Of a stretch of 64,000 bases of DNA, positions 1-64,000 are shown one piece after another. This stretch comes from Candidatus Obscuribacterales bacterium (GTDB lineage Bacteria; Cyanobacteriota; Vampirovibrionia; Obscuribacterales; Obscuribacteraceae): the NCBI GenBank assembly GCA_019747875.1, contig JAIEQI010000126.1, forward strand, positions 62,001-126,000, written 5' to 3'. Every line of letters starts with the position of its first letter. Positions within the stretch are counted from its first letter, which is position 1. The position numbers and the translations under genes were made by a program. The notes under the pieces are model-generated. The model was not told where the DNA came from. It worked only from the letters and a program-made list of their open reading frames with translations, and did not search any database.

Positions 1-2
1 TG

Positions 3-899
3 ATGAGCATCGGTCAGAATGAAAGCTTGCAGGCATTGGTACCTGCTGTTCAATTAATTCCGCTGTTGAATTCGCCAACATGGAGCGAGCGAAACCAAGG
101 TTCTGCATTGATTTCAATCTACACAAAAAGCAGGCAGGCAGAGTTTCTCGAAGAATTGAGAAAGCAAGCATTGCCATCATTGAAGGAAATGGCGGGGTGG
201 GATGCAGATCACGCGCGCGCAGCCTTGCTCATTCTTGGAAGAATAGGCGGAATCAATGAAGACAAATTGCTCGCGCTGATTAACAAAGATGAGCGGTCTG
301 AGATTCTTGCGTGTGTCAGCCAGAACTCCGCAGCCAAGCAAGTTGCAAAAGATCAAGCGGAGCTCAACAAGAGTGTGCATGCCGCGCAAAAACTGGTGTC
401 CAAGTTGCAAGATAAGCCTGCTAGCGCTCAGAAGATGTTAGCGGCTCGATCCATAACGAGTAGGAGGGCAGACCTACCAAATGGGTTCTATCTTGTTCTT
501 CGGGAGTCGCCGGATAACAAACACGTTCGAGCAGCCGGAAAGAACGAAGTGATCCTGGTGAATGACTACCGCTTTCTTGCACCCGAGGAGCGGGACACCG
601 CTGAGTATCTGGTAATCGACCGCACTCAGTTTATTCCGTTTGAAATGAAAGGGCTGCCGGACAAACAAAGGGACGAGCGTGGCCGCCCAAAACTGTTAGT
701 GACTTTATCGGAATCTCAAATCAAGCCGCTAGAAGATTTTACAAGCAAGTATGCAGGACGGCAGGTTGTTATTGTTGTCGGCGGTGAAGTGGTCACTAAA
801 CACAAGATCCGGGAAGCCATCAAAGGTGGTTTGATTCAAATCACTAGATGCACAGATAACGGATGCGAAGCAATTTATACAGAGTTGGTGAAGAAGTAG
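3..899 (+). CDS. Hypothetical protein; N-terminal helical (HEAT-like) part and C-terminal SecD P1-head-like segment; start may lie upstream of the window
   Basis: ORF of 298 aa. C-terminus LSESQIKPLEDFTSKYAGRQVVIVVGGEVVTKHKIREAIKGGLIQITRC resembles the SecD periplasmic P1 pattern (GR.vai.vdg.v...i...i..G...I). Confidence 0.6.
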   Translation: MSIGQNESLQALVPAVQLIPLLNSPTWSERNQGSALISIYTKSRQAEFLEELRKQALPSLKEMAGWDADHARAALLILGRIGGINEDKLLALINKDERSEILACVSQNSAAKQVAKDQAELNKSVHAAQKLVSKLQDKPASAQKMLAARSITSRRADLPNGFYLVLRESPDNKHVRAAGKNEVILVNDYRFLAPEERDTAEYLVIDRTQFIPFEMKGLPDKQRDERGRPKLLVTLSESQIKPLEDFTSKYAGRQVVIVVGGEVVTKHKIREAIKGGLIQITRCTDNGCEAIYTELVKK

Positions 900-959
900 T
901 TTCCCTTTTAGCTTGGACTTTCTTATCTAAGAGGATCCTACCGGTCAAGGTTGTACGAC

Positions 960-2099
960 CTATTTGCTTTCGTCTCTCAATTCCGCACCTTGTTCCAGGT
1001 AAATTTTCGCCCCTTCATCCTTTTTAGTGACGGTTGAGTCTTTGTCCGCGATAACCAGTGAGCCTTTCCATGCATTAACGTCGGAGCCTGCGTCGGCACG
1101 AACTGTCGAGCCATCGCAAGCCTCAACATGAGAGCCGTATTCAGCTTGGACCCCGGATCCTTTGAGTGCCGAAACGTTTGAGCCGTCTTGGGCCCTCACC
1201 TCCGACCCCTCTCCTGCTTCAACATAGGAGCCGTCCCTAGCTACTACTTTTGAGCCCTTGTTCGCGAAAACCTTGGATCCGTCCTTGGCCGTGACGTGGG
1301 AACCGTCCTCCGCGTGGACGATCGATCCATCTTTTGCGATTACTTCGGCGCCATTCTTTGCAGACACCCACGAGCCGTCTTTGGCTATTACTACCGATCC
1401 GTGTTCGGCAAAGACAGTAGACCCTTTCTCGGCAGTGATTTTTTCACCAAATTTTGCTACGACCGTCTCTCCATAATGGGCGGTTCGGAGCCCGTTTTTG
1501 AATTCAAGGCCTTGAGGTCCCTCGCTTGGCAGATCGGCCTTGGGCGTGGCCGGTACATCGCTTGGCGTATCAGGCTTGGTTGTCGCAGGTATTTCACTTG
1601 GCGTATAATCAGGTTTTGCTGCAGTGCCCGCCGATGACTTCTCATCCCAGTCGCGCATTTTTTCAGTGTTTGTGCCGTTTATTCGGTCTTTGCTGTCTAT
1701 TGTGCTTTGTGGAAGCTTGATGGACTCCGATGGCTGCGATGTTTTGGAGCTAGGTGGAGTGTCCGTTGGTTGTGGTGCAGATGGGCTGATGCTTCCTGAA
1801 TGAAGATCTGATGATGGCGTTGAGGGCTTCTTGTCTAGAATTTGCTCGCTGGAGCCTTTACCTCCGCCACCCGATCCGCCGCCAGGATGCGAACTTTGCT
1901 CATCCCATAAAAGTACTGTTGGAAGGTCTGTATTGCCTTGCGCTCTCAGTCCTTGAATTTCCCGTCCGCCGACCTGGTTGCCATTTGAAAGCTCTGGGCT
2001 TGCTACCGTGGACGGTGCTTCCACTTCTTTTAGTCTATCAGTAGCTGTATTCTGAGCGGAGGATAAACCTATTGTATCTTCTGTCATATTATTACCCAA
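960..2099 (-). CDS. Octapeptide-repeat beta-solenoid-like protein (19 x A-x-x-G-S-x-V-x) with Pro/Ser/Thr-rich N-terminal half
   Basis: 379-aa ORF; residues 207-358 read as 19 consecutive 8-residue units without indels. Confidence 0.8.
   Translation of the reverse strand: MGNNMTEDTIGLSSAQNTATDRLKEVEAPSTVASPELSNGNQVGGREIQGLRAQGNTDLPTVLLWDEQSSHPGGGSGGGGKGSSEQILDKKPSTPSSDLHSGSISPSAPQPTDTPPSSKTSQPSESIKLPQSTIDSKDRINGTNTEKMRDWDEKSSAGTAAKPDYTPSEIPATTKPDTPSDVPATPKADLPSEGPQGLEFKNGLRTAHYGETVVAKFGEKITAEKGSTVFAEHGSVVIAKDGSWVSAKNGAEVIAKDGSIVHAEDGSHVTAKDGSKVFANKGSKVVARDGSYVEAGEGSEVRAQDGSNVSALKGSGVQAEYGSHVEACDGSTVRADAGSDVNAWKGSLVIADKDSTVTKKDEGAKIYLEQGAELRDESK
1026..1481 (-). repeat. Tandem 24-bp coding repeat, 19 units, degenerate at DNA level
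   Basis: 456 nt = 19 x 24; encodes AHYGETVV AKFGEKIT AEKGSTVF AEHGSVVI AKDGSWVS ... ADKDSTVT. Confidence 0.85.
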
Positions 2100-2389
2100 T
2101 TGAAAAGGGAGTTGCTACATACACGGTTAGTAACTGGTAACGTGTGGCGTTTTCCACGTTTCTATTCAAGCAATTATGCAGTGACAGCACAGTGACAAAT
2201 CAAAACACCTTTTGTTGCCGGTGGCTTGATTTCATTTCGAAGTTGGCGTTTTGCAGCTCGCTATCCGAGAAAAAAGACGTTGGATGCTAAGCAAATTCTG
2301 GGAGTAGGCGAAATCAAAAAAGACAGAGGTTCTTAATCACTCATCGCCTGTTGTATTCCATTTTGCAGACCCATTGTGTGATGATCTTG

Positions 2390-5300
2390 CTATTTCTGTC
2401 CCATGTTCGCATAGCTACCATGTGAGCCGGTGACGGACTGGATGCAAGCTGCCATCTTCAACATCTTACCAATGAGATTCTCATCGGCGGCTTGGTCGCT
2501 CTTCACCAGGGACTTAAGAACTGGTGATGCGTACATCAAGCTAATCAACGATACCTCAGAGGTTGTTAGCTTGTTGTTTTCCAAGTCAATATGTCTTACA
2601 CGGCGCCGGCCGATTTCGTCAGCTGTGTAGACCTTTGCAAGCGTCTTGGTATCTCTGGCAAGCAAGCTTTCTTGGCCTGCGGAAATATCGACATGATTCT
2701 TGCCGATGTATTGTCTGATCGACGCGGCTTTGCTTTCCCAAACGTTTCTTACTTTTGTGACCAGCAAATCTTTGCTTATTAGTGCAATGGATCCTGCTGG
2801 TATCACAATGGTGCAATCTCCGGCATTGATTAGTGTTTTCTTCGTGGCGACCACAAGTATTTCGCCGCGCTCAAGGACTATCTTTTCGCCTTGCGTCTGT
2901 ATTGCAGCGCCGCGGTGCTTGATTGTAGCCATGCTCAGATTCGCGGTCTGCAGAGTCCCCATGGTAGCAGCCGTGGCGCCTATGCTGGAGCTGAAGGCGA
3001 TCGGGCTGAGATTCTCTTCTTCTTCCTGCTGAGCTTGCTTTACCGACCTGCTCGCCTGCTGCCAAAGCTGATTCAAAGAATTATTGAAGGAAATGCGTGG
3101 AGTTTGATGCAATGTCTTTGGAGCCCATGCACCATTCTGAGTGCCATTAAGTGGGCGACCTGAAGCGCCATTGTTTTGTGTTCCGCTCTTTGAGCTTGCA
3201 TCGCTGGGTCGAACTGGGATGCCTATTGCAGCTTTCAGTGCATCCATTCTCTTTCTGGTTAAGCATTCTTGGTCGGCGCCGCAGGAGAGCAAGCGCTCTT
3301 GCTCGACAATTTCTTTGACATTCATTGTGTTCTTGAATAGTCTCAGGCTTGGCACCATGGCGCTAAACGTTGCAGATTGTCTGGTCAGCCCGTCTTCGGC
3401 GGCAAGGTCGTCTGGAGATGCTTTGGAGGAAGCCAGGACAAGTTCCTCGCCGGCAACAACAGATAACGGCGTTGGATTATTGTTGCTCTGCGGAGCTTGT
3501 GCATTAACGGTAGCTGGTGAGCCACTGAGGTTTGTTACCCGCAGCACATTCTCATTTGTCGAATCGATTAACACAACTGCATTGGCCGGAATTGTGACTA
3601 CACCGAAGCTCGTTTCGACATTTAGATCTGCTTTCGATCCTACCAAAATCGCTAAGCGGCCGCTTTGTAGAGCAAGTGTGCGCGGTTCTGGGAGGGCTAA
3701 TATACTTCCTTCTTTACCGACAATAATTGTTTGGTCATCGTCTTCCAAAACGAATGGTTGGGCTGGGCCTTCGGCGACATACCACGTTCGCTGATCTCCC
3801 ATCGTTAAGGCACGAGTTGCGGCAGATTGATCGGCAATGTCAACGTTAAAGGTGATTCGATCAGTTGGCACGCCAGTATTTGTAAATCCAGGCAAGCTAA
3901 GCGTTGGTATAGCTGCATTCGCCGTCGTGGTTATGGTCGGCTGTTGGCCGGTTGTTGGTGGCACGGGGAAACGACCATTTGTAATGATTTTTCCTTGAAT
4001 ACACGAGCCAACGATTGTTATTAGTCCAGCAGGCTGAGGCTCCAATTCCAATGTCGAGGTATTGAGATTGCCGAAGGCGATGAATTCTCCAGCTCTTACG
4101 CATCCGGTACAGATGAGAGTGACGTCTTGGAATGGACCACCATTGAAGCCGACGCGACCTGTTGTGCCTGTCAAAGCATCAATTGAAGTAATCAGTCCGG
4201 CGTTAAATACGTTCAGAGGTCCGGTTCCGAGGTTCAACGTGCGGAATTGAATGTTGCCGGCTGTTCCTGTCGTTGCATTTGTAGTGATCGTGGCCGAGGC
4301 TGCAATGTCGAAATTAAGTCCGCCAACGTTGTTATTAGTCAGGTTGATGAATCCTCCATTTACGCCGGAAGCATCAATGCCGCCCTGGATAAAGTTTGGA
4401 CCCACGGTAGTTCCAATCTTAAGAACGTTCTTGCTAGTCGTTGTGACGTTGACCGTGCCAGCTTGACCTGCTGGGCTGGAGACATCAAGGCTACTACCGT
4501 TTCCGAGCACTCCGCTGAGTTGAATGTTTGGTGAGTTGGTATTGATAGTGCCACCATTGCCGCCGCCGTTGGCACCAGCTGAGATCGTGCTTCCGACGAT
4601 TGTTCCTGATGTTCCCGTCAGGGACACAGTGCCGCCGTCGGCACCGGCGTTGCCCACTGCGCTGATGCTGCCTACGGAGATCCCTGTGGCGGCTGTGAGG
4701 CTTACAGAGCCGGCTTTGTTTCCTGCACCAGTGCCATCCGTAATGATATTCGGCAGAGCAAAGATTCCGCCGTTTGTTGCGGTGATCGAGACATTGCCGC
4801 CGCTGCCCGCTCCGCTTGTGTTAATTGGAGCTGCGCAGCAGAAATTCAGATCGCCCAGCGAAACTTGCAATGCAATGTCTGAGCCATTCACGTCTATGCA
4901 TCCAATGATCTGTTCCACATTCGCATTGACTGAACCGCTGCCTCCGTTGAGCAACACTTTGTTGCCTGCCTGGATTAAGCCTGTGGACGGACCGTTGATC
5001 GAAATTTGGCCGGCTGTCGTTGCGTTGAAGCGCACGTCGTTGCTAGCTTTAATGCTGCTGCCAGCCGCGGTGGAGACCGTCAGCACACCGCCATTTGCCT
5101 GGAGATCAATGTTGCCTGCGCTTGCTTGAATGGTGGCATTTGCATTGTTGTTGACGGTGTTGGCCTTCATAGATGTTGGACCAGTAACCGCAATTACAGT
5201 TCCATTATTATTCACGGTTCCCGTGTTGAAGCTGACGCCAGTTTGGCCCTTCACCGTGACCCCGGCATTCACGGAAACGCTGTTAGCGACTGGCGTAGTG

Positions 5301-8300
5301 GCGGTTATGGTGCCGCCGGTTGATGTGCAATCGGCGCAGAATGCAATGTTACCGCCATTGTTCGTGAGGTTAAGTGCTCCTGCGGTTGTTATAGAACCAG
5401 CTGACAGTGTGCCCGTTCCTACTTGGACGCTAAATGGATCGCCGGTTCCGCCGACGCAACCTACGATGCTATTCACATCAACATTGACTGCATTTCCAGA
5501 GCCGCCGTTCAGCGTAACTAGAGGTGTCGCGCCGCCTGCTGAGATATTACCTCCACCTCCGAGCATGGTGATGGCGCCTGGGCTTAGCGACGTATTGAAG
5601 TTAACATTTGCCCCCGAGGATTTTAGTTCGGCAGTGGCGCCAAGATTGACTGTGAGTGCATTACCTGCCCCGTTGCTATTTACGCTGAGGTTGCCGGTGC
5701 CAGCCTGAAGCACTCCATTTCCATTAACGTTGAGTGTGGGTGAGTTTGTCGCGGTTGTTGTGGCACCACTGGCGGTGACGCCGTTTGCGATGGTTATGCT
5801 GTTTCCGGCGCTCTTTCCGCTGGTTAATGAAAGGAGGCTGTTTGTGGAGCTGGTGTTGGCGTTCAGTAGGAGATTGCCGTTAGCTCCGCTGGTCAAGGTA
5901 ACATCGCTATTGCCGCTTATTTTTGCATTGGCAGTGATATCACCATTAGCTCCGCTGCTTATTGTTACAGTGCTGCCCGTCGACTGAAGCCCGTTTGCAC
6001 CGCCGACCGTGACGAAACCCGTGCCTACAACAGGTGAATCATTCTTGAGTGTTACGGCGCCGGTGCCGGTTAGCGAGTTGGCTATGAGATTTCCGCCGGT
6101 CGTAACAGTTAGATCTATAGTGCTTGCCGACGAAAGTGCTGTTGCTGAGAGAGTTCCGTTGTTTGCCGTCACTACGGCCTTGCCGTTTGCTGTCACTGTA
6201 TCCAGGCTTAAGTTACCCGTAGTAGTGGTTACAGTCAGGATGCCGACGCTGCCGGTTGCTGTGAGCGTGCCACCGATTGAGTTTACATTAAGCGATGCAT
6301 CGCCGCCATTTGTATTCAATATGAGCTGATCGGCGGCGCTAAGATTGCCGGTACCAGTTACGGAGACGGCAGCAGCGGTAGTCGGGTTAAATCGGATGTC
6401 GTTGCCACCGCCTTGAGCGTTGATATTGCTTCCGGCACCAGTGACGACAGCCAGAGTAGCGGCACCGTTGGATTGAAGGTCAACATTGCCTGCGGTGGCT
6501 TGGATTAAGCCACCGGCATTGTTATTGATGGTGTTGGCCTTGATGAGGTTTGTATTGTTGACTGCAATGATGCTGCCATTGTTATTGACAGTGCCAGTGG
6601 AGAAGCTAATGCCGGTTTTTCCTTGGACTGTAACGCCCGAGTTCACCGTGATGCTGTTTGCCGCGGGTGTTGTTGCGCTGACGCTTCCGCCAGTTAAAGT
6701 GCAGTTTGCGCAGAAGACAATATCGCCAGCTGTATTGTTGAGTGAGACGCTACCGGCGGCATTGATTGAACCGGCAGAAAGTGTGCCGCTGGCGACTTTG
6801 ACATCGAACGGATTACCTGTGCCGCCGACACATCCGATGATGCTGTTGACGTTCACATCGACCGCGCCGGTGCCGCCATTGAGAGTTACCAGTGGAGTAG
6901 CGCCGCCTGCCGAGATGTTGCCGCCGCCGCCATTCATAGTGATAGCGCCGGGATTGCCGGCGGTGTTGAAGACGACGTTGGCGCCGGTGGATGTCAGGGC
7001 TGCGGTGGCTCCAAGGTTCACGACAAGTGCCTTGCTTGCAAGGTTGCTTATGATGCTCAAATCACCGGTGCCTGCTTGAAGAACACCTGTGCCATTGACA
7101 TTGAGGATTGGAGAAGTCGTGGTGGTTGTGGTGGCACCGCTGGCGGTGACGCCTGTAGCGATGGTGATGTTGTTGGTAGCTCCGGTTCCGCTCGTCATGT
7201 TGAGGGACCCGTTAGTGGAAGTGGTATTGGCATTGAGGGCGATGTTGCCTGCAGCGCCGGCAGTAAGAGTGACATTGCTGTCGCCAGTAATCTTGGAGTT
7301 GGCGGTGATGTCGCCATTTGCGCCGCTGGAGATGCTGATAGTGCTGCCTGTGGACTTGAGACCGTTGGCACCGCCGATAGTGACAGCGCCTTTGCCGGCA
7401 GCAGCAGAGTTGTTGGTGAGGGTGACAGCGCCAGCGCCGGAGACGGAATTGGCAATGAGGTTGCCGCCGGTAGTGACGGTGAGGTCGACAGTGGTACCGG
7501 CGGAGAGGTCGGTGACCGTGAGGTTGCCGTTGCCAGCTGTTGCAAGAGCACTGCCAGTAGCGGTGATGGTGCTGATGGTGAGGTTACCGGTAGCGGAGGT
7601 GGCTGTTAAATTGCCGACATTGCCAGTGGCGGTGAGCGTTCCGGAAATGGAGTTGACGGTTACAGTGGCATTGCCGCCGTTTGTATTCAATATAAGTTGA
7701 TCGGCGGCGCTGAGGTTACCGGTTCCAGTGACGGAGACTTTGGCAGCGGTGGTGGGATTGAAGCGGATGTCGTTGTTAAGTCCTTGAGCATTGATGTTGC
7801 TGCCCAAGCCAGTCGACACGGTCAGTGTAGCGGCACCATTGGATTGCAGATCGACGTTACCATTGGTAGCTTGAATGGTGCCGCCGGCCAGGTTGTTGAT
7901 GGTGTCAGCGGTAAGAAGCGTGCTGCCAGTGACAGCGACAATGGTGCCGTTGTTGTTGACGGTGCCGGTTGTGAAAGTAATGCCTGTTTGACCCTGGACG
8001 GTGACGCTGGCATTGACATTAATGGCATTGGCCACGGATGTCGTGGCGATGATCTTGCCAGCGGTGGAAGTGCAGCTAGCGCAGAAGGTGATGTCACCGG
8101 CTAAGTTGTTGAGAATGAGATCGCTAGGGGTAGTGATACCGCCGGCTGAGAGAGTGCCAGTAGCGACTTTGACGCTGAAGGGATCGCCAGTGCCGCCGAC
8201 GCAGCCAACAATGCTGTTAACGTCGACATCGACCTTGTTAGTGCCGCCGTTGAAGGTGACGGTCGGTGTGGCGCCTCCAGCAAGGATATCGCCATTACCA

Positions 8301-11300
8301 GTGTTCATAGTGATGGCGCCTTTATTGGCGGCAGTATTGAAGATGACATTGGCGCCAGTGGATTGGAGCTTGGCATTGGCGCTGAGATTTACGAGCAGAG
8401 CATTGCCAGCCAGGTTGCTGATGATACTGAGGTCGCCGGAGCCGGATTGAAGAGTGCTGGCATTACCAACGTTGAGAATCGGAGTTGTAGCCGTGGTCGT
8501 AGTGGCACCGCTGGCTGTAATGCCGTTAGCAATGGAAATGTTGTTGGTAGCGCCAGAACCGCTGGTAAGTGAAAGGAAGCCGTTGGTAGAAGTGGTATTG
8601 GCATTGAGGGCGATATTGGTATTGGCGCCGCCGAGGAGAGTGACATTGCTATCACCGGAAATCTTGGAGTTGGCAGTAATGTCGCCGTTGGCACCGCTGG
8701 TGATGCTGATAGTGCTGCCAGTGGATGTGAGTCCGTTGACGCCGCCAACGGTGACGGCACCTTTACCGGCGGCGGCTGAGCTGTTGAGAAGAGTGACGGC
8801 GCCAGCACCGGAGACGGAGTTAGCAATCAGGTTGCCGCCCGTAGTGACGGTGAGGTCGACGGTGCTACCGGCAGAGAGCGAGGTGACAGAGAGGTTGCCA
8901 TTGCCGGCCGTTGCCAGGGCGCTGCCCGTGGCGGTGACGGTATCAATCGTGAGATTACCTGTGGTCGTAGTGGCGGTGAAGGTACCGACATTACCGGTGG
9001 CAGTAATTGTGCCGCCAATAGAGTTGATTGTTAAGGTGGCATTACCGCCATTCGTATTCAATATGAGTTGATCGGCAGCGCTGAGGTTGCCGGTGCCAGT
9101 AACTGAAACTGCTTTGGCGGTAGTCGGATTGAAGCGAATGTCATTTGCACCGCCGAGAGCCTTGATGTTGGAGCTGTTGCCAGTGACGACAAAAAGGGTG
9201 GCTGCGCCGTTGGACTGGAGATCTACATTGCCGGCTGTTGCTTGAATCAAGGCATTAGCATTGTTATTGATGGTGTTCGTTGTAAGCAGAGCGGTACCTG
9301 TGTCGGCGATGATGCTGCCGTTGTTGTTTACAGTGCCGGTGGTGAAGCTAACACCCTTGTTGCCTTGAACGGTAACGCCGGAATTGAGCGTGATGCTATT
9401 GGCTGCTGGTGTGGAAGCTGTGACAGTGCTGCCGGAAGAGATGCAATCGGCGCAGAAGACCAAATTGCCGCCGTTGTTTGTGAGAGTGATTGCGCCAGCG
9501 GTGTTGATGGAACCAGCAGAAAGCGTACCGGTTGCAACTTGAACGCTGAATGGTTCGCCTGTGCCACCGACGCAGCCAGTGATGCTGTTTACGTCGACGT
9601 TGACCGCGTTGCCAGCTCCGCCATTGAGTGTGACTAAAGGCGTTGCACCACCGGCAAGGATGTTGCCGCCGCCGCCAGTCATCGTAATAGCGCCAGGCGA
9701 GCCGGCTGTATTGAACACCACATTGTTGCTGGTGGACTGGAGCTTAGCGGTAGCACCAAGGTTTACGACAAGCGCATTGCCTGCAAGGTTGCTGTTGACG
9801 CTTAGAAGTCCTGTGCCTGCTTGAAGGATGCCGGTGCCGTTAACATTGAGAATTGGGGAGTTTGCAGTTGCAGTAGTAGCGCCACTAGCTGTGATGCCTG
9901 TGGCGATGGTGATATTGTTGGTAGCGCCGCTGCCGCTGGTCAACGAGAGAGCTGCATTTGTGGAGCTGGTATTGGCATTGAGTGCAATATTGCCGGCAGA
10001 TCCTGTCAACAATGTGACAGTGCCGTCAGCGATAATCTTGGAGTTGGCCGTGATATCGCCATTGGTGCCACTAGTGATGTTGACAGTGCTGCCAGTGGAA
10101 GAGAGTCCATTAGCACCGCCGACAGTAACTGAGCCTTTGCCCGCGGCGGCCGAGTTGTTAAGGAGGGTGACAGCAGCGACGCCACTAACGGAGTTAGCGG
10201 TCATATTGCCGCCGCTAGAAACTGTGAGATTGACGGTAGTGCCGCCACTAACTGTGTCGGCGACGAGGTTGCCTCCTGTGGTTACAGTGAGATCGACTGT
10301 GGTGCCGGCCGTAAGGGAAGTCACGGAGAGATTGCCGTTGCCAGCAGTAGCAAGAGCACTTGCGTTGGCTGTTACGGAGTTGATGGTGAGATCGCCGGTA
10401 GTGCTAGTTGCTGTAAAGGCGCCAACATTGCCATTGGCGGTGATGGTGCCGCTGATGGAATTGACCGTTAGCTTGGCGTCGCCCCCGCTCGTCTTCAATA
10501 TGAGCTGATCGGCGGCGCTAAGATTGCCGGTCCCGGTTACGGAGACGGCAGCAGCGGTAGTCGGGTTAAATCGGATGTCGTTGCCACCGCCTTGAGCGTT
10601 GATATTGCTTCCGGCACCAGTGACGACAGCCAGAGTAGCGGCACCGTTGGATTGAAGGTCAACATTGCCTGCGGTGGCTTGGATTAAGCCACCGGCATTG
10701 TTATTGATGGTGTTGGCCTTGATGAGGTTTGTATTGTTGACTGCAATGATGCTGCCATTGTTATTCAATGTGCCAGTGGAGAAGCTAATGCCGGTTTTTC
10801 CTTGGACTGTAACGCCCGAGTTCACCGTGATGCTGTTTGCCGCTGGTGTTGTTGCGCTGACGCTTCCGCCAGTTGAAGTGCAGTTTGCGCAGAAGACAAT
10901 ATCGCCAGCTGTGTTATTAATGGTGATAGTTCCGGCGGTGCTTATTGAACCGGCTGACAATGTATCGCTGGCTACTTTGATATCAAATGGGTTGCCAGTG
11001 CCACCAACGCACCCGGTAATGCTATTGACGCTGACATCGACTGCAGCTGTGCCACCATTGAACGTGACAAGAGGTGTGGCGCCGCCAGCTGAAACGTTGC
11101 CGCCGCCTCCGTTCATTGTGATAGCACCAGGATTGCCAACGGTGTTGAATACAATGTTGGCGCCGGTGGATTTCAGGGCTGCGGTGGCTCCAAGGTTCAC
11201 GACAAGTGCCTTGCTTGCAAGGTTGCTTATGATGCTCAAATCACCGGTGCCTGCTTGGAGGACACCGGTGCCATTGACATTGAGGATTGGAGAAGTCGTG

Positions 11301-14300
11301 GTAGTTGCGGTGGCACCGCTGGCTGTGATGCCAGTGCCAATGGTGATGTTGTTGGTTGCGCCGCTTCCACTGGACATTGAGAGGGATGCTGTGGTGGAAG
11401 TGGTGTCTGCATTGAGCGCGATGTTGCCAGCCGAGCCCGTAGTGAGAGTGACAGTACCGTCTCCGTTAATAATGGAGTTGGCGATGATGTCGCCATTTGT
11501 GCCGCTGGTGATGTTGATGGTGCTGCCTGTGGACTTTGCCCCATTCAGCCCACCGATCGTGATGGCACCGCTACCGACCGCGGCTGCATTGTTGGTAATT
11601 GTTAGGGCACCCGAACTGGAGACGTTGTTGGCTGTGAGGTTGCCACCAGTTGTAACCAACAAATCAAGTTTGCCGCCAGTCGTTGAAACTGATGTTGCGC
11701 TGAGAGGTCCGTTGCTGGCCGTTAGCGAGACATTTCCTGTTGCAGAAATCGTATTCGCAGTTAATGACCCTGTGTTTGTAATGACACTGAAGTCCGTTCC
11801 AGTTCCAGTAACAGTGCCGACAATGCTATTGATGGCCACTGCTACTGCCGCTGTATTACCAAAGAAGCCAACTTTGCCTGTGGCTGACAGCAAGCCGTTT
11901 CCGGAGGAGCCTATGCTTACTTGCCCATTTGCTAAACTGTTGAAATTGAGGTTTGAGTTTGCGCCGGCTGCACGCAGTATAGCGCCAGCGCTATTCATGT
12001 TCACCTGCAATGCGTTGCCGCCTGCGCAGCAGCTCTGAATGTTGAGATCGGAGCCAGCACCTGTTGTTTCGATAATGCTGGTGCCGCTCATTGTAAGCGT
12101 ATTTGCACGAATTGTTGAAGCAACTCCAACACCGTTAGCCCGTATAAGTCCATTTCCGGTCAAGGTGAGTATGTCGCTTGAGGTATTTACAGCAGCGGCT
12201 GAAATAACCTGGCTTCCTGGGAAAGCTGCGCCGGGAACAGAGATGGTTCCACCAGGACATGCAACTGTTAACGATACATTGCCAACCGTTGATTGAATAT
12301 TGCCAACCGTCAGAGTGCTGTTGGCTTGTTGCAGGTTGATGGTGACGCTGGTTCCTGTTGCGAAGATGCGGCCAACCATATCACCGGTTCCTGCCGCGTT
12401 ATTTATGGCGGAAATCTGCTGACCGGCTGTCGGGGTCAAAGTGATGGTTCCGAGTGTTCCGGCTCCGGCATTGTTAGCGCTGATACTTCCTGCTCCACCA
12501 TTGAGGAGCATGCTCAGTGAGGAGGCAGCAGAATTGCCAAAGCTAATCGCACCGCCACTTCCAGCTGTCGCGGCGTTAGCTGTTATTGTGCCATTGATGA
12601 AGTTGCTGGCAGAGGATCCGCCGGTTGTAAGGGAATTACCATCATTATATGTGATCCCAATAGTTCCACCGCTGCCGGAGACCGCTGCATTCGCGCTGAC
12701 GTTTCCGCTGATTCGTATGAAGCCGCCATTGCTTCCCACGGTTGCACTGATGCTGCCGCCGTCGCCGGATGTGGCACCGCCGTTAGCGTTGAGTGATCCA
12801 GTTGCCAGGTTGCCACTGCCGAGTGCAGCTGATGAGAGTGTGATGCTGCCGCCCTTTGCACCAGCGCCGCCTATAGCTGTAAAGCTGCCGCTTGTGATCA
12901 GGCCAGCGGCCGCTGAGAAGTTGATACTGCCTGCCTTGCCACTAGTTGCTCCGCCATCAGCGCTGGCGCTATATGCGTTGGCGCCGGTGCCTATGTTGCC
13001 GCCTACACCCAGCGAGTTAGTAGATACTGAAATCGCTCCGCCGTCTCCGGTTCCAGCACCTTTGGCCAGGAACTGTGTAGACGGCGAGGAGATATTGCCT
13101 GCTGTAACAGTGATTGTGCCACCTACGCCATTGGCAAGACCTGAGGTGCTTATGGAAGAATTATTGAATGCGATTGCGCCGCCGTTATTGCCGTCAGCGT
13201 CGACGATTATGGATCCACCGGTCGCAGTACGCCCTTGCGCGGACAAATCAGCGGCTGCAGCAAATGACATGCCACCATTACTTCCGCCGCGGCCATCATT
13301 CTGGAAGGAGATAGAGCCACCGTCGCCGCCGGTTCCTCCGGCATTGGCAGTTACTGCACCACCAACGGAAATGAGACCGGTACTATTGTTGATTACCTTT
13401 ATCGTGCCACCTTTGCCGGTGCCGCTGCCAGACGCACTCAGTCCTGCCGAAAGCGCTACATTGCCATCTGTTGCCGTGGCGCTGCCTGTGAGATCGATCG
13501 TGCCACCGTTACCGTTTCCGAGTGCGTCAACACGCATGCCGGCCGGCGTATTAACCGTTATCGATCTACCTGCGCTTACTGTTATCTTACCGCCGCTGCC
13601 GCTGTTGACCGATCGTGCTTGTGCATTGATGGTACCGTTTGCAGTCCCGAACGTTAGATCACTAACAGCGCTGGTTGTGGTGATTGATACTAGTCCACCA
13701 TCTCCCGTCCCAGTGTCCGCGCCGTTAGCAGCTACCAGGTGATTGACTGCGGCGCCTACCGAAATCGATTTTGAACTAATAATAATAGAGCCACCGTTCC
13801 CGGTGGTGCCACTTGCACTGGCTGACAAATTGTCTGTGTCTAATTGAACCGCACCGGCGTTGGCCCCGGTGGAGAGCACCTTGATTGTTCCGCCATTGTT
13901 GTCTTTGGCGTCTGCAAATATGTTGGTACCACCAAGTGTGATGAGTCCTGCGCTTCCACCATTTCCATTATTTTGGATCAGAATGTTGCCAGCTTTGCCG
14001 GCAGAGTTGCCTGCCAAAATATTTGCCGATGTGAGAATCGTGCCGGTGCTGTCATTGATGATATTGATGTCGCCAGCCTGGCCGCTTGTCGTGCTGGTAT
14101 TCAATACCTGGGAAACCGTCAGATTTCCATTGGCTGCAGTTTGACTGGCTTTCAGGTTGATGTTGCCAGCAGTTCCGCTTGTTGCTAACGATGTAATGTT
14201 GCCGCCGCCAGTCAACAAAATACTCGTGCCGGCGGTTATGTCAACATTTCCGCCTGTTCCTGTGCCCCCGCCGCTGGTGATGGTGAATGAGCCAGGGATG

Positions 14301-17300
14301 GTGACGGCGCCAGTCGTCGCAGTGATACCCACCGCTCCACCGCCGGAGGCGCCAGAGCTGAGGAGCGAGACTGCTCCGGCCCCACCCGAGATCGATTTGC
14401 CAGTGACTCCAATGGTCCCGCCCGTGAATGCAGCGCCCAATGACCTGCTGTCCATTATCATTGTGCCAAGATTGATCGCGCCTGCAGTGGCACCGCCAGC
14501 ATTCGCCGTGATCGCTCCCCCGACACCGCCGGCAGCAGATGTCGTTATGTTCGCGTTCAAAGTGATGCCACCATTACTTACGTTGCCTGTGTTGGTGATG
14601 GTGACGGCTCCGCCTGTTCCAGAGTCTGCACCACCGGTGGTGGTTATTGTGCTGGTGTTGTTAACGGTAATGGCGCCTTGACTGTTATTCGTTATCGACA
14701 CCGCCGCGCCGCTGCCAGCGCCGCCGGCTCCGGTAGCACCGGATGCGGTGATGGACATGTTTGTGAGTGTGAGCGCACCGACTGCCGAAGCGTTGCTTGC
14801 ACTGAGAGTGACTTTGCCGCCGTTACCGCTTGTTCCAAGCGCGGTGGTCTGTATGCTGCTGCCGGCGGCAATCGGATTAAGCAAGAGGCTGCTTCCTGCG
14901 CTGATTGTCACGTCTCCACCGCTTCCTGTGCCTACGCCGGCCTTGCCCGAGGTGGATGTAACTACCAATTTGGTGGCACCTGAAGCATCGAAAGTTCCGC
15001 TGCTGGCAGTCAGTCCTATTGTGCCTCCACCGCCTGCAGCCAGACCGTTAGCTGATATCGTGTAGGCAGCTGCCGAAGTAAATGTGATGGAACTTCCACT
15101 TAGTGATATCGGTCCGCCGCTTCCTGCAACTCCCGCGTTCGCCTGGATGTTCAATCCACCAGGAGCACCGATAGAGATAGCCCCCGCAGTGCCGCCAACA
15201 AGTCCGTCAGCGTCGACGGTTATCGAGCCGGCACTGGCGTTCTGTCCAGATACATCGTATGTTCCACCGATAGTGATTCCGCCGTTGGCACCGGCTTTGC
15301 CGTCGTTGCGGACAAGTATAGTCCCGCCAACCCCTGCTCCCGCCGAGGCACCACCTTTTGCAGAAATGCCGGCTGTGCTGATGCTGCCTTGACTGTTGTT
15401 GATGACGTTGACTATGCCACCGGCACCGGTGCCAGAGCCGTCTACCGAAAGGTTGGGCGCGACAGTGAGATTTCCGTTGTTTGAGGCAGTGCTTGCGGTT
15501 AAGTCAATTCTTCCGCCCGTGCCATTGCCTGCAAGTGCTGCCGCGCTTATTAATCCGGCTGCATTGACCTGGATTGTTCTTCCGGCAGAAACGCTAACCG
15601 TTCCCCCCGAACCACCTGTAGTGCCGCCATCTGCAGCTAATGTCAGTCCCCCGACTCCAGCATTCATTATTATGTCTGAGCTAGCACCGGTTGCCGTGAC
15701 AGAAACTGTTCCCCCGTTACCGGTTCCAGTTAGGGCCCCTAGGGCTAGCAAGCTGTGCGTGACGGCGTTGCCGAGGTTTATGGCGGTACTGGATATGGAG
15801 ACTGAGCCGCCCTTGCCTGTAGCTCCAGAAGCACTCGCTGCGATCGCTGCTGCATTGATCGTTGTTGTAACTGAATTGACAGCGCCGCCGCTAACCGTTA
15901 TCGAGCCAGCGTCCGCTCCGCCATTGCCTGTTGCATTAAAAATATTGCCGGGTCCGGCGTTGGCACCAAGTATTATTGCGCCAGTGCCCCCTGCCCTTCC
16001 GTCATTTGTGATAACGATGGAGCCGCCTTTGCCAGTCGCTCCGCCGTTGGCAGACAGACTTCCTTGAATATCGATGGAGTTGGCGGCGTTGCTGTGATTG
16101 GTTATATTGATGGAGCCACCGGCGCCGCTTCCAAATCCATTGACGGATACCAGTGGTACTACCGTTAGGGTGCCATTTACTGCGTTTGCACTGGCGGTGA
16201 GATTAATGGTTCCGCCCTTACCATTGCCGCCTTGAGCTGCCGCACTTATGAGTCCTGCGGCATTGATTGCAAGTGAGCGTCCAGCCGATAAGGACACTTG
16301 TCCACCGTCGCCACCTGATATTCCAGCGTTAGCTGTGACAGTCAGTCCACCTGCTGAAAGAGTTATATCCGCGGTTGCTCCAGTGGTTGCAACGGTAACT
16401 TGTCCGCCATCGCCGGATCCAAGTGCTGCCGTAGCCCCGTTTGCGCTAATGGTATGCGCGCCGGCCAGTAAGGTTAGTGTGGTCCCTGAAATTCCAATTG
16501 TGCCGCCCTTACCCGCCGTTCCCGTTGCGTTAGCCAGAACAGTCCCTGAGTTCAAGACCAGATTAACCGCATTGGTGCTACCAGCGGAGACGGATATGGT
16601 ACCACCGGCGCCACCGCCTTGCCCGATTGCGCTGATAGTGTTGCCTAAACCTGTACCGAGTGTAATCTTGCCGGTTGCACCGGCAACGCCATTGTTGGTG
16701 ATATTGATCGAGCCGCCGGCTCCGGTTGTTCCACCGTCGGCAGTCAAATTACCGGCAATTGCAATCGCGGCTGCGTTGTTGCTGTTGTTGGTGATATTGA
16801 TCGTGCCGCCTTTTCCACTGCCGGCACCGTTAACGCTGATATTGGGATTGACTGTCAGGGTGCCATTGTTGCCAGCTACATTGCTAGCGATCATGTCAAT
16901 TTGGCCGCCATCCCCATTTCCAGTAGCAGTTGCCAGAACTCCGCCGGCATTAACTGTAAGATTATTCCCGGCTGTCAAATTGATGCGCCCACCACCACTG
17001 TTGCCCAGCAAAGCGCTCGCATTCAGACCGGTTCCCGCTCCTCCTCCAACAAGGAGGTTATTGGATGAGGTCACAGTGATGGTGCCACCTTTTCCTGAAC
17101 CGACGCCACCGGTAGCGGTTATGTTCAGTCCGGCAGGTCCTGCCACCGTGAGATCTCCAGCTGCCCCAGCTGCCGTAGTTGTTAAAGTTACGGATCCACC
17201 TGTGCCAACCCCGGCCGCTCCCGAAGGACCGTTCGCCTGTATATTGTGAACGCCTGCAGGGAATGTCATTGCTGACGCTTGTATGTTGACAGTACCGCCG

Positions 17301-20300
17301 CTAACTCCGGCTCCGCCAGTACCTGTTTGGTTGGCGCTTATTGTCGCGGAATTAACGGTAAGGTTGACTGTGTTGGTGGTTCCCAAAACTATGTCAATCT
17401 TTCCACCATTATTAGGATTGACACCGTTGGCATTGATGTTGCCAGACAGCACCACTGTACCTGTTGCACCTGCCACACCAGTGTTCGCGATTGATATGGA
17501 GCCTCCGACGCCTGCTCCGCTGCGTCCTCCAGTAGCGCTAATGCCAGCCCCTACCGTGATCGAGTTGGTAGCATTGCTATTATTCTTTATACTGACGGTG
17601 CCACCAAGTCCGGTGCCGGTGCCGTTGGCGGTCAGTGCGCTGCCTATGGTGACAAGACCGTTGGTGCCAGCGCTGTTGCTTCCTGTAATAGCAATGTTTC
17701 CACCATTGCTATTGCCTCCTTTGGCGCTTGCATCTAACGTTGTGAACAGGGCGAGGTTGGCTGTGCGATCAGCTGTGATGTTGATGTTTCCACCGATTCC
17801 GCCTGCAACGCCTCCTCTGGCTTGCAATACAAATGATGTCCCGGCAGGCGTGCTGATGTCTCCAGTCGCGCCCCCATTGGCGGTCAATGTGATAGTACCA
17901 CCGGCACCGCCTGCGCCGCCGGCAGTCGTGGCAGCATCGACAATCAGGTTTCGAACTCCGGCAGCTGCTGTTCCGGCTATAGATTTGCCGGTGATTGAAA
18001 TGACGCCATTACCGCCTGCTTTTCCCGTTGAGCTGGCTGATATGGTTCCCGCAGCTAGTGTGATAGTGCCCCCCGTCCAGGTTATCGAGCCGGAATCTCC
18101 ACCGCCGGTATTGTTGGCTTGCATATTACCGCCACCATAGGCGATACTGTTTGTGCCTGACAGATTAATGGAACCTGCTTTGGCGGCGGAGGCTGAGTTC
18201 GTTGTGATTAGGGCAGTACCTGTGTTCAGGTCTGTGCTGGCATTAATCCCGATCGTGCCACCGGTACCTGTGCCCGTGTTGTTGGCGGTGAATGCATAAC
18301 TGTTTAGAGTGACAGCTTTACCGTTTACAGTTATGTTGCCTGCTGTTGATGAACCAGAACTGTTTACGGAAGCATTAAAGCCCGCTGTAAAGACTACATT
18401 TCCAATTGGGGCAGCCGTTCCGGCATCTACGAGTATCACGCCACCGGCATTGGTGCCGGCGCCGGTTGCCGATATGGAGTTGCTGACGGTGATGCCATTA
18501 TTAGTGCCGGTGGCACCTAGGTTTCTCAAAGTGACTTGGCTACCTGTGCCCGTTATTTGACCGCCATTTACGCTAATAGCCCCGCTAACAGTGAAAGGCG
18601 TGGCAGCTGAGCTGGTGTTATTGGTTATAGAAACTATGCCCCCACGTCCACCTCCAACTGCATTTCCTGTAATCGATGAGGCGACTGAAAGACTTCCTGT
18701 AGTGGCAACATTGCTTCCCGTAATTGTGACAGTTCCAGCGTCGCTGCCACCGGTTGAACTTACGGTGATACTTCCTGGAAGATTGATACTTCTGCCACTT
18801 GTTATTGCGACCGTGCCGCCGATGCCGCTCACCTTACCACCGATCGCGCTGATCACGGCTGACCCGGTAGAGAAGTCAACGTCTCCAGTAGCACCGCTAG
18901 ACTGGATCGTGATACTGCCTGCAGCGCCGCTGCCCCCAACTGTTTGGCTGCCATTAGCTGTGAATGTTCTGGCACCGGCGCCGGCTGTCTTCACTGAGAG
19001 CCCCTGAACCGAGATGCTGCCACCGGCGCTAGCAGCCGCTCCTGTCCCGCTTACATTGAAAGTGCTTGCACCCGTAAAACTAATAGCTCCATCAACAGCC
19101 CCTGTGAAAGAATCAAGGACAATCTGACCACCTTTATTGGATGTTGTGCCGGTTGCAGAAAGCGTAGGCGCACCAGCTATAGTGATGCCCCCGTTCGCAA
19201 CTCCGGTTCCTGTGTTTCTTATCGTAATCGAACTGCCGACAGCGGCCAGCTCGCCGCCATTGGCTGTAATACTACCGCCTACCGTCAGCAGCCCGCTGCT
19301 GTTATTGGTTATGGAAACGATGCCACCGCGGCCGGTGCCAATACCGCTGGCTGTGATGGGCGCGTTTACTGTTAATATACCGGTATTAACGACATTGCTT
19401 CCAATCAATGTGACGTTGCCACCGGCGCTGTTGTTAGCCTGCGCTGAAGCACTGATGGTGCCGGCTGCAAGGACTAGATTCTTTGCTGCCGTAAGGTTTA
19501 TGATGCCTCCGGCTCCACCTGTAGCGGCACCGTTTCCGCCTAACGCATTGGCTGTCATGCTGCCAGTGGTGAAGAAATCGATATTTCCGGTAGTGGACTG
19601 CAGGGTAATGCTTCCGCCCTTTCCACCAGAAGCTCCTGAGGCTGTGAATGTTCTGGCGCCCGCCACTGTCGTGGAGCTTATGGAGCTCCCGCTGATATTT
19701 ATACTGCCCCCGTCTCCGGTAGCTCCGGCAACAGCAGAGCCGCTTACATTAAGAGTAACTACTGCTGGAAAGGTAATCGCACCAGGTGTCGTGCCGGAGC
19801 TGGCATCTATGGTGATAATCCCGCCCTGATTAGGACTAGCGCCCGTTGCTGTTAATCCGGCGTTGATGCTGATACCGTTATTGGTTGCACCAACACCTTT
19901 GTTAGTAATCGTAATTTGGCTACCGACTCCTGCAATCTGACCGCCGGTTGCTGATATTGCGCCATTTATTGTTAGCGGATTAACAGCAGCGTTGGTGTTG
20001 TTCGTAATTGCGACAATGCCACCACGACCGTTGCCAGCTCCATTGGCGGTTATTGGTGTTGTAAGAAGGAGCGAGCCACTAGCGCTATTACTTCCTGAAA
20101 TATTGACTGTTCCACCCACGTTATTGCCTGCCGTGGCATTTACATTTATTGTCGAGCCAGCTCCTCCAGGAAGAGTAAGACTTCGACCAGCGGCCAAAGT
20201 AACTTGCCCGCCGCCGCCACCAGCTACGCCGCCCACCGCGGTCAGGGCCATAGTTCCACTGCTGAAGTTGATGTCTCCGGTGGCGCCGACAGCTGTTAAG

Positions 20301-23300
20301 AGTACTTGCCCTCCCGGTCCGGATCCGCCTGCTGTTTGTGTGGCACTGGCAATGAATGATCTCAGTCCGACTCCAGCTGAGCTGATTGAGCTGCCTGTTA
20401 TGTCAATCTTGCCACCAGCTCCGCCGGTGTTGCCAGCGCCGCTAGCGTTAAAAGTGACTGCGGCAGGGAAGCTGATTGCACCAGGAGTTGCGCCTCCTGC
20501 GTTGACCGTGATGGTGCCACCGGCGCCGGTGCCGGCCGGCGCCGCACCGCTTGACCCGCGCACATCAATACCAGCATTAAGTATGATACCGCCATTGGTT
20601 ACCTTTCCAAGGTTGGTAATGGTGACCTGTCCGCCAGTGCCAGCCGTTGCCGTCCCGCCAATAGCGCTTATAGCCTTAAGGCTGATATTGCCGCTACTGT
20701 TGTTAGTTATATTTACGATGCCACCAGTTCCTGAGCCACCGGCATTAGCGAGTAAATTAACCGTGCTGGTCAAATTGCCGTTTGCGGCCGTGCTTGCGGT
20801 CAGATCGATTCTGCCGCCATTGCCTGCAGCTCCTGCTGTAACGCTTACATTTATATTGCCTGCATTGCCGATGGTGAGGGTTCGCCCGGCACTGATGGCA
20901 ACCTTACCTCCGTCGCCTGCCGTAGCCCCACCGATGGCGCGCAAAATTGTAGTTGCAGGCAGGATGATGTCAGCTGTTGCTCCAAGCGTCGTTATGGAAA
21001 TCGAACCGCCTGCGCCGCCGGCTCCGCCTGCTGTTCGAGCGCCGTCTGCCGTGAAGGTCTGGGCTGCTACTCCTGTAAAAGTGCTGCCGGAGACGGAAAT
21101 GCTTCCGCCTTTGCCGACTTTCCCAAGTGCAGACGCGTCCAAGGTTGGTGTCGTTATTGAAACCGCTCCAGGTGTCGCTCCGCTGGCGCTGATGGTGATC
21201 GTTCCGCCGGTGCCTGTTGTAGTTCCGGCGCCCGTAGCAGTGAACGTGGCTGAGCTAATGCTTATGCCACCATTTGCACCACCTCGGCCCAGGTTAGTTA
21301 TGTCGATTGTACCGCCAATACCTGATGTTCCTGCGTTTGCAGAAAGTGCCCCTGTAACGAGGATCGCGTTTGCAGCATTGCTATCATTCCTGAGTGTGAT
21401 GCTGCCGCCGTCGCCAGTCCCGGAACCGTTGGCGCTTATTGCCGGAGTTACCTTCAAGGTGCCGTTCGCGGCAGCGTTATTGCTCGCTTGCAATGTCACT
21501 TTGCCGCCGCTTCCGTTTCCTGCAAGGACGGAAGCATTTATCACCCCTGCAGCTTGCAAATCTATGTTGCGCCCTGTTATGACTTTGATAGTTCCGCCAT
21601 CACCACCGGTTGAGCCGCTGGTCGCTTTAAGGTTGAATCCTCCTGCAGCCATTGTTATGTCAGATGCAGCCCCAAGTGTGGTCAGAGTCACTGAGCCACC
21701 TTTGCCGGCTCCTGCGCTGCCGCCGTTCGCGCTATAGGTCAGCCCGGCTGCCCCAGTAAAGGTTGAACCGGTAATGTCCACCGATCCACCATTGCCACTG
21801 GTGCCAGCATTAGCGCTCACATTACCGAGAATTGAAACCGGACCAGCCAGAGCTCCTGAAGACTGAATCGTGACACTACCGCCGTTAGCAGCACCATTGC
21901 CATTTGATGTCACATTGACGCCTGCCGCAATCGAAATACCCCCGGCGCTTGCCACGTTACCATTATTCTGTATAAGGATTGTTCCGCCTGGAGCACCGGC
22001 TGCGCCACCGTTGGCGCTGACATTTGCATTCAGAGTCAAGGTGCCAGTACTGTTGTTCTGGATTGTGATTGTGGCTGGGGTTGCATTGCCTGACGATGCC
22101 GTGACTGTTGCGCCAGTGCCCAAGGTCAAGTTTTTGTTTGTTAAGACCTGGCTTGCCTTCAAAGTAATATTGCCGGCTGATGCTGAGGTCGAGGAACTGT
22201 TGAATCCTGTTCCGCCGTTGCCAACGGTGAAGGCACCGGCTGCCGAGATGTTGATGGCGCCACCATTGCCAGTGCCACCGGTGCTGGTAACTGATAAGGA
22301 CTTGCTGAATGCTATATCCCCGGTCAGTGAGCTCACATTGACTGTGCCGCCAGCGACACCACCGCTTGATTTTAATACGGAAACTATCGCGGCGCTTCCC
22401 GTGATACTTGCTGCGCTGATGTCGATCGTGCCGCCACTGCCGGTGCTTGAGCTGGTATCAACAAGTGCACTCTGGAGGGAAAGCGCACCTGATGTTGCGC
22501 CACCGGCATTGATGACTACTTGCCCGCCGGTTGTGCTTGTGCTTGTTGCAAGCAAATTACCTGAGATTGTCAAACCACCATTTGTGCCTTGGCCCAGGCT
22601 TGTGATTTGAATCTTTCCGCCGGTTCCAGTCGCTCCGCCAACAGCGCTTAATGCGGCGTTTATGGAAGTGGCGGCAGTGCTGTTGTTTGTAATATCGATC
22701 AAGCCACCAGAACCGTTGCCAACACCGTCAGCCTGCAGAACATTTGACACAGTCAAAGTACCATTTGTAGCTTTATTACTGGCGCTGAGGGTGATCGTTC
22801 CGCCCTTTCCGTTGGTACCGGTGGCTCCGACAGCGATGGTGCCGGCTCCGGCTATCGACAAAGTTCGTCCGGCCGACATCGTTACGCTGCCACCGTTACC
22901 ACCGTTGCCCGCGCCTGTGGCAGACGCGTTGAATCCGCCGCCACCACCTACGGTGATATCCCCGGTTGTACCACCGGCATTAATGCTAATAGTTCCGCCC
23001 AGCTTCGCAGCTCCTGCTGCGGCTCCGGCTGCGTTCGCGTTTAGGTTGAGAGGGGAACCGGCCGTTATAGCGATTGTTTGCGCATCGATCAAAATAGTTC
23101 CGCCTGCGCCAGAAGATTTGGCATTGGCATTGATTGTGCCATTGCCTAGTGACAGGTTTCCTGCGCTGGCGAGAATCTTTATGGTGCCGCCATCACCGGT
23201 TGCGGCCGTTGGACTGACGTTGAAATTGCTGACGACCGGAATTGTAAGATTGCCAGTGCTTTGCACAGTGATAAGCCCCGGTCCCGTATTCACGGAGGAA

Positions 23301-26300
23301 GCAATCGTTCCATTATTTGTAAGTGAGCCGCCATTCACGTTTAGAGTGATGGCGCGGTTTGAATTGATTGCTAAGTTCGCTGCAACCGATGTATCCCCGG
23401 CTGCTCCATTTACGGTTGTGATTACCGTGCCTGACGTAGCTGATCCGTTTAGATTGAGTGTGCCTGCAGCCGCCCCGGATAATGTGAAATTGATATCGAA
23501 GCCGCTATTGAGGTTGTCGATCGTAATGCCGCCGCCGGCAGTTTGAACCGTGGCCAGCGACGAGCTCGGTGTTTGAACCTGCAAGTCGCAAGCCGGGCAA
23601 ACGACTCCGGTATCGATGGCAATTGCGGTGGCTGCTTGGGTAGCTGTAATTCCGGACGCCGTTCCAAAGATCAAGTTTGGTGTGCGGAATTGTGCAAGCG
23701 TGCCATTGTTTATAGTCACAGTTTGATTGTTGGCAATGCTGATCGTACTTAAGCACGATTCTGCGAGGAACTGTGTTGTGCCTGCTGCGCCGGGATCAGC
23801 GCTTAAACTGTTATTAATAGCTAGTGTGTTCTGTTGTCCATTAGGCGAGGCTTCGAATTTTATGGTGCCCGCTCCACCACCGGTCAGCGTGTAAAGACCG
23901 CCGGTCCCGCTCAGCGTCAAGCCGGCTCTCTGATTGACGGTATTGGTGCTTTTTACATAAATGGATCCGGCTGCATTGGAGCTTGTGATTGTGCCTGAGT
24001 TTGACAATGTTCCGGCGCTAGCCCCTGCGGCAGCGTCGTCACCATTGACGGTAATTGTGATGTTCTTGTCTGACGAAAGTGTAACACCAGCCGCCACTGT
24101 TGTGCTTGCGCCTTTGTTGGTGGTCGTTTGCAGATCGGCACCGACAAAATTGATGTTTGCCGTATTAGCTCCCGCGCTCCTTGCAAAGGTCAGATTTTGT
24201 CCGTCTGACGTGCCCGTGGTCGGCCCTACCTTTAGCTGTCCTCCGGCGCCAGTCGTGAACGTGGCATTGCCACCGCCAGGAAAATCCTGTGCGGTGATGG
24301 TTAACGACTGAGAACCTACTGAGCCGGAATCGATCGTGACGATAGAAGCGCCGCTTGCCGTGAAGGCAGAGTTCAATCCCATATTAAGATTGGGGCTGCG
24401 TACATTGAGGTTGGCACCGCCGGCAACGATTTGATTACTATTGCGGGCCGTGTTTATATTTCCACCGGCACCTTCTGCGCGGAACTGCAGGGTCCTGCCC
24501 GCACCCGAGCCCAGATCGTAGTTGATGGCCGAAGTCAGATTCAGGGCGAAACCAGTTGCTGAGGCGATGTCTATCAAGGTAGCGCCACCGCCGCTTGTTC
24601 TAAGCGTTCCCTCGCCAAGCAAGTCCAATTGCCCGGGGCTTGTAATCGAGATCTTTCCCGCTGCTTTGGTGGATAGCGCTGTGCCATTGACTTGCACCGT
24701 AAACGCGCTTATGTTGACGTTGCCGGCGGCAGATGTTGTCAGCCCCTCGCCAATGTTTACTCGTCCAGCTGTGCCAGTCGCGCTGAGGTTAATGTCGCCT
24801 GTCGAAGCCGTTATGGTTCCGGCATTGAGTACTTCGTTGTTTGCTCTAGGGTCGATCGTCACGGTTGTGCCGACTGCATTGACCACACCTAAAACAGTGC
24901 CTACACCAACTGCGTTTCCAGATACATTTACTGATTGACCCGGCTGATTGAAATTGACTTGCCCCAATGAACCTGATACCGAGTTGGACGATATTTTGCC
25001 AGTCCCTTGTAGCTCTACGTTAAGAGGTGCCGCAGCTTTGTTTGTGAAAGTTATTGTGCCACCAGTGCCGGTGCCGGGAGCTTCGGCTAAGACGTTACCG
25101 CTAATGAAGTTTCTGGCGCCAACAGCTCCAACCAGCAAAGGCGAGCCAGCATTGGGTTCGCGGTAGCTGATATTAACAACTCCACCATTTCCATTTCCGG
25201 TTCCGCTGGCGTCGATGGATCCAGTAACTTGCAAAAAGGAGTTGCCGCTTACGTCAACTGTTGATGCCGCAAGATTTATTGTCGGTCCGTTTCCAGTTGA
25301 GCCGACGGTCGTTTTCAAGTTGGAAGCATCGATTATTAACGAACCACCGGAACTAATATCAACGGTTCCGCCATTAGCACCGGCAGCAGGTCCGGCATTT
25401 GCCGAAATTGTGACGTTTCCGTTGGCGCTGCCTACCGTGACGGTGCCAGCTGCTGTTGTTGTCGTTAGATTTATCTTGCCGCCAGAACCGCTTCCCGAGC
25501 CGTCTGCAACTAAGTTGAGTGTTCCGGCTCCGCCTACGTTAATGCCAGTGCCGATAACATTAATGGTTCCCCCGGTGAAATTTCCCCCTGCCGCGTTAGC
25601 ATTTAAGTTGCCGGCTGGAATGGAAATCGCTCCATTTGGACTGTTCAGGGTGATTGTCCCGCCGGCTCCACTGGTGGCATTGACCAGTAGGTTCGCTGGT
25701 GCTGACGCCCCGATACCACCTGTGCCATTGTTTGTTATGCTGATTTTCCCGCCGTTGCCGCTGGTGGTGCCGCCCTGGGCGCTCACCGTGCCTTTGATGC
25801 CGTTAGTGCTTGCGCCTGCTGAAATGTCAAATTGGTTCGTGCTATTTACTACAACCGTGATGTTGCCGCCAGTTCCAATTCCTTTTGCATTTGTAGCCAA
25901 AGAGCCGTTGATAAAGGCATCCCGGCCGGCTGTTAGATTGATAGTGGCGCCACTGCCATTGGTGCCTTGTGGTCCGGCGGTCAATTGTGCCGGTTGGATG
26001 ATAATGTCGCGTCCGGCTGTTAGACTTACGGTTCCCCCGTCACCGTTGGCGGAACCGGATGATCCTCCAAGCGCTGAAATGCTAAGATCGCCGCCGTTAG
26101 TGCCGACATTTATGTCATTCGTACCACCATTTGATGTGACGGTGACGTTTCCACCTTTTCCTGACCCTGCCGCGTCAGCCTTCAGATTCAGGACAACGGC
26201 GCCGCTAACGTTCACTCCAGAACCAATCAGGGAGATTGATCCGCCATCTTTCGTAGCGACACCGCTAGCGCTGGCATCTAGTGTATTAGCTCCAGCAGTA

Positions 26301-29300
26301 ACTGGAATGGTCAGGATACCTGCTCCTGCATCCAGGGCGATCGTGCCACCGACACCAGTTGTGCTTGGGGCAACAGCAAGGTTCGTAGTCGACTTAATGT
26401 CAATGCCGCCGCTGCCACTGTTAGTTATGCTGATCGAACCACCGTCGCCGCCGCTTGCTCCGCTCTTGGCACTCAATGTGCCGATGATACCATTGCTAGT
26501 GACGCCGCTGGCAACATTGAACGATGTTGCGCTGTTGCTAGCAAGCGTAATCGACCCACCACTGCCGGTGCCCAAGCCGTCCGCGTTCAACGAACCGTTG
26601 ACGAAGAGATTACCCGAGCCCGGACCCAGGTTCGCTTTCAAGCTTACGCTGCCGCCTTTTGCATTGCCGGCCTGTGGTCCAAACTGCAGGGCCGTTAAGT
26701 TGTTAACCTTGAGATCGCCGTTAGTGGAAATGTCCACAATGCCGCCAGCACCGCCTGCTGCACCGCTCCTGGTGTCGACCTGGAAGATGTTGGCCGCTGC
26801 TGCAGTGTCCAGTGTTAGTCCGCTTCCACTTGTCAGCAAAGTTACCTTGCCGCCGTCGCCAGCGCCAGCGCCGGCTGCCTTGAGTGTGATATTTCCGGGG
26901 CTGCTGATGCTATTTGCAAGGATTGTTATACTTCCGCCTGCACCGCCACCGGCACCAGCAGCTGCAGACACTGTGCCTGCGTTGGAGAACTGAACATTTC
27001 CGCGAACCCCAACACTACCTGCATTCAGGGTTATCGAGCCGCCGCTGCCAGCCCCTGCTCCAGCTGCCGAAATATCTGTTGTATTTGTGATTATGATGTC
27101 TTGGTTATTCGTATTGGTAACGCTGACTGTTCCGCCTATCCCGCCGCCTGCGCCGGCGTTCGCAGAGATGGTCCCGTTGATACCATTAGCGACGGCCCCG
27201 CCATTGACAATAAAGGCTGAGCTGCCTGCGCTGGTCAAAATAAGTTTGCCACCATCTCCGGTGCCAATACCGTTGGCATTGAGAGCTCCTGATATAGAGA
27301 GGTTCCCGCTCCCGGCGGAGCCGGCTGTGAGTGTATAACTAGCTCCTTTCCCATTAGCCCCCTGTGGGCCAGCTTGCAGATTCGCCGCAGCAATCGTCAA
27401 ATCACCGCCCGAGGACAGCACTACAGATCCGCCATTTCCACCACCGGCACCTGATGTTGCAGAGATATTCAAGCTGCTGCCACTAACCGTCATAGGGGAG
27501 GCGGCTGTTGATGTAACCGTTATACTGCCCCCGTCTCCGCTGCCAGAGCCATTAGCTTTGAGGTTTAAGAGTCCTCCCGCCGTGACGCTGGTACCTCCAA
27601 GTAAGATGCTGCCGCCTTTTGCAGCGCCAGCTTTCGCACTGACATCGATTGTGCCGGCACTCAGAGCTAGTGCTCCCTTGCTAGCATCGATGGTTACGCT
27701 GCCGCCATTACCGCCAGCTCCGCCGGCTCCTGCTGAGATGGAGGCAGTGCTTGCACTTATGCCGCCGGTGCCATCGTTCTGTATGACGACCGATCCGCCA
27801 TCGGCACTGCTCGCGGCGCCGGCGTCGGCCGTCACAGCTCCCGCAAGAGTCATAAGGGCTGCGCTGTTCGTCCTCAGGGTGACGCTGCCACCTTTGCCTG
27901 ACCCCACACCGTTTGCGCTTATGCCTCCTGAAAGGCTAAGATTGCCTGCTCCTGCCGATCCGGCCCGTAATGATATGCTGGCGCCATCCCCGTTAGCACC
28001 CTGCGGTCCGGCGATCAGGCTGGTGGCTAGATTGTTGCCTGTCAGGTTGCGTCCGGCGCTGACGGTCACCGACCCACCAGCACCGCCACTGGCCCCACTG
28101 CGAGCATCGGCAGAAATTGTGTTGGCTCCGACCGTGTCAAGAGTTATGTCCGATGTCGAACCGGTAGTTGTTAATGTGATGGAGCCGCCAGCTCCAGTGC
28201 CAGCACCTTTTGCGAAAATGTCCAAATGAGCTGCACTTGTAATGCTTGATCCTGTAAGCGCTACCGTTCCACCTTTGCCATTTGCACCGGCAGCGGAAAA
28301 GTTAAGGGAGCCGCCATTTAGAACGAGTGCACCGCCTCCTGCATTTAGTGTCAGCGAACCTGCATCGCCCCCGCCGGTTGGGGTTGCAGTCAGTCCGAGT
28401 ACTGACCCGACGTTGATGCCGCCACTGCCATTATTAATGATGCTAATTTTGCCGCCGGAGCCATTGGCGCCGCCACCGTTGGCGCTAATTGTTCCTGAAA
28501 CCCCGGCTACAGTTGAGCTGCCTGTGAAAAATGCTGCTGTGCTAGTTTCAGTGATCGAAACTGTGCCACCAGCGCCTGTGGTGGAATTGGCATTTATGTT
28601 GCCGCTGACTTTGACCCCACCGCCACCGCTTATACTAATGCTGGCGCCGTTTGTGCTTAGACTTCCTGTTGAAATGTCTCGAGCTAGTAAGGAGCCAGCG
28701 CTGAATGTGCCACCACCAACGGCGCCAGTTACCTTATCTACTGTGATAGTACCGGATTGCGAGAGGCTGGCTGCGTTTAGTGAGATCGCTCCGCTTCCAC
28801 TGGTGCCACCGGTGGTGTCGATATTTCCAATGAGTAAGGATGTCGTCGCCGACGCATTCTTGTCGGCTGCGATAATCGTGACTGCCCCGCTGGCGGCGCC
28901 CGTACCTCCGGTTAGTATGTTCGTAGTTCCGGCCTGGACACGACCAGAATTGAATCCACCTCCGTCATAGGCAACGATGGTTACGCTTCCCCCGGCACCG
29001 GCTGCGCCTTTTGTGTTGATCGTGCTTATGCCGGCAAGATCAATATAGCCACCATTCGGATTAGCTGGACCAGTGATGTCCCAGGTAGTGCCACCGTTGA
29101 CAATGTTTACGCCCGCCGCCATCAAGACGTTGCCGCCTGTAGCCGCATTGGTATTGATACTGGCTGTGCTGCCATCGGTAAGAATGTTTCCGAAAGCTAT
29201 AACGCTAAGCGGATTTCCTGCGGTATTGACCACTCCTGTGATCGTGACATCGCCAACTGTGTTTACTATTGCCGGATCGCCCGTCATCGCAATGTTGCCG

Positions 29301-30424
29301 ATTGTCAGGTTTGGTGAGGATGCTTCAATAAAGGCTGCGCCACCTGTCATATTAAGAACACCGGTTATTTCACCGATATCCATGCTGATATGACCATCAC
29401 CGCCGTAGACGTTAAGTTGTTTCGATAGCCAATTGCCGCCGATTATCTCTGTTGTGAACTTCTCGGTACCTAAAATATCGCCGATATTTATTGCGTTCAG
29501 CGATTGAACAATACCGCTGGTGTTGTTCACCGAAAGGTTTTGATTTATCAGTCCTTGCAGATTCAGATTATTGGTTGCAGACATCAAGCCGCTGTTAATA
29601 ATCGTGCCTGTCATGCTCTGTATATTTACGTTCTGCGCAGTTATGGATGCCGTAATTGATCCGATGCTCTGATTTACGATGTTTGAGCCTGCCGTAATAT
29701 TCAAAGTCCCTGGCGAGCTTATCGTCCCCATATTGGTTATCTGATTAGCAACATTCAGTGTCAGATTTGCTGAGGAAAACAGGTTGCCGAAAAAATTACT
29801 CGTTGGCAGGCTACCTGAGAGAAGTCCACCAGAACCAATTGAGAGGTTGCCAAGATTCATGACGGCAGTTATGCCGGGTGTTACCTGGAGTGCGTAGAGG
29901 GATCCCAGTACATTTACGTTTCCGGTAACCGAAAAGGGTGTGGAAGAGTTGAAACCGATCGAACCGAAGGAAACGTTTTGGGGAATTACGAGCGAGCTAA
30001 AATTGCTGGCCTGGCTTGCTTGTACGCTGGCAAATCCACCAGCGGCAGCCCCGCTAGAAGATACCAATAAGCTTTGTGATCCAGTAGTCAGAATTTGGTT
30101 GAGAGCTAAATACTGGGCTGGTGTTAAGAGCTGTCCGGGGGTGATTGTTAAGGAGCTTCCGCCTTGAACGGTGTTTCCGCTGAGTGTGCCACCAATTTGT
30201 ATGTTAACCGGAGTGGAGGAGCCATGAAGCACGCTGGCTTCAGTTGAGGACAAATCCAGGCTGGTATTGGCTGGTGTCGATGGCGTTGGGGTTCCAGTCG
30301 TATGGCTGTCAAGGTTGCCTGCGTCTTGCGCATGGACGAGTGGAAGAGCAAAAGGGTTGACTAAAACAAACAGGGATAGGTTTGCTGCCATCCACGCTCT
30401 AAGTCTGAAAGACGGTTTGGTCAT
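2390..30424 (-). CDS. Giant filamentous-haemagglutinin-like / beta-solenoid surface protein (9344 aa) with signal peptide and C-terminal FecR-like segments
   Basis: Single ORF of 28 kb. N-terminus MTKPSFRLRAWMAANLSLFVLVNPFALPLVHAQ looks like a Sec signal peptide; the body is made of repeats such as GGSGGSITL.N.G.GGI and NLTLNVANQITNMGTISSPGTLNITAG. Confidence 0.85.
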   Translation of the reverse strand: MTKPSFRLRAWMAANLSLFVLVNPFALPLVHAQDAGNLDSHTTGTPTPSTPANTSLDLSSTEASVLHGSSTPVNIQIGGTLSGNTVQGGSSLTITPGQLLTPAQYLALNQILTTGSQSLLVSSSGAAAGGFASVQASQASNFSSLVIPQNVSFGSIGFNSSTPFSVTGNVNVLGSLYALQVTPGITAVMNLGNLSIGSGGLLSGSLPTSNFFGNLFSSANLTLNVANQITNMGTISSPGTLNITAGSNIVNQSIGSITASITAQNVNIQSMTGTIINSGLMSATNNLNLQGLINQNLSVNNTSGIVQSLNAINIGDILGTEKFTTEIIGGNWLSKQLNVYGGDGHISMDIGEITGVLNMTGGAAFIEASSPNLTIGNIAMTGDPAIVNTVGDVTITGVVNTAGNPLSVIAFGNILTDGSTASINTNAATGGNVLMAAGVNIVNGGTTWDITGPANPNGGYIDLAGISTINTKGAAGAGGSVTIVAYDGGGFNSGRVQAGTTNILTGGTGAASGAVTIIAADKNASATTSLLIGNIDTTGGTSGSGAISLNAASLSQSGTITVDKVTGAVGGGTFSAGSLLARDISTGSLSTNGASISISGGGGVKVSGNINANSTTGAGGTVSITETSTAAFFTGSSTVAGVSGTISANGGGANGSGGKISIINNGSGGINVGSVLGLTATPTGGGDAGSLTLNAGGGALVLNGGSLNFSAAGANGKGGTVALTGSSITSAAHLDIFAKGAGTGAGGSITLTTTGSTSDITLDTVGANTISADARSGASGGAGGSVTVSAGRNLTGNNLATSLIAGPQGANGDGASISLRAGSAGAGNLSLSGGISANGVGSGKGGSVTLRTNSAALMTLAGAVTADAGAASSADGGSVVIQNDGTGGISASTASISAGAGGAGGNGGSVTIDASKGALALSAGTIDVSAKAGAAKGGSILLGGTSVTAGGLLNLKANGSGSGDGGSITVTSTAASPMTVSGSSLNISATSGAGGGNGGSVVLSSGGDLTIAAANLQAGPQGANGKGASYTLTAGSAGSGNLSISGALNANGIGTGDGGKLILTSAGSSAFIVNGGAVANGINGTISANAGAGGGIGGTVSVTNTNNQDIIITNTTDISAAGAGAGSGGSITLNAGSVGVRGNVQFSNAGTVSAAAGAGGGAGGSITILANSISSPGNITLKAAGAGAGDGGKVTLLTSGSGLTLDTAAAANIFQVDTRSGAAGGAGGIVDISTNGDLKVNNLTALQFGPQAGNAKGGSVSLKANLGPGSGNLFVNGSLNADGLGTGSGGSITLASNSATSFNVASGVTSNGIIGTLSAKSGASGGDGGSISITNSGSGGIDIKSTTNLAVAPSTTGVGGTIALDAGAGILTIPVTAGANTLDASASGVATKDGGSISLIGSGVNVSGAVVLNLKADAAGSGKGGNVTVTSNGGTNDINVGTNGGDLSISALGGSSGSANGDGGTVSLTAGRDIIIQPAQLTAGPQGTNGSGATINLTAGRDAFINGSLATNAKGIGTGGNITVVVNSTNQFDISAGASTNGIKGTVSAQGGTTSGNGGKISITNNGTGGIGASAPANLLVNATSGAGGTITLNSPNGAISIPAGNLNANAAGGNFTGGTINVIGTGINVGGAGTLNLVADGSGSGSGGKINLTTTTAAGTVTVGSANGNVTISANAGPAAGANGGTVDISSGGSLIIDASNLKTTVGSTGNGPTINLAASTVDVSGNSFLQVTGSIDASGTGNGNGGVVNISYREPNAGSPLLVGAVGARNFISGNVLAEAPGTGTGGTITFTNKAAAPLNVELQGTGKISSNSVSGSLGQVNFNQPGQSVNVSGNAVGVGTVLGVVNAVGTTVTIDPRANNEVLNAGTITASTGDINLSATGTAGRVNIGEGLTTSAAGNVNISAFTVQVNGTALSTKAAGKISITSPGQLDLLGEGTLRTSGGGATLIDIASATGFALNLTSAINYDLGSGAGRTLQFRAEGAGGNINTARNSNQIVAGGANLNVRSPNLNMGLNSAFTASGASIVTIDSGSVGSQSLTITAQDFPGGGNATFTTGAGGQLKVGPTTGTSDGQNLTFARSAGANTANINFVGADLQTTTNKGASTTVAAGVTLSSDKNITITVNGDDAAAGASAGTLSNSGTITSSNAAGSIYVKSTNTVNQRAGLTLSGTGGLYTLTGGGAGTIKFEASPNGQQNTLAINNSLSADPGAAGTTQFLAESCLSTISIANNQTVTINNGTLAQFRTPNLIFGTASGITATQAATAIAIDTGVVCPACDLQVQTPSSSLATVQTAGGGITIDNLNSGFDINFTLSGAAAGTLNLNGSATSGTVITTVNGAAGDTSVAANLAINSNRAITLNVNGGSLTNNGTIASSVNTGPGLITVQSTGNLTIPVVSNFNVSPTAATGDGGTIKILASAGNLSLGNGTINANAKSSGAGGTILIDAQTIAITAGSPLNLNANAAGAAAGAAKLGGTISINAGGTTGDITVGGGGGFNASATGAGNGGNGGSVTMSAGRTLSIAGAGTIAVGATGTNGKGGTITLSASNKATNGTLTVSNVLQADGVGNGSGGLIDITNNSTAATSINAALSAVGGATGTGGKIQITSLGQGTNGGLTISGNLLATSTSTTGGQVVINAGGATSGALSLQSALVDTSSSTGSGGTIDISAASITGSAAIVSVLKSSGGVAGGTVNVSSLTGDIAFSKSLSVTSTGGTGNGGAINISAAGAFTVGNGGTGFNSSSTSASAGNITLKASQVLTNKNLTLGTGATVTASSGNATPATITIQNNSTGTLTLNANVSANGGAAGAPGGTILIQNNGNVASAGGISIAAGVNVTSNGNGAANGGSVTIQSSGALAGPVSILGNVSANAGTSGNGGSVDITGSTFTGAAGLTYSANGGSAGAGKGGSVTLTTLGAASDITMAAGGFNLKATSGSTGGDGGTIKVITGRNIDLQAAGVINASVLAGNGSGGKVTLQASNNAAANGTLKVTPAISANGSGTGDGGSITLRNDSNAANAILVTGALSANAGTSGIGGTIDITNLGRGGANGGISISSATFTATGAGTTTGTGGTITISASGATPGAVSITTPTLDASALGKVGKGGSISVSGSTFTGVAAQTFTADGARTAGGAGGAGGSISITTLGATADIILPATTILRAIGGATAGDGGKVAISAGRTLTIGNAGNINVSVTAGAAGNGGRIDLTASTAANGNLTSTVNLLANAGGSGTGGIVNITNNSSGNISLKAISAIGGTATAGTGGQVTITNLGKVTNGGIILNAGIDVRGSSGAAPAGTGAGGTITVNAGGATPGAISFPAAVTFNASGAGNTGGAGGKIDITGSSISSAGVGLRSFIASATQTAGGSGPGGQVLLTAVGATGDINFSSGTMALTAVGGVAGGGGGQVTLAAGRSLTLPGGAGSTINVNATAGNNVGGTVNISGSNSASGSLLLTTPITANGAGNGRGGIVAITNNTNAAVNPLTINGAISATGGQIAGVGSQITITNKGVGATNNGISINAGLTATGASPNQGGIITIDASSGTTPGAITFPAVVTLNVSGSAVAGATGDGGSINISGSSISSTTVAGARTFTASGASGGKGGSITLQSTTGNIDFFTTGSMTANALGGNGAATGGAGGIINLTAAKNLVLAAGTISASAQANNSAGGNVTLIGSNVVNTGILTVNAPITASGIGTGRGGIVSITNNSSGLLTVGGSITANGGELAAVGSSITIRNTGTGVANGGITIAGAPTLSATGTTSNKGGQIVLDSFTGAVDGAISFTGASTFNVSGTGAAASAGGSISVQGLSVKTAGAGARTFTANGSQTVGGSGAAGSITIQSSGATGDVDFSTGSAVISAIGGKVSGIGGTVAITSGRSINLPGSITVSSTGGSDAGTVTITGSNVATTGSLSVASSITGNAVGGGRGGIVSITNNTSSAATPFTVSGAISVNGGQITGTGSQVTLRNLGATGTNNGITVSNSISATGAGTNAGGVILVDAGTAAPIGNVVFTAGFNASVNSSGSSTAGNITVNGKAVTLNSYAFTANNTGTGTGGTIGINASTDLNTGTALITTNSASAAKAGSINLSGTNSIAYGGGNMQANNTGGGDSGSITWTGGTITLAAGTISASSTGKAGGNGVISITGKSIAGTAAAGVRNLIVDAATTAGGAGGAGGTITLTANGGATGDISTPAGTSFVLQARGGVAGGIGGNINITADRTANLALFTTLDASAKGGNSNGGNIAITGSNSAGTNGLVTIGSALTANGTGTGLGGTVSIKNNSNATNSITVGAGISATGGRSGAGVGGSISIANTGVAGATGTVVLSGNINANGVNPNNGGKIDIVLGTTNTVNLTVNSATISANQTGTGGAGVSGGTVNIQASAMTFPAGVHNIQANGPSGAAGVGTGGSVTLTTTAAGAAGDLTVAGPAGLNITATGGVGSGKGGTITVTSSNNLLVGGGAGTGLNASALLGNSGGGRINLTAGNNLTVNAGGVLATATGNGDGGQIDMIASNVAGNNGTLTVNPNISVNGAGSGKGGTINITNNSNNAAAIAIAGNLTADGGTTGAGGSINITNNGVAGATGKITLGTGLGNTISAIGQGGGAGGTISVSAGSTNAVNLVLNSGTVLANATGTAGKGGTIGISGTTLTLLAGAHTISANGATAALGSGDGGQVTVATTGATADITLSAGGLTVTANAGISGGDGGQVSLSAGRSLAINAAGLISAAAQGGNGKGGTINLTASANAVNGTLTVVPLVSVNGFGSGAGGSINITNHSNAANSIDIQGSLSANGGATGKGGSIVITNDGRAGGTGAIILGANAGPGNIFNATGNGGADAGSITVSGGAVNSVTTTINAAAIAASASGATGKGGSVSISSTAINLGNAVTHSLLALGALTGTGNGGTVSVTATGASSDIIMNAGVGGLTLAADGGTTGGSGGTVSVSAGRTIQVNAAGLISAAALAGNGTGGRIDLTASTASNNGNLTVAPNLSVDGSGTGAGGIVNVINNSQGSISTAGISAKGGASAGAGVGGTILVRNDGKAGANGGITIGGTYDVSGQNASAGSITVDADGLVGGTAGAISIGAPGGLNIQANAGVAGSGGPISLSGSSITFTSAAAYTISANGLAAGGGGTIGLTASSGTFDASGATKLVVTSTSGKAGVGTGSGGDVTISAGSSLLLNPIAAGSSIQTTALGTSGNGGKVTLSASNASAVGALTLTNMSITASGATGAGGAGSGAAVSITNNSQGAITVNNTSTITTTGGADSGTGGAVTITNTGNVSNGGITLNANITTSAAGGVGGAITANAGGATAGAINLGTMIMDSRSLGAAFTGGTIGVTGKSISGGAGAVSLLSSGASGGGAVGITATTGAVTIPGSFTITSGGGTGTGGNVDITAGTSILLTGGGNITSLATSGTAGNINLKASQTAANGNLTVSQVLNTSTTSGQAGDINIINDSTGTILTSANILAGNSAGKAGNILIQNNGNGGSAGLITLGGTNIFADAKDNNGGTIKVLSTGANAGAVQLDTDNLSASASGTTGNGGSIIISSKSISVGAAVNHLVAANGADTGTGDGGLVSITTTSAVSDLTFGTANGTINAQARSVNSGSGGKITVSAGRSITVNTPAGMRVDALGNGNGGTIDLTGSATATDGNVALSAGLSASGSGTGKGGTIKVINNSTGLISVGGAVTANAGGTGGDGGSISFQNDGRGGSNGGMSFAAAADLSAQGRTATGGSIIVDADGNNGGAIAFNNSSISTSGLANGVGGTITVTAGNISSPSTQFLAKGAGTGDGGAISVSTNSLGVGGNIGTGANAYSASADGGATSGKAGSINFSAAAGLITSGSFTAIGGAGAKGGSITLSSAALGSGNLATGSLNANGGATSGDGGSISATVGSNGGFIRISGNVSANAAVSGSGGTIGITYNDGNSLTTGGSSASNFINGTITANAATAGSGGAISFGNSAASSLSMLLNGGAGSISANNAGAGTLGTITLTPTAGQQISAINNAAGTGDMVGRIFATGTSVTINLQQANSTLTVGNIQSTVGNVSLTVACPGGTISVPGAAFPGSQVISAAAVNTSSDILTLTGNGLIRANGVGVASTIRANTLTMSGTSIIETTGAGSDLNIQSCCAGGNALQVNMNSAGAILRAAGANSNLNFNSLANGQVSIGSSGNGLLSATGKVGFFGNTAAVAVAINSIVGTVTGTGTDFSVITNTGSLTANTISATGNVSLTASNGPLSATSVSTTGGKLDLLVTTGGNLTANNVSSSGALTITNNAAAVGSGAITIGGLNGAKSTGSTINITSGTNGDIIANSIINGDGTVTLTTGSAGNIALNADTTSTTASLSMSSGSGATNNITIGTGITASGATATTTTSPILNVNGTGVLQAGTGDLSIISNLASKALVVNLGATAALKSTGANIVFNTVGNPGAITMNGGGGNVSAGGATPLVTFNGGTAAVDVSVNSITGCVGGTGNPFDIKVASDTLSAGSISTAGTITINNTAGDIVFCANCTSTGGSVSATTPAANSITVNSGVTVQGKTGISFSTGTLNNNGSIIAVNNTNLIKANTINNNAGGLIQATAGNVDLQSNGAATLAVVTGAGSNINAQGGGNDIRFNPTTAAAVSVTGTGNLSAADQLILKTSGGDAKLTVNSISGTITANGNVGAFTATSTTGDLTINSVTANASALATAGNGNLSVTSLTAGTTVDLTVTTGGNLVADTVSGGTTVNLTVSSGGNMTANSVSGVAAVTLLNNSAAAGKGSVTVGGANGLSSTGSTVNITSGTNGDITANSKIIADGTVTLLTGSAGNIALNANTSSTNAALSLTSGSGATNNITIATGITASGATTATANSPILNVNGTGILQAGTGLLSVNSNLAGNALVVNLGATAKLQSTSNNVVFNTAGSPGAITMTGGGGNILAGGATPLVTLNGGAGNAVNVDVNSITGCVGGTGEPFSVQVATGTLSAGSINTAGAITLTNNGGNLVFCADCISSGSTVTASTPAANSITLNSGVTVQGNKGVSFTTGTVNNNGSIIADTGTALLTTNTINNNANALIQATAGNVDLQSNGAATLFVVTGNSSNIKALGGANDIRFNPTTAKAVSVTGTGNLSAADQLILNTNGGNATLTINSIGGTITATGNVGTFTATTTTGNLTIDTVTATGSALATAGNGNLSVTSLSAGSTVDLTVTTGGNLIANSVSGAGAVTLLNSSAAAGKGAVTVGGVNGLTSTGSTISITSGANGDITANSKISGDSNVTLLGGANTNIALNANTTSTNGFLSLTSGSGATNNISIANGITASGATTTTATTPILNVGNASTLQSGSGDLSIISNLAGNALLVNLSANAKLQSTGANVIFNTAANKGAITMNTGNGDILAGGATPTVTFNGGTNKVDVDVNSIVGCVGGTGDPFSVKVATGTLSAGGITTPSDLILNNLAGDITFCASCTSTAGKIIATTSVANAINVNASVTVQGQTGITFTTGTVNNNGTIVAVTGSTLLTADTINNLAGGTIQATNGNVDLQSNGAATLTVSTGLGSNINAQGLNNDIRFNPTTAAKVSVTGTGNLSAADQLILNTNGGNATVTVNSISGTLTATGNVGNLTATSATGNLTISTITATGSALATAGNGNLTVTDLSAGTTVDLTVTTGGNLIANSVSGAGAVTLTNNSAAAGKGAVTIGGANGLKSTGSTISISSGANGDITANSKITGDSNVTLTAGAAGNIALNANTTSTNGSLNMTSGTGATNNITIATGVTASGATTTTTTSPILNVNGTGVLQAGTGDLSIISNLASKALVVNLGATAALTSTGANVVFNTAGNPGAITMNGGGGNISAGGATPLVTLNGGTGAVDVNVNSIIGCVGGTGNPFDVKVASGTLSAGSINAAGSVSLNNTAGDIVFCANCTLTGGSVSATTPAANSITVNSGVTVQGKTGISFSTGTVNNNGSIIAVNNTNLIKANTINNNAGGLIQATAGNVDLQSNGAATLAVVTGAGSNINAQGGGNDIRFNPTTAAAVSVTGTGNLSAADQLILNTNGGDASLNVNSIGGTLTATGSVGILTVTTTTGNLSLDTVTANGKAVVTANNGTLSATALSSASTIDLTVTTGGNLIANSLTGTGAVTLKNDSPVVGTGFVTVGGANGLQSTGSTVTISSGANGDITANAKISGNSDVTLTSGANGNLLLNANTSSTNSLLSLTSGKSAGNSITIANGVTASGATTTATNSPTLNVNGNGVLQAGTGNLSVNSNGAGNALTVNLGATAELKSSGANVNFNTSLSPGAITMLGGGGNISAGGATPLVTLNGGSGNAVNVDVNSIVGCVGGTGDPFSVQVGTGTLSAGSITTAGALNLTNNGGNIAFCADCTSTGGTITATTPVANSVSVNAGVTVKGQTGVSFNTGTVNNNGTVIAVTGPTSMKANTVNNNANATIQASAGNIDLQANGGVLTVSTAAGSSIKASNDVRFNATTAGQISINGPSTGLIQAGNKVLLNGGSGSVNANVEQIIGCIDVNGSDIALQVSLGDLNFCCAAPINTSGAGSGGNVSITATNGGIFALPNIITDGTGAGNKAGSVSLTAATGISVGSISAVGNAGADGGTVSLTGTSGTIVGSTISAGANGGGNGGTINTNSPNIQLSGVLGNGSSLDVSSPAGQAGTVNVTTTSKNVLKIGTTVGPNFIQGGIDASGVNGGFINLTNNNVGGLNFDIAASATITTNATTGTAGNIQFRTLNLGTGPLNVFNAGLITSIDALTGTTGRVGFNGGPFQDVTLICTGCVRAGEFIAFGNLNTSTLELEPQPAGLITIVGSCIQGKIITNGRFPVPPTTGQQPTITTTANAAIPTLSLPGFTNTGVPTDRITFNVDIADQSAATRALTMGDQRTWYVAEGPAQPFVLEDDDQTIIVGKEGSILALPEPRTLALQSGRLAILVGSKADLNVETSFGVVTIPANAVVLIDSTNENVLRVTNLSGSPATVNAQAPQSNNNPTPLSVVAGEELVLASSKASPDDLAAEDGLTRQSATFSAMVPSLRLFKNTMNVKEIVEQERLLSCGADQECLTRKRMDALKAAIGIPVRPSDASSKSGTQNNGASGRPLNGTQNGAWAPKTLHQTPRISFNNSLNQLWQQASRSVKQAQQEEEENLSPIAFSSSIGATAATMGTLQTANLSMATIKHRGAAIQTQGEKIVLERGEILVVATKKTLINAGDCTIVIPAGSIALISKDLLVTKVRNVWESKAASIRQYIGKNHVDISAGQESLLARDTKTLAKVYTADEIGRRRVRHIDLENNKLTTSEVSLISLMYASPVLKSLVKSDQAADENLIGKMLKMAACIQSVTGSHGSYANMGQK
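2640..2915 (-). other. Second FecR-like segment within the giant protein (approximate limits)
   Basis: IVLERGEILVVATKKTLINAGDCTIVIPAGSIALISKDLLVTKV...KNHVDISAGQESLLA. Confidence 0.45.
3430..3775 (-). other. First FecR-like segment within the giant protein (approximate limits)
   Basis: TLALQSGRLAILVGSKADLNVETSFGVVTIPANAVVLIDSTNENVLRVTNLSG...LSVVAGEELVLA matches the FecR layout (G.l......g....l.t..g.v.v....f.v......v.v..G...v..G). Confidence 0.5.
5000..12000 (-). repeat. Five tandem ~1.37-kb (457-479 codon) repeats within the giant gene (outer limits approximate)
   Basis: The codons for CVGGTG recur at + strand positions 5448, 6822, 8193, 9564 and 11001 (spacings 1374, 1371, 1371, 1437, all multiples of 3). 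Confidence 0.85.
12700..28900 (-). repeat. Many shorter degenerate coding repeats (GGxGG / ITxxGxGGI / AGPQGxNGxG types) in the giant gene
   Basis: Recurring peptide strings such as GAGGSITLTT, NGGxISI, SAGRxLxI and AGPQGANGxGAxxxL in the translation; limits approximate. Confidence 0.8.
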
Positions 30425-30502
30425 TGGGTTTCCGGGAGCGAATTAGGGAAGAGCGACTTATTCTCGGTTGAAGGCGGACATGCTGCGGGATTTTTCCTAT
30501 TG

Positions 30503-30527
30503 TACATATTAGATCCTTGTATATGTA
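30503..30527. promoter_or_regulatory. Inverted repeat TACATAT-N11-ATATGTA upstream of the giant gene
   Basis: Direct reading: TACATAT at 30503-30509, ATATGTA at 30521-30527, about 80-100 nt upstream of the ATG at 30424. Confidence 0.35.
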
Positions 30528-30650
30528 ATCGGTCTATTGACTGATCGGTGCTTGTTGCAGTCCACCTTGAACTTACTAATTACCGCCTGGTAAGGTTTTT
30601 CGGCTTACTATTAGTGCTCGGCAATTTGACCCACCCCTACGCCGTCGCGG

Positions 30651-30681
30651 AAATCCCTGACGCGATGTAGGGATTTTTCTG
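30651..30681 (+). terminator. Hairpin AAATCCCT-N10-AGGGATTT followed by T-run on + strand
   Basis: Perfect 8-bp stem in the gap between the transglycosylase stop (30761) and giant-gene start (30424). The T-run faces + although both flanking genes are minus. Confidence 0.3.
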
Positions 30682-30760
30682 TCGGGAGATCGCGAAAATG
30701 ATCGATTCCGGAGAGGCGGCCCTGGCAAGTAATACTAGCGGATCGGCACGGGATGGCGAT

Positions 30761-32986
30761 TTATTCAGGTCGGGTCGTTGTCGTATATATCGCTTCGTAG
30801 TTCCAATAACTGCCAAAGACTTTTCGCACGTAATCACGTGTTTCTAAGAATGGAATGTTTTCCACGAAAGCGTCCAAATCTGCTGTCGAGATCTTTTTGC
30901 GCCATGAAGCAACTGCGTTGGGACCGCCGTTGTAGCTGGCCACGGCGAATAGCGCGCTGCCCTCGTGGCGACCCATCGTGTAAGCGATGTAATCGATTCC
31001 GAATTTGATGTTGTTTTCGGGTTTGTGAATATCCTTGTTTCCATTTAGTTTCACGCCCAAGCGCTTTGCGACGCCCATTGCTGTGCCAGGCAGCAATTGC
31101 ATCAGGCCCAATGCGTTTGAACTGCTAACAGCCTGTATGTTGTACCGCGATTCCTCCCTTATCAAAGCTTGGGCAAGGAATGGATCGACTTTCTTTAACT
31201 GAGCTTCCGCTGAGATGGTGTTTGCGTGCAGGAGCGGATAGGCGATCCGCCATCGCAAATCCGTTTTGGATGGTCGCCCCTGCAGCTCCCGCCCGACGGT
31301 GTTTATAGCTTCCATTGGGCGATTGAGTTTGGCCAGGCAGATGGCAGAGAATTGTGGGTTCTTGCCTTTTGGAAAGAGATCGAGACATTCATCCCATTGC
31401 TGAATTTCAGCCAAATAAGCAACTGTTGGCGAACTGTCCTGCGCTATTCGTTGATATGATACTAGCTGTGGTGGTTCCGGCCAGCTCCAGCCACCCCGCG
31501 ACGCGAGCCTCGGATACTCCGCCAAGTGAAGGTCTAGTGCAGTTCCCCAGCCGCGATCCTTTTTTCCCGTCAGCTCGTTGATTCGTTCTTGCGCGCGCCA
31601 TCCATAATAGTGGTGACCATGTTTGGCTATAGTCTTCTTGTAGGCTTCGATTGCTGCTTCCTTGTGCTTCTGTTTTTCCTCAAGTTTGCCGATCCAATAC
31701 ATGAAGCGAGGACCTGCTCGCGCTTTCTCGTATTTGGCTCCGTAACCGGCGAGTTCTTCGATCAGGTCAGTGTTTCCTTGTCCGTTTTTGATCTTGTTCC
31801 AGGATAGCCACCACGCAGTCTCTGGCCCCCAGTCGGAATCAGGAAAGTCCTTAAGCAGTCGCTCGTAGTATTCTTGGGCAGTCTGATCGTCGGGGGCGCG
31901 TGTTGCAAGATTAAACAACGCTGCATCGCCAAAGCCAGGGCAATTCTCTAAAACTGCTTTCCAAACCTCTATTGCCTCCTGCCGTGTACCGATGCGTGCC
32001 ATTGTTTTGGCTGCGTCAACAACGGCTGCATCTGTTGGATGTTTTGTGATTCCGTCCATGAATGCTGCTTCTGCTTCCGTGCGTCTTCCGGCGCGCAGCA
32101 AGGCATTTGCATACTTGTACCAGGGTTTGCTTCCCGCTTTTGACCATTCTTGTATTGCTTTTGCGCATTCGCCATTTGCATAGTAAGCTTCAGCAAAGAG
32201 TGCATGGTCGGCTGCAGTCAGAGCCGGAGCACTTGTTAGTGGTGGCGCCAATGGTTCTGCCGTAAGAGTCCTTATGATATCGCGGGCAAATCTTCCGTCC
32301 GGGCTTTTAGCGAGATACTGCCGCCAAAGCGCCAGCCCTTCTTCATCGTTCTTTCTTTGGAACTCGCTTTGTCCGAGGTAGTATTTTGCTCCAATGCCGA
32401 ATTGCGATTCCGGTGCTATTTTGGCTACTCGTTTGAATTCGGCTTCCGCCTTATCAGGCTCGTTTCCGCGCAAATAGCTTTGTGCCATCCCGTAGATCGC
32501 TTGTGCGCGAATCTTTGGATTGGCACTTTTTGCTGCCAGAGCCTCTAGGGAGGAGCGAACAAGTTGCTCGTTTCCAAGCGTGTTGGCGCAGTCGGCTATG
32601 TGTAGTTGGCATCGTTCCCACAAGGCGTCTACATCGCTTGCTTCCTTATATAGGTCTGCTGCTTGTGCAAGTTCACTGGCTGTTCCCGACTTTTCCAGTA
32701 AGCGCGCTAGCGCATATGCGATCTTTTCTCTTGATCGGGCGCTAAGAGATTGATTTGCATGCTGTGCAGCCAATTCTCTTTTTCGTTCGGGTACGGACAG
32801 CTTGTCAACGCGCTTGAAAATTGATTCAAGTTCTTTGTCCAAGCTAAGTTCAACTGGAGTGTTTGCGCCAAGCAGTTTCTTGTTTGGGGTTTTATGGTCG
32901 ACAGTTTTGCCTTGTTGGCATAACATCGCGCCAACACCAATCGCCGTTAGAATTAAGGTCGCGGCACGCGACGATATCTGTCTCAT
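30761..32986 (-). CDS. Soluble lytic murein transglycosylase (Slt-like) with TPR-type N-terminal region
   Basis: ALIREESRYNIQAVSSSNALGLMQLLPGTAMGVAKRLG...NIKFGIDYIAYTMGR...ALFAVASYNGGPNAVASW is the typical SLT/goose-lysozyme catalytic signature; TPR-like units upstream. Confidence 0.92.
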   Translation of the reverse strand: MRQISSRAATLILTAIGVGAMLCQQGKTVDHKTPNKKLLGANTPVELSLDKELESIFKRVDKLSVPERKRELAAQHANQSLSARSREKIAYALARLLEKSGTASELAQAADLYKEASDVDALWERCQLHIADCANTLGNEQLVRSSLEALAAKSANPKIRAQAIYGMAQSYLRGNEPDKAEAEFKRVAKIAPESQFGIGAKYYLGQSEFQRKNDEEGLALWRQYLAKSPDGRFARDIIRTLTAEPLAPPLTSAPALTAADHALFAEAYYANGECAKAIQEWSKAGSKPWYKYANALLRAGRRTEAEAAFMDGITKHPTDAAVVDAAKTMARIGTRQEAIEVWKAVLENCPGFGDAALFNLATRAPDDQTAQEYYERLLKDFPDSDWGPETAWWLSWNKIKNGQGNTDLIEELAGYGAKYEKARAGPRFMYWIGKLEEKQKHKEAAIEAYKKTIAKHGHHYYGWRAQERINELTGKKDRGWGTALDLHLAEYPRLASRGGWSWPEPPQLVSYQRIAQDSSPTVAYLAEIQQWDECLDLFPKGKNPQFSAICLAKLNRPMEAINTVGRELQGRPSKTDLRWRIAYPLLHANTISAEAQLKKVDPFLAQALIREESRYNIQAVSSSNALGLMQLLPGTAMGVAKRLGVKLNGNKDIHKPENNIKFGIDYIAYTMGRHEGSALFAVASYNGGPNAVASWRKKISTADLDAFVENIPFLETRDYVRKVFGSYWNYEAIYTTTTRPE

Positions 32987-33151
32987 CTTGACCTAAACGC
33001 TCCGGAATTTCGCTGGGCTGCCGCCCTTGTAATTAAGGCGCTCTGGAGTTTCGCTGGGCTATCGCCCTTCTCAACTCCTCCGCTAACTCCTCCGCTATTA
33101 TTTCAACATGCTAGCATAGGACGGGCAACACTGACCTGAAACGTCAAAGGC

Positions 33152-34309
33152 ATGAATTCAACTAAAATCTACTTGGACAATGCCGCTACCACGCATCCGA
33201 AGCCGGAAGAAGTGTATCTTGCTGCTGACCGCGTTTTTAGGCAGGGCGGTAGTCCTGGGCGATCGGCTCATGAATTGGCTCTTTTGGCATCTAGGCAGGT
33301 CTTTGAATGCAGAGTGAAACTCGCGCAGTTTTTGAAAGTAAAAAATCCCGAGCGCTTGGTTTTCACCCCTGGTTGCACATATGGTATCAACATGGTGTTG
33401 CAGCGATTTCCATTCGCTCAGGGCGATCTCGTTCTCGTGAGCGCACTTGAGCACAACGCGGTGATGCGATGTCTCGATCATTTGCGGCGAGAGAAGGGGA
33501 TTATTGTTGAACAAGTTCCTTACAAGGAAGGCACAATTCTTGATCCTCAACTTTTGAAGTCACTGTTGGAACAAAAGAAACCGAGGCTTTGTGCTTTTCT
33601 CGAGGCAAGCAACGTAACAGGTGAAATGCTTGATCTTCGCTCCGTTGCGACAATATGCCATCAAGCGCAAGTACCCTTGCTAGTGGACGCGGCACAGAGT
33701 GCGGGAGCGTTTCATGAGAGTTTGGATCTTGAGGGTATCAGCTTTTGGAGCGCACCAGCGCATAAAGGACTTTATGGAATGGCCGGACTTGGCATTCTCT
33801 ATGTGTCTCCATTAGCCAGTCTTGATCCGCTAATCAGTGGTGGCACTGGTTCCTTTTCAGAAGGTTTGGACATGCCACCGGCTTTCCCTGATCGGCTGGA
33901 GCCGGGAACGCTCTCTGCTGTGGCTATTGCGGCTTTATCGGCGGGCGTCGATTTTGTTTCCGCGAAAGGTCGAGACTATTTAGCCGAACACGAGCGAATC
34001 CTTTGCAGTTCGTTGATCGATTTTCTCTCTGCTTTTTCTCGCATCAAGTATTACGCTAAGATCGAGCGCAGGGTCGGCTTACTTTCCTTCTTTGTTGACG
34101 GACTTGATTCGGGATATGTTGCCCAGGTTCTTGATCAGCAATACGGTATTTGTGTCAGAGCCGGTCTTCATTGTGCTGCTTCAGCACATCGCACATTGGG
34201 CACTCTTAATGGCGGTTTGGTGAGGGTGAGCTTCTCGGCTTTTAATACGAAGGAAGAGTTAAACGTTCTGTTCAATGCCTTAGAGCAGATTGTCGAAGCT
34301 TCAAAATAA
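33152..34309 (+). CDS. Class V aminotransferase, cysteine desulfurase-like
   Basis: IYLDNAATTHPKPEEV N-terminus; VDAAQSAGAF; PLP lysine context APAHKGLYGMAGLGILY; C-terminal RAGLHCA. Confidence 0.9.
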   Translation: MNSTKIYLDNAATTHPKPEEVYLAADRVFRQGGSPGRSAHELALLASRQVFECRVKLAQFLKVKNPERLVFTPGCTYGINMVLQRFPFAQGDLVLVSALEHNAVMRCLDHLRREKGIIVEQVPYKEGTILDPQLLKSLLEQKKPRLCAFLEASNVTGEMLDLRSVATICHQAQVPLLVDAAQSAGAFHESLDLEGISFWSAPAHKGLYGMAGLGILYVSPLASLDPLISGGTGSFSEGLDMPPAFPDRLEPGTLSAVAIAALSAGVDFVSAKGRDYLAEHERILCSSLIDFLSAFSRIKYYAKIERRVGLLSFFVDGLDSGYVAQVLDQQYGICVRAGLHCAASAHRTLGTLNGGLVRVSFSAFNTKEELNVLFNALEQIVEASK

Positions 34310-34352
34310 TGGTGGATTGTTGTTGAGGGGCGCCGCAACCTGGGGTCGACGA

Positions 34353-35189
34353 ATGGATAAGAATGGAATCCTTTCTTCTCAAGTGATTCAAGCAAATAGC
34401 TTGAAATTCAATCTCTGCTCTCTTGGGAGCGGACCGCCCGTTCTCTTGCTGCATGGCTTTCCTGATTCAAGCAAGCTTTGGCGGCATATTATGGAGCCGT
34501 TGGCTGCAAACGGTTACCGCGTTATCGCATACGATCAGCGTGGTTTTGGCGATTCAGACGCACCGCCTGATGAATCCGATTATGCACTCGATTTGATAGT
34601 ATCGGATGCGGTGGCAATAATTCGGCAGTTGGGAATCTCGGAACCAATTTATATTGTCGGACACGACTGGGGCGCCTTTGTCGGCTGGCTGTTTTGCTTG
34701 CAACATCCGGCGCTGGTCAAGAAATTCGTTGCAGTATCAGTTGGACATCCGCTTGCTTTCAAGCATGCTGGCTTGCAGCAGAAATTGAAGAGCTGGTATG
34801 TATTCTTTTTTCAATTGAGGGGAATCGCGGAGCGAGAGCTTTCAAAGAACGATTGGGCCGCTTTTCGCAGAATGGCTAAGGGCTATCCAGAGTTGACTAG
34901 TTGGATAGCCGATCTCTCACGCCCTGGGCGTTTAACGGCAGCTCTGAACTGGTATCGCGCCAATTTTAGACTCTTTCTTACAAGTAAATTCGGCAAGTGC
35001 AAGGTGGCGACTTTGGGAGTACATAGCCCACAGGATCTGGCTCTAACGGTCAAACAGATGACCGATTCCGCGAAGTACATGGACGCTGCCTGGAAATATG
35101 TAAGCATCGACCAATCGAGCCACTGGATTCCGCTTGATCAACCCGACATTTTGCTTTCGGATATCAGTGACTGGTTCCGAAATCAATAG
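34353..35189 (+). CDS. Alpha/beta hydrolase, epoxide-hydrolase-like (ORF opens at 34290; ATG at 34353 preferred)
   Basis: VLLLHGFPDSSKLWRHI, VIAYDQRGFGDSDAP, VGHDWGAFVGW. The 34290 start would overlap the upstream gene. Confidence 0.88.
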   Translation: MDKNGILSSQVIQANSLKFNLCSLGSGPPVLLLHGFPDSSKLWRHIMEPLAANGYRVIAYDQRGFGDSDAPPDESDYALDLIVSDAVAIIRQLGISEPIYIVGHDWGAFVGWLFCLQHPALVKKFVAVSVGHPLAFKHAGLQQKLKSWYVFFFQLRGIAERELSKNDWAAFRRMAKGYPELTSWIADLSRPGRLTAALNWYRANFRLFLTSKFGKCKVATLGVHSPQDLALTVKQMTDSAKYMDAAWKYVSIDQSSHWIPLDQPDILLSDISDWFRNQ

Positions 35190-35212
35190 TGCCAAATTTG
35201 TCCAGAAAGCAA

Positions 35213-35245
35213 AATCCCGAAAGCAGGGCTCTCGGGACTTTACTG
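35213..35245 (+). terminator. Possible terminator hairpin TCCCGA...TCGGGA
   Basis: Inverted repeat just after the hydrolase stop; weak T-tract. Confidence 0.4.
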
Positions 35246-35360
35246 AACTCGGGTAAAGGCTTGGGTTCGTTTGTGCTATCAATATAACTTCGCCGGCAGC
35301 CGGTCCATATGTAGTAATGTGCAGTTCTGCCCGCTAGCTCACGCAAAAGGTTATGGCGAA

Positions 35361-35633
35361 TTAGTGCGCATGGTGCTCATGCGGCATTTGGACATTTTCG
35401 CCCTCTGGATCTTGTCCTCTGCTATCTGAATTGAGTCTATTTAGTTTTTCGCTTAACTCCGTCCATGTTTTCTTTCGAAGCTCCGGACTTGCACAATAAG
35501 GGCAAACAACGGCCTTCGATATTGCCAATAAACCACAGAATGCCAGACCCAAGAAGATGAGTGTAACAAGCAGTCCTCGAGCAATGGCAGATTTAACGCC
35601 GTCCATGCGGCTGTTATGATCTTGATTTTGCAT
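35361..35633 (-). CDS. Small membrane protein (about 90 aa)
   Basis: From internal ATG at 35633: MQNQDHNSRMDGVKSAIARGLLVTLIFLGLAFCGLLAISKAVVCPYCASPELRKKTW; one TM helix then CPYC. The longer start at 35834 would run through the response-regulator terminator. Confidence 0.5.
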   Translation of the reverse strand: MQNQDHNSRMDGVKSAIARGLLVTLIFLGLAFCGLLAISKAVVCPYCASPELRKKTWTELSEKLNRLNSDSRGQDPEGENVQMPHEHHAH

Positions 35634-35720
35634 GGTAGTAATCTCAGAGAGCCGAGAGTAAAAGGACAGTTTGCTCCGCTCTCCTGAAAAAGCATATGTA
35701 CAAAACCACAGTGCAAAAGC

Positions 35721-35758
35721 ACAAAAAAGGCCCAGTATGCAGGCTGGACCTTTTTTGT
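35721..35758 (-). terminator. Intrinsic terminator downstream of response regulator, possibly bidirectional
   Basis: AAAAAAGGCCCAG tatgcagg CTGGACCTTTTTT; long stem with A/T runs on both sides. Confidence 0.75.
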
Positions 35759-35787
35759 GTTGTCTAGTTTGCTTCGCGTCTTGGCGA

Positions 35788-36615
35788 TTAATCCATTTCG
35801 AGATCGGCTGCCATCCACTCTTTGAGCTCTTCATCCATCTCTTCGAGCTGGTCGCTGTCGATCAATCCGCGTTTGAAGGCTTCGAAAATTGCTCGCGCTC
35901 TTGTGTTGAATACTTCAACTCCGGAGTTCTCGCGGGCAACCACATTTTGTCCTTTGAGCAGTTTTGCTTCCAGAATAGATACGCGGTTTTGAACACCACG
36001 CACGCTTACATGGCGGCGTTTGGCAATAGCTTTGTCTGTCAGTCCCAGGCAGATATCGACCAGGGTTTCATACTCAATTTCCGAAAGTGACTCGTCTTTT
36101 TTGGTGAGTCGGCTCTTGATGCTGCGCACAACGGGATCGATATAAGGATTGTTGTGTTTGAGAATGCAATTGATTGCATACTCGAATTTCTCATCTGACT
36201 CGGATTTGAGAATGTAGCCGTGGATGGCATCATCAGGCAATACGCGAGCCATATCGCGAACATAAATTTCGCGGTGATACTGTGACCAGAACAAGATTTT
36301 CATCGAAGGATGAAAGTGCCAAATCTGTTGAGCGGCTTTGATTCCGTTCAGGCCAGGCATGGCGATATCCATAATGATGAGGTCTGGCACGTTTTCCATA
36401 GCTAGAGATACGCAATCAGTTCCATTTGCGGCCTCTAAGATCTGGATATTGTCCGGAAACATTCTTTTCATCAGCTCGGCAGCGTGATTGCGCATACCTG
36501 TCAAATCTTCGGCGATCAAGACCACTGTCTTGTTGCGATTAAGTTTTACATCTTTACCAGGGGCCGGCTCTCTGTGTACCGGAATTTTGTTAGTAAAGCT
36601 AAGGGAGTTAAGCAT
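35788..36615 (-). CDS. Response regulator, receiver domain plus LuxR/NarL-type HTH
   Basis: VVLIAEDLTGMRNHAAELM, PDLIIMDIAMPGLNGIKAAQQI, then LSEIEYETLVDICLGLTDKAIAKRRHVSVRGVQNRVSILEAKL. Confidence 0.88.
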   Translation of the reverse strand: MLNSLSFTNKIPVHREPAPGKDVKLNRNKTVVLIAEDLTGMRNHAAELMKRMFPDNIQILEAANGTDCVSLAMENVPDLIIMDIAMPGLNGIKAAQQIWHFHPSMKILFWSQYHREIYVRDMARVLPDDAIHGYILKSESDEKFEYAINCILKHNNPYIDPVVRSIKSRLTKKDESLSEIEYETLVDICLGLTDKAIAKRRHVSVRGVQNRVSILEAKLLKGQNVVARENSGVEVFNTRARAIFEAFKRGLIDSDQLEEMDEELKEWMAADLEMD

Positions 36616-36944
36616 TTGGATTTACCTCAATAAGCTCAGGTATCGCGGTGAACTACGTACCTGATCCTCCTAAAACACGAACAGCATCCCCCAGAATGTT
36701 CCGCACGCCATGGCGCGTCTGCTCGTTTGTAATATCAGTATCGCTTTTGACCTGAGACGCCGGTATGTGGAATGAACCTAAGCCGAACTGAATAAATGGA
36801 CAGTTTCTGCAGTGGGCACCTGTTGAATCGCGCATTGCCTTTTCTGGTGGGAAAAAATGGGGAGAAACGCTTAATATTCACCCCTCTAGGGAGCTGGCAA
36901 GCGCTTACAATATATACATTGTTATAGGATCCCAAGGAGCAGCT

Positions 36945-39356
36945 GTGGAGTCCCGTCAGAAGGGCATTGAAGATCTCAAAAAGGCTTGCGTGGCTTGCGG
37001 GCAGGAGTTCCCCGGAAATTTGGAGCTTTGTCCAGACGATGGTACCTTGCTAACTCCTATTGGCAAGGAGCCTAAAGTTGGCGAGAATTTTGCCGACCGC
37101 TACGAGATTCTTGGAATCATCGGCGACGGCGGCATGGGAAAAGTCTACAAAGCGCGTCACAATTTGATGAAGCGGATTGTCGCTATCAAGATGCTGCTCC
37201 CACACCTGGTCCAGAGTGCTGCTGCCCTTAAGCGCTTTCAACAAGAAGCGCAGGCGGCCAGCGCCCTTAACCACCCGAATATTTTGACAGTCTATGATTT
37301 CGGTATTTCCGACCAGGGTATGCCCTACCTGGTTATGGACTACCTGGAAGGAACCAGTTTGGCTGCATTGCTGCAGGAGCAAGGCTATTTAGCTTCGGAG
37401 CGAGCCATACACATATTTAGCCAGGCTTGCTCGGCATTGGCGCACGCCCACCAGAAAGGTGTCATTCACAGGGATTTGAAACCGGCCAATATCATGCTTA
37501 TTGATTATGATGGGCAGCCGGATTTTCTTAAAATAGTGGATTTCGGTATTGCTAAACTGCTTCAGCCTGACGGCGCTGAACAGCTCACACATACAGGCGA
37601 AGTCTTCGGAAGTCCGTTGTACATGAGTCCGGAGCAGTGCCGCGGGCGGGAACTTGACCCACGCTCTGACATTTACTCACTAGGATGTGTAATGTACCGA
37701 ACCGTCACAGGCAAGCCTGTGTTCTCAGGTCGCGACCCGATGGAGTGCATGTACAAGCAAGTCAACGACATGCCAATGAGTTTCAACGACGTGGTCCCAG
37801 AACTCGGACTCTCGGAAAAACTTGAGTCTGCTATCTTCAGAGCCATTTCGAAAGACGTCGAGGGGCGCTATACAAATATGCTGGAGTTTCGAGAAGCACT
37901 CGAAGCTTGCCGCCAGACACCGCATGCGCCGGCTGGTCACAAGGTCTTTGCAGTGCCGGCGGATTCTCCAAATGCAATTCCAGAAGACTTTCTGACCGAT
38001 CAGTTGAAGCGTCCGAATTTGGCATCCACGCAAGTAGCTGGACCAGCACACAGCTCGGCAACGTCGACAGGCGGTAGCCCTGCGCTTTCTGGCTCCACGT
38101 CTGGGGATGTCGCCAGCTCCGGGGTCTCACCTGTAGTTTCTTCAACTGATTCCGCCGGGACGGCTGCTATCGATGCTAGCTCGCAGACGTCTAGTGGAAC
38201 TTTGCCCCCAATGTCATCTCTGGGCGGTGGTACTGATGGTGGTGCTGCACCGTCTCCGGTTGCGGATTCCAAACCTCCTCAAATGGCGATTATCGGCGGT
38301 GCTATTGGATTGATCGCGATCGGTGCTCTTGCCATGTTCTCAATGAAGGGGCCTGATCATCCTGCGCAACATCCGCTGCAGCCGCCTAAGGACCTGACTC
38401 CCGCTCAAGAACAAAAAGCCAATGTCGCTACGATGATAACTGAAGCAAAGATGCTCATGAATCAAGAAGAGTTTGGCGCCAGTGAGAAGGTATTGAAAGA
38501 TGCCTGGGAAGCTGCGATCGCGCAAAAAGATTCTGACAAAAAACAAATGGAAGTATTGCCGCTGCTGGCAGATGTCTATCAGGAAGGCGATAAGTTTGCT
38601 TTGGCTCAGGAGACTTATGAGAAGCTCATTGATCTGGAGCAGAAGAACAATGTCGATGATCTGACCATTGCGCGCACCAAAATAGATGTGGCATTAATGA
38701 TGTTGCAGCAAGGCTTGAACGACGATGCTCAGCCGCTTTTGAAGGACGCAGAGAAGACCTTGTCGAAGGCCCCACCGAAGGATCAGAAGGGAATTCTGGA
38801 TGTCCTTTATGGATTGTCGAAAATTGCTGTTGGAAATGGCGATTTTAATGGCGCCATTAAGTATCTAGAGCAGGCAATCGCAAAGGAATCACAAAATACC
38901 GGCGGTAATTCTGATGACCTGGCTGAGTATATGCAGTTTCTTGCTGAGATCTATGTAGTTCAAGGGAATCAAAAGCTTGCGCAAACGACTCTTGATAAAG
39001 TCCTGAAGCTCGATCTTCAAAGATTTGGTCCGCAGTCTCCGCAGGTTGGAGATGTTTATAAGGATATGGGGACGCTCGAGTTTCAAAAGGGGCAGCTAGG
39101 GAAGGCTGAGAACTTTTATACAAAATCACTCGAAATTAAACAAAAGGCTTTTGGTGAAAACAGTGTTGCTGCGGCGGAAGTAATGACTGCAATGGCAATG
39201 TTGTATACACGCGAAAACAAATTTAAGCAGGCGGACGAACTCTTCCGCAAAGCCCTGGACATCCGCACGAAAGAACTTGGTGCCGACTCTCCTCAGGCTA
39301 AGCGAACCAAGGAGTTATACGCCAAGCTTCAACAGCGAATGAAGGGGTCCCGTTAG
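36945..39356 (+). CDS. Ser/Thr protein kinase with N-terminal zinc-ribbon-like motif, TM helix and C-terminal TPRs (GTG start)
   Basis: CVACGQEFPGNLELCPDDGTLL; GDGGMGKVYKARH; VIHRDLKPANIML; VDFGIAKLL; GSPLYMSPEQCRG; TM MAIIGGAIGLIAIGALAMFSM; TPRs such as AENFYTKSLEIKQKAFGENS. Confidence 0.93.
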   Translation: MESRQKGIEDLKKACVACGQEFPGNLELCPDDGTLLTPIGKEPKVGENFADRYEILGIIGDGGMGKVYKARHNLMKRIVAIKMLLPHLVQSAAALKRFQQEAQAASALNHPNILTVYDFGISDQGMPYLVMDYLEGTSLAALLQEQGYLASERAIHIFSQACSALAHAHQKGVIHRDLKPANIMLIDYDGQPDFLKIVDFGIAKLLQPDGAEQLTHTGEVFGSPLYMSPEQCRGRELDPRSDIYSLGCVMYRTVTGKPVFSGRDPMECMYKQVNDMPMSFNDVVPELGLSEKLESAIFRAISKDVEGRYTNMLEFREALEACRQTPHAPAGHKVFAVPADSPNAIPEDFLTDQLKRPNLASTQVAGPAHSSATSTGGSPALSGSTSGDVASSGVSPVVSSTDSAGTAAIDASSQTSSGTLPPMSSLGGGTDGGAAPSPVADSKPPQMAIIGGAIGLIAIGALAMFSMKGPDHPAQHPLQPPKDLTPAQEQKANVATMITEAKMLMNQEEFGASEKVLKDAWEAAIAQKDSDKKQMEVLPLLADVYQEGDKFALAQETYEKLIDLEQKNNVDDLTIARTKIDVALMMLQQGLNDDAQPLLKDAEKTLSKAPPKDQKGILDVLYGLSKIAVGNGDFNGAIKYLEQAIAKESQNTGGNSDDLAEYMQFLAEIYVVQGNQKLAQTTLDKVLKLDLQRFGPQSPQVGDVYKDMGTLEFQKGQLGKAENFYTKSLEIKQKAFGENSVAAAEVMTAMAMLYTRENKFKQADELFRKALDIRTKELGADSPQAKRTKELYAKLQQRMKGSR

Positions 39357-39423
39357 TCAGGTCCGGAACAGGCAGCACATCATTAGCACGTCTGCTTGCG
39401 AGAGCAACAAAGGAAGCTGAGTT

Positions 39424-41139
39424 ATGAGCAGCGAAGCCCTTAACACTACGGTCGATCTTGGCGAGAAGCGTGGAGCTTTCTATGTACTTGAAGAGAACAA
39501 GCGCCTTTCCGAATCTAAGATTTGGTCGCTTCTAGAACAGTATTATGAGAACGCCAGCATATCTGCTTGGAACGAAATTCCGTTTTATCCGACGAGCAAC
39601 CCGTTCATAGCTGAGACATATGCTGAGTTAATTCTGGCCTTTTTGCGAGACTATTTCTCAAAACTTGATTTGAGCAAGCCGGTTTATATAGTGGAAATGG
39701 CAGCAGGGAGCGGATGCTTCAGTTTCTATCTTATGAAAGAGCTTTCTAGGCTCTTGGAATATTTTTCGGCGCTGAAACAAGTTGATCTGCGTTACGTGAT
39801 GGCTGACTTCACCGTCAACAATGTTCGCAGCTGGATGGCTAACGAGAAGCTGAGACCTTTCGCGGAAAGAGGGCTTTTGCATTTTGGTCTTTTTAGACCT
39901 GAAACTGATAAAGCCATTAGAAAGTGCGCTTTGAGGGAACTTGAATCCGAAGGCGATGAGTCTGTAGATCTGACCGTGTCGTCCGATGAGATCCTGCTTG
40001 AAGCGGGCATGAGCACGAATCCGGTGATTGCAATCGCCAATTACTTCTTCGATTCAATAAAACAAGACGCATTCCAGATTCACTCAAACCAGCTTAAGGA
40101 AGTGCTTCAAAGCTTCCACTATGTGCCGAATCCAAAGGCACCGGATCTTCTAAAATTCGATGATTTAATTAAGTCCGAATCTTGCAGAGATGCGTCCTTC
40201 GACTATTATGGCGATTCCCGCTTGAACGCGGTATTGAAGAGTTACCAGGCTGAATACGAAAATGCATCAATCTTGTTTCCGCTGGGAGCGTTTAACTGCA
40301 TCTCCAATCTGCTTGAGATTTCCGATAACAGCCTTGTTTTGCTCTCTTCGGACAAGGGCTTTGTTGATGCCGCTTATATTGACGGCTTACGAGAGCAACC
40401 GTTCTTGCCGCATCATGGAGTATTCTCTTATTCCGTGAACTATGATGCGATTGACCGCTTCTTTACTGAACTCGGCGGTCAGACCATGCTTACCAGTGAC
40501 GATAATTTGTCGATTGCGACTGCCCTGAGCATTCTTGTGAAGGATCAGCAAACGACGAGTTTAGAGCAAACGAACTATGTATTTGGCGAGCGTGTCGATC
40601 GCCACAATACGTGCAATTACTTGTATTTCCTGCAGGATCTCTTAACTGAGGTCGAGGCATCAAAGTCAGAGAAATCGTCGGAAATCCTGCGTGCCTGCAT
40701 GGGGTACATTCAATTGTGCAACTACGATCCAGTCGTTTTTTGCCTGGCAGCGCCACGAATCTACATGTCGCTAGAAGGGCTGAATGTGTTGCAGGAGAAA
40801 CGGTTGCTCGAAATAATTGATGCCGTTCGCGATAATTTCTACTCGGTGCAGCAACAATATGATGTCTTTTATTGGATCGGAAGAATTTACTACGGGTTGA
40901 ATCGTGTAGAGCCTGCTCTTGCGGCGTTCTCTGATTCATTGCTCACGTTCGGTGCGAGCAGCTCTTCTACTTACTACATGGCCGCTTGTTACGAAGTCAA
41001 AAAGGATTTTGAATCCGCACTGAGATACTACAACGACACCCTTGAATTAGAGCCTGGCTGCAAATTCACTCTGGAAGGAATAAGCAGAGTAAAAACAGCA
41101 ATCACATCGCCAGCAGAGAAGAAAGCAAATCCCTCTTAG
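39424..41139 (+). CDS. SAM-dependent methyltransferase-like protein with C-terminal TPR-like region
   Basis: VYIVEMAAGSGCFSFYLMKELSRLLEYF resembles motif I; DLRYVMADFTVNNVRSW; C-terminal FYWIGRIYYGLNRVEPALAAFSDSL and ALRYYNDTLELEPGCKFTLEGISRV are TPR-like. Confidence 0.6.
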   Translation: MSSEALNTTVDLGEKRGAFYVLEENKRLSESKIWSLLEQYYENASISAWNEIPFYPTSNPFIAETYAELILAFLRDYFSKLDLSKPVYIVEMAAGSGCFSFYLMKELSRLLEYFSALKQVDLRYVMADFTVNNVRSWMANEKLRPFAERGLLHFGLFRPETDKAIRKCALRELESEGDESVDLTVSSDEILLEAGMSTNPVIAIANYFFDSIKQDAFQIHSNQLKEVLQSFHYVPNPKAPDLLKFDDLIKSESCRDASFDYYGDSRLNAVLKSYQAEYENASILFPLGAFNCISNLLEISDNSLVLLSSDKGFVDAAYIDGLREQPFLPHHGVFSYSVNYDAIDRFFTELGGQTMLTSDDNLSIATALSILVKDQQTTSLEQTNYVFGERVDRHNTCNYLYFLQDLLTEVEASKSEKSSEILRACMGYIQLCNYDPVVFCLAAPRIYMSLEGLNVLQEKRLLEIIDAVRDNFYSVQQQYDVFYWIGRIYYGLNRVEPALAAFSDSLLTFGASSSSTYYMAACYEVKKDFESALRYYNDTLELEPGCKFTLEGISRVKTAITSPAEKKANPS

Positions 41140-41191
41140 GCGGCGACGAATGGCATCGCCCGAAGATCCTTTTAGTCTTAGCCACTGGCAC

Positions 41192-41231
41192 TGGTTCGAT
41201 CCCGGGAGCGCCGGCATCCTGCCGGCTTCTA
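41192..41231. repeat. Interspersed element copy 1: CTGGTTCGATCCCGGGAGCGCCGGCATCCTGCCGGCTTCT
   Basis: Near-identical to copy at 41553-41592; contains GCCGGCATCCTGCCGGC hairpin. Confidence 0.75.
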
Positions 41232-41239
41232 ATTAATAC

Positions 41240-41274
41240 CCGTTCCAATCAGAGAATTACAGGAACGGTTTTTT
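41240..41274 (+). terminator. Intrinsic terminator for the methyltransferase-TPR gene
   Basis: CCGTTCC-N15-GGAACGG followed by TTTTTT. Confidence 0.75.
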
Positions 41275-41282
41275 GACCAGTG

Positions 41283-41453
41283 TCAAAAGTGCCGTCTGAT
41301 CATCGAATATCCGTATGGATGATCGTGATGCCTCTGTGCCACTTCAGGGGAGTGAAGCACGAACGCATCCCAGTAGAGCTGCGGCACAATGAACATGGCG
41401 GCAACGAAGATCAGAACTATTGCGATTGGTCGCGTGATGTGTAGGACGTTCAT
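41283..41453 (-). CDS. Small membrane/secreted peptide A, 56 aa
   Basis: MNVLHITRPIAIVLIFVAAMFIVPQLYWDAFVLHSPEVAQRHHDHPYGYSMIRRHF; GGAGC RBS-like upstream; paralogous to the 41618..41770 peptide. The ORF track starts further upstream at 41690. Confidence 0.6.
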   Translation of the reverse strand: MNVLHITRPIAIVLIFVAAMFIVPQLYWDAFVLHSPEVAQRHHDHPYGYSMIRRHF

Positions 41454-41552
41454 TTCTCTTTGCTCCGAATTCGTTTCAGTAACCCTATCAATGTATATCC
41501 GTCGCGTGCAGAATATGTGAGCATCGGTTTTCTGCTTTTTGCCGCTTTGTGG

Positions 41553-41592
41553 CTGGTTCGATCCCGGGAGCGCCGGCATCTTGCCGGCTTCT
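41553..41592. repeat. Interspersed element copy 2: CTGGTTCGATCCCGGGAGCGCCGGCATCTTGCCGGCTTCT
   Basis: One-base difference from copy 1 over about 40 nt. Confidence 0.75.
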
Positions 41593-41617
41593 GACTTAAC
41601 GAATGTTCTTCGCGATG

Positions 41618-41770
41618 TTAATGAATAGAAGGTAGCTGCCTGACATGCGCTATGGTCGGTTGCGATCCGGTTGCATCTTGATCCCAGCACAAAGCCGGCA
41701 TTATCAACAAGACGGCAGCAAATACCAGCACCGAGAGTGCGATGGGGCGAGCAATGTTTAGCATGTTCAT
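41618..41770 (-). CDS. Small membrane/secreted peptide B, 50 aa (not in ORF track)
   Basis: Reads MNMLNIARPIALSVLVFAAVLLIMPALCWDQDATGSQPTIAHVRQLPSIH*; preceded by GGAG-type RBS; shares MN.L.I.RPIA....FAA....P.L.WD with peptide A allowing small shifts. Confidence 0.55.
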   Translation of the reverse strand: MNMLNIARPIALSVLVFAAVLLIMPALCWDQDATGSQPTIAHVRQLPSIH

Positions 41771-41840
41771 TTTCCTGGCTCCGTGCTCTCCTAACGATAC
41801 TAATCTATCGCCGTATCGTGCGGAATCTGTGAGCAGGACG

Positions 41841-42308
41841 CTAGTTCTTGCAAAAGCGTACCAACACGACTTCTATCGGAAACTCATTTCTCTTAAGCGC
41901 CTCGAGCATCAGCTCTTCCGCCTGCTGGGAGTTGAATCCGCCAGTACCAGCTCCCAGGAGCGGAAATGCAATCGACTTGATGTTGTTGTCCTTTGCTAGT
42001 TGCATGGCGTTCACAACCGAGTTGTAGATCGAATCTCGCGTGGCGCACCAAATGTAATTTATTGACGCCACGTGAATAATACATTTGAACGGCAGTCGCC
42101 CGGCGGAACTCATTACTGCGGTCCCTGGTTTAAGCACACCTTTTCCGGCAATTTCGTTAAAGGGAGCATAGCCAGCGCGCTTCTTTATAGCTCCGGAAAC
42201 TCCGTGCGGAATGAGCAGCCACCACGGAATTATTTGTGTATTCCAAGCATTAACGATGCACTCAGTTTTTTGATCTAATAAATCGCCATCAACGATTTTG
42301 ATATCCAT
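41841..42308 (-). CDS. Macro-domain (ADP-ribose-binding / deacetylase-like) protein
   Basis: IKIVDGDLLDQKTECIVNAWN...HGVSGAIKKRAG...IAFPLLGAGTGGFNSQQAEELMLEAL. Confidence 0.9.
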   Translation of the reverse strand: MDIKIVDGDLLDQKTECIVNAWNTQIIPWWLLIPHGVSGAIKKRAGYAPFNEIAGKGVLKPGTAVMSSAGRLPFKCIIHVASINYIWCATRDSIYNSVVNAMQLAKDNNIKSIAFPLLGAGTGGFNSQQAEELMLEALKRNEFPIEVVLVRFCKN

Positions 42309-42375
42309 GCTTACAGGTCCGCAGAAGTCGCTGCACTAGAATACCAAACACAATGCATTATTGCTCCAAAGAACA

Positions 42376-42404
42376 ACCTCAGCAGTGGTTTAAACTGCTG
42401 AGGT
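42376..42404. terminator. Perfect 11-bp hairpin ACCTCAGCAGT-N7-ACTGCTGAGGT
   Basis: Direct reading; lies downstream of deaminase copy 1 on the minus strand. Confidence 0.5.
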
Positions 42405-42543
42405 CAATTCGGTTCGGGTAGATTGGGCTGGTGATTGAATAATAGGAGAAACTTGTGGCAAGAGTGTACCTCTTGAAAAATTACTGCAGCAAACGGGAAA
42501 GCCGACGATTTGCCGGCTTTCTTGAGATCGAATCTCAGCTTGC

Positions 42544-43356
42544 TTAGTACTTGTTGGCGCCACTGCGTTTGTAGTGGTTGAACGCGTCGAGCGAGTTGTC
42601 CACGGTGCACTGGTAGCAGAATGAACCCATTTTCTTGCGGTCAACATAGTTGAGCGAGATTTCAGCGTAGATGGGCTCATCAGAGAAGCCGACACCTTGG
42701 TTGGCTGCATCATATACGGTGGCAGCGAAGAAGATGTGGTCTATTCTTGCCCAGCGTGTAGCGGCATAGCACATCGGGCATGGTTCAGCCGAGGTGTAGA
42801 GCTCGCAGTGGCTGGTTGCACCTTGTTGTTCGAGCTTGAGATTTGGATCATCCTTGCGGATCTTGCCGAGATCGATAACACCGAGTTCCTGGCATGCTTG
42901 GCGGATAGCTGTAACTTCACCGTGAGCGGTTGGGTCAGCCCATTCAGTAACACGATTCCAGGAAACCCAGTAGCGGATAACGCGATTGGTTTCATCATCG
43001 ATTTGGACAATGACGGTGCTGAAGGGACCGCCGCCTGATTGAACAGAAGCAAGAGCTTCAGAACAAGCTAATTTCATCCACTTGTTACCGATGACCTCAA
43101 CACCAGCATACTTCAAGCTTGGTTTGATATTTGAGGTTTGTGCCGGAACGCGGATGGCGTCTTTTTCCGGAAGAGGAGATTCATTGACGTAACCACTCCA
43201 GGGTTGCAGATAAGTGAAGGGATTTTCAATGACAAGGTTCTCAGTCGGTCTTTCGTAAGGTTCATCAGCCGCAAATGCAGTGAGCGGGTGAACTTCAGGA
43301 TCGTATTGGACTCCGAAGAATTGCAGATTCTTTTTGGTTGCTACGATATTAGTCAT
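42544..43356 (-). CDS. Guanine-deaminase-like (CMP/dCMP deaminase superfamily) protein, copy 1
   Basis: HGEVTAIRQACQELG and TSAEPCPMCYAATRWARIDHIFFAATVYDAANQGVGFSDEPIYAEI match the zinc-site layout of GuaD-type deaminases. ATG at 43356 has a GAGG RBS; the ORF track's 43548 start is unlikely. Confidence 0.88.
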   Translation of the reverse strand: MTNIVATKKNLQFFGVQYDPEVHPLTAFAADEPYERPTENLVIENPFTYLQPWSGYVNESPLPEKDAIRVPAQTSNIKPSLKYAGVEVIGNKWMKLACSEALASVQSGGGPFSTVIVQIDDETNRVIRYWVSWNRVTEWADPTAHGEVTAIRQACQELGVIDLGKIRKDDPNLKLEQQGATSHCELYTSAEPCPMCYAATRWARIDHIFFAATVYDAANQGVGFSDEPIYAEISLNYVDRKKMGSFCYQCTVDNSLDAFNHYKRSGANKY

Positions 43357-43657
43357 GATGTATTCCTCTTTTTGCCTTGGCGACTTACTCAGGTCGCTGG
43401 TTTGTTTGTGCTTTCCATGGCTTGAATAGTAACGATCATTTGTGAGTCCGCTGTGAGGATTTGAAAATAGTTGTGCAAAAATTGTGAGAATCGCCAAAGT
43501 GAAGATCGGCTTACTGCGTGCTCCGGCAGGTAACGAATAGTCATACAAGGCCCCAATAGTTTAAGAGAAATCACATGCGGATCACATGCACGGATGATAT
43601 GTTGCCCGAAAAAACTGATTACGTTGTAGGATAGATATCTTTTAGGAGGGCGCTGCC

Positions 43658-44476
43658 ATGCGGTCACTCATAGTATCGGTGTGGTCATTTGTAGTATGTT
43701 CATTGTCATGTTTTTGCTTCTCCCAATTAGCGTTTGCTCAAGATATCAAAGCTGGAGACCGTGTTGCTTGGGTCGTTGATGGAGCAGTTTATAAGCGGGG
43801 TGTGGTGCAGTCAGTTCCCCGCAAGGACTACTACACCATTCAATTCGATGACGACACTCCAGGTCTGTCAGGAACGACAATTATCTCTAAACCAGGATCC
43901 GAGATAGTTTCAGAAGCAGCAGTGAAATCAACGGAAAATCAATCATTAGTTCCACCTACTTCAGCGTCAGGCACAAACTCCAATAGCTCCCAAATTGCTG
44001 GTCGCATTCCGAGTTCCATATCTCCTGCCACAGCACGCCGAAATATGCCTTCGGGATTGGCTGAAACGACAGGGAAAGTTGGAGGAATAGCCTCATGCAA
44101 TTGTGTTCCAAATCCGCACATTAATTCGTCAGGATGGCCGGCAAATGCCGACACTTTTAGCAAAGTGATCAAAGCAAAATACGAAGTCGAAGAGGGATCT
44201 TTTCAATATAAACAGGGGTGCACAATTGATCGCATTCAAGTCGGCTCTCCGTACACATGGAAACCGACAGATACGCAGTTTTTAGCTGCAGCCAATGTGC
44301 AAGCTTATCCCGTTACGGTCGATTTCACTACCTGCAAAGACGGCAAGGGCCAGGTAACAGTGTCTACCGGGAAAAATTATCGCTTCACGCTTTATCGCAA
44401 TCCGGCAAGAAACAATGAATGGGATGCGTCCCTAATGCAGCAAGGGAGCTATACTCTTAAGGATCTTGCTAAATAA
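43658..44476 (+). CDS. Secreted protein with Tudor/SH3-like N-terminal module
   Basis: Signal peptide MRSLIVSVWSFVVCSLSCFCFSQLAFAQ, then IKAGDRVAWVVDGAVYKRGVVQSVPRKDYYTIQFDDDTPG; C-terminal VEEGSFQYKQGCTIDRIQVGSPYTWKP. Confidence 0.65.
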   Translation: MRSLIVSVWSFVVCSLSCFCFSQLAFAQDIKAGDRVAWVVDGAVYKRGVVQSVPRKDYYTIQFDDDTPGLSGTTIISKPGSEIVSEAAVKSTENQSLVPPTSASGTNSNSSQIAGRIPSSISPATARRNMPSGLAETTGKVGGIASCNCVPNPHINSSGWPANADTFSKVIKAKYEVEEGSFQYKQGCTIDRIQVGSPYTWKPTDTQFLAAANVQAYPVTVDFTTCKDGKGQVTVSTGKNYRFTLYRNPARNNEWDASLMQQGSYTLKDLAK

Positions 44477-44642
44477 AAACGTGTTAGGCGTGCTTATCTG
44501 CTAACAAAAATTGCTGCGATCATAACGCCCGTAGAAAGAACCAGCAACTTTAGGAGATCGCGGCATGTTGGGCTCACGACGGCTGTGATACTGGACCTTT
44601 TTCCAAATTGTGGGAAACCGTCTGAATCCAGGATATTGGGGT

Positions 44643-44672
44643 AAAAAAAAGCCGGCGGTGAGCCGGCTTTCT
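44643..44672 (-). terminator. Intrinsic terminator of deaminase copy 2
   Basis: AAAAAAAAGCCGGCggtgAGCCGGCTTT on +; on the minus strand a GC stem followed by T8. Confidence 0.85.
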
Positions 44673-44693
44673 TGGGATCGAGTCTCAGCTCGC

Positions 44694-45506
44694 TTAGTAT
44701 TTGTTGGCGCCACTGCGTTTGTAGTGGTTGAACGCGTCGAGCGAGTTGTCCACGGTGCACTGGTAGCAGAATGAACCCATTTTCTTGCGGTCAACATAGT
44801 TGAGCGAGATTTCAGCGTAGATGGGCTCATCAGAGAAGCCGACACCTTGGTTGGCTGCATCATATACGGTGGCAGCGAAGAAGATGTGGTCTATTCTTGC
44901 CCAGCGTGTAGCGGCATAGCACATCGGGCATGGTTCAGCCGAGGTGTAGAGCTCGCAGTGGCTGGTTGCACCTTGTTGTTCGAGCTTGAGATTTGGATCA
45001 TCCTTGCGGATCTTGCCGAGATCGATAACACCGAGTTCCTGGCATGCTTGGCGGATAGCTGTAACTTCACCGTGAGCGGTTGGGTCAGCCCATTCAGTAA
45101 CACGATTCCAGGAAACCCAGTAGCGGATAACGCGATTGGTTTCATCATCGATTTGGACAATGACGGTGCTGAAGGGACCGCCGCCTGATTGAACAGAAGC
45201 AAGAGCTTCAGAACAAGCTAATTTCATCCACTTGTTACCGATGACCTCAACACCAGCATACTTCAAGCTTGGTTTGATATTTGAGGTTTGTGCCGGAACG
45301 CGGATGGCGTCTTTTTCCGGAAGAGGAGATTCATTGACGTAACCACTCCAGGGTTGCAGATAAGTGAAGGGATTTTCAATGACAAGGTTCTCAGTCGGTC
45401 TTTCGTAAGGTTCATCAGCCGCAAATGCAGTGAGCGGGTGAACTTCAGGATCGTATTGGACTCCGAAGAATTGCAGATTCTTTTTGGTTGCTACGATGTT
45501 AGTCAT
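44694..45506 (-). CDS. Guanine-deaminase-like protein, copy 2 (protein identical to copy 1)
   Basis: Translation from MTNIVATKKN to SGANKY is the same as copy 1; DNA differs at very few positions. Confidence 0.88.
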   Translation of the reverse strand: MTNIVATKKNLQFFGVQYDPEVHPLTAFAADEPYERPTENLVIENPFTYLQPWSGYVNESPLPEKDAIRVPAQTSNIKPSLKYAGVEVIGNKWMKLACSEALASVQSGGGPFSTVIVQIDDETNRVIRYWVSWNRVTEWADPTAHGEVTAIRQACQELGVIDLGKIRKDDPNLKLEQQGATSHCELYTSAEPCPMCYAATRWARIDHIFFAATVYDAANQGVGFSDEPIYAEISLNYVDRKKMGSFCYQCTVDNSLDAFNHYKRSGANKY

Positions 45507-45692
45507 GATGTATTCCTCTTTTTGCCTTGGCGACTTACTCAGGTCGCTGGTTTGTTTGTGCTTTACATGGCTTGAATAGTAATAGCCACTTGTGAGTCTG
45601 CTGTGAGGAATGGAAATCTTTTTTCTTAAGTTTCGGATCTTTGGTCTTTCGTGACATCTGCGATGAGCTAGTATGTACGGGGATTCTAGATC

Positions 45693-47786
45693 ATGGTGCA
45701 GCGGGGACCTATGGAGCTTGAGAAAGGCCAGCTTTTTCAAGAACAATATCGAATCATCGATGTCGCTGGGCGTGGTGCAAGTGCCGTTGTCTATAAAGCT
45801 TTTGATGAAATACTTCGCAGAGAAGTAGCAATAAAGGTACTGGTAACCAACACTGGTTCGGAATCAGATTTAAAAGCCTTCCTTCGCGAGGCCAAGATCT
45901 TAAGCACCATTGAAGACAAGAATGTCGTTCGCATTTTTCGAATCGGACTAACGGTGGAGCTGTATCCATTCTTCGTTATGGAGTATCTCAGCGGGCAAAC
46001 ATTGCGAGAACGTTTGGTCAGTCAGGCTCCAATAGCTCTTGGACAGGTATTAGAAATCGGGAAAGCAATCTGTGCGGGAATGATTCATTTGGAATCGAAA
46101 AATGTGCTTCATCGAGACCTGAAACCCGAAAATATCTTGCTTGATGAGCTTCATCTGAGCGATTCCAAGATCATGGACTTCGGAATTTCAAAATCGCTTG
46201 ATGATACGCAAACGTTAAACTCGGAACTCGTTGGTACGGCCGCTTACATGAGCCCTGAACAATGTCGGGGGGACGCGCTGAATGTAAGATCCGACATCTA
46301 TTCCTTTTGTTGCATCATATTTGAAGCATTGTGTGGGCAACAAGTGTTTATTGCAAACACACGTGCAGAGATACTTGCAAAACAACTGAGCGAACTCCCG
46401 GATTCTTTGCAGATTCAAAACAAGGATGTATCGGCAAAGACCGAGCAATCTGTAAATGCCTTCTTGCAAAAAGGACTTCAGAAAGATGCAGAGAAACGAC
46501 ATCATTCATTCTCTGATGTTTTGCAGGAACTGGAAAAAATTGAAAAAAGCAGCAGCGCTTCTACGCTTGCCTCAACGTTTGCAAGATCAAACAATCGAAA
46601 AGGAAGTAGGGTTGCCCCTAAAGTCGTTCGAGTTTCTTTGTTTGCGATTCCGCTCGTGGCTGTTGCTCTTTGGCTTGTGGCTGGGCCCAAACATGATGAT
46701 GATAATTACTACCGAAGCGCTGCTTCACCTGAGGACGCCATAAAGTATTTTGACCAGAAGATTGAGACACTGCTGAATGAACGGAATTTTGAGGAAGCCA
46801 ACAATACTATCAATTCAACAGCATACAGCCGACTAAATCTTAAGTGGAGCAAGGATAATCAGCGCGAATTGCTTCGAGACTATTTTACTTTGTATCGAGA
46901 AACCGCCACCGGCGCACCGGGATTGAACCAGCAAACCTACGCCTTGGCGCAGGCTTATTTTGATAACTTGCTAAGTTTTGCAGGGAGCTGGTGCATTAGT
47001 AAGGGCAACGAACCAATGCCCAAAGCCATGGTAGAAGAACTTCAGGTTGTCTCTACTTATCTTCTCAAGAATACAAAAGAAAAGAAGCAGTGGTTGTCCC
47101 TTGCAAAAATCTTTTCCAGGAACTCCCGCGCATTTCCTTCATTAAACTCCAGTACATTCTATGATGCTGCTTTTTTGCGTTTCCAGGCTGAGGAACACTG
47201 TCCTGGAAAATGTGGAGATGATAGCGCTGATTATGGAAAGCATTGCATCGCATTGGTCCGAATGCTCCTTTCCAGCGGGGATCTGGCGGAGTTTCAGCGA
47301 GTTACTGAGATTGTGAAAAAAACAATGCAACGACGAGCACAATTGCGGCATCAGCTTATCCTTCGCCTGATCACTGCCAGAAAGTATGCTTCCGAGGGTC
47401 GCATCGATCTTGCGGAAGAGCAGCAAAAGGAGATTGGCGAACTATGCGATCAGTTCGGTTTCAAACACGTTTTGGAATACGGCTTAAGCAACGAAGAGCT
47501 TAGAGCATTTTGTTCTATGCATGCCGCTATGGGCACTTATTATTGTCGTAATAAGGATATGAAAAAGGCTCGAGTGCAGCTTGACGAGCTTAACAAGGGG
47601 CTTCATGCCTTGCAGGCCACTGAGGCTCTCTATCGCATTACCAACCAGCGATCATCCGACAATAATATGGGACTCCTGGGTGAACTTAAGAATATCCCCT
47701 CTGCGGAACTTTCGGAGCACGGGTTGTCGGAAACATACGACTTTCTTCAGCAGTACCGCTTGCTGTCACGCGAAAGAACAGACTAA
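45693..47786 (+). CDS. Ser/Thr protein kinase with TM helix and C-terminal helical region
   Basis: GRGASAVVYKAFDE; VLHRDLKPENILLDE; IMDFGISKSL; GTAAYMSPEQCRG; TM VSLFAIPLVAVALWLVAG. Start could be 45711. Confidence 0.92.
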   Translation: MVQRGPMELEKGQLFQEQYRIIDVAGRGASAVVYKAFDEILRREVAIKVLVTNTGSESDLKAFLREAKILSTIEDKNVVRIFRIGLTVELYPFFVMEYLSGQTLRERLVSQAPIALGQVLEIGKAICAGMIHLESKNVLHRDLKPENILLDELHLSDSKIMDFGISKSLDDTQTLNSELVGTAAYMSPEQCRGDALNVRSDIYSFCCIIFEALCGQQVFIANTRAEILAKQLSELPDSLQIQNKDVSAKTEQSVNAFLQKGLQKDAEKRHHSFSDVLQELEKIEKSSSASTLASTFARSNNRKGSRVAPKVVRVSLFAIPLVAVALWLVAGPKHDDDNYYRSAASPEDAIKYFDQKIETLLNERNFEEANNTINSTAYSRLNLKWSKDNQRELLRDYFTLYRETATGAPGLNQQTYALAQAYFDNLLSFAGSWCISKGNEPMPKAMVEELQVVSTYLLKNTKEKKQWLSLAKIFSRNSRAFPSLNSSTFYDAAFLRFQAEEHCPGKCGDDSADYGKHCIALVRMLLSSGDLAEFQRVTEIVKKTMQRRAQLRHQLILRLITARKYASEGRIDLAEEQQKEIGELCDQFGFKHVLEYGLSNEELRAFCSMHAAMGTYYCRNKDMKKARVQLDELNKGLHALQATEALYRITNQRSSDNNMGLLGELKNIPSAELSEHGLSETYDFLQQYRLLSRERTD

Positions 47787-47821
47787 TCGCGCTGCTTATG
47801 CAATTCGTGTTGAGAGGTCGG

Positions 47822-48259
47822 CTAGTAGGCTTGTTTAGCTTGTCCTTGAAATAATTGCTCATTGAGCTGTGGTGTGAAGTCGGCGCGCTCATTGAGTGGT
47901 TGAATCTCTTGGCTGATTGGTCCGGCGACAGGGCTGCCTCTCCATCTTCCATCGGCAGTGCGGAATCGAAGATACTCATTTTGTGATTGATGCTGTGACG
48001 GAGCGTGCAGTGCCAGCTGTTTCGAAAGATCATGTTTTAGATCTTGCAACGCCTCATCCCTTATCCCGTGTCGTTCCATCGAATCTATTATGCGGCGTGC
48101 CTTTGCCAGTTCCAAGTCCGTTGAGTGCTGGACAGGAGTTTTATCGGCGGACTTTGATTCATTTGCTTTATATGCAACTTCTGCAGATGCAACTGTTAAT
48201 GCAGTAAATACGCCGGCGTTAGCGATAAGCAGCGCGATTGGCTGAATAAGTGTTCTCAT
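47822..48259 (-). CDS. Hypothetical secreted/membrane-anchored protein, 145 aa
   Basis: Hydrophobic N-terminus MRTLIQPIALLIANAGVFTALTVASAEVAYKA; no family recognised. Confidence 0.5.
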   Translation of the reverse strand: MRTLIQPIALLIANAGVFTALTVASAEVAYKANESKSADKTPVQHSTDLELAKARRIIDSMERHGIRDEALQDLKHDLSKQLALHAPSQHQSQNEYLRFRTADGRWRGSPVAGPISQEIQPLNERADFTPQLNEQLFQGQAKQAY

Positions 48260-48462
48260 AATTACTTCCTCAAGGAGAAACTGTGCGCATCCCTAGTGCG
48301 CACTCTTCGAAAACAACTCGCAAAACCAACTGAGACAGCAATACTGGCTGTCCCTTCCCACATTAGCGTCTATTAACAATATCAAAGGTCTGTCAATTTG
48401 CAATGCATACAAGCTTTGCTTGCATTGGGAAAAGCCCCACTGTTTTGACGAAAAAGTCGATC

Positions 48463-49122
48463 TCATCGGCGTTGCAGTGCACTCTGGTACTGCCGCAGTA
48501 TGTCTGCCGGACTGTCGTATATAGCGATTACACCAGCTTCGTAGAGCGTGTTCTCATCAAAGCCGCCGCATCGTACCCCGATGGTTTGTATTTGAGCTTT
48601 ACCGGCGGCCTCTGCATCGTAGGGTGAATCTCCTACAACGATGGTATCACCTGGTAGCAAATCCAATTTTCGTAGGATAAACTGAAAAACATCCGGATGT
48701 GGTTTTGCACGTTCGATATCGTCTGCACTTGTAGTGATGTCCACCAAGTCTTTGATATCAGCTATTTTCAGGTAGTGCTCGAGTTCGTCTTTGTGGGCCG
48801 AGGAACCAACAGCGATCTTCTTTCCTTCCTTTTTGATACGCAACAACAGTTCTCTAACCTCAGGAAAAGGTTTCACTTTATCAATGAATTTGTCTTTGAA
48901 AAGCTTGGCTCGAAACTCCTTCATTTCAGAACCGAATTGTTCTAACTCTTTCTTGCCGAAAAAGTGTGGCATTAGTTCATTTCCGCCCTTGCCGATTTGG
49001 TCGCGAGCGGCCTGAAAATTGATATTCTTCCCGTACTTTGCAAAAGCTTGTCGCCATGCTTCTGCATGCAAATCAACAGAGTCCACGAGTGTGCCGTCAA
49101 CATCGAAAATTACTGCTTTCAT
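48463..49122 (-). CDS. HAD-superfamily hydrolase, beta-phosphoglucomutase/phosphatase-like
   Basis: MKAVIFDVDGTLVDSVDLHAEAWRQAFAKYG; GKKIAVGSSAHKDELEHYL; AKPHPDVFQFILRKL; TIVVGDSPYDAEAAGKA. Start at 49122 preferred over 49323. Confidence 0.92.
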   Translation of the reverse strand: MKAVIFDVDGTLVDSVDLHAEAWRQAFAKYGKNINFQAARDQIGKGGNELMPHFFGKKELEQFGSEMKEFRAKLFKDKFIDKVKPFPEVRELLLRIKKEGKKIAVGSSAHKDELEHYLKIADIKDLVDITTSADDIERAKPHPDVFQFILRKLDLLPGDTIVVGDSPYDAEAAGKAQIQTIGVRCGGFDENTLYEAGVIAIYDSPADILRQYQSALQRR

Positions 49123-49595
49123 AATTATCCTTCGTTTTGGGCAAGTCTGTCCTAATCCTAGTTCGGTGGTACCGGACTGGCTACAGTCTAAGATGTGATT
49201 TGTATTAAAGTGCTGATTACATGGGCGATGAGTCTGATATGTTTTTGGCGCAGCTTCATCAGCGCTTATTTTGTTTTGGGCGCTAGTTGATTTTTGGTCA
49301 CTAGAATTACACGAATTGATCACTACTCTTTCATAATAATCATTTCGGTTGAACTGCCTGAGATGGACGGTGCATCCGAGTTGCGTGAACTTTGATACCA
49401 GTGATTCAAAGCGAGATTCGTTTGAGCTGCGGTGCTCAAGCTCAAAAAACTAGAGATGTTCCATTAGAACAATGTCAGCTGGAACGACACTCTCCGTGGG
49501 GCTTTTACGCATGTGTTCGCCCCCAGATCTGCGTAAAATCGGATGGGGCAATTGGAGCTGGCTAAACTGTGGACCGATTGTCCGAGGATTAGCTT

Positions 49596-50489
49596 ATGCC
49601 TGACATTGTAGATTTCGAACACGACAAAATAAACCTGGAACTGGCAAGTGGCGACAAGTTAGGTGCTGCCGGCGTTAGCCTGCGCTACCTGGATGATGGT
49701 CGTGTTGATGTAGTGCTCAATGAAGAGATCGGAAGAAACGCCGATATAAGGCGCCGCGATGCTTCCGGTCGCTTGCTTGAATCAATTCAAATTACGACTG
49801 GCAATACTCGTAGCGGGTTTACTGGATCCGCTTACAACCGGGACGGACATGGGCGCCCAATTGAGCGTGAAGAGATCAAGACATCGCAAGTCGGTGGCAA
49901 GTCAATTAGTGATACCACTGTAAAAGAACCGAATGGACGATTGATTCAAACCGTTCATGTAGAAACGTCATCGGCAGGCAATGGACGAACTGTTTCGGAC
50001 AGTGTCGTGAAGAACGAATTCGGCAGAACCGAAAGCAGCACGCGTCTTGTTATGACTGAAGCAAACAATAGAATCGTTGCCAATGTCGTAAGCAAGGACC
50101 AAAACGGAAATCCATTTCAGCTAAAGGATCTGACAATAGTTCAAACTCAGAATGATACTTCCGGTGATTATCAAATCAAGAATGGCCAGGGAATCGTAAT
50201 GCAACAATTGCACTTCAAGACAAGTCAGTTGCCCAACGATCGGTACATTACAAACGCGCAGTTGAAAGATAGACTCGGAACATTGTTGAAAACGATTCAG
50301 ATCGACAGCGTAGCAAATGGTCCGGGCAAGCGATCAACCAACGTTGTGATCAAAGATCGAATCGGCAACGTAATGGAAAACATCGTTATTCAAAGCTCAA
50401 GCGCTCAAGCGAACAATTCTGTAGATATAGTGCGCAAGAACAACCTCGGAATGCCCCGCGAACAGCTCCAAATGCGTATCACGAAATAA
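49596..50489 (+). CDS. Protein of about nine ~30-aa repeats (K[DN]xxGxxxxxxxI)
   Basis: RDASGRLLESIQI, RDGHGRPIEREEI, KEPNGRLIQTVHV, KNEFGRTESSTRLV, KDQNGNPFQLKDLTIV, KNGQGIVMQQLHF, KDRLGTLLKTIQI, KDRIGNVMENIVI, KNNLGMPREQLQM. Confidence 0.65.
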   Translation: MPDIVDFEHDKINLELASGDKLGAAGVSLRYLDDGRVDVVLNEEIGRNADIRRRDASGRLLESIQITTGNTRSGFTGSAYNRDGHGRPIEREEIKTSQVGGKSISDTTVKEPNGRLIQTVHVETSSAGNGRTVSDSVVKNEFGRTESSTRLVMTEANNRIVANVVSKDQNGNPFQLKDLTIVQTQNDTSGDYQIKNGQGIVMQQLHFKTSQLPNDRYITNAQLKDRLGTLLKTIQIDSVANGPGKRSTNVVIKDRIGNVMENIVIQSSSAQANNSVDIVRKNNLGMPREQLQMRITK

Positions 50490-50520
50490 CGCAGGACCGT
50501 AATTTAGGATCCTCGCAAGG

Positions 50521-50580
50521 AGAAATCCATGGCTTTAGCGCTTTAGGCTTTCACCATGGATTTGCTCGTTCTTTTTTTTG
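50521..50580 (+). terminator. Intrinsic terminator of the 49596..50489 gene
   Basis: AAATCCATGG (50523-50532) ... CCATGGATTT (50554-50563), then GCTCGTTCTTTTTTTT. Confidence 0.7.
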
Positions 50581-50602
50581 TAGCTGCCTGCAGGCGCGAC
50601 TT

Positions 50603-51406
50603 TTAGTACTTGACCATGCCGCTACGTTTGTAGTGGTTGAATGCATCAAGTGAGTTGTCTGTCGTGCACTGGTAGCACCATACTCCCATCTTCTGGCGGT
50701 CGATGTAGTGATTGGCCAATTCGGCATAAATTGGCTCGTCTGAGAAGGCTACGCCTTGGTTGGCAGCATCATATATGGTGGCAGCAAAATAGATCTTGTT
50801 GATTCTCGACCAACGTGTTGCGGCATAGCACATCGGGCACGGTTCTGCCGATGTATATAGTTCGCAGCGCGTTGTCTCACCTTTTTGTGGGAGCTTCAAG
50901 TTTGGATCGTCTTTGCGGATCTCTCCGAGATTGATAACGCCCAATTCCTGGCAAGCTTGGCGGATTGCTGTAACTTCGCCGTGCGCAGTCGGGTCTACCC
51001 ATTCGCTGACGCGGTTCCATGCTGACCAGTAGCGAATTGCGCGGTTGCTATCGTTTTCGATTTGGACAATGATTGTGGCGAATGGTCCACCGCCTGTTTG
51101 TACTGATTTCAACGCTTCGGAGCAGGCGAGCTTCATCCATTTGTTGCCTATAACCTCAACGCCTTGATAACGCATGCTTGTTTTCAGGTTAGACGTCTGT
51201 GCTGGAACGCGAGCCGCGTCTGCCGGCGGCAAAGGAGATTCGTTGACGTATCCACTCCACGGCTGAAGATAGCTGAAGGGATCTTTTATGACGAGCGGAT
51301 CCTTCGGAGCTTCGTATGGTTCGTCCACAGTAAAGGCGGTCAACTCATGTACTTGTGGGTCGTACTCGACGCCGAAGAATTTCTTTTTGGTTGCTGTCTC
51401 GGTCAT
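50603..51406 (-). CDS. Guanine-deaminase-like protein, diverged copy 3
   Basis: Same length and layout as copies 1 and 2 (HGEVTAIRQACQELG; TSAEPCPMCYAATRWSRINKIYFAATIYDAANQGVAFSDEPIYAEL). Confidence 0.88.
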   Translation of the reverse strand: MTETATKKKFFGVEYDPQVHELTAFTVDEPYEAPKDPLVIKDPFSYLQPWSGYVNESPLPPADAARVPAQTSNLKTSMRYQGVEVIGNKWMKLACSEALKSVQTGGGPFATIIVQIENDSNRAIRYWSAWNRVSEWVDPTAHGEVTAIRQACQELGVINLGEIRKDDPNLKLPQKGETTRCELYTSAEPCPMCYAATRWSRINKIYFAATIYDAANQGVAFSDEPIYAELANHYIDRQKMGVWCYQCTTDNSLDAFNHYKRSGMVKY

Positions 51407-51611
51407 TATTTCGAACTCCTTGAAGTGGCGATGAATCGCCGGTTGGGGCTTCTCTGAACGTGTCTTTGCGCGGACTTCTTTGATGAGGGCGTCGCCGAGC
51501 GACGAGTATCGCTCTCGACAAGTAAGTCTTCTATCTTCGAAGATTGATCAGATTATCACAGACGAAGCCCTTGCCGACACGCTTGGAAAGGGCTTGTCTT
51601 GCGATGTTCAA

Positions 51612-53669
51612 TTAGAGGGGAGAGATGGTATGTGCGAAAACCGCCTCTGCCATAAGTTGTCGGCGTTTCTCAAGGTACTCGAGAACGACCATTACAAGCG
51701 TGGCGTGGCTCCATGTCAATGGAGAAACCGACAATGGCTCGTTGGTATATGGATGAACCTGCTCAGCTAACACACCTGATGGAAGGGCATGATCAGCCAC
51801 CCATTCCAAGATTGTGACTGCGTCACGGAGTGCATCTGGGTTGTGTGTGCTTGCAATATCGTATTGCGCAAGCCACATTGAGCAGATGAACCATGGGTTG
51901 CCAGGGACCTTTTCAATATCTTGCGAGATTTGATGGTAGTAGTCATTTTCGTAACGCGCTACACCACCGACGTCTGTCTTAACCCAGAGTCGTTCGCGAA
52001 TGGCTTCCATCGTCGCTTTTACTTTTGGATCGCTGGCAGGAAGCGCGCCGAATGCGAAAATCGAGTACATTGCAGCATCGATTGTCATGTCGAGCTTGTA
52101 GCCGGTGTCCGTGCGTGTTGCCATCCTGCAGAAACGCCCGTGTTCCTCGCTCCAGAGGTGTTTGAGCATCGCTTCTTGAATCTCGTTGGCAGCTTCCTCA
52201 TAACGATTATGGTGGTCGATTTCACCAAATGCCTGGGAGAAATTGGCCGCAGCTCGTAAGCCCCCGATCACGCTTGCTACTGTGAAAAGGTGTACCCCGT
52301 AACGCTCTTCCCATAAATCGTGCGATGGCATCGGCAATTTCGTTTCGGGATCGCGGAAACGAACCATGAACTCTGCGGCTCTGGTGATGAGGGGTTCAAA
52401 CAGAGAACGAACATACTCCACGTCGCGATGTTTGCGGAAGTGCTGCCACAAAGACCAAATTACCAGTGCTGTCTCGTCTTCCTGAATTGGTAGGTCCATC
52501 TTGCCGTCTCGGATCCACGGGTGCCAGCTGGAAGCCAATGTCTTATCAGGATTGTATTTGTGTAGCAGGTAACCTTCGTCTTTGATCACTTCTGCGCAAA
52601 ATTGGAAGAATCTTTGTGATATGTCGCGATATCCAGCCCGTGTCATCGCCGCCGCTACCAGAGCACCGTCGCGCGGCCACATGTATGAATAGGTGTCGCG
52701 CGCAAACTGAGCGATATCATGATCGTTGGCCGCAATTATGGCGCCACCATCATCCACCTGCGTTCTAATAATCAGCAGGCTTCGTTTGAAAAGATCAACT
52801 ACTTTAGCGGGCAAATTCTGGAAATCGATATGCTCCGGGTTCACCCAGAGTCGCCAGTAATTTTGGTTGCGCGGAACGAAGTAGTGTGGTGATTGGTTTC
52901 GAATGATTTTGTCGAGCTCAACCACCGACTCGTAGTCCTCCCCAAAGGCGATCCAATAGTGCGCCTTTGCTTCGCCGCGTGCGGGTACGTCCACTGATGT
53001 TCGAATCGTCGAATCGACTGAGCCCTGCGCAATTCCGTTGCAGCCCAGCTCCCCGTCCTCCGCGTCCCGAAAAGTTCCTTCCATGCCGCCAACGGCTTTC
53101 TTGCCTGTCGCCCATTGCTCGACTCCTATTTTCTTGCCGGATGTATTGGTGAGAAACCATCTGTTCTTCTTGTAGTGAATTACAGATTCTGTGCGTGGGT
53201 CGTAGAAGGCCGTGTCGCCAACTTCGTTTTCGGAGATGTAGAAATCATGGTGGAAGAACAAACGCACTTGCCTGTTCTGCCCTTTGAGGTCTTTGACGAC
53301 AATTTCCTTGAGGTAGATGTCGTGTATGTAATCGACAACGTCATGGCAGCGAAGCTCGATGGCAAGCTTGTCGTGCCGAAGAATAACATCGGTGGCAAGG
53401 GATTCCTTCATATATTTGCGGTCGATCTTCCAATCGGAACCGACCCAAGCAAACTCTCCATCCACCCACACGCCGAAGCGCGACTGGCGGCCAATCGTTT
53501 GATTCTCTTGGCCCACATGGGGATAGTAGATATCCCGCATGTTGTACTCTTTGTCGAAGTTGATCAGGACCTTTCCGTTTCCAACTGGAATGTCGCGCGG
53601 CATGCTGAACCTCATGGTCAGTGGGACTTGTGACTCATTGTCGGCATTCTTGCCAACGATATCAGCCAT
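51612..53669 (-). CDS. Glycoside hydrolase family 15-like (glucoamylase/trehalase type)
   Basis: FARDTYSYMWPRDGALVAAAMTRAGYRDISQRFFQFC, LPMPSHDLWEERYGVHLFTVASVIGGLRAAANFS; start MADIVGKN preferred. Confidence 0.85.
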   Translation of the reverse strand: MADIVGKNADNESQVPLTMRFSMPRDIPVGNGKVLINFDKEYNMRDIYYPHVGQENQTIGRQSRFGVWVDGEFAWVGSDWKIDRKYMKESLATDVILRHDKLAIELRCHDVVDYIHDIYLKEIVVKDLKGQNRQVRLFFHHDFYISENEVGDTAFYDPRTESVIHYKKNRWFLTNTSGKKIGVEQWATGKKAVGGMEGTFRDAEDGELGCNGIAQGSVDSTIRTSVDVPARGEAKAHYWIAFGEDYESVVELDKIIRNQSPHYFVPRNQNYWRLWVNPEHIDFQNLPAKVVDLFKRSLLIIRTQVDDGGAIIAANDHDIAQFARDTYSYMWPRDGALVAAAMTRAGYRDISQRFFQFCAEVIKDEGYLLHKYNPDKTLASSWHPWIRDGKMDLPIQEDETALVIWSLWQHFRKHRDVEYVRSLFEPLITRAAEFMVRFRDPETKLPMPSHDLWEERYGVHLFTVASVIGGLRAAANFSQAFGEIDHHNRYEEAANEIQEAMLKHLWSEEHGRFCRMATRTDTGYKLDMTIDAAMYSIFAFGALPASDPKVKATMEAIRERLWVKTDVGGVARYENDYYHQISQDIEKVPGNPWFICSMWLAQYDIASTHNPDALRDAVTILEWVADHALPSGVLAEQVHPYTNEPLSVSPLTWSHATLVMVVLEYLEKRRQLMAEAVFAHTISPL

Positions 53670-54334
53670 ATGCCGCGCCTCTTTCAAACTGAAACTGCTT
53701 GACTAGTTGTCTGGTAAAAAGGCACTACAAATTCTTATGCCGTTAAGCCGGATGATTATGGTCGCCCTACCCGTGGAGAGGACGTCCCTCCGGCTTTTGA
53801 GAAGAGGGAATCGCGCTCTGGAAAAACCGCCGATCAACGAGCTGGGCTGGGAGCGCCGACGTCAAGCCGGCATCTGAGGATCGCTTCAACGAAAGAGCGG
53901 CTGGGTCTTTCGATGTATCAATGCACGGCACCAAAATAGGTTCATTCACGGGATCACTGAAACTTGAGCAGGGACTGAATGAGCGTCTCGGCTTGCATAG
54001 TACCAACGGTGTGGTTAAGTTCTTTCGGTTGGACGAACCATTCATTAAAGCCAGGGATCTTCGCCTTTCTATTGTTTTCTTGCAAGGAGAACTAAAACGC
54101 TGAACATCTAGTGGGCGGATGCATGTGTCGCTGCTACATTGACGGCAATTCGTTCTCTTATGAGATAGGTGGTAACGCCGGCGTCCCCGCCTAATCTGAT
54201 CGGATCGAGGTGTTCTCAAAATTCGGATGCCGATCCTGGGAGCCACGGGAGAACGTCCTGCCGTCGTGCGATCAAGGAATCGGCCTCAAACACGCTGGCT
54301 AAAATAACTCAAAGCACGCCCGGATATAATTTAT

Positions 54335-54652
54335 TTATCGTTGCTCTTGCGCGACGCAAGTCAAAAGATCAGCGAGCACATCCATGTGGTAGAGCGCCTT
54401 CACATCTGTGCAGTAGTTTTTCATGGTGGCGAAAATCAGTGGATCGTGTGAATCTTCGAACTTTTGCCAGACCTCGCGAGATGGCCATTGTGCATAGCCA
54501 ATCATCAACCCTTCGCCTAATCGGTGCAGGCGTGACCCCAGACCGCCGTGAACGCTCATAATTTCGCGCGTTCCTTCAATCCATGCCTGGACAAAAGCAT
54601 CATCGTCGCCGGGTTTAATAGTAAATTCGTAGACTACACAGAACATCAACAA
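54335..54652 (-). CDS. Antibiotic-biosynthesis-monooxygenase (ABM)-like ferredoxin-fold protein
   Basis: MFCVVYEFTIKPGDDDAFVQAWIEGTREIMSVHGGLGSRLHRL...IGYAQWPSREVWQKFEDSHD. Confidence 0.7.
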   Translation of the reverse strand: MLMFCVVYEFTIKPGDDDAFVQAWIEGTREIMSVHGGLGSRLHRLGEGLMIGYAQWPSREVWQKFEDSHDPLIFATMKNYCTDVKALYHMDVLADLLTCVAQEQR

Positions 54653-55224
54653 GCTTGCATGTAGGTATTCCTTGGCGCCAGGCTCAGAGTTTTCAACTCC
54701 GCTACTGCCGATGGATAGTCTAACATGCGAGCTCTCACGTTGCTTTGGGCAAATAGTGCGGCGCCGATTACCTCCGGTGTGGAAGCGCCAATTTGAATCA
54801 ACGCCTCTCCGAGGGGCGCGCGGTTTTCAGCGCTGTTGACAAGCGCGCGTCCGAGTTCCACTTCTGTGACCAAGCCTGCGTCGACAAGTAGTTCGCCTAG
54901 ACGGCAGGTTCGAACATTTTCAGAATATGAGTCAAGCGATTCCAAAATTTCTGCTGCTGTGACCCGATTTCTGTATATGTCGCGCAGAGCGGTGCAAGAA
55001 AGATCAAGCGAAATCATGCCATCTGATATCAGTGTCTGAAGGCGAATCGCGACACGAAGAACGTCACTGGTAACTTTCTTTTCGCGGACCAGGAGTGTGC
55101 CAAGCGGCAATCCCATGAATTGAGCCACAGCCAGTTGCCCTTCGACGTCTGCTTTCCTTACCAATCCGGCATGGACCAACAGCTCGCCAAGGCGAATATT
55201 TCTGATCGACTCGTGGTTAATCAT
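54646..55224 (-). CDS. Two tandem MshEN / GspE-N-like domains, no ATPase
   Basis: IRNIRLGELLVHAGLVRKADVEGQLAVAQFMGLPLGTLLVREKKVTSDVL and VRTCRLGELLVDAGLVTEVELGRALVNSAENRAPLGEALIQIGASTPEVI. Confidence 0.7.
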   Translation of the reverse strand: MINHESIRNIRLGELLVHAGLVRKADVEGQLAVAQFMGLPLGTLLVREKKVTSDVLRVAIRLQTLISDGMISLDLSCTALRDIYRNRVTAAEILESLDSYSENVRTCRLGELLVDAGLVTEVELGRALVNSAENRAPLGEALIQIGASTPEVIGAALFAQSNVRARMLDYPSAVAELKTLSLAPRNTYMQAC

Positions 55225-55587
55225 TTTTCTACCCGATCCCCAGAATCAAGATACTAGTCTTCCGTTGTCGCGCATATGTAGAAACACGTGGTCTGACCAT
55301 GGCGAAGTGTGTATTTCTACAGTGAGTTCCGCCGGTCCTGGGCCAGCGAACTTTCTATAGCGCGGGTTGCTAGTAGCTAGAGTTTGCCAAAATTTCGTGT
55401 CTTTTACGTGACTTTAAAGGCGCCGGCTTGGATCTTTTCGTTCCAGGCTGATAAAGTGCCTCCGGGCAGAATATGCTGGGGATCTTAAACTGGAACGGGC
55501 GCATTGCATGCGCCCAAGTTAATTAGCGGAGTCTGTTGAGATGGGCGATAGCCCCGCTAACCCGGAGCGTTTACAAGGAGAATTTCA

Positions 55588-56832
55588 ATGGCAAAAGGGC
55601 TTGTGCTTACAAAGGACGCGCTGAAGACCTTCATTATTGAAAGTGCAAAAGGGTGTATTCATCCGGCAGAGGGTTCTTTCCACTATCGCTATGTAACTCC
55701 GACTATTGCTGTTCGTCCGGGGGCCGACGATTCGTCGGATGTTCCGGAGCGTTCCCGAGTTGGACACTATTTGCAGATGTATGACTGGGATTCCTGTTTC
55801 TTTTCCCAGGCCGCCTGGAGGGCGGGGGCTGATGGCTTGGCTCTGGATGTCCTGCGAAACTTTCTTTCGCTGCAAGATAAGGATGGTTACATCCCGCGCA
55901 CAGTTTCTCCGAGCAGAATTTGGGATAAAGGAGATCTGTGCAAGCCTTTCCTTGCCCAAACATGCTTGGCTGAATATAAGCGAACGCAGGATGTGCGCTA
56001 TAAATTGGGACCATCAGAAATTCTCGGACTAGATTGCTATTACAAGTATTTTGCCGAAACTCGCCGCCATTCCAGCGGTTTATATCACTGGCGAAACGTG
56101 CTTGAAAGTGGGATCGATGACAATCTTGCGCTCTTGTATCCGCTGGAAGCTGAGAAAGACGAAAACGACGAGCCGGGCCGGTTTCCTGATGGAGAGCTGC
56201 TTGCCAGCGATCTGAATGCTTACCTGTTCGCTGAATATAATGCTTTTGCCGATTTGTGCGAATTGTCGAAAGACGGCAGGCGCGCTCAAGAATATCGGGA
56301 TCGAGCAAAGGAAATTCAAGAGCTAGTTGAAAAATACCTGTGGATTGAAGAATTAGGTATGTATGGGAACTATCATCCGCGGCTCAAAAAGCAAGTTAAG
56401 CTTCGCGCTTGGTCAGGACTCTGTCCAGTATTCTTTGGACTAGCAAATGATGATCGATCAAACCGGACGATCAAAACCAACATCATGAATGAAGAGCATT
56501 TTCTTCGCCCGTGTGGACTTGCTTCGCTTGCTGCCTCGGAAAATCTATATAGCCAATCCAAACGTGGTTTGTACGGACGTGTCATTGTCTCTCATTGGCA
56601 GGGGCCGATGTGGATACTTCCAAATGCGCTGGCATCGCGTATGCTCGTGAAGCGTGGTCTAAATGCTGAGGCGAAGAAAATAGCTAGTGCCACCTGTGGT
56701 GCCGTGGAAAAGGTCTTGGAGGCTACTGGGACGATGTATGAGAACTACAATGCAGAGACTGCGGCGCCGCTCTGGGCACCAGACTTTATGAGTTGGAATA
56801 TCTTGTTACTCGAACTTCTTGAGCAAAGATGA
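55588..56832 (+). CDS. Glycoside hydrolase, MGH1-like/GH63-type (alpha/alpha)6 barrel
   Basis: YLQMYDWDSCFFSQAAWRAGADGLALDVLRNFLSLQDKDGYIPRTVSPSRIW; FMSWNILLLELL; AAAAGGAG-like RBS before 55588. Confidence 0.82.
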   Translation: MAKGLVLTKDALKTFIIESAKGCIHPAEGSFHYRYVTPTIAVRPGADDSSDVPERSRVGHYLQMYDWDSCFFSQAAWRAGADGLALDVLRNFLSLQDKDGYIPRTVSPSRIWDKGDLCKPFLAQTCLAEYKRTQDVRYKLGPSEILGLDCYYKYFAETRRHSSGLYHWRNVLESGIDDNLALLYPLEAEKDENDEPGRFPDGELLASDLNAYLFAEYNAFADLCELSKDGRRAQEYRDRAKEIQELVEKYLWIEELGMYGNYHPRLKKQVKLRAWSGLCPVFFGLANDDRSNRTIKTNIMNEEHFLRPCGLASLAASENLYSQSKRGLYGRVIVSHWQGPMWILPNALASRMLVKRGLNAEAKKIASATCGAVEKVLEATGTMYENYNAETAAPLWAPDFMSWNILLLELLEQR

Positions 56833-56837
56833 ACTGT

Positions 56838-58925
56838 TTACTTCTTGCTATTCTTCTTGTTTCGTCCATAGAGATCAACAAACATTCGGAATGATGCTTC
56901 TTCGCTCGGGCTTGGCGCGTAGCCTCTTCTATTCAAAGCTTCCATGGAAGTGTCAGTGCATTCTTCAAAGAATTCTCGGCTACTATTTTGCTGGCACCAG
57001 GTCAGAATATTTGCGTAATCGCTCAAAGAAACATCGGGGCTACTGCCTAGGGCGTCTATATATCGACGGATGAAGCTCTCTGCTTCTAGCTTGTTTCTAG
57101 TATAAAGTCCAGCCGCTAGTAGCTTAGCCTGCGCAATGGCAGCAGCAGTCCCATAATTTTTCTGTTGATTTTCAAAGGCTCGCCTAAAGAAGATTATTGC
57201 CTTTTCGTCTTTGCCTTGCTTGGACGCTATTTCTCCCAGGACCTCCAGTGTGCTTGTGAGCTCCGAGATTTTGTCTCTTACCTGGTCAAGTGTTCCTGGG
57301 ATTGGGAGCAAGGGCAGTGCTTCCCGTTCATTCAGTTCCCTTAGAGCAAGGGCTCTTTGCGCATTGGCTTCTGCTAGTTGGATGTCTGCCGGTGATTTGT
57401 TACTCGCCAGGTAGCATTTGGCAAGACCCAAGTAACATTGCGAGGCTTCAAGGGTTTCCTTTCCGTCTTGGCGGCAATATTTCAATGCCGTTTCCCAGTA
57501 GTGCTTAGCTTGATCCGAAAGATTCAGTGGATTGCACAGCCCGGCTTTCATGCTCCATGCAGCGAACAAAAGAGCCTTATTATTCTTGCTGATTTTGGGT
57601 AAGGCGCGATCTATTTTTTCCCAAGCCCGAACTTCCAATCTTCGGGACTCGAATCCTGCAAGAGCAAAACGATAGGTGGTCTCAATATCATTCCTTGCCG
57701 AAGCCAGTTGATATTCTGGATCATTGAGATCGGCTTTGTGTGTGATACTCTCGATTCTGGACGGATCTTTTATGTGTTTCTCTTCTTTTGAAGAAAGTAG
57801 AAAGAGGGAACTTGCGCCAAAGACAACTATGCTCATTAAAGAGGCAGCTAGAAGCAAGGTGTTGACATTGATTTGTCTTATTGGAGAGATAGAGTGTGGC
57901 TGACGGTGCTTCCTGTTTGGATTGCTGAATTTTGACTTTGCGCATGCGGCTACTAGTTCGGTCTTGAACTCTTCTGCACTTTGCGGTCGGTTCTTTGGAT
58001 CTTTCGAAAGTGCTTTGAGCACTAGCTGATAGAGGCTGCCCTTCTCGCGGATGTGCTCATCGGTTTTATCTGAGGGCTGTTTTGCTTGCTCGTGGATGTG
58101 CATGTATCGGGTGTGAATCGGTGTCTCTCCGACAAATGGAGGTCTGCCGGACAAACATTCATATAAGACACATGCTAGTGAATAGATATCTGTGCGGGGA
58201 TCGATTTGTCCACCTCTGCATTGTTCGGGGCTCATGTATGGCGCGCTGCCCGTAACTTGTATGGTGCGAGTCAGCCCAAGTGAAGTAGTGGTGGCACCTC
58301 CTGAAGTGGCAGCCTCTGCCAAGTTTCTCGCGATTCCAAAATCGAGGACTTTTACAGAAAGCGGTGCATTGGAGTTCTCTTTGAAGAGCATGATGTTGTT
58401 TGGTTTAATGTCTCTATGAATGAGTCCCTGATCGTGAGAGACTTTAAGAGCATCGAGAATTTGGCAGAAGACGTTTTTGATCTCATCCAAACTCATTGGT
58501 CCGTTGTTTTGGAGATAGGACGAGAGTGTTTCACCGTTTATGTACTCACAAACGAGAAACGGCGTTCCGTCAGTGCACTTCGCCATTTGAAAAACCTTAA
58601 TGACATTCGGATGTTGGAGCCTTGCAAGAATGCGTGCTTCGTTTTGCATGCGCTCGAGTTCTCGCACCATTCGCTCTGGGTCGTCCTGTTTTATCAGCTT
58701 TAACGCGACCTGGGTCTGAAGTGGTTTGAAGATAGCCTTAAAGACTATGCCATGACCACCTTCGCCCAGATAATCAAGCAAGTGAAACTCGCCGGGCAAT
58801 ATTGCTGCCACGTCACTAATAAGTGCCGTTCTTTCGACTGATCGCTCTGCAGGTGACTCCATTGGTGACTCCATGGCTAAATGTTTGTTCGTTGCTGTTC
58901 TAACTTTTGATAGATCTCCTCCCAT
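56838..58925 (-). CDS. Ser/Thr protein kinase with TM helix and TPR-like C-terminus (start may be 58874)
   Basis: GEGGHGIVFKAIFK; LIHRDIKPNNIMLF; VLDFGIARNL; GSAPYMSPEQCRG; TM LLLAASLMSIVVFGASSLFLL. Confidence 0.92.
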   Translation of the reverse strand: MGGDLSKVRTATNKHLAMESPMESPAERSVERTALISDVAAILPGEFHLLDYLGEGGHGIVFKAIFKPLQTQVALKLIKQDDPERMVRELERMQNEARILARLQHPNVIKVFQMAKCTDGTPFLVCEYINGETLSSYLQNNGPMSLDEIKNVFCQILDALKVSHDQGLIHRDIKPNNIMLFKENSNAPLSVKVLDFGIARNLAEAATSGGATTTSLGLTRTIQVTGSAPYMSPEQCRGGQIDPRTDIYSLACVLYECLSGRPPFVGETPIHTRYMHIHEQAKQPSDKTDEHIREKGSLYQLVLKALSKDPKNRPQSAEEFKTELVAACAKSKFSNPNRKHRQPHSISPIRQINVNTLLLAASLMSIVVFGASSLFLLSSKEEKHIKDPSRIESITHKADLNDPEYQLASARNDIETTYRFALAGFESRRLEVRAWEKIDRALPKISKNNKALLFAAWSMKAGLCNPLNLSDQAKHYWETALKYCRQDGKETLEASQCYLGLAKCYLASNKSPADIQLAEANAQRALALRELNEREALPLLPIPGTLDQVRDKISELTSTLEVLGEIASKQGKDEKAIIFFRRAFENQQKNYGTAAAIAQAKLLAAGLYTRNKLEAESFIRRYIDALGSSPDVSLSDYANILTWCQQNSSREFFEECTDTSMEALNRRGYAPSPSEEASFRMFVDLYGRNKKNSKK

Positions 58926-60901
58926 CGTTTGTATTCGCTGGTGTCACCGGCTAAGCCATCTTTGGACAAGATGGGCATGCACTTATGCATTAGCCGGTAG
59001 AGGAGGTCTTGATTCCGAGCGTTGGCCCAGTTGAAAATATCGCAGTAGCGCGCAAAGTCTATTGGCTCTTTGCTTTCGAGAAAAACCGCTGCCTGATGCT
59101 CGACCAGCTCAAAACATTCCTTCTCTTTTCCTTGCTGCCATAGGAAACCAGCTATACTCAGAATCTCGCTGGAAATGTTAGCCTCTCCTACCTGCTTAAT
59201 TTTCAGGTCCCTTACCTTATAGGCAAGAGAAAGCGCTTTGCCAATGTTTCCGCGATACTGTTCTATTACAACGAGATCTGATAATGGCCGCCAGACACCA
59301 CCAGATTGGTCGCTGCAGTTAATCGATTCATAGCCGGGCAGAGCCTGATAGTTGCCTTTCTCAAAATCTTCTCTCAGTTTGATAGCGCGCATCAAGTATG
59401 ACTCGGCTGTTACAAGTCTAGGAAGGTCAACTGCTTTGTAGGTTTTTAGTAATGTATGCCCGAGTGTTTCGTAGCACTGGGCAGCTTCAATTGTCTCTTT
59501 TCCGTCTGCGGTCTTGCAGTATTTAAGCGCATGTTCCACACTCTTCATTCTTTCGCCAGGTTGGTCAAGAAAATCAGCTGCTTCTCCGCGCAGCCACCAG
59601 GCGATAAATAAGAGCGCCTTGTCATCCTTGTCTATCTTCGGAATGCATTCATTTATTATGTCCCAGGCTTTGAGTGCTTGTCTGCGATACTCAATAGAGT
59701 TCCACTTCCAAGTGTTCATTCGCAAACAGATATTGAAGACTTCTGAAACCTGGTGAAGAGCCGATAGGGCGCGTTTATTTCCTGGCTTTGAGATTACCGA
59801 ATCTACAACCGTTTCTGTTCTTTCGTGATGGATGGTGCTCCAACAGATCAGGAACAAGACGCCTAGCAAAGCTACACTTGTCGCACCAATAAGTGCTCCG
59901 TTCAGAAATGCGATTTGCTGCGATCCTTTTCCACTATTGCTCGTGTCAAAACGGGAAACAGCGCAAGCGGCATGGAACGATTCTTTGAAATTCTCCGCTG
60001 TCTGCATTCTCTCTTCAGGCGACTTAGAAAGCGCTTTCAAGGCAATCTTGTATAGTTCCGCTTTTGCGCGCAAATCTCTATCCGTATCAAGCGAGGGCAT
60101 TTTTGCCTTTTCGTGAATCTGCATATAACGTGTGTGCACAGGGGTTTCGCCCTGGAATGGCGGACGCCCCGCCAGGCACTCAAATAAAACGCAGCCCACC
60201 GAGTAGAGATCAGATCTGGCGTCGATTTTCTGTCCAGCGCATTGCTCTGGACTCATATAAGGCGCGCTGCCAGTAATTTGGATTGTGCGTGTGAGACCTA
60301 AAGGTGTTTGAAGTGATTGTTCGAAGTCGCGGGCGATTCCAAAATCAAGAAGCTTCAGGCTAACGGCCTTTGTTTCAGGGTCGGTGACGATCATTATGTT
60401 ATTGGGTTTGATGTCGCGATGGATCATGCCGTTCTGATGTGAATATTTCAGTGCTTCCAGCAACTGGATGAACACCATTTTGAGTTGTTCCTTGTTCAGT
60501 TGTTTGTTTTTTTGCAAGTAGGAGGCAAGAGTTTTGCCTTCCACAAACTCGCATACAAGCAGAGGTGTTCCATCTTTGCATTGAGCGAATTGAAGTACTT
60601 TTACGATATTGGGATGGTTTAGTTTTGCGAGGGTCCGCGCCTCGTTCTGCATGCGCTCTAGCTGCTTCTGTGTATCTGCCGAGCCGTCATTTTTGATCAG
60701 CTTGAGTGCTACTTCTGTATGTAAGGGTTTAAAGAGGGCCTTGAAGACAATGCCGTGGCCTCCTTCTCCAACATAACTGAGCAGTTGGTATTCACCTGGC
60801 AATATCATTTCAACGTCGCGCAGCAGCGCCGTTTGCGTTGATTCCTTTTCTATATGATCCACGGGGCTTCCCTCTCGATACTTCGGTGGCGGTCCATACA
60901 A
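58877..60901 (-). CDS. Ser/Thr protein kinase paralogous to 56838..58925
   Basis: GEGGHGIVFKALFKPLHTEVALKLIK; MIHRDIKPNNIMIV; LLDFGIARDF; GSAPYMSPEQCAG. Confidence 0.92.
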   Translation of the reverse strand: MYGPPPKYREGSPVDHIEKESTQTALLRDVEMILPGEYQLLSYVGEGGHGIVFKALFKPLHTEVALKLIKNDGSADTQKQLERMQNEARTLAKLNHPNIVKVLQFAQCKDGTPLLVCEFVEGKTLASYLQKNKQLNKEQLKMVFIQLLEALKYSHQNGMIHRDIKPNNIMIVTDPETKAVSLKLLDFGIARDFEQSLQTPLGLTRTIQITGSAPYMSPEQCAGQKIDARSDLYSVGCVLFECLAGRPPFQGETPVHTRYMQIHEKAKMPSLDTDRDLRAKAELYKIALKALSKSPEERMQTAENFKESFHAACAVSRFDTSNSGKGSQQIAFLNGALIGATSVALLGVLFLICWSTIHHERTETVVDSVISKPGNKRALSALHQVSEVFNICLRMNTWKWNSIEYRRQALKAWDIINECIPKIDKDDKALLFIAWWLRGEAADFLDQPGERMKSVEHALKYCKTADGKETIEAAQCYETLGHTLLKTYKAVDLPRLVTAESYLMRAIKLREDFEKGNYQALPGYESINCSDQSGGVWRPLSDLVVIEQYRGNIGKALSLAYKVRDLKIKQVGEANISSEILSIAGFLWQQGKEKECFELVEHQAAVFLESKEPIDFARYCDIFNWANARNQDLLYRLMHKCMPILSKDGLAGDTSEYKRWEEIYQKLEQQRTNI

Positions 60902-61002
60902 GCGCGAGAAATTACAGCGAAGTGTTCGACGTGGGAAGGAACACTCTGCTTCGGTCTGTTTTTAATTGGACAATCGGGAGGTAATTACTATCTACCCCGC
61001 TT

Positions 61003-62772
61003 TTGCAAAGTATCACCAGCATCAAGGTTAGAAGGATCACAAAATTCTGTGGTGATTCCCACTTAAAAGGAAATGTAAGGGTCTTGAAAGCGATGGCTGC
61101 GAAACCCCCAGAACTGCGCACAAAAGTAGTAAAATCTGTCAATTGTCGATTTGAGGTGCCCGCAGTGACTTCCACGCAGACGGCTCGTGCCAGCATATCC
61201 TTGAAAGATGGAGCATTAAAGAACAGCATCGTAATTCTTGATTTCGGTTCTCAATACTCACAATTGATTGCCAGAAGAGTTCGCGAACTGAACGTCTATT
61301 CAGAACTGATTCATTACAATGTTTCCGCCTCAGAAATTGCTCGCTTGCAACCCATGGGGATTATCTTTTCTGGGGGGCCAAACAGCGTCTACGACAAGGG
61401 GGCTCCGATTTGCGACCCCGAAATTTGGAAGCTCGGTTTGCCGGTTCTCGGCGTTTGTTATGGTATGCAATTGATGGCACAAGAGCTTGGCGGCAAAGTA
61501 GAGCCAGCTAAGGTGCGCGAGTTTGGTCGGGCGATGTTGACGGTCGTTCATCACGGAATGCTGTTTAAAGGGCTTGATCCCAGTATCGATTCTTGGATGA
61601 GTCACGGCGACAGCGTCATTGGCTTGCCTCCCGGCTTCAGAACCGTTGCCTGCACGATGACAACTCCGACGGCGGCGATTGCTGATGAAGAGCGGGGTTT
61701 CTACGGAGTGCAGTTCCACCCGGAGGTGGTTCATACAAAGGGCGGACAAGACATCATCCGCAACTTCGTTGTTGATATTTGTGGTTGCAAGCGGGAGTGG
61801 ACAATCGCTAAGTTCCTGGACGAAGCGATTCAACAAGTTAGAGACAAGGTCGGAGAGAAGCGTCTCTTGCTTGCTCTTTCTGGCGGAGTTGATAGTTCCA
61901 CCCTGGCATTTTTGCTGCATAAAGCCGTTGGCGATCAGTTGACCTGTATGTTTATTGACCAGGGATTCATGCGCAAAAACGAGCCTGAGTGGCTCGTGGA
62001 GAAGTTCACTAATGATTTCCACATCAACGTCAAGTATGTTGATGCCAAAGAACGCTTCTTGAAGAAGCTTGAGGGCGTCACCGATCCGGAAGAGAAACGT
62101 CGGTTGATAGGTAACGAATTCATCCGTGTTTTCGAAGAAGAATCGAAAAAACTTGGGCCTTTTGAATTCTTAGCACAAGGAACGCTCTACCCAGATGTTA
62201 TTGAATCTTCAGGCAATACCGTTGACCCGCAAACGGGAGAGAAGGTAGCCGTCAAGATTAAGTCGCACCACAACGTCGGTGGTTTGCCAAAGGATTTGCA
62301 GTTTAAATTGGTGGAGCCGTTTGCAAAGCTCTTCAAAGATGAAGTAAGAAAGCTGGCTCAGGAGCTGGGTGTTCCAGAAAGCATTAGAGAACGCCACCCC
62401 TTCCCAGGACCGGGACTTGCGATTCGCATTCTAGGCGAAGTGACGCCAGATAGCTTGAGTTCGCTGCGCGATGCCGATTGGATAGTAAGAGAAGAAATAA
62501 AAGCGCACGGCTTGTATCGGCAAGTATGGCAGGCTTTTGCTGTCCTTTTGCCAACCAAGTCTGTTGGCGTGATGGGCGATCAAAGAACGTATGAAAATAC
62601 AATCGTAATCAGAGCCGTCACCAGCGAGGACGGCATGACCGCTGATTGGGCGCGACTACCCTATGATTTGCTTGATTCGATTTCGCGACGTATAGTCAAT
62701 GAAGTAAATGGAGTAAATCGGGTGGTATTCGACATAACATCTAAGCCGCCTGCCACGATTGAATGGGAATAG
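61003..62772 (+). CDS. guaA: GMP synthase (glutamine-hydrolysing); true start uncertain (61003, 61093 or GTG 61165)
   Basis: [80 protein letters not shown]-terminal KPPATIEWE. Confidence 0.97.
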
Positions 62773-62773
62773 C

Positions 62774-64000
62774 TTGCGCGGATTCGTTTTTCTCTGCCTT
62801 TATTTTATCCTTTTGCTCACGGCCTTTGGTTGGGCTGGCGTGCTCATTGGGTCTCTAAGCGTAATGCTGCTGTCCGTTGCTCCACCACTGATGGTGGCAC
62901 TGCGGCGACAGAATTCGGTGGTCTATCCTCCACAGATCAGTAAGTTTGAAGTGCTCATGTTGAGCCTTAGCTTGATGGTCAATCGAATGTTCTTCCCTAA
63001 TAATGCTTTTCTTGTGGGCGTCCCACTTGTGCATTTATCATTGACGGCCGGCAGCAAGCACAATCCTGCCCTTGCCGACATGTACATGCGTGAAGCGCTC
63101 GCCGTGGCGGATTCTGTAAATCCGAAGAAAGCAAAATATGTTGACGTAAATAATGCGCTTGTGTTGGCGGCTGAGTTAACAAAGATTGGTCGCTTCAGAG
63201 AGTGCAGGCAGCTAGTGGACAAAACGCTCAAGCTGGCAGAGCGCATGACAGATCCAAAATCAGTAAAATTGCATACTCAGCTCCTTTTGGTAAATGCTTT
63301 TGCCTGCTGGTCTCTTGGCGAACTCGATGATTGCGAGGCATATGCCCGCGAAGCTCTGAATGTGGGCGGGGAGTCCATGGACGCTGTATTATCCGGCGAG
63401 CGATTTCATTGCTACAACTTCTTGATGCTGACTACGCTTGAACGCGCTATGTATGACAAAGCTGCGGAAATGGTCATTACTGCCCGTCAATATGCCGAGT
63501 CGATCAAGGGCGATCGGAAAGGTTTGTTTTTGACCATCACGCAAACGAACGAGGCCGCAGTGTGCCTTTGGAAAGGCGAGTATGGAAAAGCTGAGGAACT
63601 TCTGAAGGCTGTCTTTCACAAAGTGAAAGAGGAGTCCGGTCCGGTACTTGGCGAGAACGCCAGGATGCGAGGCAGGGCAGCGGTTTTGCTCGCTGTGCTG
63701 TACGCGGATTGCGGGCGGATCGCGGAAGCAAACGAGTATTGTGATTACTTGAACAAGCTTTTGGCGAAGCCAGGGGAGCTTTTGATGAAGGTCATTTTCT
63801 TGAATGATCTTGCTTATGCAATGCACTTGATGTCTCGAGACGGAGAGGCAGAGCAGTACTTGCACGCTTCCAATGAAATGCTGAAAGACTATATTCCCGA
63901 CGATCATTATTTGCGAGCCACTCTTTATAACAATTTGGCTGAAGTTAGTTTTGCACTTGCCAAATATGAGGCTGCAAAAAACTATTTTCAGAAAGCCGTC
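62774..64000 (+). CDS. TPR protein with N-terminal TM segment, 3'-truncated by window end (not in ORF track; TTG 62774 or ATG 62864 start)
   Basis: Open frame to position 64000: (M)RGFVFLCLYFILLLTAFGWAGVLIGSLSVMLLSVAPPLMVALRRQ... then ALADMYMREALAVADSVNP..., LGELDDCEAYAREALNVGG, LYNNLAEVSFALAKYEAAKNYFQKAV. Confidence 0.75.
   Translation, partial: MRGFVFLCLYFILLLTAFGWAGVLIGSLSVMLLSVAPPLMVALRRQNSVVYPPQISKFEVLMLSLSLMVNRMFFPNNAFLVGVPLVHLSLTAGSKHNPALADMYMREALAVADSVNPKKAKYVDVNNALVLAAELTKIGRFRECRQLVDKTLKLAERMTDPKSVKLHTQLLLVNAFACWSLGELDDCEAYAREALNVGGESMDAVLSGERFHCYNFLMLTTLERAMYDKAAEMVITARQYAESIKGDRKGLFLTITQTNEAAVCLWKGEYGKAEELLKAVFHKVKEESGPVLGENARMRGRAAVLLAVLYADCGRIAEANEYCDYLNKLLAKPGELLMKVIFLNDLAYAMHLMSRDGEAEQYLHASNEMLKDYIPDDHYLRATLYNNLAEVSFALAKYEAAKNYFQKAV

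Follow-up and report, generated by a model that had tools for sequence, protein, structure and literature searches.

The window analysed here is a stretch of 64,000 nucleotides from a Candidatus Obscuribacterales genome, and near its beginning lies a complete minus-strand open reading frame whose product carries an array of octapeptide repeats towards its C-terminus (Table 1). The ATG at 2087 is more likely to be the start of this gene than the TTG further upstream; a clear Shine-Dalgarno sequence was found before neither of the two codons. In the long N-terminal part of the protein (residues 1–198) no signal peptide, transmembrane stretch or Pfam match was found, and no relative of the first ~198–202 residues was found among 60 genomes. 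The protein as a whole has no hydrophobic stretch (maximum 19-residue hydropathy of 0.63), it lacks a DUF7666 domain, and its matches to the Pfam families CopK, PDZ_Tricorn, DUF6799 and Lipoprotein_15 all fall below the cut-offs.

Table 1. Features of the octad gene and its product, in window coordinates
Feature	Position	Strand	Remark
Complete ORF, 375 aa, ATG start at 2087	960..2087	-	Alternative in-frame TTG at 2099 gives 379 aa
Residues 1-198, Ser/Pro/Thr/Gly-rich, predicted disordered	1494..2087	-	
Pro-rich 12-residue repeat in the disordered part, 2.6 copies of a 36-nt unit	1515..1606	-	
19 octads A-x-x-G-S-x-V-x, predicted beta-solenoid	1026..1481	-	Strand formed by positions 6-7-8 and Ala1 of the next octad
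C-terminal 21 residues (KKDEGAKIYLEQGAELRDESK), 2 degenerate octads, predicted last two solenoid strands	963..1025	-	

Just upstream, and on the same strand, is a very large open reading frame of 9,344 codons (2390–30424) that ends about 300 bp before the start of the octad gene. Its product has a Sec-like signal and long Gly/Ser/Thr-rich repeats of beta type; a FecR-like stretch was recognised by eye near its C-terminus, and no convincing Pfam match was found at either end. The first gene of the window (3–899; L199:11184-12899) is the end of that for a 571-residue protein with a Sec-like start, which matches the SecDF P1 head domain near the cut-off (25.4 vs 27 bits). The octad gene stands as an orphan within its genome, and no conserved partner of it was found.

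The 19 octads follow each other without gaps and are present exactly as listed in the preliminary description. The residue numbers given there (207–358) hold when counted from the TTG, but from the likelier ATG the array spans residues 203–354. At a spacing of eight, 73 residues are identical, whereas 10,000 shuffles gave 12.6 on average and never more than 26; the counts at lags 16, 24 and 32 are 71, 64 and 65. Ala at position 1 is invariant (19/19), Gly4 and Val7 are each found in 18 of the 19 octads and Ser5 in 16, while at positions 2, 3, 6 and 8 the entropy ranges from 2.5 to 3.4 bits. At the nucleotide level the units have a mean identity of only 0.52. For the framework residues A1, G4, S5 and V7, the first, second and third codon positions are identical between units at 0.90, 0.92 and 0.27, respectively, the last value being the chance level. 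Because the first two positions agree and the third does so only by chance, the repeats must be old, and selection on the protein must have maintained them; neither a recent duplication of DNA nor an artefact of the frame would give this pattern. Divergence between the units has reached saturation in the DNA but has spared the protein frame, which supports the reading frame as well as selection on the octads; the protein thus carries an octad repeat whose framework is under selection.

A short-coil solenoid had been proposed for the array from its sequence, and AlphaFold2 predicted one confidently both with and without relatives. When the residues covering the solenoid were modelled with 18 relatives, the solenoid had a mean pLDDT of 94.5 and a pTM of 0.88, and each octad contained a strand of four residues. 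The full-length protein, modelled as a single sequence without an alignment, gave a pLDDT of ~93 over residues 201–370 and of below ~50 over nearly all of residues 1–198. The octad part is accordingly predicted to be a beta-solenoid and the N-terminal part to be disordered. The array extends weakly on both sides: besides one strand per octad, the model has another ahead of octad 1 and a further two behind octad 19, within the last 21 residues, which brings the predicted strands to 22. From the residues that form each strand, positions 7 and 1 would face inward and positions 6 and 8 outward. By analogy with ice-nucleation proteins (INPs), we infer two octads per 16-residue coil, which would give about 11 coils and a rod roughly 5 nm long. 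A vertical-stacking test of 16- against 24-residue coils, made on the outward strand positions of 39 arrays, gave a weak signal (z = 2.2 at lag 2 and z = 0.6 at lag 3). The best solved match in Foldseek was TibA (PDB 4q1q), with a TM-score of 0.70 on the query and a probability of 1.00 but an E-value of only 0.03, so that this match, like the other solved ones, exceeds the usual E-value limit. The window protein shares the beta-solenoid fold with TibA and related autotransporter adhesin passengers; there is, however, no sequence relation (12% identity), and export as an autotransporter is a feature of TibA.

A search with the octad profile, which had been suggested as a check, recovered related arrays in 37 of the 53 genomes of the order at E<=1e-5 (32 of the 53 at E<=1e-8), with up to 19 matches in a single genome, whereas in the sample of the phylum outside the order 2 of 116 genomes matched at 1e-8. 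Octad proteins are therefore spread through the order. We read 67 distinct ORFs, and several types could be recognised: proteins with a lipoprotein-like or Sec signal followed by 6–9 octads (e.g., L012, L216 and L221); proteins with a LysM-like sequence (seen by eye, with no Pfam call) followed by five octads; proteins with a Sec signal and more degenerate A-x-[DN]-N arrays (L013, L015 and L268); and proteins with no signal, to which L004, L005, L022 and the window protein belong. The LysM-like subfamily recurs in several genera (L018, L037, L059, L194, L244 and L248). The same framework is seen in 349 bacterial octads (A1 in 334, G4 in 271, S5 in 230 and V7 in 285), and the other four positions are variable. 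The signals and LysM-like parts of the relatives point to putative scaffolds of the cell envelope. An envelope role may not carry over from these relatives to the window copy, which lacks an export signal.

The window copy is the sole octad protein in its genome (an 8.46-Mb assembly). An apparent second copy, L002 (E 0.0015), was rejected as a chance match, because its frame reads through a tandem DNA repeat; this repeat, at an unrelated site of the same genome (G000:C181, ~1500–1700), reads as GSNQEA units. L022 of genome G003 was considered as a full-length counterpart, being disordered and Gly-rich before its octads, but essentially only the octads align. A single-protein scan of named genomes found no relative, and a pattern scan of them returned mostly low-complexity AxVGSxVG proteins, which were set aside as different. 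No match was found in the plasmids searched, and our literature search found no paper on octad proteins of this kind.

With moderate confidence, we favour the reading that the protein is a structural scaffold or display rod, in which a rigid C-terminal beta-solenoid is carried on a disordered tether of ~198 residues. Ala1, Ser5 and Val7 of each octad would pack inside as ladders and Gly4 would make the turn, so that the core would be fixed while positions 2, 3, 6 and 8 face outward and vary freely. The stiff and regular surface of the solenoid might then bind a partner or associate with other rods, and the tether would link it to whatever it serves. As there is no signal peptide, a cytoplasmic site or a non-Sec route is left, and the protein would act inside the cell or leave it by such a route. 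The outer positions of the window protein form no conserved patch and do not alternate, which would also fit a rod without a specific surface.

The neighbourhood raises the question of a secreted surface adhesin that works together with the 9,344-residue repeat protein, a reading we consider unlikely. The giant gene adjoins the octad gene on the same strand, with no minus-strand terminator-like site in the gap, and the best solved structural match, TibA, is an adhesin fragment. The gap is nevertheless long for an operon, the octad protein has no signal peptide whereas the giant protein has a Sec-like start, and the similarly laid-out gene of G003 has no giant gene beside it. A link between the two genes is possible, and only their position speaks for it.

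Octad arrays also occur in phages. Eight phage records matched in tblastn, and arrays are found in gp76 of the Gordonia phage Spooky, gp51 of the Mycobacterium phage Squirty, a podovirus, a Porphyromonas phage and a microvirus. In the five phage records inspected, the octad genes lie mainly among those for HNH endonucleases, methylases, exonucleases, RecT and helicase loaders; in the microvirus, the gene is between those for the replication initiator and the DNA pilot protein. The pattern is held by 33 viral contigs, of which about 12 look like diversified octads and many are low-complexity look-alikes. A C-terminal DUF7666-like domain is present in the actinobacterial phage copies and in the podovirus copy, the latter below the cut-off, while L184 and L187 exceed it. 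In the set formed by L184, L185, L186, L187 and L188, the phage octad solenoid proteins are encoded in non-structural gene regions, and some are fused to DUF7666. Among viral models, Foldseek matched a DUF7666 protein at a TM-score of 0.50.

These proteins suggest another reading, that the window protein is a phage-type intracellular binding or mimic protein, derived from phage or acting against it, which we regard as quite improbable. The phage DUF7666 (PF24703) proteins, such as Spooky gp76, have A-x-x-G-S-x-V-x arrays of like length, mostly beside genes of DNA metabolism and not beside virion genes, and the window copy likewise lacks a signal peptide; the number of viral contigs with the pattern is in favour too, to the extent that they are not look-alikes. 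However, the phage proteins begin with a short cap and end with DUF7666, whereas the window protein has neither; its N-terminus is long and predicted to be disordered, and its solenoid is the last part of the chain. The genes examined around it (transglycosylase, aminotransferase, hydrolase and kinase) do not resemble a prophage, and export signals are found on many of the relatives in the order.

The array had also been described as laid out like the repeats of INPs, with the caution that its function probably differs, and both parts of this description agree with our results. In published models of INPs, two octads form one coil, in which Ala and position 7 point inward and Ser forms a ladder (PMC9418140, PMC10727499). 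The conserved A1, S5 and V7 of the window protein match the inward residues of INPs in PMC9418140, and together with the predicted fold they suggest a beta-solenoid of the same construction. The likeness to INPs (InaZ/PbINP; PF00818) therefore covers the octad frame, with Ala1, Ser5 and position 7 predicted to be inward, and a predicted beta-solenoid behind a flexible N-terminal stretch. The Pfam family Ice_nucleation (PF00818) gave 16.8 bits (E 0.0051) with the window protein, below the curated cut-off of 27, and a search of the whole genome with PF00818 gave nothing at E<=1.

The differences concern the parts specific to ice. The repeat of the window protein is a plain 8-mer: a comparison of its odd with its even octads gave no significant difference (p = 0.13), so no 16-residue alternation could be detected, and the pooled relatives have only a weak lag-2 signal (z = 2.2). 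TxT and [ST]x[ST] each occur in 1 of the 19 octads, and there is no SxT or Tyr ladder, Tyr being found at position 3 in 2 of the 19. R-coils, with Arg at coil position 12, are absent, the equivalent octad position 4 being Gly in 18 octads and Asp in one. The conserved N-terminal globular domain of INPs is also absent, its place being taken by the predicted disordered residues, as is the 41-residue C-terminal cap, in place of which the 21 residues after the octads are predicted as two more strands. Finally, the ~11 coils contrast with about 50–80 repeats in INPs (PMC9418140). Judged from its residues, the window protein is most probably not an INP, and a frame like that of INPs with no ice-ordering residues makes a scaffold or binding rod likelier than an ice maker. 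That the protein nucleates or binds ice, with flat faces of the solenoid ordering water, is therefore very improbable in spite of the shared framework and fold and the weak Pfam match. One relative, L200 of genome G006, does exceed the Pfam cut-off (28.6 vs 27 bits), in favour of such an activity; it also means that automatic annotation may label some octad proteins as INPs on the frame alone.

A trimeric spike like the beta-helix of T4 gp5 or VgrG is hardly credible: the C-terminal needle of gp5 (PF22178) is likewise an octapeptide beta-helix with a Val in each octad, and some relatives have weak matches to PF22178, the gp5 C-terminal trimer, and to DUF2345, but PF22178 is not among the Pfam matches of the window protein at E<=1, in the Gly/Asn frame of gp5 position a is Gly and position b is Asn/Asp (PMC3004832) where the octad protein has Ala and mixed residues, and the gp5 chains intertwine in threes to form a part of the virion, whereas here a single chain with paired strands is predicted at high confidence.

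The scaffold or display rod that we favour is not a new kind of system. INPs tend to be regarded as a family apart. A wider and rather doubtful proposal is that octad solenoids are a modular scaffold common to the Obscuribacterales and phages, with a fixed frame, outer residues changed for different partners and many localisation modules, of which INPs would be one specialised branch; the modules seen beside octads are Sec signals, lipoprotein signals, LysM-like sequences, the disordered tether and DUF7666. What we find most interesting is that the frame, minus the ice motifs, is spread across the lineage and is also carried by phages. Such a lineage-wide set would show the use of the bare scaffold, would offer natural negative controls for work on ice nucleation and would give short, regular rods for protein design. 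A separate question, open to testing, comes from the phages, whose copies lie in non-structural gene regions. L198 (G013:C1:140000-156000), from a relative, covers a portion of an open frame with a listed length of 18,420 aa, and at L192 (G017:C479) three octad genes lie within ~7 kb, two of them with signal-like N-termini.
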